Origin: an uncultured archaeon
Lineage (GTDB): Archaea > Halobacteriota > Halobacteria > Halobacteriales > Haloferacaceae
Direction: 5' to 3'
DNA: 56,567 nucleotides
NCBI GenBank assembly: GCA_937138675.1
Contig: CAKZPG010000046.1
Location: 1-56,567 of the forward strand
This document shows positions 1 to 56,567 of this stretch, piece after piece. The notes beneath the pieces are model-generated. The model saw nothing but the letters and a program-made list of their open reading frames with translations. It was not told the DNA's origin and did no database searches. A program made the position numbers and the translations under genes. Every line of letters begins with the position of its first letter. Position 1 is the stretch's first letter.

Positions 1-39
1 CCACCGAACGGCGGTTGGTTCTCACCGTGTCGCGTTCCT

Positions 40-59
40 CCCCGCCGTGAACGGCGGGG
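40..59. repeat. 9-bp perfect inverted repeat with 2-nt centre (CCCCGCCGT-ga-ACGGCGGGG), resembling IS200/IS605-type end hairpins
   Basis: Read directly from sequence; similar GC hairpins recur at other intergenic sites in the window. Confidence 0.5.
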
Positions 60-213
60 GTTCCCGCTTGTAGAAAGATGAGTATCGTCTTTTGGCGTTG
101 TCGCCGCGGGAGGGGTAGTCTATCTTGTCGGCGAGTGCTATATCGGGTCGCGCGTAGGCCGGTCGGAAAACCCGACACGAGGGTTTGATTTTCCTTCCGC
201 TTCAGGGACCACC

Positions 214-1008
214 GTGTACGTCGCCGACCGACGCTGGCCGGACATAGCCGACTACGTTGCTGAAGAGTCACTGGCGGTTATCCCTCTCGGATCCACCGAA
301 CAGCACGGCCCACACCTCCCGCTTTCAACCGACCACGTCATCGCCGAGTCGCTGGCTCGCGCCGCCACCACGGAGACGGGGCACCTCTGTACCCCGACGG
401 TGAACGTGGGCGTCTCTCCGCACCACCGCCAGTTCCATGGAACGATGTGGGTTGACGCGCCCGTCTTCCGGGACTACGTTGAGTCAATGACCCGCAACCT
501 CGCGTACCACGGAATCGACCGTGTTGTGTTCGTCAACGCTCACGGCGGAAATGTCGAACACCTCCGCGAGGTCGGGCGGCGCCTCCGTGACGACGGCACA
601 CTCTACGCCGTCGAGTGGATGTGGGACGAGTCCATCCCGGGCCTGATCGATGAGTTCTTTGAGCGTCCAGGCCCTCATGGCGGCCCCAAGGAGACGTCGA
701 TGCTCCTTCACCTCAACCGAGAGAACGTCGCCGAAGACCGGATTGAGGACGCCCGCGACGGCGGCCTCCCGGACGTCGAGAGCCACGACTACCGCACGCA
801 CGGCTCGCGGACATTTTACGATGCCATCGATAATACGGCGAACGGCGTTCTCGGCGACCAGACAGATGCCTCAGTCGAGGCCGGCGCGGAGCTGTTCGAC
901 GCCGCGCGTACGCAGCTTGTCTCGCTCATCGAATGGCTGGATGACCAGCCACGCGATGATCTGATGGCGAAGCCACACGTCGACCCACAGCCGGGCAGCC
1001 GACGGTAG
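214..1008 (+). CDS. Creatininase family protein (amidohydrolase)
   Basis: Motifs VIPLGSTEQHGPHLPLSTDH and VFVNAHGGN typical of the creatininase family. Confidence 0.85.
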   Translation: MYVADRRWPDIADYVAEESLAVIPLGSTEQHGPHLPLSTDHVIAESLARAATTETGHLCTPTVNVGVSPHHRQFHGTMWVDAPVFRDYVESMTRNLAYHGIDRVVFVNAHGGNVEHLREVGRRLRDDGTLYAVEWMWDESIPGLIDEFFERPGPHGGPKETSMLLHLNRENVAEDRIEDARDGGLPDVESHDYRTHGSRTFYDAIDNTANGVLGDQTDASVEAGAELFDAARTQLVSLIEWLDDQPRDDLMAKPHVDPQPGSRR

Positions 1009-1066
1009 CGTCGGCCACCGGGCAGGTCGCCCAACGCTTTAGCCGCTCGGGCGCCATCGCCGAGCC

Positions 1067-2742
<1,676 letters not shown>

Positions 2743-2746
<4 letters not shown>

Positions 2747-2880
2747 GCCGCCGCCAGGTCATCGACGAGGAGTTCAATCGTCCCGTCGGTCAGCTCGCTC
2801 TTGCGGTGGTGATACATCAGGTGAACCGCCTCGGAGTCAATCCCCGAGGCACTCGCCTTGCTTATCTGTAGATCCGGAGA
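2743..2880 (-). pseudogene. C-terminal coding remnant (…LQISKASASGIDSEAVHLMYHHRKSELTDGTIELLVDDLAA*), no start codon
   Basis: Minus-strand reading frame with protein-like composition, convergent stop overlapping the mutase stop; no ATG/GTG/TTG before an upstream in-frame stop. Confidence 0.35.
2829..2871 (+). repeat. Copy 1 of a ~43-nt dispersed element (hairpin + CTGTAG end)
   Basis: cctcggagtcaatccccgaggcactcgccttgcttatctgtag, near-identical in layout to 5291-5334. Confidence 0.6.
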
Positions 2881-3005
2881 CTGTCTGTGTCCTCAGTCGA
2901 CTCACCGCAGAGGGGAGCGTCCGTGCTGACAGAGTTTGTGTATTTTGAGAGTCATACTCATGCCAGTCGGGTGCGTTTTTCACCCGGGGCCAACGAAAGA
3001 ACAGT

Positions 3006-3398
3006 ATGGAGTTCCACCACGTCGGTGTGGCGACATCCGACGCGGAGGAGTTTGTGACGGTTCTCAAGGACCGACTTGGCCTACAGATCGTTCATGAGGA
3101 ACGATTCGATGGACTCCGGATCGCATTCCTCGACCTGGGGGCCGGCTACGTGGAAGTTCTCGAGCCTATCGGAGAGACCGGACCAGTCGCCCGCTTTCTC
3201 GACCGGCGCGGGCAGGGTATCCATCACCTCGCTCTTCGAGTGAACGATATCGTAGGCGCGCTCTCTGCAGCCCGGACGGCGGGTGCAAGGGCGATCGACG
3301 AGGAGCCACGACCGGGCGCGTGGGGCCACGAGGTGGCATTTCTCCACCCCGACTCCACCGGTGGGGTACTGGTCGAACTCGTTGAGGAGGGCGAATGA
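3006..3398 (+). CDS. mce: Methylmalonyl-CoA epimerase (VOC/glyoxalase fold)
   Basis: MEFHHVGVATSDAEEF…GQGIHHLALRVNDI…; next to the mutase gene. Confidence 0.9.
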   Translation: MEFHHVGVATSDAEEFVTVLKDRLGLQIVHEERFDGLRIAFLDLGAGYVEVLEPIGETGPVARFLDRRGQGIHHLALRVNDIVGALSAARTAGARAIDEEPRPGAWGHEVAFLHPDSTGGVLVELVEEGE

Positions 3399-4903
3399 AC
3401 GACCCGCTTGCCATCCGGGCGCTCGCAACGCCCGATGAGACGGCGCTCGTCGATGCCTCGACGGGCGAGACGTGGACAGTCAGCGAACTGGACGCAGCTG
3501 TCGAGCGGACGGCCGGCCGGCTCGCTGCCCTCAGCGTGGAGGCCGGTGACCATCTCGCGCTGGTCATGTCTCCTCGACCGGCGTCGATGCGAATCATCCA
3601 CGCCGCGCTCCGACTCGGTGCAGTTCTGGTCCCGCTTTCGCACGACCTCACCCCGCCAGAACTTCAGCCGCGACTCGATGGCACTGACGTCAGTATTGTC
3701 CTCTGTGACGAACGCACGGAGACAGCCGTGGCGACAGGAACGAAGCTACCGATCGCGTCCGTCGACGACCCGACACAGGACCGTGTGCAGGCATTGCAGA
3801 CCGTCGAGGCCGTCGACCCGCCGCGACACGACTGGGCCGGGAGCGATACCGCTCTGCTGGCCCACACCTCGGGGACGACGGGCGACGCAAAAGCTGTGGT
3901 GCTGACGGCGACGAACCTGCTCACGAGCGCTATCGCCTCCGCGGCACGGCTCGGTATCGCACCCGATGACCGCTGGCTCGTCACTCTGCCGCTCCACCAC
4001 GTTGGGGGGGTCTCGCCTGTTCTCAGAATGCCGCTGTACGGCTCGACGGTCGTCCTCCGGCGTGGGTTCGACCCTGGTCCCTGTGTCGACGACGTCAACG
4101 AGTTCGGGGTTACCCGTGTCTCGCTCGTCCCGACGATGCTCCGACAGATGCTCGATCGGCGCGGGACCCTGCCCGGGTCACTCCGGACCGTCCTCCTCGG
4201 CGGAGCGCCCGCGCCGGTCTCGCTGGTCCGACGCTGTCGGAACTATTCGGTGCCTGTCGCGCCGACGTACGGCCTCACCGAGACAGCCTCACAGGTTGCA
4301 ACGGCGACGACCGGTGAGGCGTACACCGACCCAGAGACCGTGGGTCGCCCCATCCTGTTTAGCGATGTGACGGTCGTCGACGAGGACGGAACCCCGCTCC
4401 CTCCGGGCGAGGTTGGCGAGATAGTGGTCAATGGCCCAACCGTCTCGCCGCGCTACTACGGCGACATCAGAGCGACGGCTGCGGCCCGCGGTCCCCACGG
4501 CCTCCACACCAGCGACGTGGGCTACCGCGCCGAGGACGGTCGGCTCTACGTTTACAATCGTCTCGACGACCGCGTGCTGACCGGCGGCGAACTTGTCGAT
4601 CCAGGCGAGGTCGTCGACGCGGTCCGGAGCCATCCGGACGTCGTCGACGCCGCCGTTGCCGGACTTGATGACGAAGAGTGGGGCGAGCGGGTCGCTGCGC
4701 TCGTCGTCGGCGACGTTGACGCGGCGAAGCTCGATAACCACCTCCGCGAGCGGCTGGCGGGGTACAAGCTCCCCCGGGTAATCGGCATCGCGGACGACCT
4801 CCCCCGGACGGACTCGGGGACGGTGGACCGGGTGGCGCTCCGCGAACGGCTCGCGGTCATCCGCGAGAGCCCCGGACCCGACGAACTGAGCGACCGAGCG
4901 TAG
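3395..4903 (+). CDS. menE: AMP-binding acyl-CoA ligase, o-succinylbenzoate-CoA ligase (MenE)-like
   Basis: AMP-binding motif LLAHTSGTTGDAKAVVLT, PTYGLTETASQVA; ATGA overlap with epimerase gene. Confidence 0.75.
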   Translation: MNDPLAIRALATPDETALVDASTGETWTVSELDAAVERTAGRLAALSVEAGDHLALVMSPRPASMRIIHAALRLGAVLVPLSHDLTPPELQPRLDGTDVSIVLCDERTETAVATGTKLPIASVDDPTQDRVQALQTVEAVDPPRHDWAGSDTALLAHTSGTTGDAKAVVLTATNLLTSAIASAARLGIAPDDRWLVTLPLHHVGGVSPVLRMPLYGSTVVLRRGFDPGPCVDDVNEFGVTRVSLVPTMLRQMLDRRGTLPGSLRTVLLGGAPAPVSLVRRCRNYSVPVAPTYGLTETASQVATATTGEAYTDPETVGRPILFSDVTVVDEDGTPLPPGEVGEIVVNGPTVSPRYYGDIRATAAARGPHGLHTSDVGYRAEDGRLYVYNRLDDRVLTGGELVDPGEVVDAVRSHPDVVDAAVAGLDDEEWGERVAALVVGDVDAAKLDNHLRERLAGYKLPRVIGIADDLPRTDSGTVDRVALRERLAVIRESPGPDELSDRA

Positions 4904-4917
4904 CAGCCTATCTTTTT

Positions 4918-5334
4918 TCAAGGCTAGAATCCCGCTCTTTAGGGCGGGCGTGAATCGCCGCACACTGAAGTACCTCGGGGACAAGCCCCGGGGCTTCGCC
5001 GTTTTGTCCGTGCCGTCCAGAACCGGACGGATGGACGCAGGCGAATTTAATTCCCCTCGACCTTCCCGACCCGGGTCGGCTGGAATTCACACCCGAACGC
5101 TCGGTGCGTCCGTGAGGGTCGGCGGCTCCATCCCGCCCGACAGCACCCGTCTCACCTGCCGTAGCAGGGTGTTGAGAGGTGTCGCATTTCCTCGCAGCTG
5201 CCGGCAGTTGCTTCGGATTACGATCTTTAATCCACGTCGCACCTGGACTTGTCAGGACGATGACGTGCGTAATAAGTGTACGGCCTTCACCCTCGGGGTC
5301 AAGCCCCGAGGCACTCGGCCTGCTCCGCCTGTAG
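4918..5334. mobile_element. Degraded IS200/IS605-type remnant or MITE-like element (no transposase domain)
   Basis: Begins with hairpin cccgctctttagggcggg (4931-4948), ends with cctcggggtcaagccccgaggcactcggcctgctccgcctgtag; no convincing CDS. Confidence 0.45.
5291..5334 (+). repeat. Copy 2 of the dispersed element seen at 2829-2871
   Basis: Direct comparison of the two stretches. Confidence 0.6.
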
Positions 5335-5524
5335 AGTTACCTGTTCGGTGGCCGTAGTGTGTGCTAACCGACAGAGAAAAAAATAGCTCCGAGTCAGTAG
5401 GGCAGAACCACGATCCCACTACCGGATAGGAGTACCGGCGGCGTGGCCCCGCCAGCACCACGTCGGTGTGTAAGCGTACGTTCACAACCCAGCGGGCTCC
5501 GGCTTGTGGGACGCCCCGTCGTTT

Positions 5525-5538
5525 ATTTGTCGACAAAT
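5525..5538. promoter_or_regulatory. 14-bp perfect palindrome ATTTGTCGACAAAT upstream of the small zinc-finger gene
   Basis: Read directly; AT-rich palindrome in GC-rich background. Confidence 0.35.
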
Positions 5539-5625
5539 CCGGTTCCCGGATGAGGACCGTGGTCGTTCGGGACGACGTCGTGGCGGGTTCGCCGATGTTA
5601 AGCTTTGCCGGTCGGACCAACTCGT

Positions 5626-5805
5626 ATGGAAGACCCGACGTCAGACGTGGGTGAGGTAGACCCGGAGGATGCTCCGGAGTGTATCGTCTGTGAGGACCGA
5701 ATCGTCAACTCACCCTCGCACCGAGTACTCACTTGGGTGGAGGACGGTAGCGTAGAACACCGGCATTTCTGTAGCGACGCCTGTGTCGCCGATTGGTCGG
5801 AGTAA
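5626..5805 (+). CDS. Small zinc-finger protein (CxxC…HFCSxxC), haloarchaeal small Zn-finger type
   Basis: MEDPTSDVGEVDPEDAPECIVCEDRIVNSPSHRVLTWVEDGSVEHRHFCSDACVADWSE. Confidence 0.7.
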   Translation: MEDPTSDVGEVDPEDAPECIVCEDRIVNSPSHRVLTWVEDGSVEHRHFCSDACVADWSE

Positions 5806-5829
5806 GGATCGTATTACCTTGTTCGACCG

Positions 5830-6170
5830 CATGTCCTGGCATCCTCCCCCGGCTGACGCCGTGGGGGTCCCGACCACAGGCCGGGCAGTCCACGGCGGGA
5901 GGTTCCCACTCGTACGCGATGATTGGGGCCGTGCCAGTACGGCCCTCGACCGAGATAGCGGGCTTCATCGACCCCCGCGAGGGGTGCGTATCCTTACCTC
6001 GGACTTGCATCACAACCGACGAACACCGGCCAGATCAGGCTTTCGCCGGCTGTCGGCTTCATTCCACGAGTAAACTCGTGGGCTCTCGCCTCGAAACTCT
6101 GTGTGACTCGTGCGGGCGCTGTATCCCCTCCCTGCTCGCGTCTTCGACGCTCGCTGAGGAAGGGGTTAAG
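5830..6170 (-). mobile_element. IS200/IS605-like end / tnpB-region remnant
   Basis: Minus-strand …KPAISVEGRTGTAPIIAYEWEPPAVDCPACG… plus hairpin around 5846-5867 (ccccc ggctgacgcc gtggggg); no intact CDS. Confidence 0.45.
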
Positions 6171-6185
6171 CGCCCTCAATTGCAG

Positions 6186-7427
6186 CTAATCCACGGCATC
6201 GGCGCGCGAGACTGGGAATCGACCGAGCGTGTATGCGGCGGAAAGAAGTGCCACCACGGGGACGAGCGCCAGCGAAAAGACGAGAAACGTCGTTCCGAGC
6301 GACATACGGGTCGAGGCAATCCCTACGGCTGTGGAGCCGGAGGCCTCGAGTGCCAGCGCGAGACCGCTGAACAGGGCGTAGGCGCTCGCCCGGTTGTCGT
6401 CCGGAAGCGCCCCGAGTACGTATGTGTCGAGCGTCGGGAAGACGGCGTGAATGGAGAGGCCGACGACTAGGCTGACGGCTAACACGCCGACCAGTCCCTG
6501 CACAGCCGTCAGGGCCGCGACGGAGAGCGCGAAGGTGAGGACAAGGCCAAACAAGTACGGCACTGTCGGGAGGCGGTCGGCCAGTCGTCCGCCGACTGCC
6601 ATCCCAGGGATGCCGGCGGCGAACAAAACTGAGAGCGCGCCGTTGGCAAGCCCTGGTGCAACCCCGCGCTCGGTCACCAGATAGGTAACATAAAAATTGA
6701 ACAGCCCCTGCCACACGAACCCTACCGTCGCGACGACGGTGACACCAGCGGCGATTACTCGCCAGTGTGTGAGCGCAGCCCGCAGGTTCCGGTCGGGCGC
6801 CGTTGCGGCCGGGAGCGGTGTGTGGGCGGCGACAAGGAGGACACCGACCCCGGAGATGACCGCGAACGCACCGAGAGCGACAAATGTAACGCGCCAGTCA
6901 GCGAGGGCAACGGCGGCGACGACGATACCCGGCGCGGCCACCGCGGCCACCTGTGCCGTGGCGCCGTGAATCCCAAGCGCCCGGCCGACGCGCTCTGAGA
7001 ATAGGTCGCCAACTAGCGGGATAGCGGCGCCGATATAGACGCCTGAGGAGAGCCCGGCCACGAACGCACCGACCCGGAGCGCCGCGAGCGACTCCGCGGT
7101 GACCACGACGGTCGACCCCGCCGCAAGGACGAGGCCACCGAGGGCGACGACTCGCTCGCGCCGGATTCGTGTCATCAGATATGCGGACGCGGGCCGACCG
7201 GCGGCGCTCCCAAGCCACGCAAGCGACACGACAACACCGATGGCGACGGGGCTCGCGTCAAAATTGGCCCGGAGTGTCTCGACCAGCGGCGCAAACGCCG
7301 TCCGGCCAAGATTCGTGAGCGCGAATAGCAGGCAGAGTGTACCGAACAGCGCTCGTGGCCGTGTCACGAAGATATTCCCATCCTGCCGGACCCAAACGTT
7401 TCGCTTTGACCGTCGCCAAACGCTCAT
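6186..7427 (-). CDS. MFS transporter
   Basis: Twelve-helix-like hydrophobic pattern, GSAAGRPASAYLMTRIRRERVVALGG motif. Confidence 0.85.
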   Translation of the reverse strand: MSVWRRSKRNVWVRQDGNIFVTRPRALFGTLCLLFALTNLGRTAFAPLVETLRANFDASPVAIGVVVSLAWLGSAAGRPASAYLMTRIRRERVVALGGLVLAAGSTVVVTAESLAALRVGAFVAGLSSGVYIGAAIPLVGDLFSERVGRALGIHGATAQVAAVAAPGIVVAAVALADWRVTFVALGAFAVISGVGVLLVAAHTPLPAATAPDRNLRAALTHWRVIAAGVTVVATVGFVWQGLFNFYVTYLVTERGVAPGLANGALSVLFAAGIPGMAVGGRLADRLPTVPYLFGLVLTFALSVAALTAVQGLVGVLAVSLVVGLSIHAVFPTLDTYVLGALPDDNRASAYALFSGLALALEASGSTAVGIASTRMSLGTTFLVFSLALVPVVALLSAAYTLGRFPVSRADAVD

Positions 7428-7451
7428 TAGCGCCGGGCCGGTGGGTCGACC

Positions 7452-8912
7452 GTGATCACGACAGCACGCATGGCGGTAGTCGATCATAACGCCGCCGCGC
7501 TCGGCGTCCCGCGGCGCGTCCTGATGGAGTCAAGCGGGCGCGCCGTTGCCGACGTCGTCCGGGCAGTCGCAGACTCCGGCGACGCAGTGGCCGTCGTCTG
7601 CGGCCGGGGCGACAACGGTGGCGACGGCGCCGTCGCTGTCCGTCACCTCGGGGAGTTCGACGTGACCGCCCATCTCCTCGGGCGGTCCGAGACGATCTCG
7701 ACGGAGACAGCGCGCGCGAACTGGCAAGCGCTAGAGCGCGCCGAGGCTGTGACCCGCGTGGTGACAGACTCGCGGGCCATCGACCTCGGCGACCCGGACG
7801 TGGTAATCGACGCGATGCTCGGCACCGGCGCCCGCGGCGCACCGCGCGAGCCGTCGGCGACAGTAATCCGGACAATCAACGCGAGCGACGCGACGATTGT
7901 CTCCGTCGACGTGCCGAGCGGTGTCGACGCCGATACGGGCCGCGCGGCGGGCGACGCCGTCGATCCCGACCGAGTGGTGACGTTCCACGACAACAAACCC
8001 GGTCTTGACGCTTACGACGTCACCGTCGCCGACATCGGGATTCCCGCGGCCGCGGAGCGATTCGTCGGCCCAGGCGACCTGCCCGCGACCCGATCGCCGA
8101 CTGCCCACAAGGGCGATGCGGGCGAGGTGTTGGTCGTCGGCGGCGGCCCGTACACTGGCGCGCCCGCGCTCGCTGCGCAGGCGGCGATGCGTGCCGGTGC
8201 AGACCTCGTACGGGTAGCCTGTCCCCGCAGCGTAGCTCGCGAAGTCCAGTCGTTCGAGGCTGGCCTCATCGTCGAACCGTTCGACGCCGACCATCTTACG
8301 ACGGCGCAAATCCCTGGACTCCTCGATCGAGCGGCCGCCCACGATGTTGCAGTGGTGGGGCCAGGTCTCGGCGCCGCTGAGGCGACTGACGAGGCCGTGC
8401 GGGAGTTCCTCGGCGCCTACGACGGCAGAACGGTCGTGGACGCCGACGCCCTCCGCGTGGTGCCCGAGGACGCGGACGCGACGCTCGTCTGTACACCCCA
8501 CGCTGGCGAAGCGCGGGCAATGGGTGCGTCGATTCTAAGCGACGCCGACCGCGAGACCCGGGAACGTGAGACCGCAGCCCTCGCCGAACGCTACGGTGCG
8601 ACGGTCATTCTGAAGGGCCGCCACGACGTGGTCACGACAGACAGCACCGCCGAAGGCGAGGGTCCGTCGACCCGCATCTCGCGCACGGGCACGGCGGCGA
8701 TGACCGTCGGCGGGACGGGCGACGTGTTGGCGGGCGTGACCGGCGCCCTGCTCGCAGTCGAGGAACCGTTTCCGGCCGCTTGCGCCGCCGTCTACGCGAA
8801 CGGTGTCGCGGGCGAACGCGCCGCGGCAGGCCGTGACCGGGGTCTCGTCGCCACAGACTTACTCGCGGAACTGCCGGCGGCGCTCGGGGGTGAAGGCAGT
8901 GACCGACTCTGA
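7452..8912 (+). CDS. nnr: Bifunctional NAD(P)HX epimerase / ADP-dependent NAD(P)HX dehydratase
   Basis: VVCGRGDNGGDGAVAVRHL, DAMLGTGARG, PTAHKGDAGEVLVVGGG, GTGDVLAGVTGALL. Confidence 0.93.
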   Translation: MITTARMAVVDHNAAALGVPRRVLMESSGRAVADVVRAVADSGDAVAVVCGRGDNGGDGAVAVRHLGEFDVTAHLLGRSETISTETARANWQALERAEAVTRVVTDSRAIDLGDPDVVIDAMLGTGARGAPREPSATVIRTINASDATIVSVDVPSGVDADTGRAAGDAVDPDRVVTFHDNKPGLDAYDVTVADIGIPAAAERFVGPGDLPATRSPTAHKGDAGEVLVVGGGPYTGAPALAAQAAMRAGADLVRVACPRSVAREVQSFEAGLIVEPFDADHLTTAQIPGLLDRAAAHDVAVVGPGLGAAEATDEAVREFLGAYDGRTVVDADALRVVPEDADATLVCTPHAGEARAMGASILSDADRETRERETAALAERYGATVILKGRHDVVTTDSTAEGEGPSTRISRTGTAAMTVGGTGDVLAGVTGALLAVEEPFPAACAAVYANGVAGERAAAGRDRGLVATDLLAELPAALGGEGSDRL

Positions 8913-9411
8913 GGACGCAGTCAAGGAAGCGAGCGACGTCGACCTGACCCACGTCGGCGAGTCCGGGCAAGCCGAGATGGTCGACGTGGGCACGAAGCCC
9001 GACACCCGGCGCCGCGCGGTCGCACAGGGGACGATCCATCTCCACGAGTCAACCGTCGAAGCAGTGCGCGCGAACGAGGTGGCGAAAGGCGACGTGTTGG
9101 CGACGGCCCGGGTCGGCGCGATAGACGCGGTCAAGCACACGTGGGAGACGATTCCATTCTGTCACCAGATCCCTGTCACGAACGTCGAGACGACGTTCGA
9201 CGTGTCCACGGAGTCCATAACGCTCACCGTAGCCGTCGAGACAACGGGCAAGACTGGATGTGAGATGGAGGCCCTGCAGGGCGTGACGACGGGGCTGAAT
9301 GTCGTCCTGGATATGGTGAAGGCCGCAGAGAAAGACGACACAGGGCAGTACCCTGAGACCCGGATCGACGACGTACGGGTGGCCGAGAAGACGACGCGTG
9401 TGGCCGAGTAG
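8899..9411 (+). CDS. moaC: Cyclic pyranopterin monophosphate synthase MoaC
   Basis: MVDVGTKPDTRRRAVAQG, KHTWETIPFCHQIPVT, GKTGCEMEALQGVTTGLNVVLDMVKAAEKD; start GTG overlaps nnr. Confidence 0.93.
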   Translation: MTDSEDAVKEASDVDLTHVGESGQAEMVDVGTKPDTRRRAVAQGTIHLHESTVEAVRANEVAKGDVLATARVGAIDAVKHTWETIPFCHQIPVTNVETTFDVSTESITLTVAVETTGKTGCEMEALQGVTTGLNVVLDMVKAAEKDDTGQYPETRIDDVRVAEKTTRVAE

Positions 9412-9614
9412 CGGCCGGCAGGTTCAGTCGGCAGGCGTCCGAGATTCGCGGTATGGGTTCCCGGGAAGAGCCTCGTGACCGGCCTGTGCGTGCTGTTCCC
9501 TTTTTTCACGGTGTCGGTCTACTCCAGACGGCACACAGCTTGTTCGACAGAGAGGTCGGTCGGTGACCGTCGAAGACGGAATACCGGGTACGAAACAAGC
9601 GAACGGTGACTGAC

Positions 9615-10934
9615 CTACGCGGGCAGACTGCCGGCCCGAGAACGTGCCCGTTCGACGACAGAGGGCCGAGCGCGGAACTCGAGGAGGACGTGGTCGTCTT
9701 TGTAGGACTCAGTCTCGACGTCGCCGTGGTCGTGGACCCACGAGACAAGACTCATCGTGTCGTCGGTCATCGGAATGTAAAGCCGCTCTTCCTGCCAGTC
9801 GGGGAGCTCGCGGTCGACCCGTTCGCGAAGGCCGTCGACCCGTTCACCGGTGAGTCCAGAGACGGCGACGGGATCGGGTGCGAGCGCCTCCAGTGCGGCG
9901 CGTTTCTGCTCCAGTTCCTTGTCGTCCACTTGGTCGACCTTGTTCAGCACAGTGACGATGGGTGCCTCGTTGCGCCGCGCGAGCGTATCGTGACAGGTGA
10001 CGAGTTTCTCGCGCATCTCGGCAACGGACTCGCTCGCGTCGACAATGAGGAGAACGAGGTCGGCGTGGTAGACAGAGCCGAGTGTCGAGCGGAACGAGTC
10101 AACGAGCCAGTGAGGCAGGTCCGAGACGAACCCGACGGTGTCGGTTAGCAGTATCTCTCGGGGCCCGACTTCGGCTCGGCGGGTGGTGGTACCGAGCGTG
10201 GTGAACAGGCGGTCCTCGGACTCGGCGGTGCGGTCGAGATCGGGGTGGAGTTCCTCGTTCTCGTCGACGTCGTGGTCTGCCGCGAGGCGGCGCAGGAGCG
10301 TCGACTTCCCGGCATTCGTGTAGCCCGCCAGCGCGACGAGATCGAACCCCGAGGCGCGGCGCTTTTCGCGACGGCTCTCCTCAGTTTCCGCGATTTGGTC
10401 GAGTTCGTCTCTAATGACCGCGATCTGTGACTTAATATCCTGTTCGCGGCTTTCGTCGTACTCGCCCAGGCCCATGAATCCGGGGCGCTCGTCCCGCTTT
10501 GCGAGTGAGGCCTTTGCCTCGGCGCGCGGGAGTTCGTAGCGGAGTTCTGCGAGTTCGACCTGTAGCTGGGCGGTCCGGGTGTTGGCGCGCTGGCCGAATA
10601 TCTCGAGAATAAGCGTGAAGCGGTCGACCACCTCGGCGCCAGTCGAGAGCTTTCCACCGATGTTATACGTCTGGTAGGGCCCGACCCGGTTGTCGACGAC
10701 GGCGACTTCGGCGCCCGTGCGCGCAACCACCTGTGTCAGTTCGTCGACTTTACCCTCACCAAACATGTAGGCAGCGTCCTCGGTTCGGGTCTGGGTCAGT
10801 TCGCCGACGACCTCGTAGCCCGCCGCCCGGGCGAGGTCGCGAATCTCGGTGAGGTCGGCATCGCCCTCGTCGACGCGCTTGGCGACGACGGCGGGCGTGG
10901 CGTCCTCAGTATCGTGGGACGTGCTGATGGCTGT
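9615..10934 (-). CDS. hflX: GTPase HflX (conserved reading extends upstream of the only in-frame ATG at 10766)
   Basis: GEGKVDELTQVV, ALAGYTNAGKSTLLRRL, DTVGFVSDLPHWLVDSFRSTL, NKVDQ; upstream in-frame DLTEIRDLARAAGYEVVGELTQTRTEDAAYM. Confidence 0.85.
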   Translation of the reverse strand, partial: TAISTSHDTEDATPAVVAKRVDEGDADLTEIRDLARAAGYEVVGELTQTRTEDAAYMFGEGKVDELTQVVARTGAEVAVVDNRVGPYQTYNIGGKLSTGAEVVDRFTLILEIFGQRANTRTAQLQVELAELRYELPRAEAKASLAKRDERPGFMGLGEYDESREQDIKSQIAVIRDELDQIAETEESRREKRRASGFDLVALAGYTNAGKSTLLRRLAADHDVDENEELHPDLDRTAESEDRLFTTLGTTTRRAEVGPREILLTDTVGFVSDLPHWLVDSFRSTLGSVYHADLVLLIVDASESVAEMREKLVTCHDTLARRNEAPIVTVLNKVDQVDDKELEQKRAALEALAPDPVAVSGLTGERVDGLRERVDRELPDWQEERLYIPMTDDTMSLVSWVHDHGDVETESYKDDHVLLEFRARPSVVERARSRAGSLPA

Positions 10935-10983
10935 CGGTCACCTCATAGGAAGTAGTGCCCGGGAGCTAATCAAGCTCTCGGCG

Positions 10984-11112
10984 TCAGGGAGTTAAGCCGA
11001 ACAGCTGAACGGCGATCATCACGAAGAGGAGGAGGAAGACAATCGCGAGCAGTCCCCCGAGCAGGAGCAGTCGTCCGGGGCGCAACGGGTCGTCGCTCTC
11101 GGCCTCTACCAT
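10984..11112 (-). CDS. Small single-TM membrane protein (42 aa)
   Basis: MVEAESDDPLRPGRLLLLGGLLAIVFLLLFVMIAVQLFGLTP*. Confidence 0.5.
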   Translation of the reverse strand: MVEAESDDPLRPGRLLLLGGLLAIVFLLLFVMIAVQLFGLTP

Positions 11113-11556
11113 CGCCGCTTGTACCACCGGGAGGCATATATTATTCGTGGTGGTGCGAGATACTTTTGTCAGATACGAGAAATATTAACTCAATATGTCG
11201 AGAGGACCGCCACCGCTCTACCGTTCGTCGCCGACCGGTCGGACAATTCGAACACGTTGGCGGTCGTTCTTGTCGACTGTACACATTCACAGGGACGGTC
11301 GTGGTCGTCACTTTCGGGTCAACGACGGTTGGTGGGACGCAGGCTGCCGCCGACCTCGGGCAGGCCGGATAGTCCATGATGGCAGCCGGCACCCGGGCGC
11401 CTGAAGAGTCGTGACCAACTGCTCGTCTTGGAGTGAGAGATTCGTGCAGATGGTCTGATCATCGGATAGTGACAAGCCCTTTTTGAAATTAGTCTAATAG
11501 CCAACGGGAACGAACGGTGTCGACAGCGATTAGAACCAGCCGGGTCAGAAGTATAC

Positions 11557-11730
11557 GTGAACGACGCGCTGGGAGGGTTGCTCCGGACGTTCGGTCCCTT
11601 CCTCATTCCCGTCGCACTGTTCGTTGCGGGGCTGGTGGGCTACACTTTCCTCGTCCTTCTTGGGCGGGCGGGCCTCATCGAGACGGACGAAGGCAACGAG
11701 GTGTCGGGGGAAGGTTGGCGGCGTCGCTAG
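11557..11730 (+). CDS. Small membrane protein (57 aa, GTG start)
   Basis: VNDALGGLLRTFGPFLIPVALFVAGLVGYTFLVLLGRAGLIETDEGNEVSGEGWRRR*. Confidence 0.5.
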   Translation: MNDALGGLLRTFGPFLIPVALFVAGLVGYTFLVLLGRAGLIETDEGNEVSGEGWRRR

Positions 11731-12674
11731 CTCCGGAACGCACGAACCACCGACCGTGTCGGCACCGCCTCAACCGCCCCGCGCTCTGTCGTCGTCAACG
11801 CGGCCACGGCGTTCGCGAACGCCACCGCGTTGTCCAGCGACTCACCGGCCCGAAGCGCGGCGATCGCACCCGCGAGGAAGGCATCGCCCGCGCCGGTCGT
11901 GTCAACTGTCTCAACGTCGTAGCCCGGCTGTGCTACCTCGGTCGTCCCGGGCCACGCGCCCGCTGAGGTTGCATAGGCGCCGTCCGCGCCCAGCGTCAAG
12001 AGTATAGTGTGTGGGCCGACGTCGGCGACCGCAGCCGCGACGTCGGTCGGGTCGCCGTTGACGGCGAAGCCAGCCTCGGCGAGGTCGGCAGGTGACGCCT
12101 TTACCACGTCTGCGAGCCCTAGCATCGTTCGTACCGACCGTCCGTAGTCAAATTCGGTCCATAGTTCTGGCCGGGCGTTGGGGTCAAACGACACCGTGAT
12201 ACCGGCGCGCGAGGCGCGCCGCGCCAGTCTGAGCGTCGCCGACCGCGAAGGGTCTGCGGCCAGGAGGAGCCCCCCGACGTGGACCCAGTCGACGCCAGAG
12301 AGCGGGATGTCGCCGGCCCGGTCCGGACTCAGCCGGGTGTCCGCGCTTCCGTCCCGGTAGAAGCTGAACGCGCGCTCGCCGGACTCGTCGAGCGAGACGA
12401 ACGCCAGTCCTGTCCGTGCCTCATCGTCGCGCTCCACCAAGTCGGTCAGCACACCCTCGTCCGCAAGTCGCCCAACTAGAAAGTCGCCGAACGGGTCCGC
12501 GCCGACACGGGTCCAAAACAACGGCGAGTCACCGAGTCTCGACAGTCCGACCGCGACGTTTGCCGGGCCGCCACCGAACCGTCGGTCGAATCGGTCCACT
12601 TGGGAAAGTGGAGCGGGCCCGGCCGGGAGCATGTCGACCAGCGTCTCGCCTACTACCAGCGCCCGGTCGGTCAT
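11727..12674 (-). CDS. PfkB-family carbohydrate kinase
   Basis: VGETLVDMLP, RFGGGPANVAVGLSRLG, DTTGAGDAFLAGAIAAL. Confidence 0.9.
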   Translation of the reverse strand: MTDRALVVGETLVDMLPAGPAPLSQVDRFDRRFGGGPANVAVGLSRLGDSPLFWTRVGADPFGDFLVGRLADEGVLTDLVERDDEARTGLAFVSLDESGERAFSFYRDGSADTRLSPDRAGDIPLSGVDWVHVGGLLLAADPSRSATLRLARRASRAGITVSFDPNARPELWTEFDYGRSVRTMLGLADVVKASPADLAEAGFAVNGDPTDVAAAVADVGPHTILLTLGADGAYATSAGAWPGTTEVAQPGYDVETVDTTGAGDAFLAGAIAALRAGESLDNAVAFANAVAALTTTERGAVEAVPTRSVVRAFRS

Positions 12675-12802
12675 CGGTGTGGCACCATGCGGCTATAAGC
12701 CGCCCGCTGTGGTTTACTGTTTATCACTGTCGGCGCCGGACCCGAGACATAATCGGTGACGCGACGACGGGGTTCGACCGGGCTGACGTCAACCGAGCCG
12801 CA

Positions 12803-13168
12803 GTGACCAACGACGTCTCGCCCGGGAAACTGTATGATCTGCTAGGGGCCCGCAAGCGGCTCGTGCGCGAAACGCCCGGTACCGGTGGCGTCGCGGGACT
12901 GCTCTACGAGTGGCGTCGAGCGTTCGGCCGCGACCCAGTGGTGGCCCGCAACCGGACGGCGTTCCACCTCGCGGTCAAGCCCCACGTTTGGACCGAGTAT
13001 ACGAGGGCCCTCGGAACGGGCGGGACGGCGAATGCGGCGCTCCGTGCAGTCCACACAGCGACCGTTGTCGGAGACCACTGCAGACGACCGCGTACCGATG
13101 GTTATCTGGCGGGCGTAGCCCACCCAATTCCAACCAGAGAGTTATCACGGCGCACGGTCTACTTTTGA
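12803..13168 (+). CDS. Conserved-looking hypothetical protein
   Basis: GTG start; VTNDVSPGKLYDLLGARKRLVRETPGTGGVAGLLYEWRRAFGRDPVVARNRTAFHLAVKPHVWTEY…. Confidence 0.5.
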   Translation: MTNDVSPGKLYDLLGARKRLVRETPGTGGVAGLLYEWRRAFGRDPVVARNRTAFHLAVKPHVWTEYTRALGTGGTANAALRAVHTATVVGDHCRRPRTDGYLAGVAHPIPTRELSRRTVYF

Positions 13169-13172
13169 TCGG

Positions 13173-13970
13173 ATGGGAGTTCGTCGACTGGTACGGGGCC
13201 GTATCGAGTGGCCCCGGCTCGAGGAAGTGGCTCGCGAACTCGCCGAGCGGTACGACCGTGAGTTCGTCCACGTGCGATTTCTCGACGCCGGCAATTGGCT
13301 CTCGACGCCGATGGTTGTCGATGAGGAGCTGTTCGTGAAGCTGATCACTCCACAGAACTCGGTTGTCCACGCGGTATTCACGACGGGCCGGAACCTCGGC
13401 GCGTTCTCCTCTGGGGTCGAGGGCTTTTTCGAGCATTTTGACACCCCGGTCCAGATGGTAGAACACGAGCTGAAGGCGACCCGCAGGATGCGCGACCTCG
13501 GGGTCAACGCGCCGGAACCGGTCGAAGCTTTCGAACTGGAGGGACTGGGCATCCTCGTCCTCGAGTATCTCCCGGAGTTTGAGGCGCTCGACGACCTGTC
13601 TCTCGCGGAGGCGGAGGCGCGCGCGCCGTCGGTGTTCGAGTCGCTTTCTCGGATGCATGCGGCGGGGTTGGCCCACGGGGATCTGCGGGCTGAAAACGTT
13701 CTCGTTCTCGACGAGGAGGTGTATATCATCGACGCGACCAGCGTCCGGGAGGACGGTCGGGAGGACGCTTGCGCCTACGACGTCGCCTGTGGCCTCGCGG
13801 CGTTGACGCCGGTTGTCGGGGCCCGACCGGCCGTCGATGCCGCTGTCGAGGTCTACCCGCTCTCTGTAGTGCTGGCTGCGCGGGAGTTTCTCGATTTTGT
13901 GAACATCCGGCCAGACCACGACTTCGAAGCTGCGGTCGTCAAGGCCGAGATCGAGAAGCGGGCGAGTTGA
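13173..13970 (+). CDS. RIO-type / Bud32-like atypical protein kinase
   Basis: Kinase-like HGDLRAENVLV … YIIDATSVR and ELFVKLITP. Confidence 0.7.
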   Translation: MGVRRLVRGRIEWPRLEEVARELAERYDREFVHVRFLDAGNWLSTPMVVDEELFVKLITPQNSVVHAVFTTGRNLGAFSSGVEGFFEHFDTPVQMVEHELKATRRMRDLGVNAPEPVEAFELEGLGILVLEYLPEFEALDDLSLAEAEARAPSVFESLSRMHAAGLAHGDLRAENVLVLDEEVYIIDATSVREDGREDACAYDVACGLAALTPVVGARPAVDAAVEVYPLSVVLAAREFLDFVNIRPDHDFEAAVVKAEIEKRAS

Positions 13971-14304
13971 CGGCCTCCTCGAACAGCGCGACGTTTCGCC
14001 GGTTCACTCGCACCACCGCGTCGACAAGCAGTCCTACGATTGGGATGGACCCAAGCACTGCCTCAACGATTACGTAGATCGACATTCTGGCCAGCCGCGG
14101 CCGGGGGACGCCTGCCCGCCACGCTTCGAAGACGATGTAGGCCGACAGAACCGCGCCAACGAGGCCGCCGGCTGCCGGAAGCGCCGAGAACACTGGGTCG
14201 AGGCCGACGCGGATCCCGCCGGGAAGGCGGACGGCATCGTCAAGCACGTTCGCGAGCCACCGTGCACGCTGGAGGCCAGGCGGATCTGTCTGATACACGT
14301 TCAT
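13939..14304 (-). CDS. DUF4112 domain membrane protein
   Basis: ARWLANVLDDAVRLPGGIRVGLDPVFSALPAAGGLVGAVLSAYIV…VLGSIPIVGLLVDAVVRVNRRN. Confidence 0.85.
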   Translation of the reverse strand: MNVYQTDPPGLQRARWLANVLDDAVRLPGGIRVGLDPVFSALPAAGGLVGAVLSAYIVFEAWRAGVPRPRLARMSIYVIVEAVLGSIPIVGLLVDAVVRVNRRNVALFEEAVNSPASRSRP

Positions 14305-14519
14305 ATAGCAGGCAGGGCGGCGGCTTGAACCCGCGTACCGCTCTCAGACGTGGAAGACAAGACGAGACGAGACGAGGGGTGGTGTGGGGAGGCGGGCCGG
14401 GAGGCGCCGGGCGTTTTGATTTGCCGACTCGCGACGAGAAAAGCGTCGGTGCGTCGGCATTTGTTATAAACAGCTGGAGTGGTTTAAACACTCCGGCTCT
14501 GGGAACTTCTACTAGTGAG

Positions 14520-14945
14520 TCAGGCAGTCAAACCGAGGTCGCGCCGGAGCGCGGATTCCAGGTTCGACAGTTCGTCGTCGAAGTTCTTCTCAAAGAAGCG
14601 CTCGACACCCGGGAGCCGACCGTCGACGACGAACTCGTTGACGAGCCGACAACCCCCTTCGGTCTCCTTGATGGTGTGTTCCCCGCGGACCCGGAACACC
14701 CGTGAGGTGCCGACGAACTGGACGTAGTGGGGCGGGTTGCGTGCGGTCTCCTCTGTCTCGACGGTGACGGTCGAACGGACGATTGGGATGGGAAGAGCCA
14801 CCTGCCACGTCGCATCCGGGGCGTCGACCTCAAACGAGGCGACGACGCTTATCGCGCCCGCACGCTTCCCAGGGTCTGCGATGAACCCCCAGACGTCCTC
14901 AACCGGAGCCGCAAACTCAAATGTACGAGACACCCGGACAGTCAT
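14520..14945 (-). CDS. SRPBCC / polyketide-cyclase-like protein
   Basis: VSRTFEFAAPVEDVWGFIADPGKRAGAI…. Confidence 0.8.
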   Translation of the reverse strand: MTVRVSRTFEFAAPVEDVWGFIADPGKRAGAISVVASFEVDAPDATWQVALPIPIVRSTVTVETEETARNPPHYVQFVGTSRVFRVRGEHTIKETEGGCRLVNEFVVDGRLPGVERFFEKNFDDELSNLESALRRDLGLTA

Positions 14946-14990
14946 CGATAGCAGGTCGGCGCGACGAAGACAAAAGTGCGACGGGTCAGG

Positions 14991-15215
14991 TCAGGCAGGC
15001 GTCACACGCCACGTCGTCGATCGGGCGCGGCCCCACTTCTCGATCTCGACGTCGTCGGACTTGTCTGCCAGTGCCGACAGCCGGGAGCCCACCTGTTTTG
15101 CCGACATCCCGAGTGCGTCGGCGATATTCTTCGCCCGGAAGTAGCGGTCGCCACGGGCCACGCTATCGTGGAGGTACGCGACGATCCGTTGTTCGTCCTC
15201 GGTATACTCACCCAT
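14991..15215 (-). CDS. Small winged-helix-like haloarchaeal protein
   Basis: YLHDSVARGDRYFRAKNIADALGMSAKQVGSRLSALAD…. Confidence 0.7.
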   Translation of the reverse strand: MGEYTEDEQRIVAYLHDSVARGDRYFRAKNIADALGMSAKQVGSRLSALADKSDDVEIEKWGRARSTTWRVTPA

Positions 15216-15274
15216 ACGTTATTGTTTGTGCGCGTGACTCTTAACGGTTTTCTGCGAACGGATTTTGCCGCCTG

Positions 15275-15463
15275 TCAGGCGTAGACCTGTGCGACAACGA
15301 CCGCCAGAGCCGCGGCCAGCATCGCTACGCCGAACCCCCACGCCTTCCCTATCTGTGTCGGCGCCATGGCCATCGCGGCCGCGCCACCAAGGGCGAGCAG
15401 TCCAAACAGGACGGTGAGTCCGATCCCCATATCGGACTCGCTACGCTGCGTTGCCATGCCCAC
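15275..15463 (-). CDS. Small two-TM membrane protein
   Basis: MGIGLTVLFGLLALGGAAAMAMAPTQIGKAWGFGVAMLAAALAVVVAQVYA. Confidence 0.6.
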   Translation of the reverse strand: MGMATQRSESDMGIGLTVLFGLLALGGAAAMAMAPTQIGKAWGFGVAMLAAALAVVVAQVYA

Positions 15464-15686
15464 GCCTCAGGAGCATCATGTTTAGTTTGTTCGGGTCGCG
15501 GCGACACGACAGTATGGGCGGGGGTCGCCCGCAGCGTGTGTGGCGTTCCCGAAGTTACACCACATCGGATTTACCGGCGGCAGGGTTGACCGCTTACCCG
15601 GTGCGCTGACGATCGGCGTCGTCAAGATATTATAGACATCCAGACGCCGAGGCACAACTCGGTCCCACCGGCAGTGATCTGCGCTT

Positions 15687-16718
15687 TCAGTCTATGGTGA
15701 CGTGTTCAGAGTCTTCGGTGAGCGCGAGATTCGCCGCTATCTCGGCATTTCGAACCGAATACTCGGCGGTTTGACGGAGACCCACTAGCACCTCACGGAC
15801 CTCAAGCAGGCTAGCGTTCGGCATCTCGGGCAGGTCCTCCAGTAGTTCATATTCTGTATCGCGGATCTCAGTAAACAGTCGCCGGACCTCGATCGTCTTG
15901 TCGTAGTCGCGTTCGACGACCGAACTAACCGCGAGCGCGGTTATCTGGTCGACCGTCTCGGTGAAATCACGGATCTGACGCATCGTCGACGAGTCTACAT
16001 CCAGGGTGTGGTCCTCAGCGTTGAGGCAGATCTCGGCGATCTCCTGGGCGTGGTCGGCGGTGAGTTCGAGATTTTTAGCGACCGAGCGGTAGCCGATGAG
16101 TGGAAACCCGGATTTGAGTCCGATCGCCCGCGCGAGGTTCGGGTTCTGGTAGGCAGTGAAGATGAGCCGCAGGAGGAGGACAAAAATCTTGTTTGCCTGA
16201 CGTTCGCGGTTGAGCGCGCGTTCCGCGAAGTCAGCGTTTCCGTGAGCGAGTGCCTTCATCGCCTCTGTCCGCATCGTTGACCCGGTGTTCTCCAGACGTT
16301 CGAGCAGATTGTCAAGAGTAAAATCCTCGGGGTCGACGGAACACCGGATCGCAATCGCGTCCGGCGTCTCCTCGATAACGCCTAATCCCATCAGCTGCGT
16401 CTCGGCGCGGTAGACCGCATTTATCTGCTCGCTGTCGAGTCCCCCTTCATTTTTGCCGACGCGGATCACCCGCCGACCAAGGACGTACTCCGCGACAATA
16501 GCTCGTTCGAGCCCCGACGCCTCAAGAGCGTCGGCGTGAATATGTGCCGAGGTGTCTTCGGTTGACGCGGATTCCGAGAGTACTGTCAGAGTCCCCTTCT
16601 CTCCGGTGCGGATGGTCACCTCGTCACCTTTCTCGACGTTGTGTTCTTTCGTCCACTCCGCCGGAAGTGTCATGGCGAGTGTTGACGGCCCCAGCCGCTG
16701 GACCTTACGCGTCTCCAT
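15687..16718 (-). CDS. PhoU-domain transcriptional/phosphate uptake regulator with SpoVT/AbrB N-terminus
   Basis: METRKVQRLGPSTLAMTLPAEWTKEHNVEKGDEVTI plus PhoU-like helical C-terminus. Confidence 0.85.
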   Translation of the reverse strand: METRKVQRLGPSTLAMTLPAEWTKEHNVEKGDEVTIRTGEKGTLTVLSESASTEDTSAHIHADALEASGLERAIVAEYVLGRRVIRVGKNEGGLDSEQINAVYRAETQLMGLGVIEETPDAIAIRCSVDPEDFTLDNLLERLENTGSTMRTEAMKALAHGNADFAERALNRERQANKIFVLLLRLIFTAYQNPNLARAIGLKSGFPLIGYRSVAKNLELTADHAQEIAEICLNAEDHTLDVDSSTMRQIRDFTETVDQITALAVSSVVERDYDKTIEVRRLFTEIRDTEYELLEDLPEMPNASLLEVREVLVGLRQTAEYSVRNAEIAANLALTEDSEHVTID

Positions 16719-16785
16719 AGAATCATATTTACCTGGAGTATAATGAAACAACCTGTCCTTTGTTTATACACATTATATTCCTCAG
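16719..16785 (-). promoter_or_regulatory. AT-rich promoter region for the PhoU-like gene
   Basis: Minus strand GAATATAATGTGTATAAACAAAGG…TATACTCCAGGTAAATATG; TATA-like boxes. Confidence 0.4.
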
Positions 16786-17858
16786 GCGATCTGCATCATA
16801 CGGGTCTCCACCCGACCCACGCGGACTCTCGTCCACCCACGTAGCGACTCGTCGGTCTCAGGGTCGTCGGTGTCGACCCGGAGGACCCCGAGGTCGTCGA
16901 GCTTCGAGCGGGAGGCGACGACGGTGAGGTCACAGCGCCGGACGACCGACGGCGATATCTGCGGGTTGCCTCGCCCGAGGACGAACCCCTGCCCGCCGAT
17001 GGGCGAGACCACGGCGACATTCTGGTCACCGAGGCTGTCGAGGATCTCGGACTCGCTCGCGTCCCGCGCTAACACCTCGCCGTCCCGCCAGACGTCGACA
17101 CCGAGTGGCGACCCCTCGACTCCGAGCGCCCGCTTGACTGTCGCGAGCGTACTTCCCGGTCCGAGGACGTACGTGACCCCCGGCTCGATAGCCCCGGCGA
17201 ACCCCTGTGCGAGTCCCTCTACTGTCCCTCCGCCGGTCTGCTTTGAGGACTGGAGCGACTCGGCGACAGGGACCGGCACCACTGCCCGCAGTTCGGGGTG
17301 AACTTCTCCATCGCGGTAGGCATCCTCGTCGATATCGAGTACCTCGCGGTCCTCGACGCGGGAGAACGAGCCAACGACCTCGGCGGCAGCTTCGGGGGTT
17401 ACCGCAAAGACCGACGAGTAGACTTTCACGCCCGCGGGAACACCGAGCGTCGGCGTCTCGTCGTCAACTGCGTCGGCTACGTCTGCCGCGGTGCCGTCGC
17501 CGCCGACGAACAGCACGAGGTCGGCGTCGACGTCGCAGAACGTCCGAACCGCCATGCGTGTATCTGCAGCGCTCGTTGGACTGTCACACTCGGTCTCTTC
17601 TTCGCCTGCGGGCGCGCCGAGCACCTCCGTTTCAAACCCGGTGTCACGGGCGAGCGATGCTCCCATCGGGTCGTCCCACACGAGTACCGTCGCCTCAGGC
17701 AGGTGGCCGGCAAGCGCCGAGAGCGTCCGTCTGGCGCGGTCTGGAGCGCGCGGCTCCGCGCCCTGCGCCCGCGCCTCGGCCACCTTCCCGTCAGTGCCCT
17801 TCAGGCCGACGCGCCCACCCATGCCAGCGACCGGGTTTACCACGAGACCGATACGCAC
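16782..17858 (-). CDS. ATP-NAD kinase family protein
   Basis: MRIGLVVNPVAGMGGRVGLKGTDG, VLFVGGDGTAADVA. Confidence 0.88.
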   Translation of the reverse strand: MRIGLVVNPVAGMGGRVGLKGTDGKVAEARAQGAEPRAPDRARRTLSALAGHLPEATVLVWDDPMGASLARDTGFETEVLGAPAGEEETECDSPTSAADTRMAVRTFCDVDADLVLFVGGDGTAADVADAVDDETPTLGVPAGVKVYSSVFAVTPEAAAEVVGSFSRVEDREVLDIDEDAYRDGEVHPELRAVVPVPVAESLQSSKQTGGGTVEGLAQGFAGAIEPGVTYVLGPGSTLATVKRALGVEGSPLGVDVWRDGEVLARDASESEILDSLGDQNVAVVSPIGGQGFVLGRGNPQISPSVVRRCDLTVVASRSKLDDLGVLRVDTDDPETDESLRGWTRVRVGRVETRMMQIA

Positions 17859-17925
17859 GACCGCAGATAGGCGGCCGCGCCTAAAGGTCGTCCGGAGCCG
17901 TCGGGTTCAAGTCACGGCAGGCAAA

Positions 17926-18060
17926 GTGGCGGTCGTGAATCCGCTCGTCGCCCAGTCCGGGGAGGTAGAGATGCTCCTCCCAATCAACCTCGTCGGTATC
18001 GTCGTCCTCGTCGTCAGCCTCCTGCTCACGGTCGGGTGGTTGGTCTACCTCTACCGCTGA
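17926..18060 (+). CDS. Small membrane protein
   Basis: VAVVNPLVAQSGEVEMLLPINLVGIVVLVVSLLLTVGWLVYLYR*. Confidence 0.45.
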   Translation: MAVVNPLVAQSGEVEMLLPINLVGIVVLVVSLLLTVGWLVYLYR

Positions 18061-18758
18061 GCCGCGTCGTCAGGGTGGAGGGTAACCCGTTCGCGCAGCC
18101 ACGCCGCCGCACGCTCGGCCTCCTCGGAGTCGCGCGACCGGACGCGCAGGCGCACTGTCTCGCCTGGATAGCTCCCGACGCTCGTGTTAAATCGCTCCTG
18201 TAGATCTGCCAGCCGGTCTACGAGCGCGCTCTCCGGTTCGTCCGCGACCACCGTCTCGACGTGGACGCGTTCACCAGAGAACTCCGGCGACACGCGCTCG
18301 AACATCGCCTTCATCTCATCGGGGACGCCCGGCAGGACGTAGACGGATTCGACAACTGCGCCGGGAGCGACGCCCGCGTCGTTCTTCAGGAACCGGGCGC
18401 CCTCAGGCAGGTCCGCCGTCCCTTTTGCGAGGTCGTCGGCACTGTAGCTGCCGGCTTGGGTGAGCCACGTGAGCGCCCCCTGGTGTTCAACGACCTGTCG
18501 CCCGACTGCGGCGGCGACCCCCTTCATCGTCAGGTCGTCGTGCGTAGGGCCGAGGCCGCCGGTAACGACGACAGCATCGTACTCCGCGCGATACTCGTTG
18601 ACGACCCGTGCGATATCGGCGACGCGGTCAGGAACGGTCGTTGCCCGTTCGACGTCAACGCCACGTTCGGCGAGGCGCTGGCAGAGCCACCGGGAGTTCG
18701 TGTCCGTTATTTCACCGGCGAGTATCTCGTCGCCGACTGTGACGACCGCGACGCGCAT
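18051..18758 (-). CDS. CinA-type molybdopterin-binding domain protein
   Basis: MRVAVVTVGDEILAGEITDTNSRWLCQRLAERG, VVVTGGLGPTHDDLT. Confidence 0.88.
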   Translation of the reverse strand: MRVAVVTVGDEILAGEITDTNSRWLCQRLAERGVDVERATTVPDRVADIARVVNEYRAEYDAVVVTGGLGPTHDDLTMKGVAAAVGRQVVEHQGALTWLTQAGSYSADDLAKGTADLPEGARFLKNDAGVAPGAVVESVYVLPGVPDEMKAMFERVSPEFSGERVHVETVVADEPESALVDRLADLQERFNTSVGSYPGETVRLRVRSRDSEEAERAAAWLRERVTLHPDDAAQR

Positions 18759-18789
18759 TGAGGAAGGGAGGGGACCTGGCATTAAGTCA

Positions 18790-19605
18790 TTATCCCATCC
18801 CCGGCGGTGGTCGCCGGGAGTCATCGTCATCCACATCAACATTTAGGCCCATCTCCTCGCGCTGTTCGCGTAAGCGGGTGATCTGCCGGCGGTAGTAGAG
18901 CAGTCCGCCGCCGCCGGCGATCAGTCCGATGACCGCGAGACCGCCGAATGCGTAGAGGTCCCGTTCGAGATAGAACCGGACGGCGATCGAGTCGCTCGTC
19001 ACCTCGTCCCACTGGACGACAGTCAGGTCCTTGGCGGTTCGTATCGTCTCGGATCCGCCGGGAGAGACAGAGCCAAAGGGCGGCACTCCAACCCGGCGAT
19101 TCTCAGGCAGAACCACCTCATACGACCCTTCAGTAAAGACAGGGAGAGTGAACTGCTTCGGCGTCGATGACGACGAGAACGCGAGCTGTCCGGCCTCGGT
19201 GTCGCCCTGTGCCGGCAACGAGATGTTCACTTCGTCACGGGTGCGTTCGACGCCACCGCCGCGGGACTCAAACTCCGTGCCGTCCAGCACTGTCCCGTTA
19301 GGGTAGCGGTAGCGGAGCGCGGAGACGGGGATAGGTGACCGACCCCCAAATGGGCCCCGTCGAAAGAGCTGGACTGAGTTCTGTGCGCTCCGGTTGATGC
19401 GGTAGACCGCCCGAAACCGCGCGTTCTCTGTAACGACCATGTGGACATCGGGCTCGGCCGTCCAGTCGTACTCGCTCGCACCGGCAGGATCCTCGGCGAG
19501 CTGTTCGTCCGGAACCGAGCCATCGCCGAACAGACCGGCACAGCCCGACAGGAGGACCAGACCGACGAGCGCGGCGACGGGGAGGAGTGAGCGAGAGCGT
19601 GCCAT
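18790..19605 (-). CDS. DUF5803-type haloarchaeal lipoprotein
   Basis: Lipobox LLSGCAG; C-terminal TM; position next to DUF2110 and TFE genes. Confidence 0.75.
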   Translation of the reverse strand: MARSRSLLPVAALVGLVLLSGCAGLFGDGSVPDEQLAEDPAGASEYDWTAEPDVHMVVTENARFRAVYRINRSAQNSVQLFRRGPFGGRSPIPVSALRYRYPNGTVLDGTEFESRGGGVERTRDEVNISLPAQGDTEAGQLAFSSSSTPKQFTLPVFTEGSYEVVLPENRRVGVPPFGSVSPGGSETIRTAKDLTVVQWDEVTSDSIAVRFYLERDLYAFGGLAVIGLIAGGGGLLYYRRQITRLREQREEMGLNVDVDDDDSRRPPPGMG

Positions 19606-19608
19606 TCG

Positions 19609-20277
19609 TCAGGGTACGACACAGCGCAGTTCCGCGGGCAGGTGCGCGCCGACGGCAGCGAGCAGGCCCGGTGGGTCGGTCGACTCGGTACAGACGACGC
19701 TCTGTTCGAGGAGCCCCAGCCGCTCAATGGTCACGACGTCCCGAGCGTGGCCCGCCCGGTTGACCGTCGCCCGGACTTCGCCGCGGGTCGCGCTGTTGAC
19801 GTTCAGCCGGCCTGTGCCGCGACTCCAGTCGTAGAGCTGGTCGATCTCCTCGTCGGCAAGACAGGGCGGGTCTGCGTTGACGACGCGCAGACGCTGGTGC
19901 TGGACAAGGCCGAACCGGTCGCGCACTTGCGTCGCGGTACCCGGTCCGAGGCCGAGGTCCTCGGCCGCCACTTCGAGCGTCCGGGGACCGACGTCAACAG
20001 AAAGCGCTTCGTCGCCCCACGACTCCAGTGTCCCGACATACGTCTCGTTCGGTGAGAGGTGACTCGGCACCTCGTCCCACTGCTCCCGCAAGAGATTCCG
20101 TGCGACCACTTCGTCCTCGCCGGAGAGGGCGACGGAGACCCAGTCGTCGTCACGGACACCTGCTGTCCACTCAACAGTGAGGTCACCGAGAGCGTCACGC
20201 AAGAGGGCGTCGAGCGAGTCAAGCGCCCGGTCACGGGCGTCGCCGGCCACGTAACACTTCGTTGCGAGAACGACCAT
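19609..20277 (-). CDS. DUF2110 family protein
   Basis: MVVLATKCYVAGDARDRALDSLDALLRDALGDL…; conserved neighbourhood with tfe. Confidence 0.8.
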   Translation of the reverse strand: MVVLATKCYVAGDARDRALDSLDALLRDALGDLTVEWTAGVRDDDWVSVALSGEDEVVARNLLREQWDEVPSHLSPNETYVGTLESWGDEALSVDVGPRTLEVAAEDLGLGPGTATQVRDRFGLVQHQRLRVVNADPPCLADEEIDQLYDWSRGTGRLNVNSATRGEVRATVNRAGHARDVVTIERLGLLEQSVVCTESTDPPGLLAAVGAHLPAELRCVVP

Positions 20278-20814
20278 CTAAGCGGAGATTGTCCCCAAGT
20301 CGGCGTTCAATTCGTCTTCGAGTTCGTCCAGCCGGTCCTGCATCGCGTCCAATAGGCGGTCGTTCTCCATCGCCTCCAGCGGCGAGCCACACTCGGGACA
20401 CTCAAATCCAAAGTCCATTGCCTCACCGAACTCGAAGCGCAGTGAGCAGACCTCACATAGGTAGAACTCGTTCTCACGCTCGTACTCCTCGCGGCGGTCG
20501 AGCGCCTGCATCAGGCGTTCCATCTCCTCCGCGAGGTTCTGCGGGATGTTGTCGTATTCGAACGTCCAGAGGTAGGTGAGCCAGCCGGAATCCTCGTCGC
20601 GCACCCGGCGGTACGTTGCCAGGTCATTCTCGTAGAGGATAAATAGCGCCCGGCGCACATCATTGAGTTCGAGCCCGAGCTCCTCCGCGAGTTCTTCGTC
20701 GGTCACCTCGCCCTCGGCCGGCGCCGCGGCGACCGGCATCCCCTTGGGCCCGACGAGTTCGTGGAGGTACTTTTGTATCACCGGATCATTCAGGAGCTCG
20801 TCGAAAGCCATCAT
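20278..20814 (-). CDS. tfe: Transcription initiation factor TFE (alpha)
   Basis: Winged helix + zinc ribbon FYLCEVCSLRFEFGEAMDFGFECPECGSPLE. Confidence 0.93.
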   Translation of the reverse strand: MMAFDELLNDPVIQKYLHELVGPKGMPVAAAPAEGEVTDEELAEELGLELNDVRRALFILYENDLATYRRVRDEDSGWLTYLWTFEYDNIPQNLAEEMERLMQALDRREEYERENEFYLCEVCSLRFEFGEAMDFGFECPECGSPLEAMENDRLLDAMQDRLDELEDELNADLGTISA

Positions 20815-20866
20815 AGAAATTTCGCCGCCGAGTCGGTTAAAGTCACCGACCCCCGGCGGTGGCCCG

Positions 20867-21433
20867 TTAGCCGTCGCCATCCGCGTGACGCTCGTTCTCA
20901 CCCGCTTCCACGACCCGCTTACCCGTCGCCCGCGGCACGACTCGCCGCTCTGCGTCAGCCCACTCGCAGTCCAGTTCCTGCCCCTGGTACAGTCGGTCGA
21001 GGAAGACGGCGAGACTGGCGACCTCAGAGTGAGGCTGGTTCGTCACCGCGACGTTCCAGTCGGCAGCCTCGTAGACGTCGAATGGCACCTTCTCGGCACC
21101 GATGACGACGAGAACAGGGGCGGTCCGGCCGGCCTCGCGAACCTCCGTCCCCACCGTCTGGACCGGTTCGCCGTACATCGTCAGGTGAACGACGATTCCG
21201 TCCCACTCGCGCAGGCGAGCGCGCCACGAGTCGTCCTGCTCAACGGCGAAGGGGCCGCCGAACCGCTCGGTCACGGACCGTGCGGTGTCGACGGCGTCAC
21301 TCGCGTCGTCCGGGAGGATAACTCGGGTCGCGCCGAGCGCGCGCGCTGTCAGCGCGACGTGGGTCGTCATCCGGTCGTCCCGGCCCGGGCGGTGGCCGAG
21401 ACGGAGTACCGCGACCTCGGGGGCGTCGTCCAT
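20867..21433 (-). CDS. tRNA (cytidine(56)-2'-O)-methyltransferase Trm56
   Basis: EVAVLRLGHRPGRDDRMTTHVALTARALGA, VVIGAEKVPFDVYEAADWNVAVTNQPHSEVASLA. Confidence 0.92.
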   Translation of the reverse strand: MDDAPEVAVLRLGHRPGRDDRMTTHVALTARALGATRVILPDDASDAVDTARSVTERFGGPFAVEQDDSWRARLREWDGIVVHLTMYGEPVQTVGTEVREAGRTAPVLVVIGAEKVPFDVYEAADWNVAVTNQPHSEVASLAVFLDRLYQGQELDCEWADAERRVVPRATGKRVVEAGENERHADGDG

Positions 21434-21511
21434 GTTCGGCGGTCTGCGACCAAGGGACCTCGGGCTTTCGGTCGGCGGCGGACGAGGGTTCAAGCCCCGC
21501 GCGGCATGTGA

Positions 21512-22405
21512 ATGAGTATGCAACCCGAAGACGGCGCGGGCGTCGCGGATGTCGATCTGTCGAACCGGACCGTCTTGGTGACAGGGTCGACGAGCGGCAT
21601 CGGCCGAGAGACAGCGCTTGCACTCGGCCGCCTCGGCGCCGAGGTGCTTGTCCACGGGCGAAGTCGTGAGGCCGGCGCGGAGGTAGCAAGCAAACTGGAC
21701 GCGACAGCCGGGACCGGTGCCTTCCACGCCGCCGACTTCGCCGATCTCGACGCCGTAGAGGGGCTCGCGGAGTGGGCGCGTGGGTACGACCCCGACGTTC
21801 TCGTCAACAACGCCGGCGGCTACTTCCGCGAGGGACGGCTCGCAGATGCGGGCGTAGAGTACACGTTCACCGTCAACCATCTTGCGGGATTTCTCCTGAC
21901 CGAGCGGCTCCGTTCGGACCTGCCCGACAACGGCCGGATCGTGATCGTCTCCTCGGAGGCCCACCGTGGCGGGTCACTCGACGTCGACTCCCTACGCTCG
22001 ATCGACCGCTACTCCTCGTGGGGTGCGTACTCGCGCTCGAAGCTTGCGAACGTCCTCCACGCGCGCGAACTGGCGAGTCGAACTCCCGAAGGCGGCCCAG
22101 CGGCGAACGCGCTTCACCCGGGCGTAGTGCCCGGGAGCGGGTTCGTTCGTCACCTGCCCGCGCCGCTTCGAACGCTCGCAGGGCTCGCAGGGGGGCTTGC
22201 GGCGGTGCCGTTCGTGGGTGTAGAGTCGCCGGCAGAGGCCGCCGAGACGAGCGTCTACCTCGCCGCTGCCCCGGACGAAACGACGACAGGTGCGTACTTC
22301 GACGACTGCCGCGACCGTCAGCCAGCCGCCGCTGCGCGGGACGATCGCGCTGCGGAACAGCTCTGGGAGTGGAGCAAGGAGACGCTTCACCGGAACGGCC
22401 ATTAG
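21512..22405 (+). CDS. Short-chain dehydrogenase/reductase
   Basis: VLVTGSTSGIGRETALALG, NNAGGYF, YSRSKLANV. Confidence 0.9.
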   Translation: MSMQPEDGAGVADVDLSNRTVLVTGSTSGIGRETALALGRLGAEVLVHGRSREAGAEVASKLDATAGTGAFHAADFADLDAVEGLAEWARGYDPDVLVNNAGGYFREGRLADAGVEYTFTVNHLAGFLLTERLRSDLPDNGRIVIVSSEAHRGGSLDVDSLRSIDRYSSWGAYSRSKLANVLHARELASRTPEGGPAANALHPGVVPGSGFVRHLPAPLRTLAGLAGGLAAVPFVGVESPAEAAETSVYLAAAPDETTTGAYFDDCRDRQPAAAARDDRAAEQLWEWSKETLHRNGH

Positions 22406-22426
22406 TCGGCATCGTCACCTGCTGGC

Positions 22427-23350
22427 ATGACCGGAGAACGCGTTCTCGTCACCGGAGGCGCAGGGCTGATCGGCTCGTATCTCGCGCGTTCGCTCGTCGC
22501 AGACGGTGCTGACGTGGTGGTTGCCGACGACCTCTCAGGGGGCCACCGCGACCGAGTTCCAGACGGCGCGACACTCGTCGAGACGGACCTGACCAGCGCC
22601 GACGGCGTGGCCCGAGCCGTCACCGACGGCCTCGATCGGGTCTACCACCTCGCGGCTGAACCTGCGGTGAACGCCGACGACCGGCGAGCACAGGTCAAAG
22701 CCAACACTCAGATGACCTACGACCTACTTGAACGGATGGCTGCAGTCGGGGTCGACTCGCTCGTCTTCACCTCCTCATCAACCGTCTACGGCGAGGCACC
22801 CCTCCCGACGCCTGAGGACTACGCACCGCTCGAACCGATCAGCGAGTACGGCGCCGCAAAACTCGCTGATGAGGCGCTGATCTCTACTTATGCCCACTCG
22901 TACGGCATCACGGCGCGCACCTTTCGCTTCGCGAACGTCGTCGGCCCGGGGCAGCGCGGGAACGTAATCGCGGACTTCGTCGAGAAACTTCGAAAGGACC
23001 CGGCGACGCTCGAAATTCTTGGTAACGGGCGACAGGAGAAGTCCTACCTCCACGTCGAGGACTGCGTCGCCGCGATGCGCCACGTCGTCCGTGAGGCGGC
23101 GGGACCGCTCGTCACTGTCAACCTTGGGTCGCGAACAACGACGAGCGTCCGCCGGGTCGCAGAGATCGTGAGCGACGTGCTCTGCGTCGACCCGGTGTAC
23201 GAGTTCACAGGAGGCGACCGCGGCTGGACCGGCGACGTGCCGCGGATGCGCCTCTCAGTCGAGAAGCTTTCGGGGATGGGCTTCGAGCCACCAGGATCAA
23301 GCGACGCAGCGGTCCGGCGCGCGGCCGAGGCGCTGGCCGAGGAGATCTAA
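22427..23350 (+). CDS. NAD-dependent epimerase/dehydratase (UDP-glucose 4-epimerase-like)
   Basis: VLVTGGAGLIGSYLAR, YGAAKLADEAL. Confidence 0.9.
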   Translation: MTGERVLVTGGAGLIGSYLARSLVADGADVVVADDLSGGHRDRVPDGATLVETDLTSADGVARAVTDGLDRVYHLAAEPAVNADDRRAQVKANTQMTYDLLERMAAVGVDSLVFTSSSTVYGEAPLPTPEDYAPLEPISEYGAAKLADEALISTYAHSYGITARTFRFANVVGPGQRGNVIADFVEKLRKDPATLEILGNGRQEKSYLHVEDCVAAMRHVVREAAGPLVTVNLGSRTTTSVRRVAEIVSDVLCVDPVYEFTGGDRGWTGDVPRMRLSVEKLSGMGFEPPGSSDAAVRRAAEALAEEI

Positions 23351-23997
23351 GGTTCGTCGTCTGCGTCTTCCTCGTCGGCTCTGTCCAGATACCGTAGGAG
23401 CGCCGCTGCCGACCGTCCCTCGCGCACGCGGCCGTCGAGGCAGGCCAGACGGACCTGGTCGCGCGACAGCCACGTCGCGTCGGAGGGGTCGCCCGCTCGC
23501 TTGGCAGGGCGATACCGCGAAACGGCGTAGTAGTGGAGGTCAGACTCGACACCCGGGCCGGCCGGGAGGATGAACAGGTTCTCAGACATGATGGGGTCAA
23601 GACCAACCCTCTCACGCAAGACCTCCGTGGCGCGTTCGTCGACGACGTCGCGAACCTCGTAGTCCCCGTGACGGACCGCCTCGTACGCAGGCAGTGAGTC
23701 GAAGACAGGGCCGCCGGGTAGGCGCCACGATGGGTCGCCGGGGCTCTGCGGACCGTCGGGCAGGAGGAATAGTTCGTCGTCGTTCACGACGACGAGACGA
23801 ACACCCGGCGAAAGGCGGGCGCTCTCGGTCGTCTCGACGCCCTCTGCGCCGGCCATCGGACGCTCGACAACGGCAACGCGGTCCCCACGGTAACGAACGC
23901 GGCCATCACCGGCCGGAACCCGGTCATTCACGCCGACCACCGGGAGCCGTGAGCAGAGCGCGGAGCGATCGAAGTCACAAAATACCCAAGTGCGCAA
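23347..23997 (-). CDS. NUDIX hydrolase-like protein (start uncertain)
   Basis: WRLPGGPVFDSLPAYEAVRHGDYEVRDVVDERATEVLRERVGL. Confidence 0.7.
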   Translation of the reverse strand: MRTWVFCDFDRSALCSRLPVVGVNDRVPAGDGRVRYRGDRVAVVERPMAGAEGVETTESARLSPGVRLVVVNDDELFLLPDGPQSPGDPSWRLPGGPVFDSLPAYEAVRHGDYEVRDVVDERATEVLRERVGLDPIMSENLFILPAGPGVESDLHYYAVSRYRPAKRAGDPSDATWLSRDQVRLACLDGRVREGRSAAALLRYLDRADEEDADDEP

Positions 23998-24100
23998 CGG
24001 TCAAATTGGTTGCGCCAGAGAACAATAACCAGAGAGTGACGATATCCCGGCGATCCCCCGTGACCGCAACCGGTAAGCGCCTCACGCGCCGCGATCGGCT

Positions 24101-24844
24101 GTGCAAGTCGTCGGCTACGATACGGGGACGCCCGCGCTTCTCATTAGCGATGGCAACGGCGTTGAGGCCGTCTCGCTTGACGCAGGCGCCGACCTCACGT
24201 ACGTCCTCGGCGACCGACGGTGTGCCGGCGTTCTCGGCCCCGATAGTCACGAGCCCTGCAACGCACCAGAGGCACCGTACTGCCCGCACCATCGTTCGAC
24301 GTGGGTCTGTGCGAAATGTACCGGCACCTGCCTGAAAGACGAGATGGACTGTTACGACGACCATGCGGTTTATCTCGCCGTCTTCGCACCCGTCGCGTTC
24401 AAAGTCGGCGTGACGAAGGTGCGCCGACTGGAGACTCGCCTGCGCGAACAGGGAGCGGATCGCGCTGCGCATATCCGGACAGTCGAGAACGGTCGTCTTG
24501 CCCGGAAAATAGAGGCGGGGATCGCAGAGTCAGTAGGCGACAGCGTGCGTGTTGCGACGAAGATAGCAGGGCTCGGCGAGACCGTGGACGATGCGGCGTG
24601 GACGGCGCTTCTCTCCAACTTCGACCCTGTCCGGACGTGGGCGCCGGACCACGGCGTGACCCTCGACGAACGGCCGGTAGCCGAGACACTCGCGAGCGGT
24701 CGGGTCCGCGGGACGAAAGGCAGGGTCCTGATCCTCGAACGCGACGGGACGACCTACGCCGTGGACCTCCGGGACCTAGTGGGCCACGAGTTAGCGGCGG
24801 GTACACCCGACCGAAGCCTCCAGTCGAGCCTCGGCGCGTTCTAA
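24101..24844 (+). CDS. DUF2797 family protein
   Basis: Cys pattern CAGVL…CNAPEAPYCPHH…CAKCTGTCLKDEMDC, YLAVFAPVAFKVGVTKVRRLETRLREQGAD. Confidence 0.8.
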   Translation: MQVVGYDTGTPALLISDGNGVEAVSLDAGADLTYVLGDRRCAGVLGPDSHEPCNAPEAPYCPHHRSTWVCAKCTGTCLKDEMDCYDDHAVYLAVFAPVAFKVGVTKVRRLETRLREQGADRAAHIRTVENGRLARKIEAGIAESVGDSVRVATKIAGLGETVDDAAWTALLSNFDPVRTWAPDHGVTLDERPVAETLASGRVRGTKGRVLILERDGTTYAVDLRDLVGHELAAGTPDRSLQSSLGAF

Positions 24845-24877
24845 TCCCCGAGGCTTATTCAGGGGCCTCTCGAAAAC

Positions 24878-25393
24878 ATGAGTATGGCAGACGATGAGGA
24901 GCGAGAGGCCGAAACAGAGCCAGAGCCAGAGACTGAAAGCGGTGCCGATACGGGCAGCGCGAAGGACGAAAATAAGCATGAGGGCGAAGATGAGAGCGAG
25001 AGCGAAAGCGAAAGCGAGGAAAAGTCGTTCCGCGAGCGCGTTGAGGAGATCCGCGAGCGCCGGCGTGAGGAGCACGAGGAGGGCGAGGGCGAGGGCGAGC
25101 CAGGCCCCGGTCCCGGCGCCAGTCCCGAGGAGATGATGGGCGGCGGCTCCGGCGGCAACCCGTTCGCGCAGATGATGAGTGGGATGATGGGCGGTGGTGG
25201 CGGCGGTCCCGGCGGTATGGCCGGCGGCCCACCCGGCATGGGCGGCGGTCCTGGCGGCCCCAGCGGCATGGGCGGCGAGGGGGAACAGGTCGGGAACGAG
25301 GAACTCGTCCGCGAGGTCCGACAGCTCCGCGACGAGATGCGCGACGCGACCCGACAGCTCCAGCGGATCGCACAGGCGCTCGAAAACGATTAA
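24878..25393 (+). CDS. Low-complexity acidic + Gly/Met/Pro-rich protein with C-terminal coiled coil
   Basis: E/S-rich N-terminus, GGGGGGPGGMAGGPPGMGGGPGGPSGMGG, then VREVRQLRDEMRDATRQLQRIAQALEND. Confidence 0.75.
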   Translation: MSMADDEEREAETEPEPETESGADTGSAKDENKHEGEDESESESESEEKSFRERVEEIRERRREEHEEGEGEGEPGPGPGASPEEMMGGGSGGNPFAQMMSGMMGGGGGGPGGMAGGPPGMGGGPGGPSGMGGEGEQVGNEELVREVRQLRDEMRDATRQLQRIAQALEND

Positions 25394-26502
25394 AGCGAAC
25401 GGTAGAGATCCGCGAGGGCGTCGACAGCGTGGTCGACGCTCGTCGCCCCGCGGCGGTCGAAGCAGCCCTCTTCGAGCGTCTCGCGGTTATCGAGCGCTCG
25501 ACGGGTCGCACTGCGCAGGCCCGCGATGTTGCCTGTCTCGAAATGATAGCCGGTCACCCCGTCTAGTATGGTATCCGCGAGCGCGCCGTCGTTCGCAGCG
25601 ACCACGGGCGTACCGCAGGCGTTTGCCTCCAGCGCAACCAGTCCCTGCGTCTCGACAGGGCTCGGGAACTGGAAGACATCGAGCGCGGTGTAGAACTCGG
25701 GGAGTTCCTCGCGGTCGAGAAAGCCGAGGAAGTGCGCGTCTACGCCACGCTCTCGGGCGCGGGCCTCGAGATCTGCGCGGGCCGGCCCGTCTCCTCCAAA
25801 CACTAACGTCGCGTCAAGATCCGCAGCAGCATCGACGAGGTCTCCAAGCCGCTTTTCGTAGCCGTGACGACCGGTATAGCCCACGAAGACGTCCGTTCCG
25901 GTCAGGCCGTGCCGGCGCAGGAACTCGCCGGAGTCGACCGGGCGGAAGTGCTCGATGTCGATACCGTTCGGCACGACCTCAACGGGGGTGTCGGTCCCCA
26001 CCGTCTCGACGAGGTGGTGGCGGGTGGCCTCGCTTGGCGCGACAACGGCGTCGGCTCGGCCAAAGAACCAGCGCTCGTAGCGCGTCGACAGGCCGGCGAG
26101 GGCGTCTTCGACCCACTCGCGGTCTGCGAGGTAGTCCGCGTACTCGCCCGTCGGAGTGTGGTAGTTCGCGACGACCGGGACGTCAGCCCGCCGCCCGAGT
26201 CTGAGCGCCGCGACGCCGAGTGCGAAGGGGGTGTGAGCGTGGACGACGTCGACGTCGGTGTCGCAGATGGCGCCTGGCACGCTGGGGAGGCCGAGACGAA
26301 ACCCGTCGTAGTACGGAAAAGGAAGCGACCGTACCGGGTGTTCATCAAGTGTCGGGTCGTGACCGCCGGCGTCGGGGTAGACGACGTTCATCCGACCGCC
26401 GCGGTCGATCCAGCGGTCGCGCCACGTCTTCACCGTGTAGGTGACGCCGTTGACCGTTGGCAGGTAAGTGTCGGTAAAGGCGACGACCGACTGGTGACCC
26501 AT
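25390..26502 (-). CDS. Glycosyltransferase family 4 / group 1
   Basis: VVAFTDTYLPTVNGVTYTVKTWRDRW, VFGGDGPARADLE, FPSPVETQGLVALEANACGTPVVAA. Confidence 0.9.
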   Translation of the reverse strand: MGHQSVVAFTDTYLPTVNGVTYTVKTWRDRWIDRGGRMNVVYPDAGGHDPTLDEHPVRSLPFPYYDGFRLGLPSVPGAICDTDVDVVHAHTPFALGVAALRLGRRADVPVVANYHTPTGEYADYLADREWVEDALAGLSTRYERWFFGRADAVVAPSEATRHHLVETVGTDTPVEVVPNGIDIEHFRPVDSGEFLRRHGLTGTDVFVGYTGRHGYEKRLGDLVDAAADLDATLVFGGDGPARADLEARARERGVDAHFLGFLDREELPEFYTALDVFQFPSPVETQGLVALEANACGTPVVAANDGALADTILDGVTGYHFETGNIAGLRSATRRALDNRETLEEGCFDRRGATSVDHAVDALADLYRSL

Positions 26503-26608
26503 CGCACCCTGTTCGTCGGCGGGGTCGCTAATCGGTTGTGATCCACGTCTGTCGCCCAACGAGATGCCCGTCCGGAACGCATAACCCACGTCCCGGGCGA
26601 ATCTGACC

Positions 26609-26896
26609 GTGTCCGGCATCGCTGGGGAACGGATCGACCGGCTCCACACGCTCGCCAGCGAAGCCGCCGCCGCCGGTGAGCGCGACCTGTCTCGCGAATA
26701 TGTCCGCCTCGCGCGCCGGATTGCCGAGCGCCACCGCCTGTCACTCCCGCGGCGCTTCCAGTGGTTCACCTGTGACCGCTGCGACGCCTACCTCCGCCCA
26801 GGGGCGAACGCGCGGGTTCGACTCGGGCCTGCGCGCGTCGTCGTGCGCTGTGACTGCGGCGTGACGGCCCGGTACCCCACGAGTGAACAAGAGTGA
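26609..26896 (+). CDS. rnp4: Ribonuclease P protein component 4 (Rpp21/Rpr2)
   Basis: ERIDRLHTLASEAAAAGERDLSREYVRLARRIAERHRLSLPRRFQWFTCDRCDAYLRPGANARVRL. Confidence 0.92.
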   Translation: MSGIAGERIDRLHTLASEAAAAGERDLSREYVRLARRIAERHRLSLPRRFQWFTCDRCDAYLRPGANARVRLGPARVVVRCDCGVTARYPTSEQE

Positions 26897-27151
26897 GTAC
26901 TCGCGGCGACGGCAGAGAAGCCAGTTGTATCGGCACTTCGGTGACCTGCGCCCTCCCACAGCACCCTGTCAGACCACAGAGACAGAGCGCCTCAAGGGCC
27001 CGACGTCGGCGCCGATGGCGGTACGGCCACAGGCGAGACGTACACCATCCCGGGTTGACATCGACGATGTCGTCGAACGGCCGAAACACCCGACAAGACG
27101 ACCCAGGTGTTGGTGCCGCTCCAGCGCATCGGCGTTCGCCCTGAACACGGC

Positions 27152-27211
27152 GGTGAACTACCCCTGCCTACTCGCCGCCGTCGGCGGCTGCTAGAGGACG
27201 GGGCATTAGCG
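27152..27211. mobile_element. Solo IS200/IS605-like end module
   Basis: gtgaactacccctgcctactcgccgccgtcggcggctgctagaggacggggcattagcg; same layout as 33012 onward next to the TnpB fragment. Confidence 0.5.
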
Positions 27212-27260
27212 CCTGAGTTGCAAATAAAGAGTCATACGGTCGGCGCGACACGCAAGGTGT

Positions 27261-27509
27261 ATGACAGACCAGGAACTGCGAGCGCGCGCGCACAATCTGG
27301 ACGCGACGCTCCGCGTTGGGAAGCGGGGACCGGAGATGGTCCTCGAAGAGTTAAACGACCAGTTAGCCGACCGTAACCTCGTGAAGGTGCGGTTTCTTCG
27401 CGCGGCACGGGCGAAGACAGACGTCGAGACGCTCGCAGCGGAGATGGCGCCGGAGGTGAGCGCCGACGTCGTCGAGACACGGGGCAACACGGCGGTGTTC
27501 CACCGGTGA
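27261..27509 (+). CDS. YhbY/CRM-family RNA-binding protein
   Basis: ELRARAHNLDATLRVGKRGPEMVLEELNDQLADRNLVKVRFL. Confidence 0.9.
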   Translation: MTDQELRARAHNLDATLRVGKRGPEMVLEELNDQLADRNLVKVRFLRAARAKTDVETLAAEMAPEVSADVVETRGNTAVFHR

Positions 27510-28402
27510 CACCGCTTCCGCTCCAGGCCACCTCCTTCGTCAGGAACCTGCTCACCAGGTTAATAGGCGAGACAATCGCGGGCGCCGTAGCGCCGATACT
27601 GGTTTTTGTCGTTGCGTTCGTCGCCGTATACATTGTCGGCCGGAGCGTGTCGACAACAGTCCTAAAACGAGTGTTGGACGCCCGCGGGCTCGACGCACAC
27701 GCTCGAAAGCCGCTCAATAAGATTACGAATGTCGTGGTCGCGTTCGTCGCCATCGCGGTCGCATTCGGGCTGGCGGAGTATGGCAACTTCCTCCAGAGTC
27801 TCGCCACTATCGCGGCAGCGGCGACGCTCGCAGTTGGCCTCGCGACACAAGACACTATCTCGAACTTCGTCGCGGGCGTGTTCATATTTACCGACAGACC
27901 GTTCCGCATCGGCGATTGGATAGAGTGGGACGGCCACGCCGGTGTGGTCGAGGATGTCTCTTTCCGGGTCACTCGAGTTCGGACGTTCGACAACGAACTG
28001 CTGACCGTACCGAACAACACGCTGACGAGTGGTGTCGTAAAGAACCCGGTCGCGAAAGATACCCTCCGCCTGAAGATACCGTTCGGCATTAGCTACGACG
28101 ACGACGTCGAACAAGCGAGCAAGATAATCGTCAAGGAAGCCGAGGCGGCCGAAGACATCCTCGACAACCCCGCGCCGTCGGTACGTCTGACCGAACTCGG
28201 CGACTCGGCGGTCGTTCTCCAGTCGCGGGTCTGGATCGCCGACCCCTCGCGCGCAGACCTTGTGAAGACACGCGCCGACTACGTAACGTCGGTCAAGCGC
28301 CGGTTCGATCAAGAGGGGGTGAATTTCCCCTACCCGAACCGGACGCTCGGCGGGTCACTTTCGATCGAGGGACTGGACCGCCTGACTGAAACCGCGAACT
28401 AG
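27506..28402 (+). CDS. Mechanosensitive ion channel MscS family
   Basis: VGLATQDTISNFVAGVFIFTDRPFRIGDWIEWDGHAGVVEDVSFRVTRVRTFDNELLTVPN. Confidence 0.92.
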   Translation: MTPLPLQATSFVRNLLTRLIGETIAGAVAPILVFVVAFVAVYIVGRSVSTTVLKRVLDARGLDAHARKPLNKITNVVVAFVAIAVAFGLAEYGNFLQSLATIAAAATLAVGLATQDTISNFVAGVFIFTDRPFRIGDWIEWDGHAGVVEDVSFRVTRVRTFDNELLTVPNNTLTSGVVKNPVAKDTLRLKIPFGISYDDDVEQASKIIVKEAEAAEDILDNPAPSVRLTELGDSAVVLQSRVWIADPSRADLVKTRADYVTSVKRRFDQEGVNFPYPNRTLGGSLSIEGLDRLTETAN

Positions 28403-29235
28403 AGCTCGATCCGCTCGACGAGGGGGTCGTCGGTCTTCGTGTTTATTGCGACAATCCGGACGTTGTCGTCAAGCCCTGAGTCCCGCAGTTTCTCTTTCAA
28501 TAGTTCATCAACTTGGTAGACGCCAGCGGCGTTAACCATCTCTATCTCGACTAACACGGCCCGCCCGTTGCCGGGCTTCAATGTCACATCGCGGATGGCC
28601 TGACTCGACAGAGTGTTAATTCCACGTCCGCCCTTCTCGTACGGGATTCGAGAGCGCCCGCGCTCCATGTCGAGGCCGTCTGCAACCCGAACGACGCCGG
28701 CCTCCAGCGTCAGCGGCTGTTCTTCAGTGTGGTGACAGAGGATTGCGTGGAGGACCTCGGCCTTGACCCGGACGGCCGCGGCGGTATTGTAGTGGTCGCT
28801 CTCACGGAGGAACCGGTCAAGCAGGTCGGCCGCGAGCGGAATGGAGTAGTACGAGTGGTTGTCCCGGTGGACGACGTGGCCAATATCGTGGAGGGTGGCC
28901 GCGAGGGCGACGATGACGGGTTCGTCTGCCTGCTCAAGCCCCTGCTGGCGCGCGCCGTTGAACTCAATGTCGCCACGCTTCAGCAGTTCGTAGAGCCGGA
29001 GCGCCCGGTCGCGAACGATGGAGACGTGTTTCGGACCGTGGTCGTTGTACCCTTTCCTGACGACGGCGTTGACGTTCTGAGCCTCGAGATACGCCTGTAC
29101 CTCGGGGTCGGTCACGAGTCGCGGCAGGACGTCGTTCAACCGAACGTCGGGAAACGCGTGGTCTGCGCCCGGGTCATACCGCTTCCCACCATGGCCGTCA
29201 GCGTTGCGCTTCCCGCCCTCGTCAATGTCGCTCAC
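28399..29235 (-). CDS. HD domain phosphohydrolase
   Basis: HDIGHVVHRDNHSYYSI, DGLDMERGRSRIPYEKGGRGIN. Confidence 0.85.
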   Translation of the reverse strand: MSDIDEGGKRNADGHGGKRYDPGADHAFPDVRLNDVLPRLVTDPEVQAYLEAQNVNAVVRKGYNDHGPKHVSIVRDRALRLYELLKRGDIEFNGARQQGLEQADEPVIVALAATLHDIGHVVHRDNHSYYSIPLAADLLDRFLRESDHYNTAAAVRVKAEVLHAILCHHTEEQPLTLEAGVVRVADGLDMERGRSRIPYEKGGRGINTLSSQAIRDVTLKPGNGRAVLVEIEMVNAAGVYQVDELLKEKLRDSGLDDNVRIVAINTKTDDPLVERIEL

Positions 29236-29527
29236 ACGTCGAGTCTGGCGACCGCGCGCAAAAAGATGCGCCCCCAACTCGCGATCGCCGCTGGCACTTG
29301 GCGTCGTCCGGTTTCTCGCTCGGCTTGCCGTCCCGGTGGGGGGCGGCACGACAGTCGACGCAACCACGACTGCGTCCTGCGAGGTACCAAGGCCCGTACT
29401 TTGCACGTACAGATAATCCTTCGGCCACAGACGCCCGTGGGGCCGCTCTCGGTCGCCACCGAGAGTAATACAGTCACTCGCGGCAGGCAAAAGGCCTATC
29501 ACAGAGTCCGTTCAAACAACGTCAAAT

Positions 29528-29791
29528 ATGCAGGGCATGATTCCCCTGGTTCCCGGCCTCCCCGGTGGGCCCGAGTTGATCATCGTGCTGTTCGTGTTAG
29601 TCCTCTTGTTTGGTGCAAATAAGATCCCGAAGCTCGCTCGGTCAACGGGGCAGGCGATGGGCGAGTTCCGCAAAGGTCGGGAGGAGGTCGAAGAAGAACT
29701 CGACGAAATCCAGGGCGACGCAATCCCGACGGACGAGGAGACGTCGACCGACGAGCCGGAACCCGAGACGGCCGAAGAAAAGTCGGCCTGA
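29528..29791 (+). CDS. tatA: Sec-independent translocase TatA-family protein
   Basis: GGPELIIVLFVLVLLFGANKIPKLARSTGQAMGEFRKGREE. Confidence 0.9.
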   Translation: MQGMIPLVPGLPGGPELIIVLFVLVLLFGANKIPKLARSTGQAMGEFRKGREEVEEELDEIQGDAIPTDEETSTDEPEPETAEEKSA

Positions 29792-29846
29792 GCGCGACCG
29801 GGCCGGACCCACCGTATTTTATTTCACCCATCCGGTAGCGCCGGTA

Positions 29847-29919
29847 GGGCGCGTGGCCTAGTGGACAGGGCGAGAGGTTCCTAACCTCTCGATCGCGGGT
29901 TCGAATCCCGCCGCGCCCG
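29847..29919 (+). tRNA. tRNA-Arg(CCT)
   Basis: Acceptor GGGCGCG/CGCGCCC, anticodon loop TTCCTAA, T-arm CGGGTTCGAATCCCG. Confidence 0.93.
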
Positions 29920-30234
29920 TCCCCACCCCCCACAGTCCAGTGTGTGCGGGGAACAGGTAGGGGTCAGCTGCGTCGCCTACGGAGTTCAATCCGAGAACTC
30001 GGTGAGTTATCGCCCGTGTCCGCCTATTAACAGTCGATCACTACCCGTACACGTTTGAGAGTTTCTCGCACATGTCGCGGCGTCTATTGCTGGTATCTCG
30101 GATAAGAGATGATCGATAGATGATATCGACAGGGGCTCTAACATACGAATAACCCACAACTGGCGATTGACAAGCGTCCGACTCTCACCCACATCTTCGC
30201 CGCCAAAAGCCGGTATAATACTCCTCGGCTGCAA

Positions 30235-31257
30235 ATGATATTGATGGAACCTGACGGCGGACGGCTCTCACGGCGGACGTATCTTCATGGTGCGAGCGTC
30301 GCGGCAGCGGCTTCAATAGCAGGATGTGCGGGTATCGGAGGCGAGACTGACGACTTGACTGTCGCGTACATGCCGATCTTCCCCGATCTCCAATACTTCG
30401 TGATGGAGTCAGAGGGCTACCTCGATGCGGTCGACGCGACGGTTAACGGTCGCGAGTTCACCGACGGCCCGGCGATCATCCAAGCATACGGCGGCGGTGA
30501 GATAGATATCGCAATGTTCGGCATCGTCCCCTCGATGATCGTCATCGACCGCGACCTGCCAGCAAAGGTAACGGCCGCGAATATCGTCGAGCCAATGGCG
30601 ATCCTCGCACACGAGGACCTCCGTTCGCTGTGGGCGGACCACGGCCCAGACGCGTTCTCGGCCTGGCAAGAGCAGACGGGGCGTCCGTTCCGGTTCGGTA
30701 CATTTCCCCAGGGGTCGGTGCCGGACGTCCTCCTGCGCTACTGGCTTGAGCAGGAAGGCGTCTCGACGGAGGCGGTCGAGATTGTCGAGATTGGGGGCGC
30801 GAACGCTGTCTGGCAGGCGATCGCGAACGGAGAGGTCGACGGCTCCTCAATCATGGAACCCGTACCGACGCGGGCCGACGTCGCGGACGTGTCGGTCGGA
30901 ACGTTCCGGACCGCCGCCGAGGTGATGCCGGGTCAGCCGGCAGCGGTCACGCTGATGAGTGATGAGGTACGGTCGTCGCCGGTCGCGGCGCAGTTCCTCG
31001 AACAGCACGTCCGCGCGACCGAGTTCATCGGCAAAAACCCGGACCGAACGGCGACCATCGTCGAGGAGGGGATCGGGATGAGCGCGGACCTCGCGCGGCA
31101 GGCGCTTGAGGGACCACTGTCGAACTTCGTCACCGACCCGCGCTCGATCGAATCTGGCGCCGAGATATTCTCACGGTTCGCGGCACAGAATGGGCAGATC
31201 GACTCGGAGCTCTCGCTCGACCAGATCTTCGACTACAGCGTCTACAAGGAGCTCTAA
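30235..31257 (+). CDS. ABC transporter substrate-binding protein (NitT/TauT/SsuA-like), Tat lipoprotein
   Basis: SRRTYLHGASVAAAASIAGCAG signal; NMT1-like GGGEIDIAMFGIVPSM. Confidence 0.85.
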   Translation: MILMEPDGGRLSRRTYLHGASVAAAASIAGCAGIGGETDDLTVAYMPIFPDLQYFVMESEGYLDAVDATVNGREFTDGPAIIQAYGGGEIDIAMFGIVPSMIVIDRDLPAKVTAANIVEPMAILAHEDLRSLWADHGPDAFSAWQEQTGRPFRFGTFPQGSVPDVLLRYWLEQEGVSTEAVEIVEIGGANAVWQAIANGEVDGSSIMEPVPTRADVADVSVGTFRTAAEVMPGQPAAVTLMSDEVRSSPVAAQFLEQHVRATEFIGKNPDRTATIVEEGIGMSADLARQALEGPLSNFVTDPRSIESGAEIFSRFAAQNGQIDSELSLDQIFDYSVYKEL

Positions 31258-31261
31258 ACGG

Positions 31262-32062
31262 ATGGCAACGGACACCCGCGGACCCGTCAGTGGTGAGGAC
31301 GTCGCGAGCCCGGTCGGGAGCGTCGACGGGACCCGAGCGCTCTATGGCGTGGCCGGGGTGGCCGGGTTCGTCGCTCTCTGGTGGGCGGCTTCGCTCGTCC
31401 AGCCAGCATACGTCCTGCCGTCGCCGCTCGCGGTCGGCGAGACGTTCGCCGCCGAGGCGGCCTCTGGAACGATGGGGATTGCGCTGGGGAACAGTGTCCT
31501 TCACTGGCTGCCGGGAACGGTCGTCGGCACGACCGCCGGTGTGGCCGCCGGCGTGGCGCTCGCGTGGTGGTCAACGCTTGACGACGCTGCCTCGGGGGTC
31601 GTCCGGCTACTCCGGCCCGTCCCCCCTTTGGCGCTCATCGGGTTCGCGATTGCGTGGCTGGGGATCAACCACGCTGGCGCGGCCGCTATCGTTGCCGTCG
31701 GCGCGTTCTGGATCAATTTTTACGCGGCATACGGAGGGGTCGAGAGCGTCTCCGAAGACCTGATAGACGTCGCACGAAGCCTCGATGTCCACGGGAGCCT
31801 CGCCTTACTCCGCTCGGTTGTGGTTCCGGCTGCGCTTCCGGAGATAACGACCGGGGTTCGCACCGGTATCGGGCGGTGCTGGATGCTCGTAGTCGCCGCC
31901 GAGATATTCGGCGTCAACGGCATCGGGCGCGAGATACTCCGCGCGTCGAACAACCTCCGGGTGGACGTAGTGATAAGCTATATTCTCGTCCTAAGCTTGG
32001 CCTACCTCATCATCGACGCCGTCTTCCGGGCCACACAGCGACGGGCGCTCAAGTGGCGATGA
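31262..32062 (+). CDS. ABC transporter permease
   Basis: Hydrophobic; DVARSLDVHGSLALLRSVVVPAALPEITTGVRTGIGRCWMLVVAAE. Confidence 0.88.
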   Translation: MATDTRGPVSGEDVASPVGSVDGTRALYGVAGVAGFVALWWAASLVQPAYVLPSPLAVGETFAAEAASGTMGIALGNSVLHWLPGTVVGTTAGVAAGVALAWWSTLDDAASGVVRLLRPVPPLALIGFAIAWLGINHAGAAAIVAVGAFWINFYAAYGGVESVSEDLIDVARSLDVHGSLALLRSVVVPAALPEITTGVRTGIGRCWMLVVAAEIFGVNGIGREILRASNNLRVDVVISYILVLSLAYLIIDAVFRATQRRALKWR

Positions 32063-32847
32063 GCGGCGAAGACGCCACCTCTCGGATGGGGTCGAGCACG
32101 GGGGACGATGCCCGGGTCGCCGTTCAGGGCGTCTCAAAGCGCTACGACGGCGCGCAGGGCCCAGTTCGGGCGCTCTCGAATATTAATTTCTCGGTCGCCA
32201 ACGGTGAGTTTGTCTGCGTCGTCGGGCCCTCCGGCTGTGGCAAGACCACGCTCTTCCGTGTCATCGCTGGGCTAGAGGAATCAACTGAAGGTCGGGTCCT
32301 TCTTGATGGCAAGATGATAAACGGACCGACAAGCGACCTCGGCCTCGTCTTCCAAGAGTACTACCTGTTCCCGTGGCTCACTGCTGCGGAGAACGTCGGA
32401 TTCGGCCCCGACCATGCCGAAACCGCGGCAGACGAACGCGACGCCCGGGTCCAGGAGCTCTTGAACCTCGTTGGCCTCGGCGGATCGGCCGACAGCTACC
32501 CTCGCGACCTCTCCGGTGGGATGAAACAGCGGGTGTCGCTCGCCCGCGCGCTGGCGATGGACCCAGGGCTTCTCCTGATGGACGAGCCGTTCGGCGCGGT
32601 CGACGCCCAGACGAAGCGGATGCTTCAGGACGAACTACTCGACATCTGGCAGGAGACGGGCAAGACGATCCTTCTCGTCACCCACGATGTCGCGGAGGCA
32701 GTCAGGCTAGCCGACCGGGTGGTTGTGATGGCCGCCGACCCCGGCCGGATCCGGACTGTCGTCGACGTTGACCTTCCACGTCCCCGGACTCGGACCGACG
32801 AGACGTTCGGCGCGGTCTACGAACGCGTTCTCGGTCTCATCAACTAG
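32059..32847 (+). CDS. ABC transporter ATP-binding protein
   Basis: Walker A GPSGCGKTTLFRVIAG, LSGGMKQRVSLARALAMDPGLLLMDEPFGAVD. Confidence 0.95.
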   Translation: MSGEDATSRMGSSTGDDARVAVQGVSKRYDGAQGPVRALSNINFSVANGEFVCVVGPSGCGKTTLFRVIAGLEESTEGRVLLDGKMINGPTSDLGLVFQEYYLFPWLTAAENVGFGPDHAETAADERDARVQELLNLVGLGGSADSYPRDLSGGMKQRVSLARALAMDPGLLLMDEPFGAVDAQTKRMLQDELLDIWQETGKTILLVTHDVAEAVRLADRVVVMAADPGRIRTVVDVDLPRPRTRTDETFGAVYERVLGLIN

Positions 32848-33011
32848 CGAATAAAACATTTGCTGTCAGCCCCAGCCCTCAATATATGTTCGGCGGGCAC
32901 TCCGGTATCTTGTTGCTTGCGTCCGCACCCGGCGGTCTCGTGCCACTCATTGCCGGCCGGCCAACTGTCGCCCTCGTCGCCGACGGGACGCTCTCTGGCT
33001 TGCGATACGCC

Positions 33012-33066
33012 GTAAACTACCCTACCCTACTCCCTCGGCGCATACGCGCCTCGGTCCTTGAGGAGA
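33012..33066. mobile_element. IS200/IS605-like end next to the TnpB fragment
   Basis: gtaaactaccctaccctactccctcggcgcatacgcgcctcggtccttgaggag…. Confidence 0.55.
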
Positions 33067-33091
33067 GGGCTTTGATATGGACACCCGGCGA

Positions 33092-33358
33092 TCAGTCGCC
33101 AGCAAGAGGCTGGTGACTCTCACCGTTCACCATCCCACCATTCACACGCACGTCTACTGGTGCGTCTCCGCTCCCCAACTTGTGCCAGGAACGGAGTATG
33201 TGTGTCTCCTTCCGAACGTACCTCACGCCGATGTTCTTCGCTGCGTTGTAGTCTGCACCTACTCCGTACCCGCACTTCTGGCAACAGAACGCTTCTCCCT
33301 GCCGTTGTCCTCGTGTTGAACCCCGCACCTGTACACGCGTAGTCGCCCTCAGACACAC
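33092..33358 (-). pseudogene. TnpB (IS200/IS605) C-terminal zinc-ribbon fragment
   Basis: [25 protein letters not shown], the TnpB/OrfB C-terminal Zn-ribbon with DYNAAKNI signature; no RuvC catalytic body. Confidence 0.88.
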
Positions 33359-33379
33359 GGCAAAAAGCGCCGGAGCGAT

Positions 33380-34888
33380 TCACAAGTCGCCAGCCCGCGC
33401 TAATTCGCGCACCCGCTCCGCCCGCTCCGTTATCGCCGCCCACTCCTCGTCGTCCTTGCCGTCGACATGGCTGTACATCAGTCCCATCCGGCCGGTCCCG
33501 CGCAGTGTCTCCTCGTTCTCCCGCAGGAAGTCCCAGTAGAGTGCGTTAAACGGGCAGGCGCCCTCGCCGGTCGTGCGCGAGACGGTGTATTCGCAGTTCT
33601 GACAGTGGTCGCTCATCCGGTTGACGTAGTTCCCGGATGAGGCGTATGGCTTCGATGAGAGCGCATCAGTGGCGAACGAGCCCATCCCGACGACGTTCGG
33701 CGTCGTCGCCCAGTGGTATGCATCAACGAAGCCGAGGTGGAACCAGTCGTTCAGCTCGTGCGGGTCGGCACCGTAGGTCAACGCAAAGTTCGAGAGGAGC
33801 ATCAGGCGCTCGATATGGTGGGCGTAGCCGCGCTCCCAGACCCGGCCGACCGCACGCTTCATACACTGCATGTCTGTCTCGGTCGTATAGTAAAGCGGCG
33901 GCAGGGCCTCGGTCTGGTCGAGCTGGTTCGTCTCGTTCATCGCCGGCATCGCCCGGCGGTAGACGTGGCGCATGAACTCCCGCCAGCCCGCGACCTGTCG
34001 GACGAACCCCTCGACGCTCTCGATCGGTGCCTCGCCGGCCTCGTACCGGTCGACCGCACCTTCGATCACCTCCACCGGGCGCAGGAGACCGATGTTGAGC
34101 GAAGAGGAGAGCAGCGAGTGCGACATCGCCCACTCGTCGTCGAGCATTGCGTCCTGATATGGCCCGAACTCCGGCAGACGGTGGTTGAGAAAGTTATCGA
34201 GCGCTGTGAGAGCCTGGTCGCGCGTCACCGGCCAGCAGAACGCCTCAAACTCATCGTTCCCCCACGCGTCGTCGAACCGGTCCGTGACCCACGCGTGCGT
34301 CTCTCGAGTACGGTCGTCGTACGCGAACGATGGAGCCGGGGGTGGCGACCAGTCGTCCGGCGGGGTGTCGCGGTTTTGATCGTCGAAGTTCCACTCGCCG
34401 CCGGCCGGGGCACCGTCGTTCATCAGGTAGCCCGTCTGTCGGCGGACGTGGCGGTACCACTGCTCCTGCCGGAAGCCATCCTCAACGCTCGTGTCGCCGG
34501 CCCACGCGTCGAACTCTGCCGGCGTCGTCAGGAACAGTGGGTTCGGTTCAACCCGCAGGGTCCCGCCCCGCTCGTCGACCAGTTCGCGGAGACGCGGCAC
34601 TGCGCCGTGGCTCGCAGGTCGGGCGAGAGAGAGGTCGTCGTCCGGATACTGCTCGAAGTAGCGGTCAAGGCCGTCACCGAACCGGTCGGCCTTGACGTAG
34701 ACAACCTCGTGGCCGGCATCACGGAGCCGGTCGCGGACACCGCGCATCGCCGCGAAGACAACGGTGAGCTTCTGGGGGTGGTAGCGCCGCCGCTCGGCGA
34801 ACGCGTGAGCCTCGATCATAAACACGCGTTCGTCGCCGTCGACGAGTACCTCGGGGGCGAGCTGGTCGCCGAGGAGCCATCTGGTCAC
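33380..34888 (-). CDS. Cryptochrome/photolyase-related protein (FeS-BCP/PhrB-like)
   Basis: RWLLGDQLAPEVL; Cys-rich C-terminal MSDHCQNCEYTVSRTTGEGACPFNALYWDFL; GTG start. Confidence 0.9.
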   Translation of the reverse strand: MTRWLLGDQLAPEVLVDGDERVFMIEAHAFAERRRYHPQKLTVVFAAMRGVRDRLRDAGHEVVYVKADRFGDGLDRYFEQYPDDDLSLARPASHGAVPRLRELVDERGGTLRVEPNPLFLTTPAEFDAWAGDTSVEDGFRQEQWYRHVRRQTGYLMNDGAPAGGEWNFDDQNRDTPPDDWSPPPAPSFAYDDRTRETHAWVTDRFDDAWGNDEFEAFCWPVTRDQALTALDNFLNHRLPEFGPYQDAMLDDEWAMSHSLLSSSLNIGLLRPVEVIEGAVDRYEAGEAPIESVEGFVRQVAGWREFMRHVYRRAMPAMNETNQLDQTEALPPLYYTTETDMQCMKRAVGRVWERGYAHHIERLMLLSNFALTYGADPHELNDWFHLGFVDAYHWATTPNVVGMGSFATDALSSKPYASSGNYVNRMSDHCQNCEYTVSRTTGEGACPFNALYWDFLRENEETLRGTGRMGLMYSHVDGKDDEEWAAITERAERVRELARAGDL

Positions 34889-34965
34889 ATGAGGTATAAG
34901 GGCGGGAGACAAGTCAACGTTCGCCTGCCCCCGTCGCTTATATTCTGCCCCGCCGACACCGGCGC

Positions 34966-35958
34966 ATGGTCTCTGCCGACGATATGGAGTATACGAGCCT
35001 CGGGACGACTGGCATCGAGGTGTCACGGATCTGTCTGGGCTGTATGAGCTTTGGCGACCCTGACTGGCGCGAGTGGGTCCTGCCCCCGGATGAGGGCCAC
35101 GAGCTCCTGGAGCGCGCCCTTGAACTCGGGGTGACGTTCTTCGACACCGCGAACATGTACTCGAAGGGCGAGTCCGAGCGGATACTGGGCGAGGCACTGG
35201 AGGGCCGACGCGACGAGACGGTCGTCGCGACGAAAGGCTACTTCCAGATGAACGACGACAACCCACACTCGGGTGGGCTCTCACGGAAGGCGCTCCGACA
35301 GGAACTGGCGGCCTCCGTCGAACGACTCGGCGGCGAGCCGATCGACCTCTACCAGATTCATCGGATGGACGACTCAGTAGCGCCCGAACATCTGATGCGG
35401 ACGCTTGATGACGCGGTGCGGAACGGGCAGGTCCACCACCTCGGGGCATCGTCGATGTGGGCTCGCGACCTGGCGCGGACACAGGAAGCCGCCGAACGGG
35501 CGGGAGTTGAGCCGTTCGTCTCGATGCAAGACCACTACAATCTCGTCTACCGCGAAGGCGAGCGCGAGACGTTCCCACTCGCGGAGCGGGAGAACCTCGC
35601 CGTCCTGCCGTGGTCGCCGTTGGCCCGTGGCTACCTCGCCCGGCCTGACGACGAGGTCGGGCGGACGGAGCGCGGGGAGACAGAGACACGCCTCTACGGA
35701 CATCCTTACCGCGAGCGCGGGGGGCCGGCGGTCAACGACCGGATTGAACAGTTGGCCACGGAGCGTGGCGTAAAGATGGCCCAGATAGCGTTGGCGTGGG
35801 TCCTCTCAAAGGAGTTCGTCACCTCGCCCATCGTCGGGACGACGTCGGTCGAACATCTGGAGGAGGCGGTGGAGGCGCTCACGATTGACCTGAGCGCCTC
35901 CGACGTCGAGTGGCTAGAGGAGCCGTACGAGGCGGTCCGGGTCTCCGGCCACGTCTGA
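34966..35958 (+). CDS. Aldo/keto reductase
   Basis: MEYTSLGTTGIEVSRICLGCMSFG, FFDTANMYSKGESERILGEAL. Confidence 0.93.
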   Translation: MVSADDMEYTSLGTTGIEVSRICLGCMSFGDPDWREWVLPPDEGHELLERALELGVTFFDTANMYSKGESERILGEALEGRRDETVVATKGYFQMNDDNPHSGGLSRKALRQELAASVERLGGEPIDLYQIHRMDDSVAPEHLMRTLDDAVRNGQVHHLGASSMWARDLARTQEAAERAGVEPFVSMQDHYNLVYREGERETFPLAERENLAVLPWSPLARGYLARPDDEVGRTERGETETRLYGHPYRERGGPAVNDRIEQLATERGVKMAQIALAWVLSKEFVTSPIVGTTSVEHLEEAVEALTIDLSASDVEWLEEPYEAVRVSGHV

Positions 35959-35990
35959 ACTGGCCGGCGGCTTACATACAGTCAGAAAAG

Positions 35991-36022
35991 AAAGCCCACG
36001 GCTTTAGCCGTCGGAGAATGTC
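35991..36022. mobile_element. Solo IS200/IS605-like end hairpin
   Basis: aaagcccacggctttagccgtcggagaatgtca between two converging genes. Confidence 0.5.
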
Positions 36023-36737
36023 ACGCGGTTCGTACGTGTCGCAGGTTGTCGATAGCCGTCCGCTCGTCGAACCCGACCGAGCCACCGGCCCCGCGCTCCG
36101 GCCTGTAGGCCCGCTCAACGAACCCGTCACCGTTGACAAGCAGGACGATTCCGGTGTGGTTGTACATCCATCCTGACTCACCGTCGTCAGTCATCGTCTT
36201 CTGGAACGTGACGCCGAACTCGTCGGTCACCGTCGCCTTCGCGCGGTCGACAGACCTCGGTCGGAGGAACTGCCAGTTGCCCGCGTCGGTGTCGAGATTC
36301 ATTTGGTCTGCGTACGTGCTGAGGGCATCGGGGGAGTCGCGTTCGGGGTCGAAGGTGATTGGGAGAAACGAGACGGCGTCGGCGTAGCCGTTCTCGACTG
36401 CGTGGATCTGGACCTCACGGAGTGCGCTCACGAGGACCGGACAGACTGTGGTACAGTTCGAAAAGAAAAACGTAGACAGGTACGGCCCCTCAACAGCAGC
36501 GGTATCGACTGTCCCGTCAACGGCGCCCGTCGCGGGGTCTACGGCAGGAAGGGTTACCGAAGGGACCGGCTGGCCCCACCCAGGGTAGGGGAGGTCCTCG
36601 GGGTCGGCGTCTCGGTCGGACGGGCCGAGGACGACGTTAGGGTTCGTGTCCCCGAACGACCCGCCTGCACCGGCGCACCCAGCGATGAGAGCGAGCGACC
36701 CGCCGGCGAGCGACGCGAGGTACGTGCGCCTGTCCAT
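36021..36737 (-). CDS. SCO1/SenC family protein, Tat lipoprotein
   Basis: MDRRTYLASLAGGSLALIAGCAG; FFSNCTTVCPVLVSALREVQ. Confidence 0.9.
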   Translation of the reverse strand: MDRRTYLASLAGGSLALIAGCAGAGGSFGDTNPNVVLGPSDRDADPEDLPYPGWGQPVPSVTLPAVDPATGAVDGTVDTAAVEGPYLSTFFFSNCTTVCPVLVSALREVQIHAVENGYADAVSFLPITFDPERDSPDALSTYADQMNLDTDAGNWQFLRPRSVDRAKATVTDEFGVTFQKTMTDDGESGWMYNHTGIVLLVNGDGFVERAYRPERGAGGSVGFDERTAIDNLRHVRTA

Positions 36738-36793
36738 AGCGAGTGTTGGTGGCCGAGACAAAAGAGTCGCGCGGTACCTTCGAGACAGTGGCG

Positions 36794-37453
36794 TCAAGCA
36801 ACACCAAGGAAGACGAGCGAGCGCCAGACCTGCACAACTCCCGCGAGGGCCATAACCACGCCAGCGACGCGGTGAACTGGCCCGACCCGTCCGCTTACGG
36901 CGTGGAGCAGGTCGCTGCCCACTGCGGCGAGCAGGGTGACAGAGAGCAGGGGCAGGGCCGCCGCGAACGTGTAGCTTCCAAGGGTGAGCGCCGCCCCCAC
37001 CGGCGAGAGCGTAAGCGCCCGGGTCACGACGCCGAGGAGGAGCGGCGCGACACAGGCCGCCGCCGCCAGTCCGTAGCCCGCGCCGAAGACGACGAACCCG
37101 AGGACTGATCGCCGTCGCGCGGGGAGGGGAGCAGCGAGCTTTGGCGCCCAGCCGGCAGCGACGACGAGTCCGAACCCGACGAGCGCGACGCCGACAAGCG
37201 GGTCAAGCGCCGCGACAGGAACACGCGCGACGACGGCGCTGCCCGCGACCAGAACGACACCGAGGATGGCAGCGAGGGCGACAAGCGCACCGGCCGTCGC
37301 CGCCAGTCCTCGACTGGCCGCGCCGGCGAAGCTCGCCTCCTCGCGCCCGACGTAATAGCCAACGTACCCCGGAAGCAGCGGGTAGGCACACGGTGCGAAG
37401 AACGTCGCAACCCCGGCGCTCGCGGCGAACACGACGACTGCGAGGTCAGCCAT
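36794..37453 (-). CDS. Cytochrome c biogenesis protein CcdA family
   Basis: GVATFFAPCAYPLLPGYVGYYVG; polytopic. Confidence 0.88.
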   Translation of the reverse strand: MADLAVVVFAASAGVATFFAPCAYPLLPGYVGYYVGREEASFAGAASRGLAATAGALVALAAILGVVLVAGSAVVARVPVAALDPLVGVALVGFGLVVAAGWAPKLAAPLPARRRSVLGFVVFGAGYGLAAAACVAPLLLGVVTRALTLSPVGAALTLGSYTFAAALPLLSVTLLAAVGSDLLHAVSGRVGPVHRVAGVVMALAGVVQVWRSLVFLGVA

Positions 37454-37976
37454 CGAGACGGGTCGCGATGGCGGTGTCGAGGGCTCCTGGCTTAAGAGGT
37501 CCGCCATGGTTCCAGATCACCGTCCCGTCGGCGTCGAACAGCGTGAGGTGTGGGAGCGCGTCGGCGCCGAGTATGCTCATCAACCTGCTCTCGGGGTCGT
37601 GGCCGAGCGTCCACGCGCCGCCGTGGTCACGCCACCACTCGCGGAGCGCCGCGGAGTCAAGGCCGCCCCCGAAGCGCTCGTTCGTGACTGAGAGGAACTG
37701 GAGTCCATCGTGGCGCTCCGCAGCGGCCGCGAGCGCCGGCATCGACTCGGCGCAGGGTGGACACCACGTCGCAAACAAGTCCAAGAGGAGCGGTCCATCC
37801 GGCGCCGGGACATTCGCCTTGCCGGTCGACGACCCCCGGGCGTCGAGGGTGTCGACGCGGATTGGAAGGGCACTCGGGTCGCCGCCGGACCGCGCGACGA
37901 CGACAGCCCCGCCCCCGAGGACCGCCGCCCCGGCGAGACTGGTGAGCAGCCGTCTGCGCTCGAGGTCGGGAGTCAT
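37446..37976 (-). CDS. TlpA-like thioredoxin
   Basis: LLDLFATWCPPCAESMPAL; Tat-type RRR N-terminus. Confidence 0.9.
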   Translation of the reverse strand: MTPDLERRRLLTSLAGAAVLGGGAVVVARSGGDPSALPIRVDTLDARGSSTGKANVPAPDGPLLLDLFATWCPPCAESMPALAAAAERHDGLQFLSVTNERFGGGLDSAALREWWRDHGGAWTLGHDPESRLMSILGADALPHLTLFDADGTVIWNHGGPLKPGALDTAIATRLDG

Positions 37977-38624
37977 CTACAGTGCGGCCTCGATTGCCGA
38001 ACGCAGGCCGTCGAGCGACGCGGGGACGGACTCCCCGCTGACGAATGCCGAGGGAGTTCCCGACACCCCGAGTTCCTGCCCTCGCTCGCGGTCGGCCTCC
38101 AGCACTGGTCGGTAGCTTTCGTTCCCCGCATCGGTCTGAATCGCACAGGGGTCGGCGCCGACAGCCTCGGCCATCTCGGCCACCGTCTCCATCGAGAGAT
38201 CGCGCTGTCGCTCGAACGCCAGCCCGGCGAACTCGAAGAATACCTGGTCGCCGAGGGTGTCTTGGACACCCCGGGCTGCGCTCGCAACCCACCAAGACCA
38301 GCGCTCGTCGACCGGGATAGGAAGATCATGGTGTTCGTAGCGAACCAATCCCGGCGCGAGGTACTCCTCGGCAATCGTAGGAAATACTTCGAGGTGGTAG
38401 GTCCGGCAGTGCGGGCAGGCGTAGTCCTCAAATATCATCACCGTCACGTCCGCGTCCGGGTTCCCCGCGACTGGCGTGGGGAGATCGGAGACGGTTGGCT
38501 CCGACTCAATTGTACAGTCCCCAACTGCGTTCCCGTCGCCCGGCGTGGCGTTGCCGGTACACCCGGCGAGGCCGGTTAGCCCCGCGCCGACACCGGCAAG
38601 GACGGCGCGTCGCGTCGGTTCCAT
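37977..38624 (-). CDS. DsbA-family thioredoxin, Tat lipoprotein
   Basis: MEPTRRAVLAGVGAGLTGLAGCTG; FEDYACPHCRTYHLEVFP. Confidence 0.9.
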   Translation of the reverse strand: MEPTRRAVLAGVGAGLTGLAGCTGNATPGDGNAVGDCTIESEPTVSDLPTPVAGNPDADVTVMIFEDYACPHCRTYHLEVFPTIAEEYLAPGLVRYEHHDLPIPVDERWSWWVASAARGVQDTLGDQVFFEFAGLAFERQRDLSMETVAEMAEAVGADPCAIQTDAGNESYRPVLEADRERGQELGVSGTPSAFVSGESVPASLDGLRSAIEAAL

Positions 38625-38697
38625 ATCTGTCGGTGTGGAGCGCGCACGTATATGTTCCGCGGACGGAGTTTTTGCCCCCGCGGCGCTACGAAGTTGT

Positions 38698-39027
38698 GTG
38701 CCCATCGTCGAGTTCTGCGGCGAACGGATCGAGTGCGAGCGCGGCGCCACCCTCCGGACTGTCCTCCGTGAAGCCGGACTGGACGTCCACAACGGTGGGT
38801 CGACGACGCTAAACTGTCGTGGCCACGGCACCTGCGGGACCTGCGCTGTCGCCGTGGACGGTAACCAGAACGAGCCGACCAACCGCGAGCAGTTGCGGCT
38901 CTCTGTCCCGCCCCACGATCCGGAAGCCGGCCTCCGCCTCGCCTGTCAGATCTACGTTGAGGGCGACATGGTCGTGCGAAAACACCCGGGGTTCTGGGGC
39001 CAGCGCGCCGACTGTGACCCGGAGTAG
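38698..39027 (+). CDS. 2Fe-2S ferredoxin-domain protein
   Basis: STTLNCRGHGTCGTCAVAVDG…LRLACQIYVEGD; GTG start. Confidence 0.88.
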   Translation: MPIVEFCGERIECERGATLRTVLREAGLDVHNGGSTTLNCRGHGTCGTCAVAVDGNQNEPTNREQLRLSVPPHDPEAGLRLACQIYVEGDMVVRKHPGFWGQRADCDPE

Positions 39028-39074
39028 CCGGCCGCATCGTCGTACTTTTGTTCGATGTCCGGCTACCAGTAGGT

Positions 39075-39275
39075 ATGAGCTACGATGACGGCGACGAGGT
39101 CGTGCTACGCGACAAGCACTCCGAGTACGACGGCGAGACAGGGACGGTTACTCAGGTGATGGAGACGATGTTCGGTGACTCCACGTACACCGTGAGCTTC
39201 GAGGACGGGCAAGAGTCGGGCGTGCCCGGTGACGCTCTCGAAGCGGCCACGGACGAAGACGACAACGGGGAGTAG
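39075..39275 (+). CDS. Small conserved hypothetical (SH3-like/DUF1918-like)
   Basis: MSYDDGDEVVLRDKHSEYDGETGTVTQVMETMFGDSTYTVSFEDGQESGVPGDAL. Confidence 0.6.
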   Translation: MSYDDGDEVVLRDKHSEYDGETGTVTQVMETMFGDSTYTVSFEDGQESGVPGDALEAATDEDDNGE

Positions 39276-39285
39276 TTCAGGCGTC

Positions 39286-39723
39286 GTGGCCTCGATTCCC
39301 TTCCACTACGTCGATCTGCGAGCGTTCAGCTACGCCACGGAGGACGACCGCCAAGTTAAGCGAGCACTCCGAACAGTCCTACCCGAGGGGACTGAGGTGG
39401 AGCGTGTGGAGACGACGGGCCACCACGGCGATCCCATACTCGTCCTCTCGGCACGTGTCGAACGCGCCGACGACGTGCGCCACGTCCTCTCGCGACTGGC
39501 CGATGCCACGGAATTCGACCGTATAGAGTCGGAACTCGACGACCGGGTGACCGAGAATTGCGAGCTGTTCCTCCGTCTCGACAAGCAGGCCGCTCTCGGC
39601 AGCGAGGTGCGTCTCGGCGACGGGATAACGTTCCGTGCAAAGGTGGAGGCCTACCCTGCGAAGCGCGAGGCAGCCGTCGAGAACGCCCGCGAGGCGCTGG
39701 ATCGGGTCACCGCCGCCACTTGA
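39286..39723 (+). CDS. RNA-binding (exosome-associated COG1325-like) protein
   Basis: IPFHYVDLRAFSYATEDDRQVKRALRTVLP…; C-terminal DDRVTENCELFLRLDKQAALG. Confidence 0.8.
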   Translation: MASIPFHYVDLRAFSYATEDDRQVKRALRTVLPEGTEVERVETTGHHGDPILVLSARVERADDVRHVLSRLADATEFDRIESELDDRVTENCELFLRLDKQAALGSEVRLGDGITFRAKVEAYPAKREAAVENAREALDRVTAAT

Positions 39724-40300
39724 TGTCACAGCCGCGCGAGGGGAGGTCCTCATCGGCAAAAGGCACGTCCTCGCCAGAGAGAACCGCAGCCACGGCCTCG
39801 CGCATGTGGAACCGGTCTGGATCATCGTCAGGCGACATCGCGTTGTCGATTCGACCGTGGTATGCAAGGCTGAACACGGCACCCTCGCGCGCGAACAGGA
39901 ATGGGTCGGGCGTACAGACCGCGCCGTAGGCCCGCGCCACCTCGTGACTCTCGTCCCGGAGGTAGGCGTCGTAGGCAACTGTTCCGCTCTCGACGTACTC
40001 CACCATCCGTTCGAACGAATCGTCTGGCTTCCGCGTGTCGTCGTTCGAATTGATGCCGACGACCGCGAGGTCGTCGTACGTCGCCGCAAGGTGGTTCAAC
40101 TCCTCGAACTTCGCCTTCGCGTACGGGCAGTGGTTGCAGGTGAAGACGGCGAGCAGTGCGGCGTAGTCGGCGTAGTCCGCGAGCGAGTGTGTCGCCCCGT
40201 CCGTGCCGGGGAGCGAGAACTCCGGTGCCGGGTCGCCGATGGTCAGATCGGAATCAGAGTCGGTGAGAGTCACGCCTGTCGGTTGGCTCCCGACACTCAA
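39707..40300 (-). CDS. Thioredoxin/peroxiredoxin-like protein
   Basis: GDPAPEFSLPGTDGATHSLADYADYAALLAVFTCNHCPYAKAKFEEL. Confidence 0.88.
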   Translation of the reverse strand: MSVGSQPTGVTLTDSDSDLTIGDPAPEFSLPGTDGATHSLADYADYAALLAVFTCNHCPYAKAKFEELNHLAATYDDLAVVGINSNDDTRKPDDSFERMVEYVESGTVAYDAYLRDESHEVARAYGAVCTPDPFLFAREGAVFSLAYHGRIDNAMSPDDDPDRFHMREAVAAVLSGEDVPFADEDLPSRGCDIKWRR

Positions 40301-40577
40301 ATCCGTTCTGTCAGCTCCGGAATCGACCGGCTCGGGGGTAGTGGCCTCTCTCGCAGCCGTTCGACCGGCGACCGCTGTCTGTCAGAAGCGAGGCGGGCCT
40401 GTCGCCCCCCCAGTGAAACATCGTGCATCCAGACTGTGACGCTGTCGTAGTCGGAACACATGGGGGGCGCCTCTCGGCCCATCTGGTGTTCGGCGGCAGA
40501 CTGTAGCGGATATCATATATAACCGGGAGACGAGAACTCGGCCGCTCTGCGCAGTATGGCGCCGGGGACCTTGTCGG

Positions 40578-41963
40578 CTACCGCTTCCCTAGAGCCTCCT
40601 CGAACACTCGCTGTGCGCGCTCGTAGCCATGGTTCCGGCCGACGATCGGGTCGGGGTAGTCGGGTGCGAGGTCGGCACGCTTCGCGTCCGTGAGTGTCGG
40701 CCAGTCGACGATCGCGTCCGCGGTGACGTCGCGCAGTTCGGGGACGTACGACTTTACGTAGGTCGCCTCCGCGTCGTACTTCGCCATCTGGCTCACGGGA
40801 TCGAAGATCCGCACGTCGACGGAGTCGGTGCCGGTCGAGGCGGTCCACTGCCAGTTGCCGTAGTTCGACGCGTAGTCGTGGTCGACGAGTTTCTCGAGGA
40901 ACTGCCGGGCGCCTCGCCGCCAATCGACGAGCAGGTGTTTCGTGAGGAAGCTCGCAACGACCTGCCGCGGCCGGTTGTGGATATACCCCTCTGCCTCAAG
41001 TTGGCGCATTCCAGCGTCGACGAGCGGGTAGCCCGTCTCGCCGCGTGTCCACGCCTCGAACCCCGCTTCGTCGTCGCGCCACGCAATCTCGTTCGGGAAG
41101 GTCGTGTAGTTGCGCTCGCCCAGTCCGGGGTTGTGAGCAAGGAGGTGGTAGTTGTGCTCGCGCCACGAGAGCTCGTAGCGGTATTTATTGATATTCTTCC
41201 GTTCGCGCCCGTAGACGGCGTCGTAGCGGTCGCTCGCTCCGGCCCAGACCTCACGGATCCCGATCATCCCCGCGGCAAGATACGGCGACAGCCGCGAGAC
41301 GGCCTGTGTCGGGGTCTCGACTGCCCGCGCGAGGTCGTCGCGGGTGTCATTATAGCTGTAGATCCCAGTGTCGAGAAACTCGTCGAACCGTTCGCGCGCG
41401 GCCGCAGAGCCCGCGTCGGGCAGGTCGATGTCCACGTTGGGCACGGGGACGGTCGTCCCATCGTCGACCGAAGCGAGCGCGTCGGGGTCGGGTTCTGCGT
41501 ACGGCGTCGCCTTCGGGGAGCGTTCCCAGTCGCCGTAGAACTGCGAGTGGGTCGAGTACGACGCGTCGAGTCGCCCGGGGTCGACCAGCACGAGGTCGGT
41601 GCGGGGCTCGGTATCGACGTCAGTTCCGGCGAACTGCTCCTCGACCGCCTGCTGTCGGTCGCGCCGCGACGGCCGGTAGTGTTCGCCGTAGTAGACCGCG
41701 TCGGCGTCGACCGCGTCGGCCAGCGAGGCAAGTTCCGTGGCGGTGTCGCCCGACCTGACAATCAGGTCACTTCCGAGTTCGCGGTACCGCTCTTTCAGTG
41801 CCCGCACGCCACGCATCTGGAAGCCGTAGTGGCGTCGGCCGACAGGTCCGAACGCGTCAGCGTCGTAGACGTACACCGGGAGGACCGTATCGTCTCGGGC
41901 CGCGACACTGAGGCCGACGACGTCGCGGGTCCGGAGGTCACGCTGGTGCCAGAAGAGTCGCAC
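40578..41963 (-). CDS. Deoxyribodipyrimidine photolyase / cryptochrome (class I type)
   Basis: VRLFWHQRDLRTRDVVGLS; WREHNYHLLAHNPGLGERNYTTFPNEIAWRDDEAGFEAWTRGETGYPLVDAGMRQLEAEGYIHNRPRQVVASFLTKHLLVDWRRGA. Confidence 0.95.
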   Translation of the reverse strand: MRLFWHQRDLRTRDVVGLSVAARDDTVLPVYVYDADAFGPVGRRHYGFQMRGVRALKERYRELGSDLIVRSGDTATELASLADAVDADAVYYGEHYRPSRRDRQQAVEEQFAGTDVDTEPRTDLVLVDPGRLDASYSTHSQFYGDWERSPKATPYAEPDPDALASVDDGTTVPVPNVDIDLPDAGSAAARERFDEFLDTGIYSYNDTRDDLARAVETPTQAVSRLSPYLAAGMIGIREVWAGASDRYDAVYGRERKNINKYRYELSWREHNYHLLAHNPGLGERNYTTFPNEIAWRDDEAGFEAWTRGETGYPLVDAGMRQLEAEGYIHNRPRQVVASFLTKHLLVDWRRGARQFLEKLVDHDYASNYGNWQWTASTGTDSVDVRIFDPVSQMAKYDAEATYVKSYVPELRDVTADAIVDWPTLTDAKRADLAPDYPDPIVGRNHGYERAQRVFEEALGKR

Positions 41964-42036
41964 GCGATCGGTAGGGGCTCCGCCCACGAGACTCCTTCGA
42001 CCGACGGGCGACTCGACGGGTCCTGGGACTTGACAC

Positions 42037-42059
42037 CCTCCCCGCGCTAAACCGCGAGG
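42037..42059. mobile_element. Solo IS200/IS605-like end hairpin
   Basis: ttgacaccctccccgcgctaaaccgcgagg. Confidence 0.45.
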
Positions 42060-42112
42060 CTCTCCCTTCGATTCTCCATAATCCGTTTGCCCCAGAGCCA
42101 CGTAGGGCTCCT

Positions 42113-42778
42113 GTGACAGACGCCCGAGACACGCTCCCCAGGGAGTCGCTCTCGCCGCTCGCCGCCCGCCTCGACCGCGTGTGTGCCCGCCACGGCTACG
42201 ACCTCCCGGCGGCCGCAGACGCGATAGACGCCGCCGTCTCCGGCGACGGCGGACTCTTCGACCCGTCGACAAGCTCAACCGAACTTGCGGCGGCGGCCGA
42301 GGCCCGTCTCGCGGCACCCACGCCACCGTCCCGGCCAGCGCTCGTGTTCGGCGACGGCAGAGCGGTTCTCTACACTGACGGGAGTTCGCAGGGCAACCCC
42401 GGCCCGGCCGGCGCAGGCGCAGTCGTCTGCGACGGCGACGGCAACCCGCTCGTCCGACTCGGACGGCCCGTCGGGTCGCACGCGGGCAACAACACTGCCG
42501 AGTACGCGGCGCTCGGTCTCGGCCTCGCCGAACTCCTCGCCCGGGGCGACCCAGCGCCTGCGGTCGTCGAAGTCAGAATCGACTCCCGGACGGTCATCGA
42601 CGATGTCTGGGGTCACCGCGAAGCCTCGGTCGGCGGCGTTGAGCGCTACCGCCGGCAGATCGCTGCCTTCCTGGCCGAGATCCCGACCCACCGCTATCGC
42701 CACCTCGAGAGCGCGGACCCCAACCCGGCGGACGCGCTCGCGACGGTGGGAGCAGACCTCGCCGCACTCGGACCCTGA
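42113..42778 (+). CDS. rnhA: Ribonuclease HI with N-terminal extension
   Basis: AVLYTDGSSQGNPGPAGAGAVVCDGDGN…NNTAEYAALGLGLAELL. Confidence 0.92.
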   Translation: MTDARDTLPRESLSPLAARLDRVCARHGYDLPAAADAIDAAVSGDGGLFDPSTSSTELAAAAEARLAAPTPPSRPALVFGDGRAVLYTDGSSQGNPGPAGAGAVVCDGDGNPLVRLGRPVGSHAGNNTAEYAALGLGLAELLARGDPAPAVVEVRIDSRTVIDDVWGHREASVGGVERYRRQIAAFLAEIPTHRYRHLESADPNPADALATVGADLAALGP

Positions 42779-42830
42779 CCCCGATCCGCGAGTATATGCC
42801 TGTCTGGGCCTTATTACACGAAACGCACGG

Positions 42831-43733
42831 ATGCTCGGCTACGCCTGTACGAACCACACCCTCCGAGAGCGCGACCCGCCGCTGCGGTGTAACCGCAACA
42901 TGCGCAAGGCGACGTTCGCAGAGCGCGGCCCGTCGTACGCCTCGGAGCTGACGCTCCAGAACTTCGAAGATCTCCACGCGATCCTGCAGTGGAACGCCGA
43001 CCACGACGTTCAGTTCTACCGCTGTACCTCGACGCTCGTCCCGTGGAACTCGCAGTTCGACCTCGCTGCCCTCCCGGACTACGAAGCCATCCGCGCTGTC
43101 GCCGAACGGTGTGGTGCCAAGATAGAGCGCGAGGAGATGCGCCTGACCTTCCACCCGGACTACTGGTGTCGGCTCGCGAGCGACAGCGCCGACACTCGTG
43201 CGAACTCCGTCAAGGCAGTCGAGTATCACGCCGACTGGCTCGACCTGATGGGCCTCGACCGCTCGCCGTACCACGGGACCGTCGTCCACGTCGGCGCGAC
43301 CTACGGTGACAAGGCCGCCACGGCCGAGCGACTCCGGGACGCCGTCGCGGCCCTCTCGCCTGGCGCACGTGCGCGCCTGACTGTCGAGAACGACGACAAA
43401 GAGAGCCTCTGGAGCGTCCCCGAACTCGTCGACGCCCTCGACGGAACCGACGTGCCCGTCGTCTTCGACTACCATCACCACGCGTTCACCGACCGCGGGC
43501 TGACCTACCGCGAGGCGTTCGACCTCGCGGCCGAGACGTGGGGCGACGTCCGCCCGGCGACACACTACTCCGAGCCGGCGCGGCTTCACGGCGCCGACGC
43601 GCGCCCGCAAGCTCACGCCGAGTTCCCGGCGCACGTCCCAGGGTGGCTCCGCGAGCGCTCAGACGTGATGGTAGAGGCCGACGGCAAGGAGCAGGCGGTG
43701 TTCGGCGTGCGCGACGCCGCGCCAGACGCGTAG
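42831..43733 (+). CDS. uvsE: UV damage endonuclease UvdE/UvsE
   Basis: MLGYACTNHTLRERDPPLRCNRNMRKAT, FYRCTSTLVPW, ARLTVENDDKESLWSVPELVD, PVVFDYHHHAF. Confidence 0.92.
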   Translation: MLGYACTNHTLRERDPPLRCNRNMRKATFAERGPSYASELTLQNFEDLHAILQWNADHDVQFYRCTSTLVPWNSQFDLAALPDYEAIRAVAERCGAKIEREEMRLTFHPDYWCRLASDSADTRANSVKAVEYHADWLDLMGLDRSPYHGTVVHVGATYGDKAATAERLRDAVAALSPGARARLTVENDDKESLWSVPELVDALDGTDVPVVFDYHHHAFTDRGLTYREAFDLAAETWGDVRPATHYSEPARLHGADARPQAHAEFPAHVPGWLRERSDVMVEADGKEQAVFGVRDAAPDA

Positions 43734-43755
43734 CAGCATCCGTCGAGATGACAGG

Positions 43756-44106
43756 TTACATCGTCCCGACCAGCAGTTCCAGCCACCCCAGCGGCGCCAC
43801 AAACCCGTAGACTGCAACGACCCAGAGGAGCGCCGCGATGAGCGGATCGCGATAGGCACCAATGGTAGAGATCATGAAAGCGCTGCCGCCGACGAACAGG
43901 AGCTTCGCTCCAAGCCACAATGCGGGGTGGGTCTCGAGCAGTGACCGGACCACTGCCGAGTCCTCCTCGCCGATCCCGAACGCGTGTACTCCGAGGAGCG
44001 TGAGCGCCGGATCCCAGACAAGATGGGTCAGCACCATGGCGGCCAGCCCTGCGGCCCCGACTGTCACTGCCCGAGAGCGGTCGCCACGCACAGAGTCATC
44101 GGTCAC
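43756..44106 (-). CDS. Hypothetical membrane protein
   Basis: Several hydrophobic helices; no motif recognised. Confidence 0.6.
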   Translation of the reverse strand: MTDDSVRGDRSRAVTVGAAGLAAMVLTHLVWDPALTLLGVHAFGIGEEDSAVVRSLLETHPALWLGAKLLFVGGSAFMISTIGAYRDPLIAALLWVVAVYGFVAPLGWLELLVGTM

Positions 44107-44230
44107 CCATATGTCTCGACGCCGGTCGGGGTAAACGGCTACGCCGGCGCGAAGATCCCGGTCGTGCGTCGGGTCACGGTGCCGGTCACAACCGCCGAGG
44201 GGTTATCCGTCCCGAACACGTCTCAGTTGT

Positions 44231-44668
44231 GTGGCAAACAACATCACCGTGACGGACTCGTACATCGAGTCAACCGAGCGCGTCCAGCCAGACCAAGCGA
44301 ACAACTACGAGAACGCTCACGGGGGCGAGATCGTGAAACTGATGGACGAACTCGCGGCCATTGCGGCGATGCGGATCGCTGGCGAGACGTGTGTGACCGC
44401 ACATATCGGGAGCGTGGACTTTCAGGCGCCGCTCCCGGTCGGTCACGTCGCCACACTCTCTGCGTACGTCTACGACACCGGCGACACCAGTCTCGACGTA
44501 CGCGTCAACGTCGAGGGGAGCGACCCTCGGACCGACGGGACGGAGACGACCACCTCTGCGTGTTTCACGCTGGTCGCCGTCGACGCCGACGGGCGGCCCG
44601 TCAAAGTGCCAGAGGTCGTCGCCGAAACTGACCGCGAACACGAACTGGTCGCGGCTGCGCCCTGTTGA
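44231..44668 (+). CDS. Acyl-CoA thioesterase (hotdog fold)
   Basis: NENAHGG-like NNYENAHGGEIVKLMDELAAIAAMRIAGETCVTAHIGSVDFQAPL. Confidence 0.88.
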   Translation: MANNITVTDSYIESTERVQPDQANNYENAHGGEIVKLMDELAAIAAMRIAGETCVTAHIGSVDFQAPLPVGHVATLSAYVYDTGDTSLDVRVNVEGSDPRTDGTETTTSACFTLVAVDADGRPVKVPEVVAETDREHELVAAAPC

Positions 44669-44866
44669 ACCGGAGCACGCGCTGAGCGACGACGCGTGCG
44701 ACCGGAGACCAAACGGAACCGGGCGGAACGGGCACACCGTACAGTCGACAGCAGTGCGAGCGCTCTGGCACCACCGCGGTGTGACGCCGGAGCCACGCTC
44801 TGGTCTCGCAAGCTCCGGAGACGTCCTGTCGCCGGCGTTATTCGTCCTGCTCGCGTAACGCCGGTA

Positions 44867-46063
44867 ATGCCAGAGTGTGTGGTTCTCGCCCGGCGCGACG
44901 GGCCCGACGCGACGGCCCCGACACCGGCGCTCACGGCGCTTCTGCGCCGACTCGGGGGCGAGGTCGTTGCGAGGGCGTCGCAGTCGCGCCGTGAACACAA
45001 CCACTACGCGGTGGGACCGGCCCTCGTCGATCAGGTTCGTGCGCACTGTCGCGACCACGACGCGGACACGGTTGTTGTCGACGGCCACCTCCACGAGGGA
45101 CAGGTCGTCGACCTCGCAGACGCACTTCCAGTCGAGACCGTCTGGGACCGCCGCGACGTCGTCTGGGCCGCCCTCGCCGCGGGGGGTAACGACGTAGCGG
45201 CGGCGCGACGCAGTCTCCGGACGGGACGGGTTGAGCGGCGACGTGTCGCGGCCGCTCGCCGCACCGCGGCTGCTGAGGGACCAGATACCGACGATGGCCG
45301 ACTCGCAGACCTTGACCGCCGCCGTGACCGGCACGAGGCTGCCCTCGCCGACGCCCGGAAGACAGCCCGCCGGGCGGCGCGCGAGGCGTACACGGACGTC
45401 GACGCTCATGTTGTCGTTGTCGGCGCGACTGACGCGTCGACGACACCGGTCTGGGCCGCGCTGTGCGACCGATCGGTAGAGGAGGAAAATGGAGAGGGAG
45501 CCGACAGCAGGCCGGTTGCCCCGGCGACCGCGACGACCGCCGTGACCCGTCTTGGCGCCTCCAAGGTCGCAGTGAGCGATGGCCCGGGACTGGTCGGCGG
45601 TGACGCGGCGTGGTACGACGGGGTCGTCCCCAACTGGACGGCGACGGTCGAGCGCGCGGCCGTCATCGTCGCCGTCGCCGACGGAACTCGTGCCGGCGCC
45701 GCCCTCCAGAGTGCGTGTGACCGGGTCAACGCGCCGGTCGTTGCCGTGACGCCCGACGCGGCCGCCGCGGTTCCGTCGACACGGGTGACCGCGACGCTGG
45801 CCGACACCGGTGACCGGCCGCCGGTGGACCGACTTCGCGGTGCGGTCGCCGACGCCCTCGCGGAGACAGGACTCGTCGCAACGCTTCCGTACAGAGACGA
45901 GGCGCACACGGTCGTCTCCTGGCTCCACGACCGCGGAACAGTCGCGGCAGTCGACTACGATGACCAGATCACAGTGCGGGTCGCGGTCCCGGCGTCGGCG
46001 ACAGAGGCGGTCCGGTCACGCGTCACGTCGGCCGGTGGGAGCGTCGCAATGGAGTCGGACTGA
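44867..46063 (+). CDS. HflX paralogue lacking recognisable GTP-binding motifs (pseudo-GTPase)
   Basis: C-terminal TVVSWLHDRGTVAAVDYDDQITVRVAVPASATEAVRSRV aligns by eye with SLVSWVHDHGDVETESYKDDHVLLEFRARPSVVERARSRA of HflX at 9615; P-loop position reads VVVVGATDASTTPVWAAL. Confidence 0.7.
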   Translation: MPECVVLARRDGPDATAPTPALTALLRRLGGEVVARASQSRREHNHYAVGPALVDQVRAHCRDHDADTVVVDGHLHEGQVVDLADALPVETVWDRRDVVWAALAAGGNDVAAARRSLRTGRVERRRVAAARRTAAAEGPDTDDGRLADLDRRRDRHEAALADARKTARRAAREAYTDVDAHVVVVGATDASTTPVWAALCDRSVEEENGEGADSRPVAPATATTAVTRLGASKVAVSDGPGLVGGDAAWYDGVVPNWTATVERAAVIVAVADGTRAGAALQSACDRVNAPVVAVTPDAAAAVPSTRVTATLADTGDRPPVDRLRGAVADALAETGLVATLPYRDEAHTVVSWLHDRGTVAAVDYDDQITVRVAVPASATEAVRSRVTSAGGSVAMESD

Positions 46064-46114
46064 CGCCGCCCGGGGCGTGGCAGTAGCGTTTTGACGGCGA
46101 CAGGCCAGTTATTC

Positions 46115-47593
46115 ATGATGGTTCGGCGGCGTGACGGCGACGAGATCGCACTCCTCGACTCGTCGATCCGGACGGTCGGCGGGGCGGTCGTCTCGACGTT
46201 ACTGTACGTTCTAAGCGGGCTGGTCTACGTCGCCGTAACCTCGCCCGCGGCGACGGGGACGTACTTCTTTATCGCTATTGCAACGGCACTGGTGTTGCGC
46301 CCGGTTCGGGGCATCAGCCAGACGCTCCAGAAGATCGGCAGCGAGCGAGGAGAGGACGTCGGGACGTATCTCGGGGTCGCTCTCGGGTTCACGGCGGGGT
46401 ACCTGCTCTTTGGGGGGACGGTCGTCGCTGTCGGAGCGGACCAGATCATTCGCCGGACCGTGTTCACCGCAGAACTACTCGTGCCGAGCAGTCTGTACGC
46501 TGTCGCGCTGGCGCTATCGATGGTGGTCACGAGCTTGGTCGGGGCCATCGGCTACCCAAGCGTGCAGACGTGGCTCAGTGGCACCCAGAGCGCGGCACGG
46601 CTGGCAATTGTCGTGCTGTTCGCCACAGCCGTCGACACCGCCGCCGAGTTGCTACTCATCGGCGTTGGAGTCCGACTCGCACTCTTTCTCCCTGTCGGCC
46701 TGTACCTCGGGGTCGTTCCGCATCGTCCTGACCGGCACGCGATCGGTCGGGCGTGGGCGTTCGCAAGGTGGAGCGTGCCAGACCAGATTCTCGACCGGTT
46801 CTCCTACAACATGCCTGTGTTCGTACTGGGTGTCGTCGCCACGCCCGCCGCAGTTGGGGTCTACGAGGCGGCCGATCGGTTCGCAGACTTCGGCGCCACG
46901 ATCTCGTGGCGGCTTGCCTCGCCGCTGCTCACGAAAGTTAGCGGTGACGTCGCTGCCGGACACGACTACGGCGCATATCTCGACGGGGCGGTCACCGGCG
47001 GCACGGGCGTGACCTTCCTGGTCTGTGGCTATCTCTTGGCCGCACACGATGCCGTCGCCCGGGTCGCGTTCGCCGACGCACAGGCTGCGTTCTCGACGAC
47101 GGTCTTGATTGTCGGCGTGGTGAACGTTCTCCGGGGGTTCTGGACGCTCACGTCGCACGCGATAGAGGGCCTCGGGAAGCCGAGCGTGAGCGTCCGCACG
47201 AAGCTCTATGGACTGGCGGTCAGTGTGCCTATCCCGGTCGTCTTCGGCGCGGAGTTCGGCGCGGTCGCGGGCGCCGTTGGCTACGGAGTGATGAACCTCG
47301 TCGTGTTCGCCTACGTCTGTTACTACGCCCGCGGAGTACTGGGGCAGGTGCCAGTCGCCCTGCCGATGGCAGCACGACTCACGCTCGGCGCGGTCGTCGC
47401 GTACGGACTGACGACCGCCACGATCGCCGGCCTGCGCGCCAGTGAGGTGTCCGAACTCGTCGTCGCAGTCGTGGCCGCGACCGTTTCGGTGGTCGGGTTC
47501 GTGGCCGTAGTGCTCGTCGTGTCGACCCCGGCTCGGATCGTCGCCTGGCGCGTGTTCGAACTGTGTACCGGTCGCGTGAGAACCGGCGGTTGA
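46115..47593 (+). CDS. Polysaccharide flippase / MATE-like lipopolysaccharide biosynthesis protein
   Basis: Polytopic; RPVRGISQTLQKIGSERGEDVGTYLGVALG. Confidence 0.8.
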   Translation: MMVRRRDGDEIALLDSSIRTVGGAVVSTLLYVLSGLVYVAVTSPAATGTYFFIAIATALVLRPVRGISQTLQKIGSERGEDVGTYLGVALGFTAGYLLFGGTVVAVGADQIIRRTVFTAELLVPSSLYAVALALSMVVTSLVGAIGYPSVQTWLSGTQSAARLAIVVLFATAVDTAAELLLIGVGVRLALFLPVGLYLGVVPHRPDRHAIGRAWAFARWSVPDQILDRFSYNMPVFVLGVVATPAAVGVYEAADRFADFGATISWRLASPLLTKVSGDVAAGHDYGAYLDGAVTGGTGVTFLVCGYLLAAHDAVARVAFADAQAAFSTTVLIVGVVNVLRGFWTLTSHAIEGLGKPSVSVRTKLYGLAVSVPIPVVFGAEFGAVAGAVGYGVMNLVVFAYVCYYARGVLGQVPVALPMAARLTLGAVVAYGLTTATIAGLRASEVSELVVAVVAATVSVVGFVAVVLVVSTPARIVAWRVFELCTGRVRTGG

Positions 47594-47778
47594 CGGCTAC
47601 GAGGGCAGGTCGGGGCCGACCGAGGGTACGTGCGTCGGGAACTTGTATAACTCAGTTCTGCGTGCTGAATAAAACTAGTTGACCCCGAGCCAGCCACACG
47701 TGTCGGAGTCCTTCCTTCGTGAGGTCGTCTCCGGGGGCAACGCGGCTGCACCAGTTCGACGGCTCACACCGCTCGAAT

Positions 47779-48411
47779 TCAGGCCTCACCGGGCGCGCGG
47801 TCGAGTGCAACGCGGAGCGGGTGGTCCGGCGCGAGGTCGTGACCGGCGGCAACGCCGTTGAGTGCTGCCGCGGCCGGCGACTCGCGGACTGCCACGTCGT
47901 CGTAGCCCGCCGTCTTGAGCGGCTCGAAGAGCGTTGCTGTCCCGCGTAGAGTGTACTTCTGGTGGTAGTCTTCCGCGGGGCAGAACTCCGGGAGCCGTTC
48001 GAGCCGCGTCTCGACCGTCTGAGGGGCAAACCCCGCTGATTCGAGGTACGTGACCAGCGCGTCGTGCTGTGCCTCCGAGGCGGCGAGCACGACGTTCTGG
48101 TACTGGGTCGTGGCCGTCTGTGTATGTGGGTCGTGGCGGTCGAACACCCACGCGAGGAGGTCCTTGTATGAGAGCCGGTCGGGGTCGTAGTCGACCTGGA
48201 CGACCTCGGTGTGGTCGCCGAGCGCGTGGTAGGTCGGGTCGGGCATCGTCCCGCCGGCGTAGCCCACCCGCGTCCGGACCACTCCGTCTTGCGCCCCAAA
48301 CCACGCGTCCGGGCCCCAGAAACAGCCGAGTCCGAACGTCGCTGTCTCCGTCTTCGCGAGCGGGAGCGCGTCATCATCGTGCGCCTCAACGAGCGTCGGC
48401 GTTAGTGACAT
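47779..48411 (-). CDS. msrA: Peptide-methionine (S)-S-oxide reductase MsrA
   Basis: ATFGLGCFWGPDAWFGAQDGVVRTRVGYAGG, YHALGDHTEVVQVDYDP. Confidence 0.95.
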   Translation of the reverse strand: MSLTPTLVEAHDDDALPLAKTETATFGLGCFWGPDAWFGAQDGVVRTRVGYAGGTMPDPTYHALGDHTEVVQVDYDPDRLSYKDLLAWVFDRHDPHTQTATTQYQNVVLAASEAQHDALVTYLESAGFAPQTVETRLERLPEFCPAEDYHQKYTLRGTATLFEPLKTAGYDDVAVRESPAAAALNGVAAGHDLAPDHPLRVALDRAPGEA

Positions 48412-48591
48412 GTGTCGGCTCCGGGTCGGGCGCGAATCAGTCTGGCGGCGGGCCAGTGACCGGACTCCCAACTCCGGGGGTCGACAGTCAGAAAGGTAAC
48501 GACCGACAGGACCAAGCGACGCAGAGAGACGGGCGACGGTGCCTCTCGACCGACGGCGGAGGGTATCGGTCGCGGCATTGGCCAGACCCCG

Positions 48592-49314
48592 CTAGTGGAG
48601 CATGTCGAGCAGGAAGATGGCGAGAAAGCCAATGAAGAAGAGCGTTGTCGAAGTCGGTGTTTCGGGGACCGTCTGAGCCTTCACGAGCAACTCCTCGGTG
48701 ACGAGGTAGAGCAGTGCCGCCGACCCGAACGCGAGGATGACCGCGATAGGTGCGCCGGTCACCCCGTCGAGCGACAGGACACCGACGGTCACACCGACTG
48801 TCAGGAGAAGGCCGAACGCCGCGGGCACGGCGAGTTTCTTGAGCGTCCCGACCCCATTCGGCAGGGCGACGACCCCAGCCACACCGAGGAACAGCACCTC
48901 GATCGCCAGCGCCACGGCGATGAGAACGCCCGTCGCGGCCTCCGCGAGGAACGTGACGCCAATGAGAACGCCGTCGATTATCATATCGATGCCAACGGTA
49001 ATGAGCAGACCGGCCGCACCGGCGAACTCCCCACCGACGTCGCGCTGCTCTATCACTTTGCTTAGCCGGTGGACGCCCAGCATCGTCGCGACGCCGACTG
49101 CGAACCCGAGGACGACGACGAGTGGTGCCCGGTCGTGAACGTCCGGTAGCAGTTCGGCGGCGACCGCGGCGATCACAACGCCAGCGGCGAAGTGCTGGAC
49201 GTTGCTCTCCATCTGCGGCCCCGGCGCGCGGTAGACCGCGACAATGCCACCGACCATCGCGGCGACGACGGCCAGCATCGTGTACGACAGTGCCTGGACG
49301 AGTGTCCCTGTCAT
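48592..49314 (-). CDS. ZIP family metal transporter
   Basis: NVQHFAAGVVIAAVAAELLPDV; polytopic. Confidence 0.85.
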   Translation of the reverse strand: MTGTLVQALSYTMLAVVAAMVGGIVAVYRAPGPQMESNVQHFAAGVVIAAVAAELLPDVHDRAPLVVVLGFAVGVATMLGVHRLSKVIEQRDVGGEFAGAAGLLITVGIDMIIDGVLIGVTFLAEAATGVLIAVALAIEVLFLGVAGVVALPNGVGTLKKLAVPAAFGLLLTVGVTVGVLSLDGVTGAPIAVILAFGSAALLYLVTEELLVKAQTVPETPTSTTLFFIGFLAIFLLDMLH

Positions 49315-49503
49315 TTGTCCCCCCCAAACAGCCGAACTGACATGAATCCGGCCGTTCCGGAACCGCACTCGTCGCCCGTCGTCTGTTCAACGCGCCCCCG
49401 AGACGAGCAGGGCGACGTCCTCGTCCAGCGACCCGGGCTACACGGGCAGAGGTGCCGAGACTCGGGCGATCTACTTAATCCGAAGCCCCGCGCCGCCAAC
49501 CGT

Positions 49504-49788
49504 CTACGGCACCCGTGGCAGAGTCCTAACGTCAAGAGTGGGGTGTGTGGCGCTGCGTGCGAGTACCTCCGTCCGTAGCTGGAGGGGCGCCCTGCCGGAG
49601 AGTGACTCGTTGTACTCGACAATGCAGGTGCCCGCGTCACGCTGCCACCAGTCGTGGTCGTCGTCCCTGACGCGGAAGACTCAGTCGTGCGACATTAACT
49701 CCGCCGGGTCAACTTCGCCGCCGCCAAAGCGACTCAGTAGGCCCCTGCGGCGAGTACTCAAGTCGATCGGCTCGGAAAAACTGCTCAT
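49504..49788 (-). pseudogene. Probable ~95-codon gene interrupted by one in-frame TGA at 49681-49683
   Basis: MSSFSEPIDLSTRRRGLLSRFGGGEVDPAELMSHD(TGA)VFRVRDDDHDWWQRDAGTCIVEYNESLSGRAPLQLRTEVLARSATHPTLDVRTLPRVP*. Confidence 0.5.
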
Positions 49789-50749
49789 GCCAATCCGTAT
49801 CGTGTCCACGGGCGGAACGATCGCATCGACAGACGACGCCGGCGGAGACGCGACACCTAGCCTCTCTGGTGAGGACCTCGTCGCCGCAGTGTCGGGCCTC
49901 AAGGCCGTGGCCGACGTTGAGACCGAGCAGTTCGCGAACGTCCCGAGCCCACACCTGACAGTCAAGCAACTGTGGGGCCTGACCGAACGAGTCCGGGAAC
50001 TCGACGCTGACCCCGACGTCGACGGGGTCGTTGTGACCCACGGGACGAGTACGCTGGAGGAGTCGGCGTACTTTGTTGACCTCTGTTACGACGGCGCGAC
50101 GCCGGTGGTGTTCACCGGCGCGATGCGGAACCCGTCACTGACCAGCCCCGATGGCCCGGGCAACGTACTCGCGAGCGTCCAGGTCGCGGTTGAGGACTGC
50201 GCCAGCGAGATGGGTGTTCTCGTGACCCTCGCTGACCGGGTCCACGCCGCGCGCGAGGCGACGAAGACCCACTCGACGGCGCTCGACACGTTCCGCGCGC
50301 CGGAGTTCGGCCCCCTCGCTGTCGTGGAGGAGGGGCGCGTTACGTGGCGGCGCCGGCCCGTGAACCCCGACCCGACGTTCGACCCCGACCCCGACGCCCT
50401 CACGGGCGACGTGGCGGCCCTGTGGGTCACTGTCGACATGTCCGAACGGCAGATACGCGCGGCGACCGACACCGCGGCCGTGTGTCTGGCGACGCTCGGC
50501 ACCGGCGGACACCCCCCGTCTGTCATCCCGGCGCTCCGCGACCTCCGCGCGGCCGACGTCCCCCTCGTCGCGACGACGCGGTGTCCCGAGGGTCGACTCG
50601 GGCGAGAGACGTATGGGTTCGAGGGGAGCCACAGAACGCTCCGCGATCTCGACACTTACTTCTCCGATCTCAACCTCCAGAAGACTCGCGTGCGGACGAT
50701 AGTCGCCCTCGGGGCAGACCGGCTGGACGACGCCTTCGAGCAACCCTGA
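49787..50749 (+). CDS. L-asparaginase (type I/II family)
   Basis: IRIVSTGGTIASTDD, DGVVVTHGTSTLEESAYFVDL. Confidence 0.93.
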   Translation: MPIRIVSTGGTIASTDDAGGDATPSLSGEDLVAAVSGLKAVADVETEQFANVPSPHLTVKQLWGLTERVRELDADPDVDGVVVTHGTSTLEESAYFVDLCYDGATPVVFTGAMRNPSLTSPDGPGNVLASVQVAVEDCASEMGVLVTLADRVHAAREATKTHSTALDTFRAPEFGPLAVVEEGRVTWRRRPVNPDPTFDPDPDALTGDVAALWVTVDMSERQIRAATDTAAVCLATLGTGGHPPSVIPALRDLRAADVPLVATTRCPEGRLGRETYGFEGSHRTLRDLDTYFSDLNLQKTRVRTIVALGADRLDDAFEQP

Positions 50750-50879
50750 GGAGAGTGCGCCCCGTACGTGGCCGGTGAACACCTCCGGGACGGGACAGAC
50801 CCACCCCGCGCAGGTCACCCGATGCCGTCGCCCCTCGCGCACGGGTCAGTGTCCATTATCAGAGGCAAGCAGAACGCGC

Positions 50880-50906
50880 ACGAGATTAGCCGTGGGAGAA
50901 ATCAGC
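50880..50906. mobile_element. Possible solo IS200/IS605-like end
   Basis: cgagattagccgtgggagaaatcag resembles gctttagccgtcggagaatgtca at 36001. Confidence 0.3.
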
Positions 50907-50907
50907 C

Positions 50908-51108
50908 TCACACCGCGCCAAGTTTCCATTCGGCAAGGCCGATCGAGTACACACCGGGCACGCCGATGAACAGCCGGTTCCCGCCCCGTTCAAACACTCT
51001 GGCCACGCTCGGAGCAGCCGCTTCCTTGGCCGCGTCAAGATCAATTTTGAGAGGCAGGCACCCGTGATACGGCCGGAGATTGAAAACAAGCCAAACTTTT
51101 AAAAATCA
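50908..51108 (-). pseudogene. Orphan C-terminal coding fragment without start codon
   Basis: …KVWLVFNLRPYHGCLPLKIDLDAAKEAAAPSVARVFERGGNRLFIGVPGVYSIGLAEWKLGAV*, with TGA immediately upstream in frame. Confidence 0.35.
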
Positions 51109-51248
51109 GAGCTAATGATTCACAATGTCTTCACATCCCGCCACTGGTGGCATCCCATAGGCGGCAAAATGACTACGGCTACAACCCCGTCGTGATCGAA
51201 CAGGACGCCGACCGAAGCGAGCAGTTCTAGAACACTCACAAAGCAATA

Positions 51249-51890
51249 ATGATCAACGGAGTTGCGACGCGTCCGGAGATCCTCAGCCAAGCCGATCCAG
51301 AATCAGTCGATATCTTCGCCGCACTCACTATGAACTCCGAGAATACCCGTGCGCTCTGTCGCCGTGTCAGGAGGCAGACTGTGGCGATCCGGACTATCCT
51401 CAGGGAGCCCCCGTCAGGCCACGCGACGGATATCACCGACGCTGCGGAGGAAACGGTTCACCTCCCTGCTGCCGGGGTGAAATCCATTGCGAGTGCAATG
51501 GTCGGATACGATCAACAGGTGTGTTCCGTTACGACATCGGGGTTCGACCTCGTCAACTCGATCGTCGACACACGGGGCCCGGCTGCAAACCGAGAGTTGT
51601 GCGATGTCGCGTTCCCGTCGGAGAGCCACGTCCTTGCCGACATTGAGGCGATGGAGGTTGCGACGCCGAGCACCGAACTCCGGCTGGACCGGCAGTATCT
51701 CCTGACGGTTGAGCCGACGACGGCCGACACGGTTCGTCAGCTCCTTCAGGGGAGCCCAATGAGCCGCCCGTTCGAGACCAGCAGCAGGCGGAACAGCAGC
51801 CAGACCACATTGCACCCGACAGCCTGTAGCGCAGACGGCCCTCGAACGTGGAGCCAGTCCGTTTTTCCGGGTTGCTGTCACAACACCAGC
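51249..51890 (+). CDS. Hypothetical or decayed ORF (true end unclear; the frame continues antisense-like into the next gene)
   Basis: First ~170 aa have protein-like composition; later part overlaps USP gene out of frame. Confidence 0.3.
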
Positions 51891-51891
51891 C

Positions 51892-52614
51892 ATGAGCGTG
51901 ACACACCGAGTTCTCGTCCCATTCGAACTGCCCGACGCCGACCCGCTACCGCCGGTCTTAGTCGAGACACTCGCTGCGATGGATATAGTCGTTCTCGGAC
52001 ACTACGGACTGCCGGAGCAGACCCCGCCGTCGGCGGGACGCGACCAGTTCGAGGTGGACGCGACTGCCGAGCTGGAGGATCTCACCGGACCATTCGAGAG
52101 CGCGGGGGCCCCCGTGACGACCCGGCTCGTGTTCGGCAAGGCCCGCGCCAAGACGATCGACCGGGTCACAATCGAGGAGGGGTGCGACGTGATTCTCACA
52201 CCGGGCCAGACCGCGGCGGTCGAGCGGATGTTCGTCCCGCTGCGCGGAGAGGAGAACTTCGACCGCATCCTGTCGTTCGTCGCCGAACTGCTGACGGAGA
52301 TCGACGCCTCGGTTACGCTGTTTCACACGGGCGAGGGGTTCGACCGCCGGCCGGGCGAGAAGCTACTCGCGGCCGCGACCGACCGGCTCGTCGGGGCCGG
52401 CGTCGGCAGCAACCGTATCAGTCGGTGGCTCTTGAAGGACGAGGACGCTGGCCGCAGTATCGCCGACCTCGGGGCGGCGTTCGACCTTCTCGTGCTGGGC
52501 GAGACGGAGCCGTCCCTGCGCGACCGGATCCTTGGGACTGTCCCGGCACAGGTGACAGCGAACACGGAGGCGCCGGCGTTCGTCGTGCGGAACGTCGAAG
52601 AGTCGGGAGAGTGA
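51892..52614 (+). CDS. Universal stress protein (UspA-like)
   Basis: HRVLVPFELPDADPLPPVLVETLAAMDIVVLGHYGLPEQT…; next to APC permease. Confidence 0.75.
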   Translation: MSVTHRVLVPFELPDADPLPPVLVETLAAMDIVVLGHYGLPEQTPPSAGRDQFEVDATAELEDLTGPFESAGAPVTTRLVFGKARAKTIDRVTIEEGCDVILTPGQTAAVERMFVPLRGEENFDRILSFVAELLTEIDASVTLFHTGEGFDRRPGEKLLAAATDRLVGAGVGSNRISRWLLKDEDAGRSIADLGAAFDLLVLGETEPSLRDRILGTVPAQVTANTEAPAFVVRNVEESGE

Positions 52615-52732
52615 GCCTAGCTAGCAAGCCAGTCATCCAGTTGAGGATGCGAGCCCGGGCCGGCTGTGTCGCCCAGATCTCGCGGTCGGTCGGTGACGAC
52701 GCTGCGGCGCCGTCGCCCAGGGGGCTCCGCCA

Positions 52733-54097
52733 GTGAGTGACGACCTGGAGCGGGACCTCGGGCTGTACGCGACTATCACGATCAGCATGGGCGCGATGAT
52801 CGGCAGCGGTATCTTCGTACTCCCGGCGCTGGGGTTCACAAAGGCCGGTCCGGCGGTGATCCTCGCGTACCTGCTGGCAGGGCTGGTCGTGCTGCCGGCA
52901 GCGCTGTCGAAGGCGGAGATGGCGACGGCAATGCCCGAGTCTGGTGGGACGTACCTCTACATCGACCGTGCCATGGGACCGCTGTTCGGAACGATCGCCG
53001 GCATCGGCGCGTGGTTCTCGCTGGTGTTCAAAAGCTCGTTCGCGCTGGTCGGGCTGGGGGCGTACCTGCTCCTCCTCGTCCCGTTGTCGGGAGGGCTGGT
53101 GAAGGCCGTCGCGCTCGGGCTAGCCGGACTCATTGTCGTACTCAACGTCGTCGGCACCGAGCAGAGTGGGAAGGCCCAGTCGATCATCGTCACCGCCGTC
53201 GTGATGGCGCTGGCGGCGTACGTGCTCAACGCCGGGTTCGCAGTCGATCCAGCGCGTTTCGACGGGTTTACTCAGAAAGGTGCCAGTGGCGTCGTCACCG
53301 CGGCGGCGTTCGTGTTTGTCTCCTACGCCGGCGTGACGAAGATCGCCAGTGTCGCCGAGGAGATCGAAAACCCCAACCGGAACCTGCCGCTGGGCATTCT
53401 CATCTCGATGGGAGTAATGATACTCCTGTACACTGTAGTGGTCGCGGCGATCGTTGGGCTGAACGATCCGGCGGTGCTATCAACGAGTGGGCCGAGCGGC
53501 GGTCCGTCGTTAACGCCTATGGCCGACGGCGCCGGCCAGCTGCTCGGTGGGCTCGGGGTCGCCGTCATCGCGGTGGTCGCGATTCTGGCGCTGACCAGTA
53601 TGGCCAACGCGGGCGTGCTGGCGTCCTCGCGGTTCCCGCTGGCGATGAGCCGGGACTCGCTGGCGCCAAGCGGACTCGCCCGGGTCAGCAAGCGGTTCCA
53701 GACGCCCCGGAACGCTATCCTGGCGACCGGCGTGCTCCTACTCGCGCTCATCGCGTTTGTCCCGGTCGTCGAGCTGGCGAAGCTGGCCAGCGCCTTCAAG
53801 ATCCTCGTGTTCTCGATATCCAACGTCGCCCTGATCGTGTTCCGCACGAGTGGCGTTGAATCCTATCAGCCGTCGTTCCGGGCGCCGGGCTACCCGTACG
53901 TTCAGGTCGTCGGTGTGGTTGGCGGCTTTGCGCTGCTCACCCAGATGGGGACGCTCCCAATCCTCGGGGCAGCCGGCATCATCGTCGGCGGGATCGGCTG
54001 GTACCTAGCCTATGGTCGGAGTCGGACCGACCGCGATGGGGCCCTCGGCGTCATCCTTGCCCGACGACGCGACGAAGATCCGGTCACCTCAGATTGA
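52733..54097 (+). CDS. APC family amino acid permease
   Basis: ITISMGAMIGSGIFVLPALGFTKAGPAVILAYLLAGLVVLPAALSKAEMATAMPESGGTYLYIDRAMGPLFGTIAGIGAW. Confidence 0.93.
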   Translation: MSDDLERDLGLYATITISMGAMIGSGIFVLPALGFTKAGPAVILAYLLAGLVVLPAALSKAEMATAMPESGGTYLYIDRAMGPLFGTIAGIGAWFSLVFKSSFALVGLGAYLLLLVPLSGGLVKAVALGLAGLIVVLNVVGTEQSGKAQSIIVTAVVMALAAYVLNAGFAVDPARFDGFTQKGASGVVTAAAFVFVSYAGVTKIASVAEEIENPNRNLPLGILISMGVMILLYTVVVAAIVGLNDPAVLSTSGPSGGPSLTPMADGAGQLLGGLGVAVIAVVAILALTSMANAGVLASSRFPLAMSRDSLAPSGLARVSKRFQTPRNAILATGVLLLALIAFVPVVELAKLASAFKILVFSISNVALIVFRTSGVESYQPSFRAPGYPYVQVVGVVGGFALLTQMGTLPILGAAGIIVGGIGWYLAYGRSRTDRDGALGVILARRRDEDPVTSD

Positions 54098-54547
54098 GCC
54101 AATGGCAGCACAACAGCTTGGCTCGGTCGTATGACGGTCGCAGACGACGCAAAAACGACTCGATACGACGATGACCGTATCGGGACGATTTACCAACCGG
54201 AGAGCGAACCGAAATACAGTAATCAGCCACTCGACGAGCTGGCCACAGTCCACGCGGCAGTCTGCCTGGTGGCGTTCGTCAAGGCGCGCGACAGACGGGT
54301 CGGGCACGAGCGGGATGGCCTCGATCTCGACATCCCTCCGCGGTCGTCGGTTACGCGCATCACCGGTCGAGACGAACCGGGGGACTCGACGCCGTTTCCG
54401 CCGCTCTGTCCGGTAGCAGTTGGGACTCGCCAGACTGTGTCGAGAGCTGATATAAAATCGAATCGGCTTTGTTCTGGATGATATTGTTGTATGGCACTGG
54501 CAACGTTAGGAGACAGGGCTGTAAGTCCCTGAACCGAACTGCGGGAA

Positions 54548-54620
54548 CGTCCTGACGGAGATTTGAACTCCGGTCCCTGGCTCCGCAAGCCAAGAGGATA
54601 GTCCACTACCCTACCAGGAC
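54548..54620 (-). tRNA. tRNA-Arg(GCG)
   Basis: Minus strand GTCCTGG…TTGGC-TTGCGGA-GCCAG…CGGAGTTCAAATCTCCG-TCAGGAC-G. Confidence 0.9.
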
Positions 54621-54737
54621 TCACTCTGACATACTCCGGGTTCGCTTATGAGGGTTACGATGCGACAGAGACCGATCACGCAAGCGGTCGTTTGTGCCTC
54701 CGGAACCACTTTTCCGTCCGGCACGGTACGACTGCGT

Positions 54738-55208
54738 ATGCGTCGCAGGCGAGTACTCACCGGAACCGCCGCGATCACCGCGGTGGCGGTCGCGGGTTGC
54801 ACCGGCGACGGGGATGGGACCGCGACCGACGGCGGCGACCCCACAGACGCGACGGGGACAGCCACGCCCGCTGGACTCGCTGCGGTCACGTTCACACCCC
54901 GGGAGTCGTGCCCGAATCCCGGCGGTGCGACAGTCAGACTCGACGCGGATCCGGTGTCGGTCGTCGGGTGCGTGATCGGCAAGAACGGATGTACGCGGCC
55001 GCGGCTGGCGTCCGTCGATCGCGACGCCGGAGACGTCACGGTCGTGGTCGCCGCCGTCGAGGAACGCGAGGAGGACGAGGCGTGTACCGAGGCGCTCGTC
55101 AACCTCGGTTACGAGGTTCGGATCGACGACGCCGACCCGCCGACGAGCGTGACCGTCGTCCACGACGATGTCGACGGCCGCCGGACGGTTGCGGACATCA
55201 CGCGGTGA
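54738..55208 (+). CDS. Hypothetical Tat-type lipoprotein
   Basis: MRRRRVLTGTAAITAVAVAGCTGDGDGT… lipobox; conserved-looking Cys residues. Confidence 0.75.
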   Translation: MRRRRVLTGTAAITAVAVAGCTGDGDGTATDGGDPTDATGTATPAGLAAVTFTPRESCPNPGGATVRLDADPVSVVGCVIGKNGCTRPRLASVDRDAGDVTVVVAAVEEREEDEACTEALVNLGYEVRIDDADPPTSVTVVHDDVDGRRTVADITR

Positions 55209-55486
55209 CGGTCGGCCGGAAGTCGGCGCGACCGGCCGGGACCGCGAACGTTCTTATACCGGGGCGCAACCAGTCGGCCTATGCCACGATGCGAGCCGCG
55301 ACCGGAGGGGCTGTCGCCCGGAGCCGCCACCGCACTCCGGGGCCAAAACGCACCACAGCGGCGTACCACCCGGGACAAGACAACGCTTAAGCGGCGTCCT
55401 GCCTTGGCTGTGGATATGCCTGAGGCCGCGACCGCTCGAACCGCGGGTTTCCGATTCGGGACCGAATCCCTGGGGGTGTCGCCCGG

Positions 55487-56567
55487 ATGGGTGTGATCGA
55501 AGACGTGTACGAGGACCTCGACACCGACGTCGACTTCGAGGAGTTCGAGGCCGCCGTCGAGGACAAGGTCGAACAGATGGGGGGGCTCGCCGACGAGGAG
55601 ACCGCGGCGATGCTGATCGCCCACGAGCTCAGAGACCAGGAGGTTGAGGGGATCGCCGACGTCGACCCCGGGATGGACGACGTGAAGTTCCTCGCGAAGG
55701 TCCAGCGCGTTGGAGAGCTTCGGACCTTCGACCGCGACGACGAGGACGCCGAGGAGGGGAAGGTCATAAACGTCGACGTCGCCGACGAGTCGGGTCGGAT
55801 CACGGTCACGATGTGGGACGAGATGGCCGAAGACGCGGTCGAGCGGCTCGAAACCGGCGATACCCTCCGGGTTGCCGGTCGCCCGAAGGACGGGTACAAC
55901 GGGCTCGAAGTCGACGTCGACAAGGTCGAGCCCGCGCCCGACGCCGAGGTCGACGTCGAGTCGATGGACGCCCACCGGATCGAAGACCTCTCGCTCGGGC
56001 TCTCAGACGTGAATCTCGCGGGGCGCGTCCTCAGCACCGACAGCGTCCGGACGTTCGATCGTGACGACGGCTCCGAGGGCCGGGTTGCGAACCTGTCGCT
56101 CGGTGATCCAACCGGCCGGATCCGGGTGACACTCTGGGACGAGCAGGCGGATCTGGCGACCGAGTACGCCGCGGGCGACACCGTCGAGGTCGTCGACGGC
56201 TACGTGCGGGAGCGGGATGGCAGCCTCGAACTCCACGTGGGCAACCGCGGCACCGTCGAGGGGGTCGACGAGAGTATCGAGTACGTACCCGACACCACCG
56301 ACGTCGGCTCGCTAGAGCTGGGCGAGACCGCGGACATCGCGGGCGGCGTGATCGAGACCGATCCCAAGCGGACGTTCGACCGCGACGACGGCTCCGAGGG
56401 ACAGGTTCGGAACGTCCGGATCAAAGACGAGACCGGCGACATCCGGGTGGCGCTGTGGGGCGAGTTGGCCGATCGCGACATCGATCTCGCGGACTACGTG
56501 GTGTTTACCGACGTGGAGATCCAAGACGGCTGGCAGGACGACCTCGAAGCCTCCGCGGGGTGGCAGT
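55487..56567 (+). CDS. Replication factor A-type single-stranded DNA-binding protein with tandem OB folds (truncated by window end)
   Basis: MGVIEDVYEDLDTDVDFEEFEAAVEDKVEQMGGLADEETAAMLI…; three RTFDRDD…G.I.VTLWDE repeats; not in supplied ORF track because no stop in window. Confidence 0.88.
   Translation, partial: MGVIEDVYEDLDTDVDFEEFEAAVEDKVEQMGGLADEETAAMLIAHELRDQEVEGIADVDPGMDDVKFLAKVQRVGELRTFDRDDEDAEEGKVINVDVADESGRITVTMWDEMAEDAVERLETGDTLRVAGRPKDGYNGLEVDVDKVEPAPDAEVDVESMDAHRIEDLSLGLSDVNLAGRVLSTDSVRTFDRDDGSEGRVANLSLGDPTGRIRVTLWDEQADLATEYAAGDTVEVVDGYVRERDGSLELHVGNRGTVEGVDESIEYVPDTTDVGSLELGETADIAGGVIETDPKRTFDRDDGSEGQVRNVRIKDETGDIRVALWGELADRDIDLADYVVFTDVEIQDGWQDDLEASAGWQ

Follow-up and report, generated by a model that had tools for sequence, protein, structure and literature searches.

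A conserved haloarchaeal side-branch of HflX with the predicted fold whole and the GTPase motifs lost

Can an HflX that has lost its GTPase motifs be kept by selection, and if so for what task? The question is raised by a gene in a 56,567-nucleotide stretch of DNA from an uncultured haloarchaeon (the window, meaning the whole stretch that was analysed), which an earlier note had read from the letters as a duplicated HflX retained as a nucleotide-independent pseudo-GTPase. The ORF lies where that note placed it, from the ATG at 44867 to the TGA at 46061-46063, and its N-terminal Met is kept in same-genus orthologues. The Pfam family GTP-bdg_N (PF13167) matches residues 22-99 (E 1e-8, 36.1 bits against a cut-off of 25.4), and the same Pfam search found no G-domain family in the protein. 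The NCBIfam model TIGR03156 gives a weak match (4e-6) whose 25.9 bits lie far under the equivalog cut-off of 216.75, and BLASTP against the canonical HflX of the window gives 8e-7, chiefly over the G and C-terminal domains. A phmmer search of the PDB returned a weak best match (E 0.52). Taken with the structural model described below, the sequence comparisons place the relationship beyond chance: ORF 44867-46063 encodes what is, by descent and predicted fold, an HflX relative (pseudo-HflX; Table 1).

Table 1. Coordinates of the pseudo-HflX gene, its predicted parts and its annotated neighbours in the window
Feature	Position	Strand	Basis and remarks
HflX-family pseudo-GTPase gene	44867..46063	+	398 aa; homology and fold match
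N-terminal domain 1 (ND1 of HflX), residues 1-94, contains VVVDGHLHEGQVVDL	44867..45148	+	Pfam, alignment, secondary structure
Helical arm (HD), residues 95-178, Arg-rich	45149..45400	+	Long helices H109-137 and H145-174 in model
Arm tip loop GPDTDDG, residues 138-144, at the position of the PTC-reaching HflX HD loop	45278..45298	+	Model; HD role from PMC12493154
Degenerate G domain, residues 179-318	45401..45820	+	Alignment, model
Former P-loop (G1), GATDASTTP replaces GYTNAGKST	45422..45448	+	Alignment
Former G3, DGPGL replaces DTVGF	45578..45592	+	Alignment
Former G4, VTPDA (approximate) replaces NKVD	45746..45760	+	Alignment
C-terminal domain, residues 319-398, with LPYRDEAHTVVSWLHD	45821..46060	+	BLASTP, alignment, model
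DNA photolyase	40578..41966	-	PF03441 1.9e-68; true start inside ORF 40578-42326, estimated
RNase H paralogue	42113..42778	+	PF13456 6e-9
UV-damage endonuclease UvdE	42828..43733	+	PF03851 1e-50; start estimated
4HBT thioesterase, directly upstream of pseudo-HflX (198 bp, same strand)	44231..44668	+	PF03061 4.7e-15

The canonical HflX of the window (9.6-10.9 kb) scores above the cut-offs of the Pfam and NCBIfam HflX models. The note had placed it at 9615-10766; it is a bona fide HflX, but its gene begins upstream of the ATG at 10766. In the window's genus and in a second one, canonical hflX lacks an ATG, GTG or TTG in frame ahead of the conserved N-terminus (window 10766-10960, minus strand, L115 and L119; L012, L013 and L018). 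At these loci the hflX frame reads TGA CCG ACA GCC ATC/ATT (TGA CAG CCA GCT ATC in L018), whereas other haloarchaea have an apparently homologous GTG start in frame with hflX; here GTG ACC GAC AGC CAT ... TGA forms a short ORF in a different frame from hflX. Since no in-frame start exists, either a +1 shift at the UGA or an AUC/AUU start with an upstream GAGGUGA-like sequence would be needed.

Alignment with the canonical protein bears out the three motif replacements listed in Table 1, which the note had recognized. The register that it gave for the N-terminal block is wrong: the VVVDGHLHEGQVVDL block aligns with VVDNRVGPYQTYNI, and GEGKVDEL aligns with YAVGPALVDQV. An AlphaFold2 model of the window protein, built with seven homologues, has a mean pLDDT of 81.9 and a pTM of 0.78 and contains all four HflX parts: ND1, an arm of two long helices, a G-like domain and the C-terminal domain. 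A PDB search with this model is headed by 14 full-length matches to HflX, HflXr or GTPBP6 chains bound to ribosomes (TM by query 0.62-0.68; best E 5e-16), after which comes Sulfolobus HflX. The member from Haloarcula argentinensis, modelled from the same eight sequences, gave a pLDDT of 85.0 and was led by the same 14 chains (TM by query 0.62-0.69 over both models). The structural overlay that the note had proposed thus returned the HflX fold for both proteins. The defining GTPase features were tested in the sequence and are absent, and the label "HflX GTPase" does not suit the window protein.

The loss is common to a clade. A genome search that took the aligned first members as query detected pseudo-HflX in 15 of 394 genomes of the order (E 7e-51 or better; canonical HflX starts at 7e-39), and this number is a lower bound because highly diverged members could escape the search. 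Two further genomes from the window's genus also carry it. Among the named bearers are Halohasta salina, Haloquadratum walsbyi J07HQW1, Halorientalis regularis, Haloarcula argentinensis and Haloarcula marismortui ATCC 43049, whose member lies on plasmid pNG700 and is annotated as "hypothetical protein" (WP_011222558.1). A scan of the named genomes with a single protein found no members, whereas the alignment-based scan did. Outside the haloarchaeal order, 120 sampled genomes of the phylum yielded none; the matches from this sample that were read are canonical HflX with intact P-loops. Intact ORFs are present in 16 genomes from six families, and homologues span 11 genera. An assembly gap, filled with N, breaks one same-genus orthologue (L008, G001:C7) and leaves only its ends readable. 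Among the 16 members with full sequence, both the P-loop GKS and the NKxD are missing from every one. In the helical arm an Arg-rich helix is conserved and a Gly/Pro tip is frequent; the arm has lost the "LQVELAELRYELPR" and the "GFMGLGEY" tip of canonical haloarchaeal HflX, the latter also being gone from an intact second paralogue, HflX2. Judged from these sequences and the models, pseudo-HflX is a conserved haloarchaeal side-branch of HflX with the predicted fold whole and the parts that hold and hydrolyse GTP lost.

In a tree with HflX from elsewhere in the phylum as outgroup, the degenerate members form one clade (support 100/100) within haloarchaeal HflX, so that a single loss of the GTPase motifs is enough to explain them on this phylogeny. 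The clade joins HflX2 at 100/97; the branches are long (stem 2.66), and the alternative grouping with HflX1 survives the AU test (p-AU 0.083). The placement with HflX2 makes pseudo-HflX an old side-branch. Of the note's reading as a duplicated and retained HflX, the retention stands, since orthologues exist and dN/dS is below 1; a recent duplication of the window's own hflX is ruled out by the tree. Families interleave, with Halohasta among members of Haloarcula's family; this pattern and the plasmid location point to some horizontal transfer.

Pseudo-HflX is held by purifying selection. Between the window and G002, dN/dS is 0.342 (95% 0.263-0.450), and between G078 and G137 it is 0.179 (0.126-0.245), both well below 1; a third pair (G250/G366, dS 0.02) is too close to inform. 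Of the five other reading frames, four give a dN/dS above 1, and the antisense frame that shares third positions is similarly low, as expected. A sequence artefact or antisense ORF is ruled out by these frame comparisons and by the homologues in 11 genera in the plus frame. For canonical hflX from the same genomes the ratio is 0.03-0.12, and the constraint on pseudo-HflX is therefore real but weaker.

In the window, the order of genes is photolyase (-), RNase H (+), UvdE (+), DUF5658 (-), thioesterase (+), pseudo-HflX (+) and a flippase-like membrane protein (+) for which no Pfam family scored above cut-off. The photolyase, RNase H paralogue and UvdE form a compact UV-repair island (40578-43733); the note had not remarked on these repair genes. 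When flanking ORFs were compared all against all, RNase H and photolyase ranked with the neighbours of pseudo-HflX that recur most often, and MrfA and MrfB, which repair mitomycin C damage in Bacillus (PMC11194089), came close behind. Within 13.5 kb, RNase H occurs in 4/11 genera (expected 0.32), MrfA in 4/11 (expected 0.25) and photolyase in 3/11 (expected 0.50; P 0.01, which would fail multiple-test correction alone). At least one of the three is present in 7/11 genera against 1.05 expected (P 1e-5), a value to be read knowing that the families were chosen post hoc, after they had recurred, and that genera are incompletely independent. None of the three was found within 13.5 kb of canonical hflX in eight genera, and five of the 17 bearer genomes have none of them near pseudo-HflX. 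RNase H directly adjoins the gene in five genomes (G077, G078, G137, G239 and G258), and UvdE lies beside it in G258 as well as in the window. On pNG700 (L121:8241-10107) an RNase HI family gene is divergent from pseudo-HflX with 85 bp between them, so a shared promoter region is likely. Relative to the repair genes the orientation of pseudo-HflX varies between same strand, divergent and convergent, and most of these arrangements are therefore not operons. PAS/histidine-kinase genes also recur; such genes are very numerous in haloarchaea, and for this reason we give them no weight.

What might such a protein do? Sequence, models and analogy lead us to regard as on balance probable that pseudo-HflX is a GTP-independent 50S binder, a slow-release anti-association or PTC-shielding stress factor from an old pseudo-GTPase branch of HflX that is tied to DNA damage. 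In HflX, ND1 contacts H69, the HD loop reaches into the PTC and the protein has anti-association activity (PMC12493154). Pseudo-HflX would use ND1 and its Arg-rich arm to dock on the large ribosomal subunit, with the arm tip directed toward the peptidyl transferase centre. It would neither bind nor cycle GTP, and so would act as a slow-release (hibernation-like) factor rather than as a cycling, splitting GTPase. The repeated placement of its gene close to RNase H, photolyase, UvdE and MrfA/MrfB points to a possible role when DNA is damaged, for instance by UV. According to the title of Blombach et al. (2011), as cited in PMC9067457, Sulfolobus HflX binds 50S in all nucleotide-bound states. E. 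coli HflX is reported to bind 50S with nucleotides present (PMC2686079), which counts against the GTP-independent reading. The rRNA contacts may also have been lost, because the arm sequence has diverged from that of canonical haloarchaeal HflX.

We consider it unlikely, though deserving of attention, that the protein has been repurposed off the ribosome as a nucleic-acid-binding accessory in DNA or RNA:DNA repair, as a partner of RNase H, photolyase or MrfA/MrfB. The repair genes clustered around pseudo-HflX and absent around canonical hflX, the adjacent RNase H and UvdE genes and the arm would fit such a role: the arm carries a net charge of +5 in the window protein against -4 in the window's canonical HflX, and across the clade it lies between +1 and +6 in 12 of 14 members (the remaining two have -3), against values of -4 and -3 for two canonical HflX. 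However, both models retain the complete HflX architecture, and every one of their top matches is a chain bound to the ribosome; the orientations mostly exclude operons, and the repair families were picked after the fact. Rather improbable, in our estimate, is a regulator of canonical HflX that would contend with it for one 50S site, or pair with it, and thereby time its action; the shared fold is consistent with it, as is the presence of at least one additional HflX-family match in every bearer except the incomplete G077. We find it hard to believe in a rebuilt pocket that still binds nucleotide. The G3 Asp/Gly (D.PG) is retained in 10/16 members, the switch I region is conserved in a new form (RPA.PTTAT.TVGPH) in many, and a G2-region Thr persists in many, which makes some residual ligand conceivable; but the P-loop and NKxD losses are universal among the full sequences and the G4/G5 region is shortened in most. 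A decaying duplicate free of selection, to which the faster evolution of pseudo-HflX might point (members are ~33-38% identical in each domain, HflX1 proteins 54-83%), is refuted by intact ORFs in 16 genomes of six families, dN/dS limits of 0.13-0.45 (95%) in the divergent pairs and residues conserved throughout all domains.

The candidate slow-release 50S factor can be set beside several known proteins. It shares with HflX itself (TIGR03156; E. coli, M. smegmatis) the four-part fold and homologous ND1, G-like and C-terminal domains, and differs in its missing signature motifs, its arm tip, its Arg-rich arm and its low model score. The nearest group in the tree, haloarchaeal HflX2 (L009, L014, L021, L023, L028 and L030), has the same short helical-arm tip and a "PGQ" or similar loop, yet keeps GYTNAGKS and DTVGF/L, and NKxD in five of six. 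Many haloarchaea carry such a second HflX with a shortened arm tip and largely intact GTPase motifs; it seems uncommon in the family that holds most pseudo-HflX bearers. Listeria HflXr, which is among the top structural matches of the models, is a specialised second HflX for antibiotic resistance, and like pseudo-HflX would represent a duplicated HflX specialised for stress; it is described as a working paralogue, whereas pseudo-HflX lacks the GTPase motifs and any known antibiotic link. Tsr1, an inactive mimic of translational GTPases on the pre-40S that is required for 40S maturation (PMC4895721), likewise has a GTPase fold minus the active site and serves as a precedent for the proposed mechanism, but it is eukaryotic, has an EF-Tu/SelB-like architecture, acts on the small subunit and has no kinship to HflX.

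HflX has been described as a nucleotide-driven ribosome splitter, and the open-access papers that were searched contain no HflX-type pseudoGTPase and no description of a pseudo-HflX clade. A conserved GTP-blind HflX, if true, would reveal tasks of the family that need no GTP, such as binding, anti-association and PTC shielding. Since a member is present in H. marismortui, the source of a classic 50S crystal structure, a direct test is possible. Tentatively, and with more doubt than confidence, we picture a ribosome-splitting GTPase made into a GTP-free factor that links UV or other DNA damage to translation, either by keeping large subunits parked for as long as RNase H, photolyase, UvdE and MrfA/MrfB are repairing the genome, or by acting directly at lesions or R-loops. 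The repair-gene neighbourhood raises a testable tie of archaeal translation control to UV damage.
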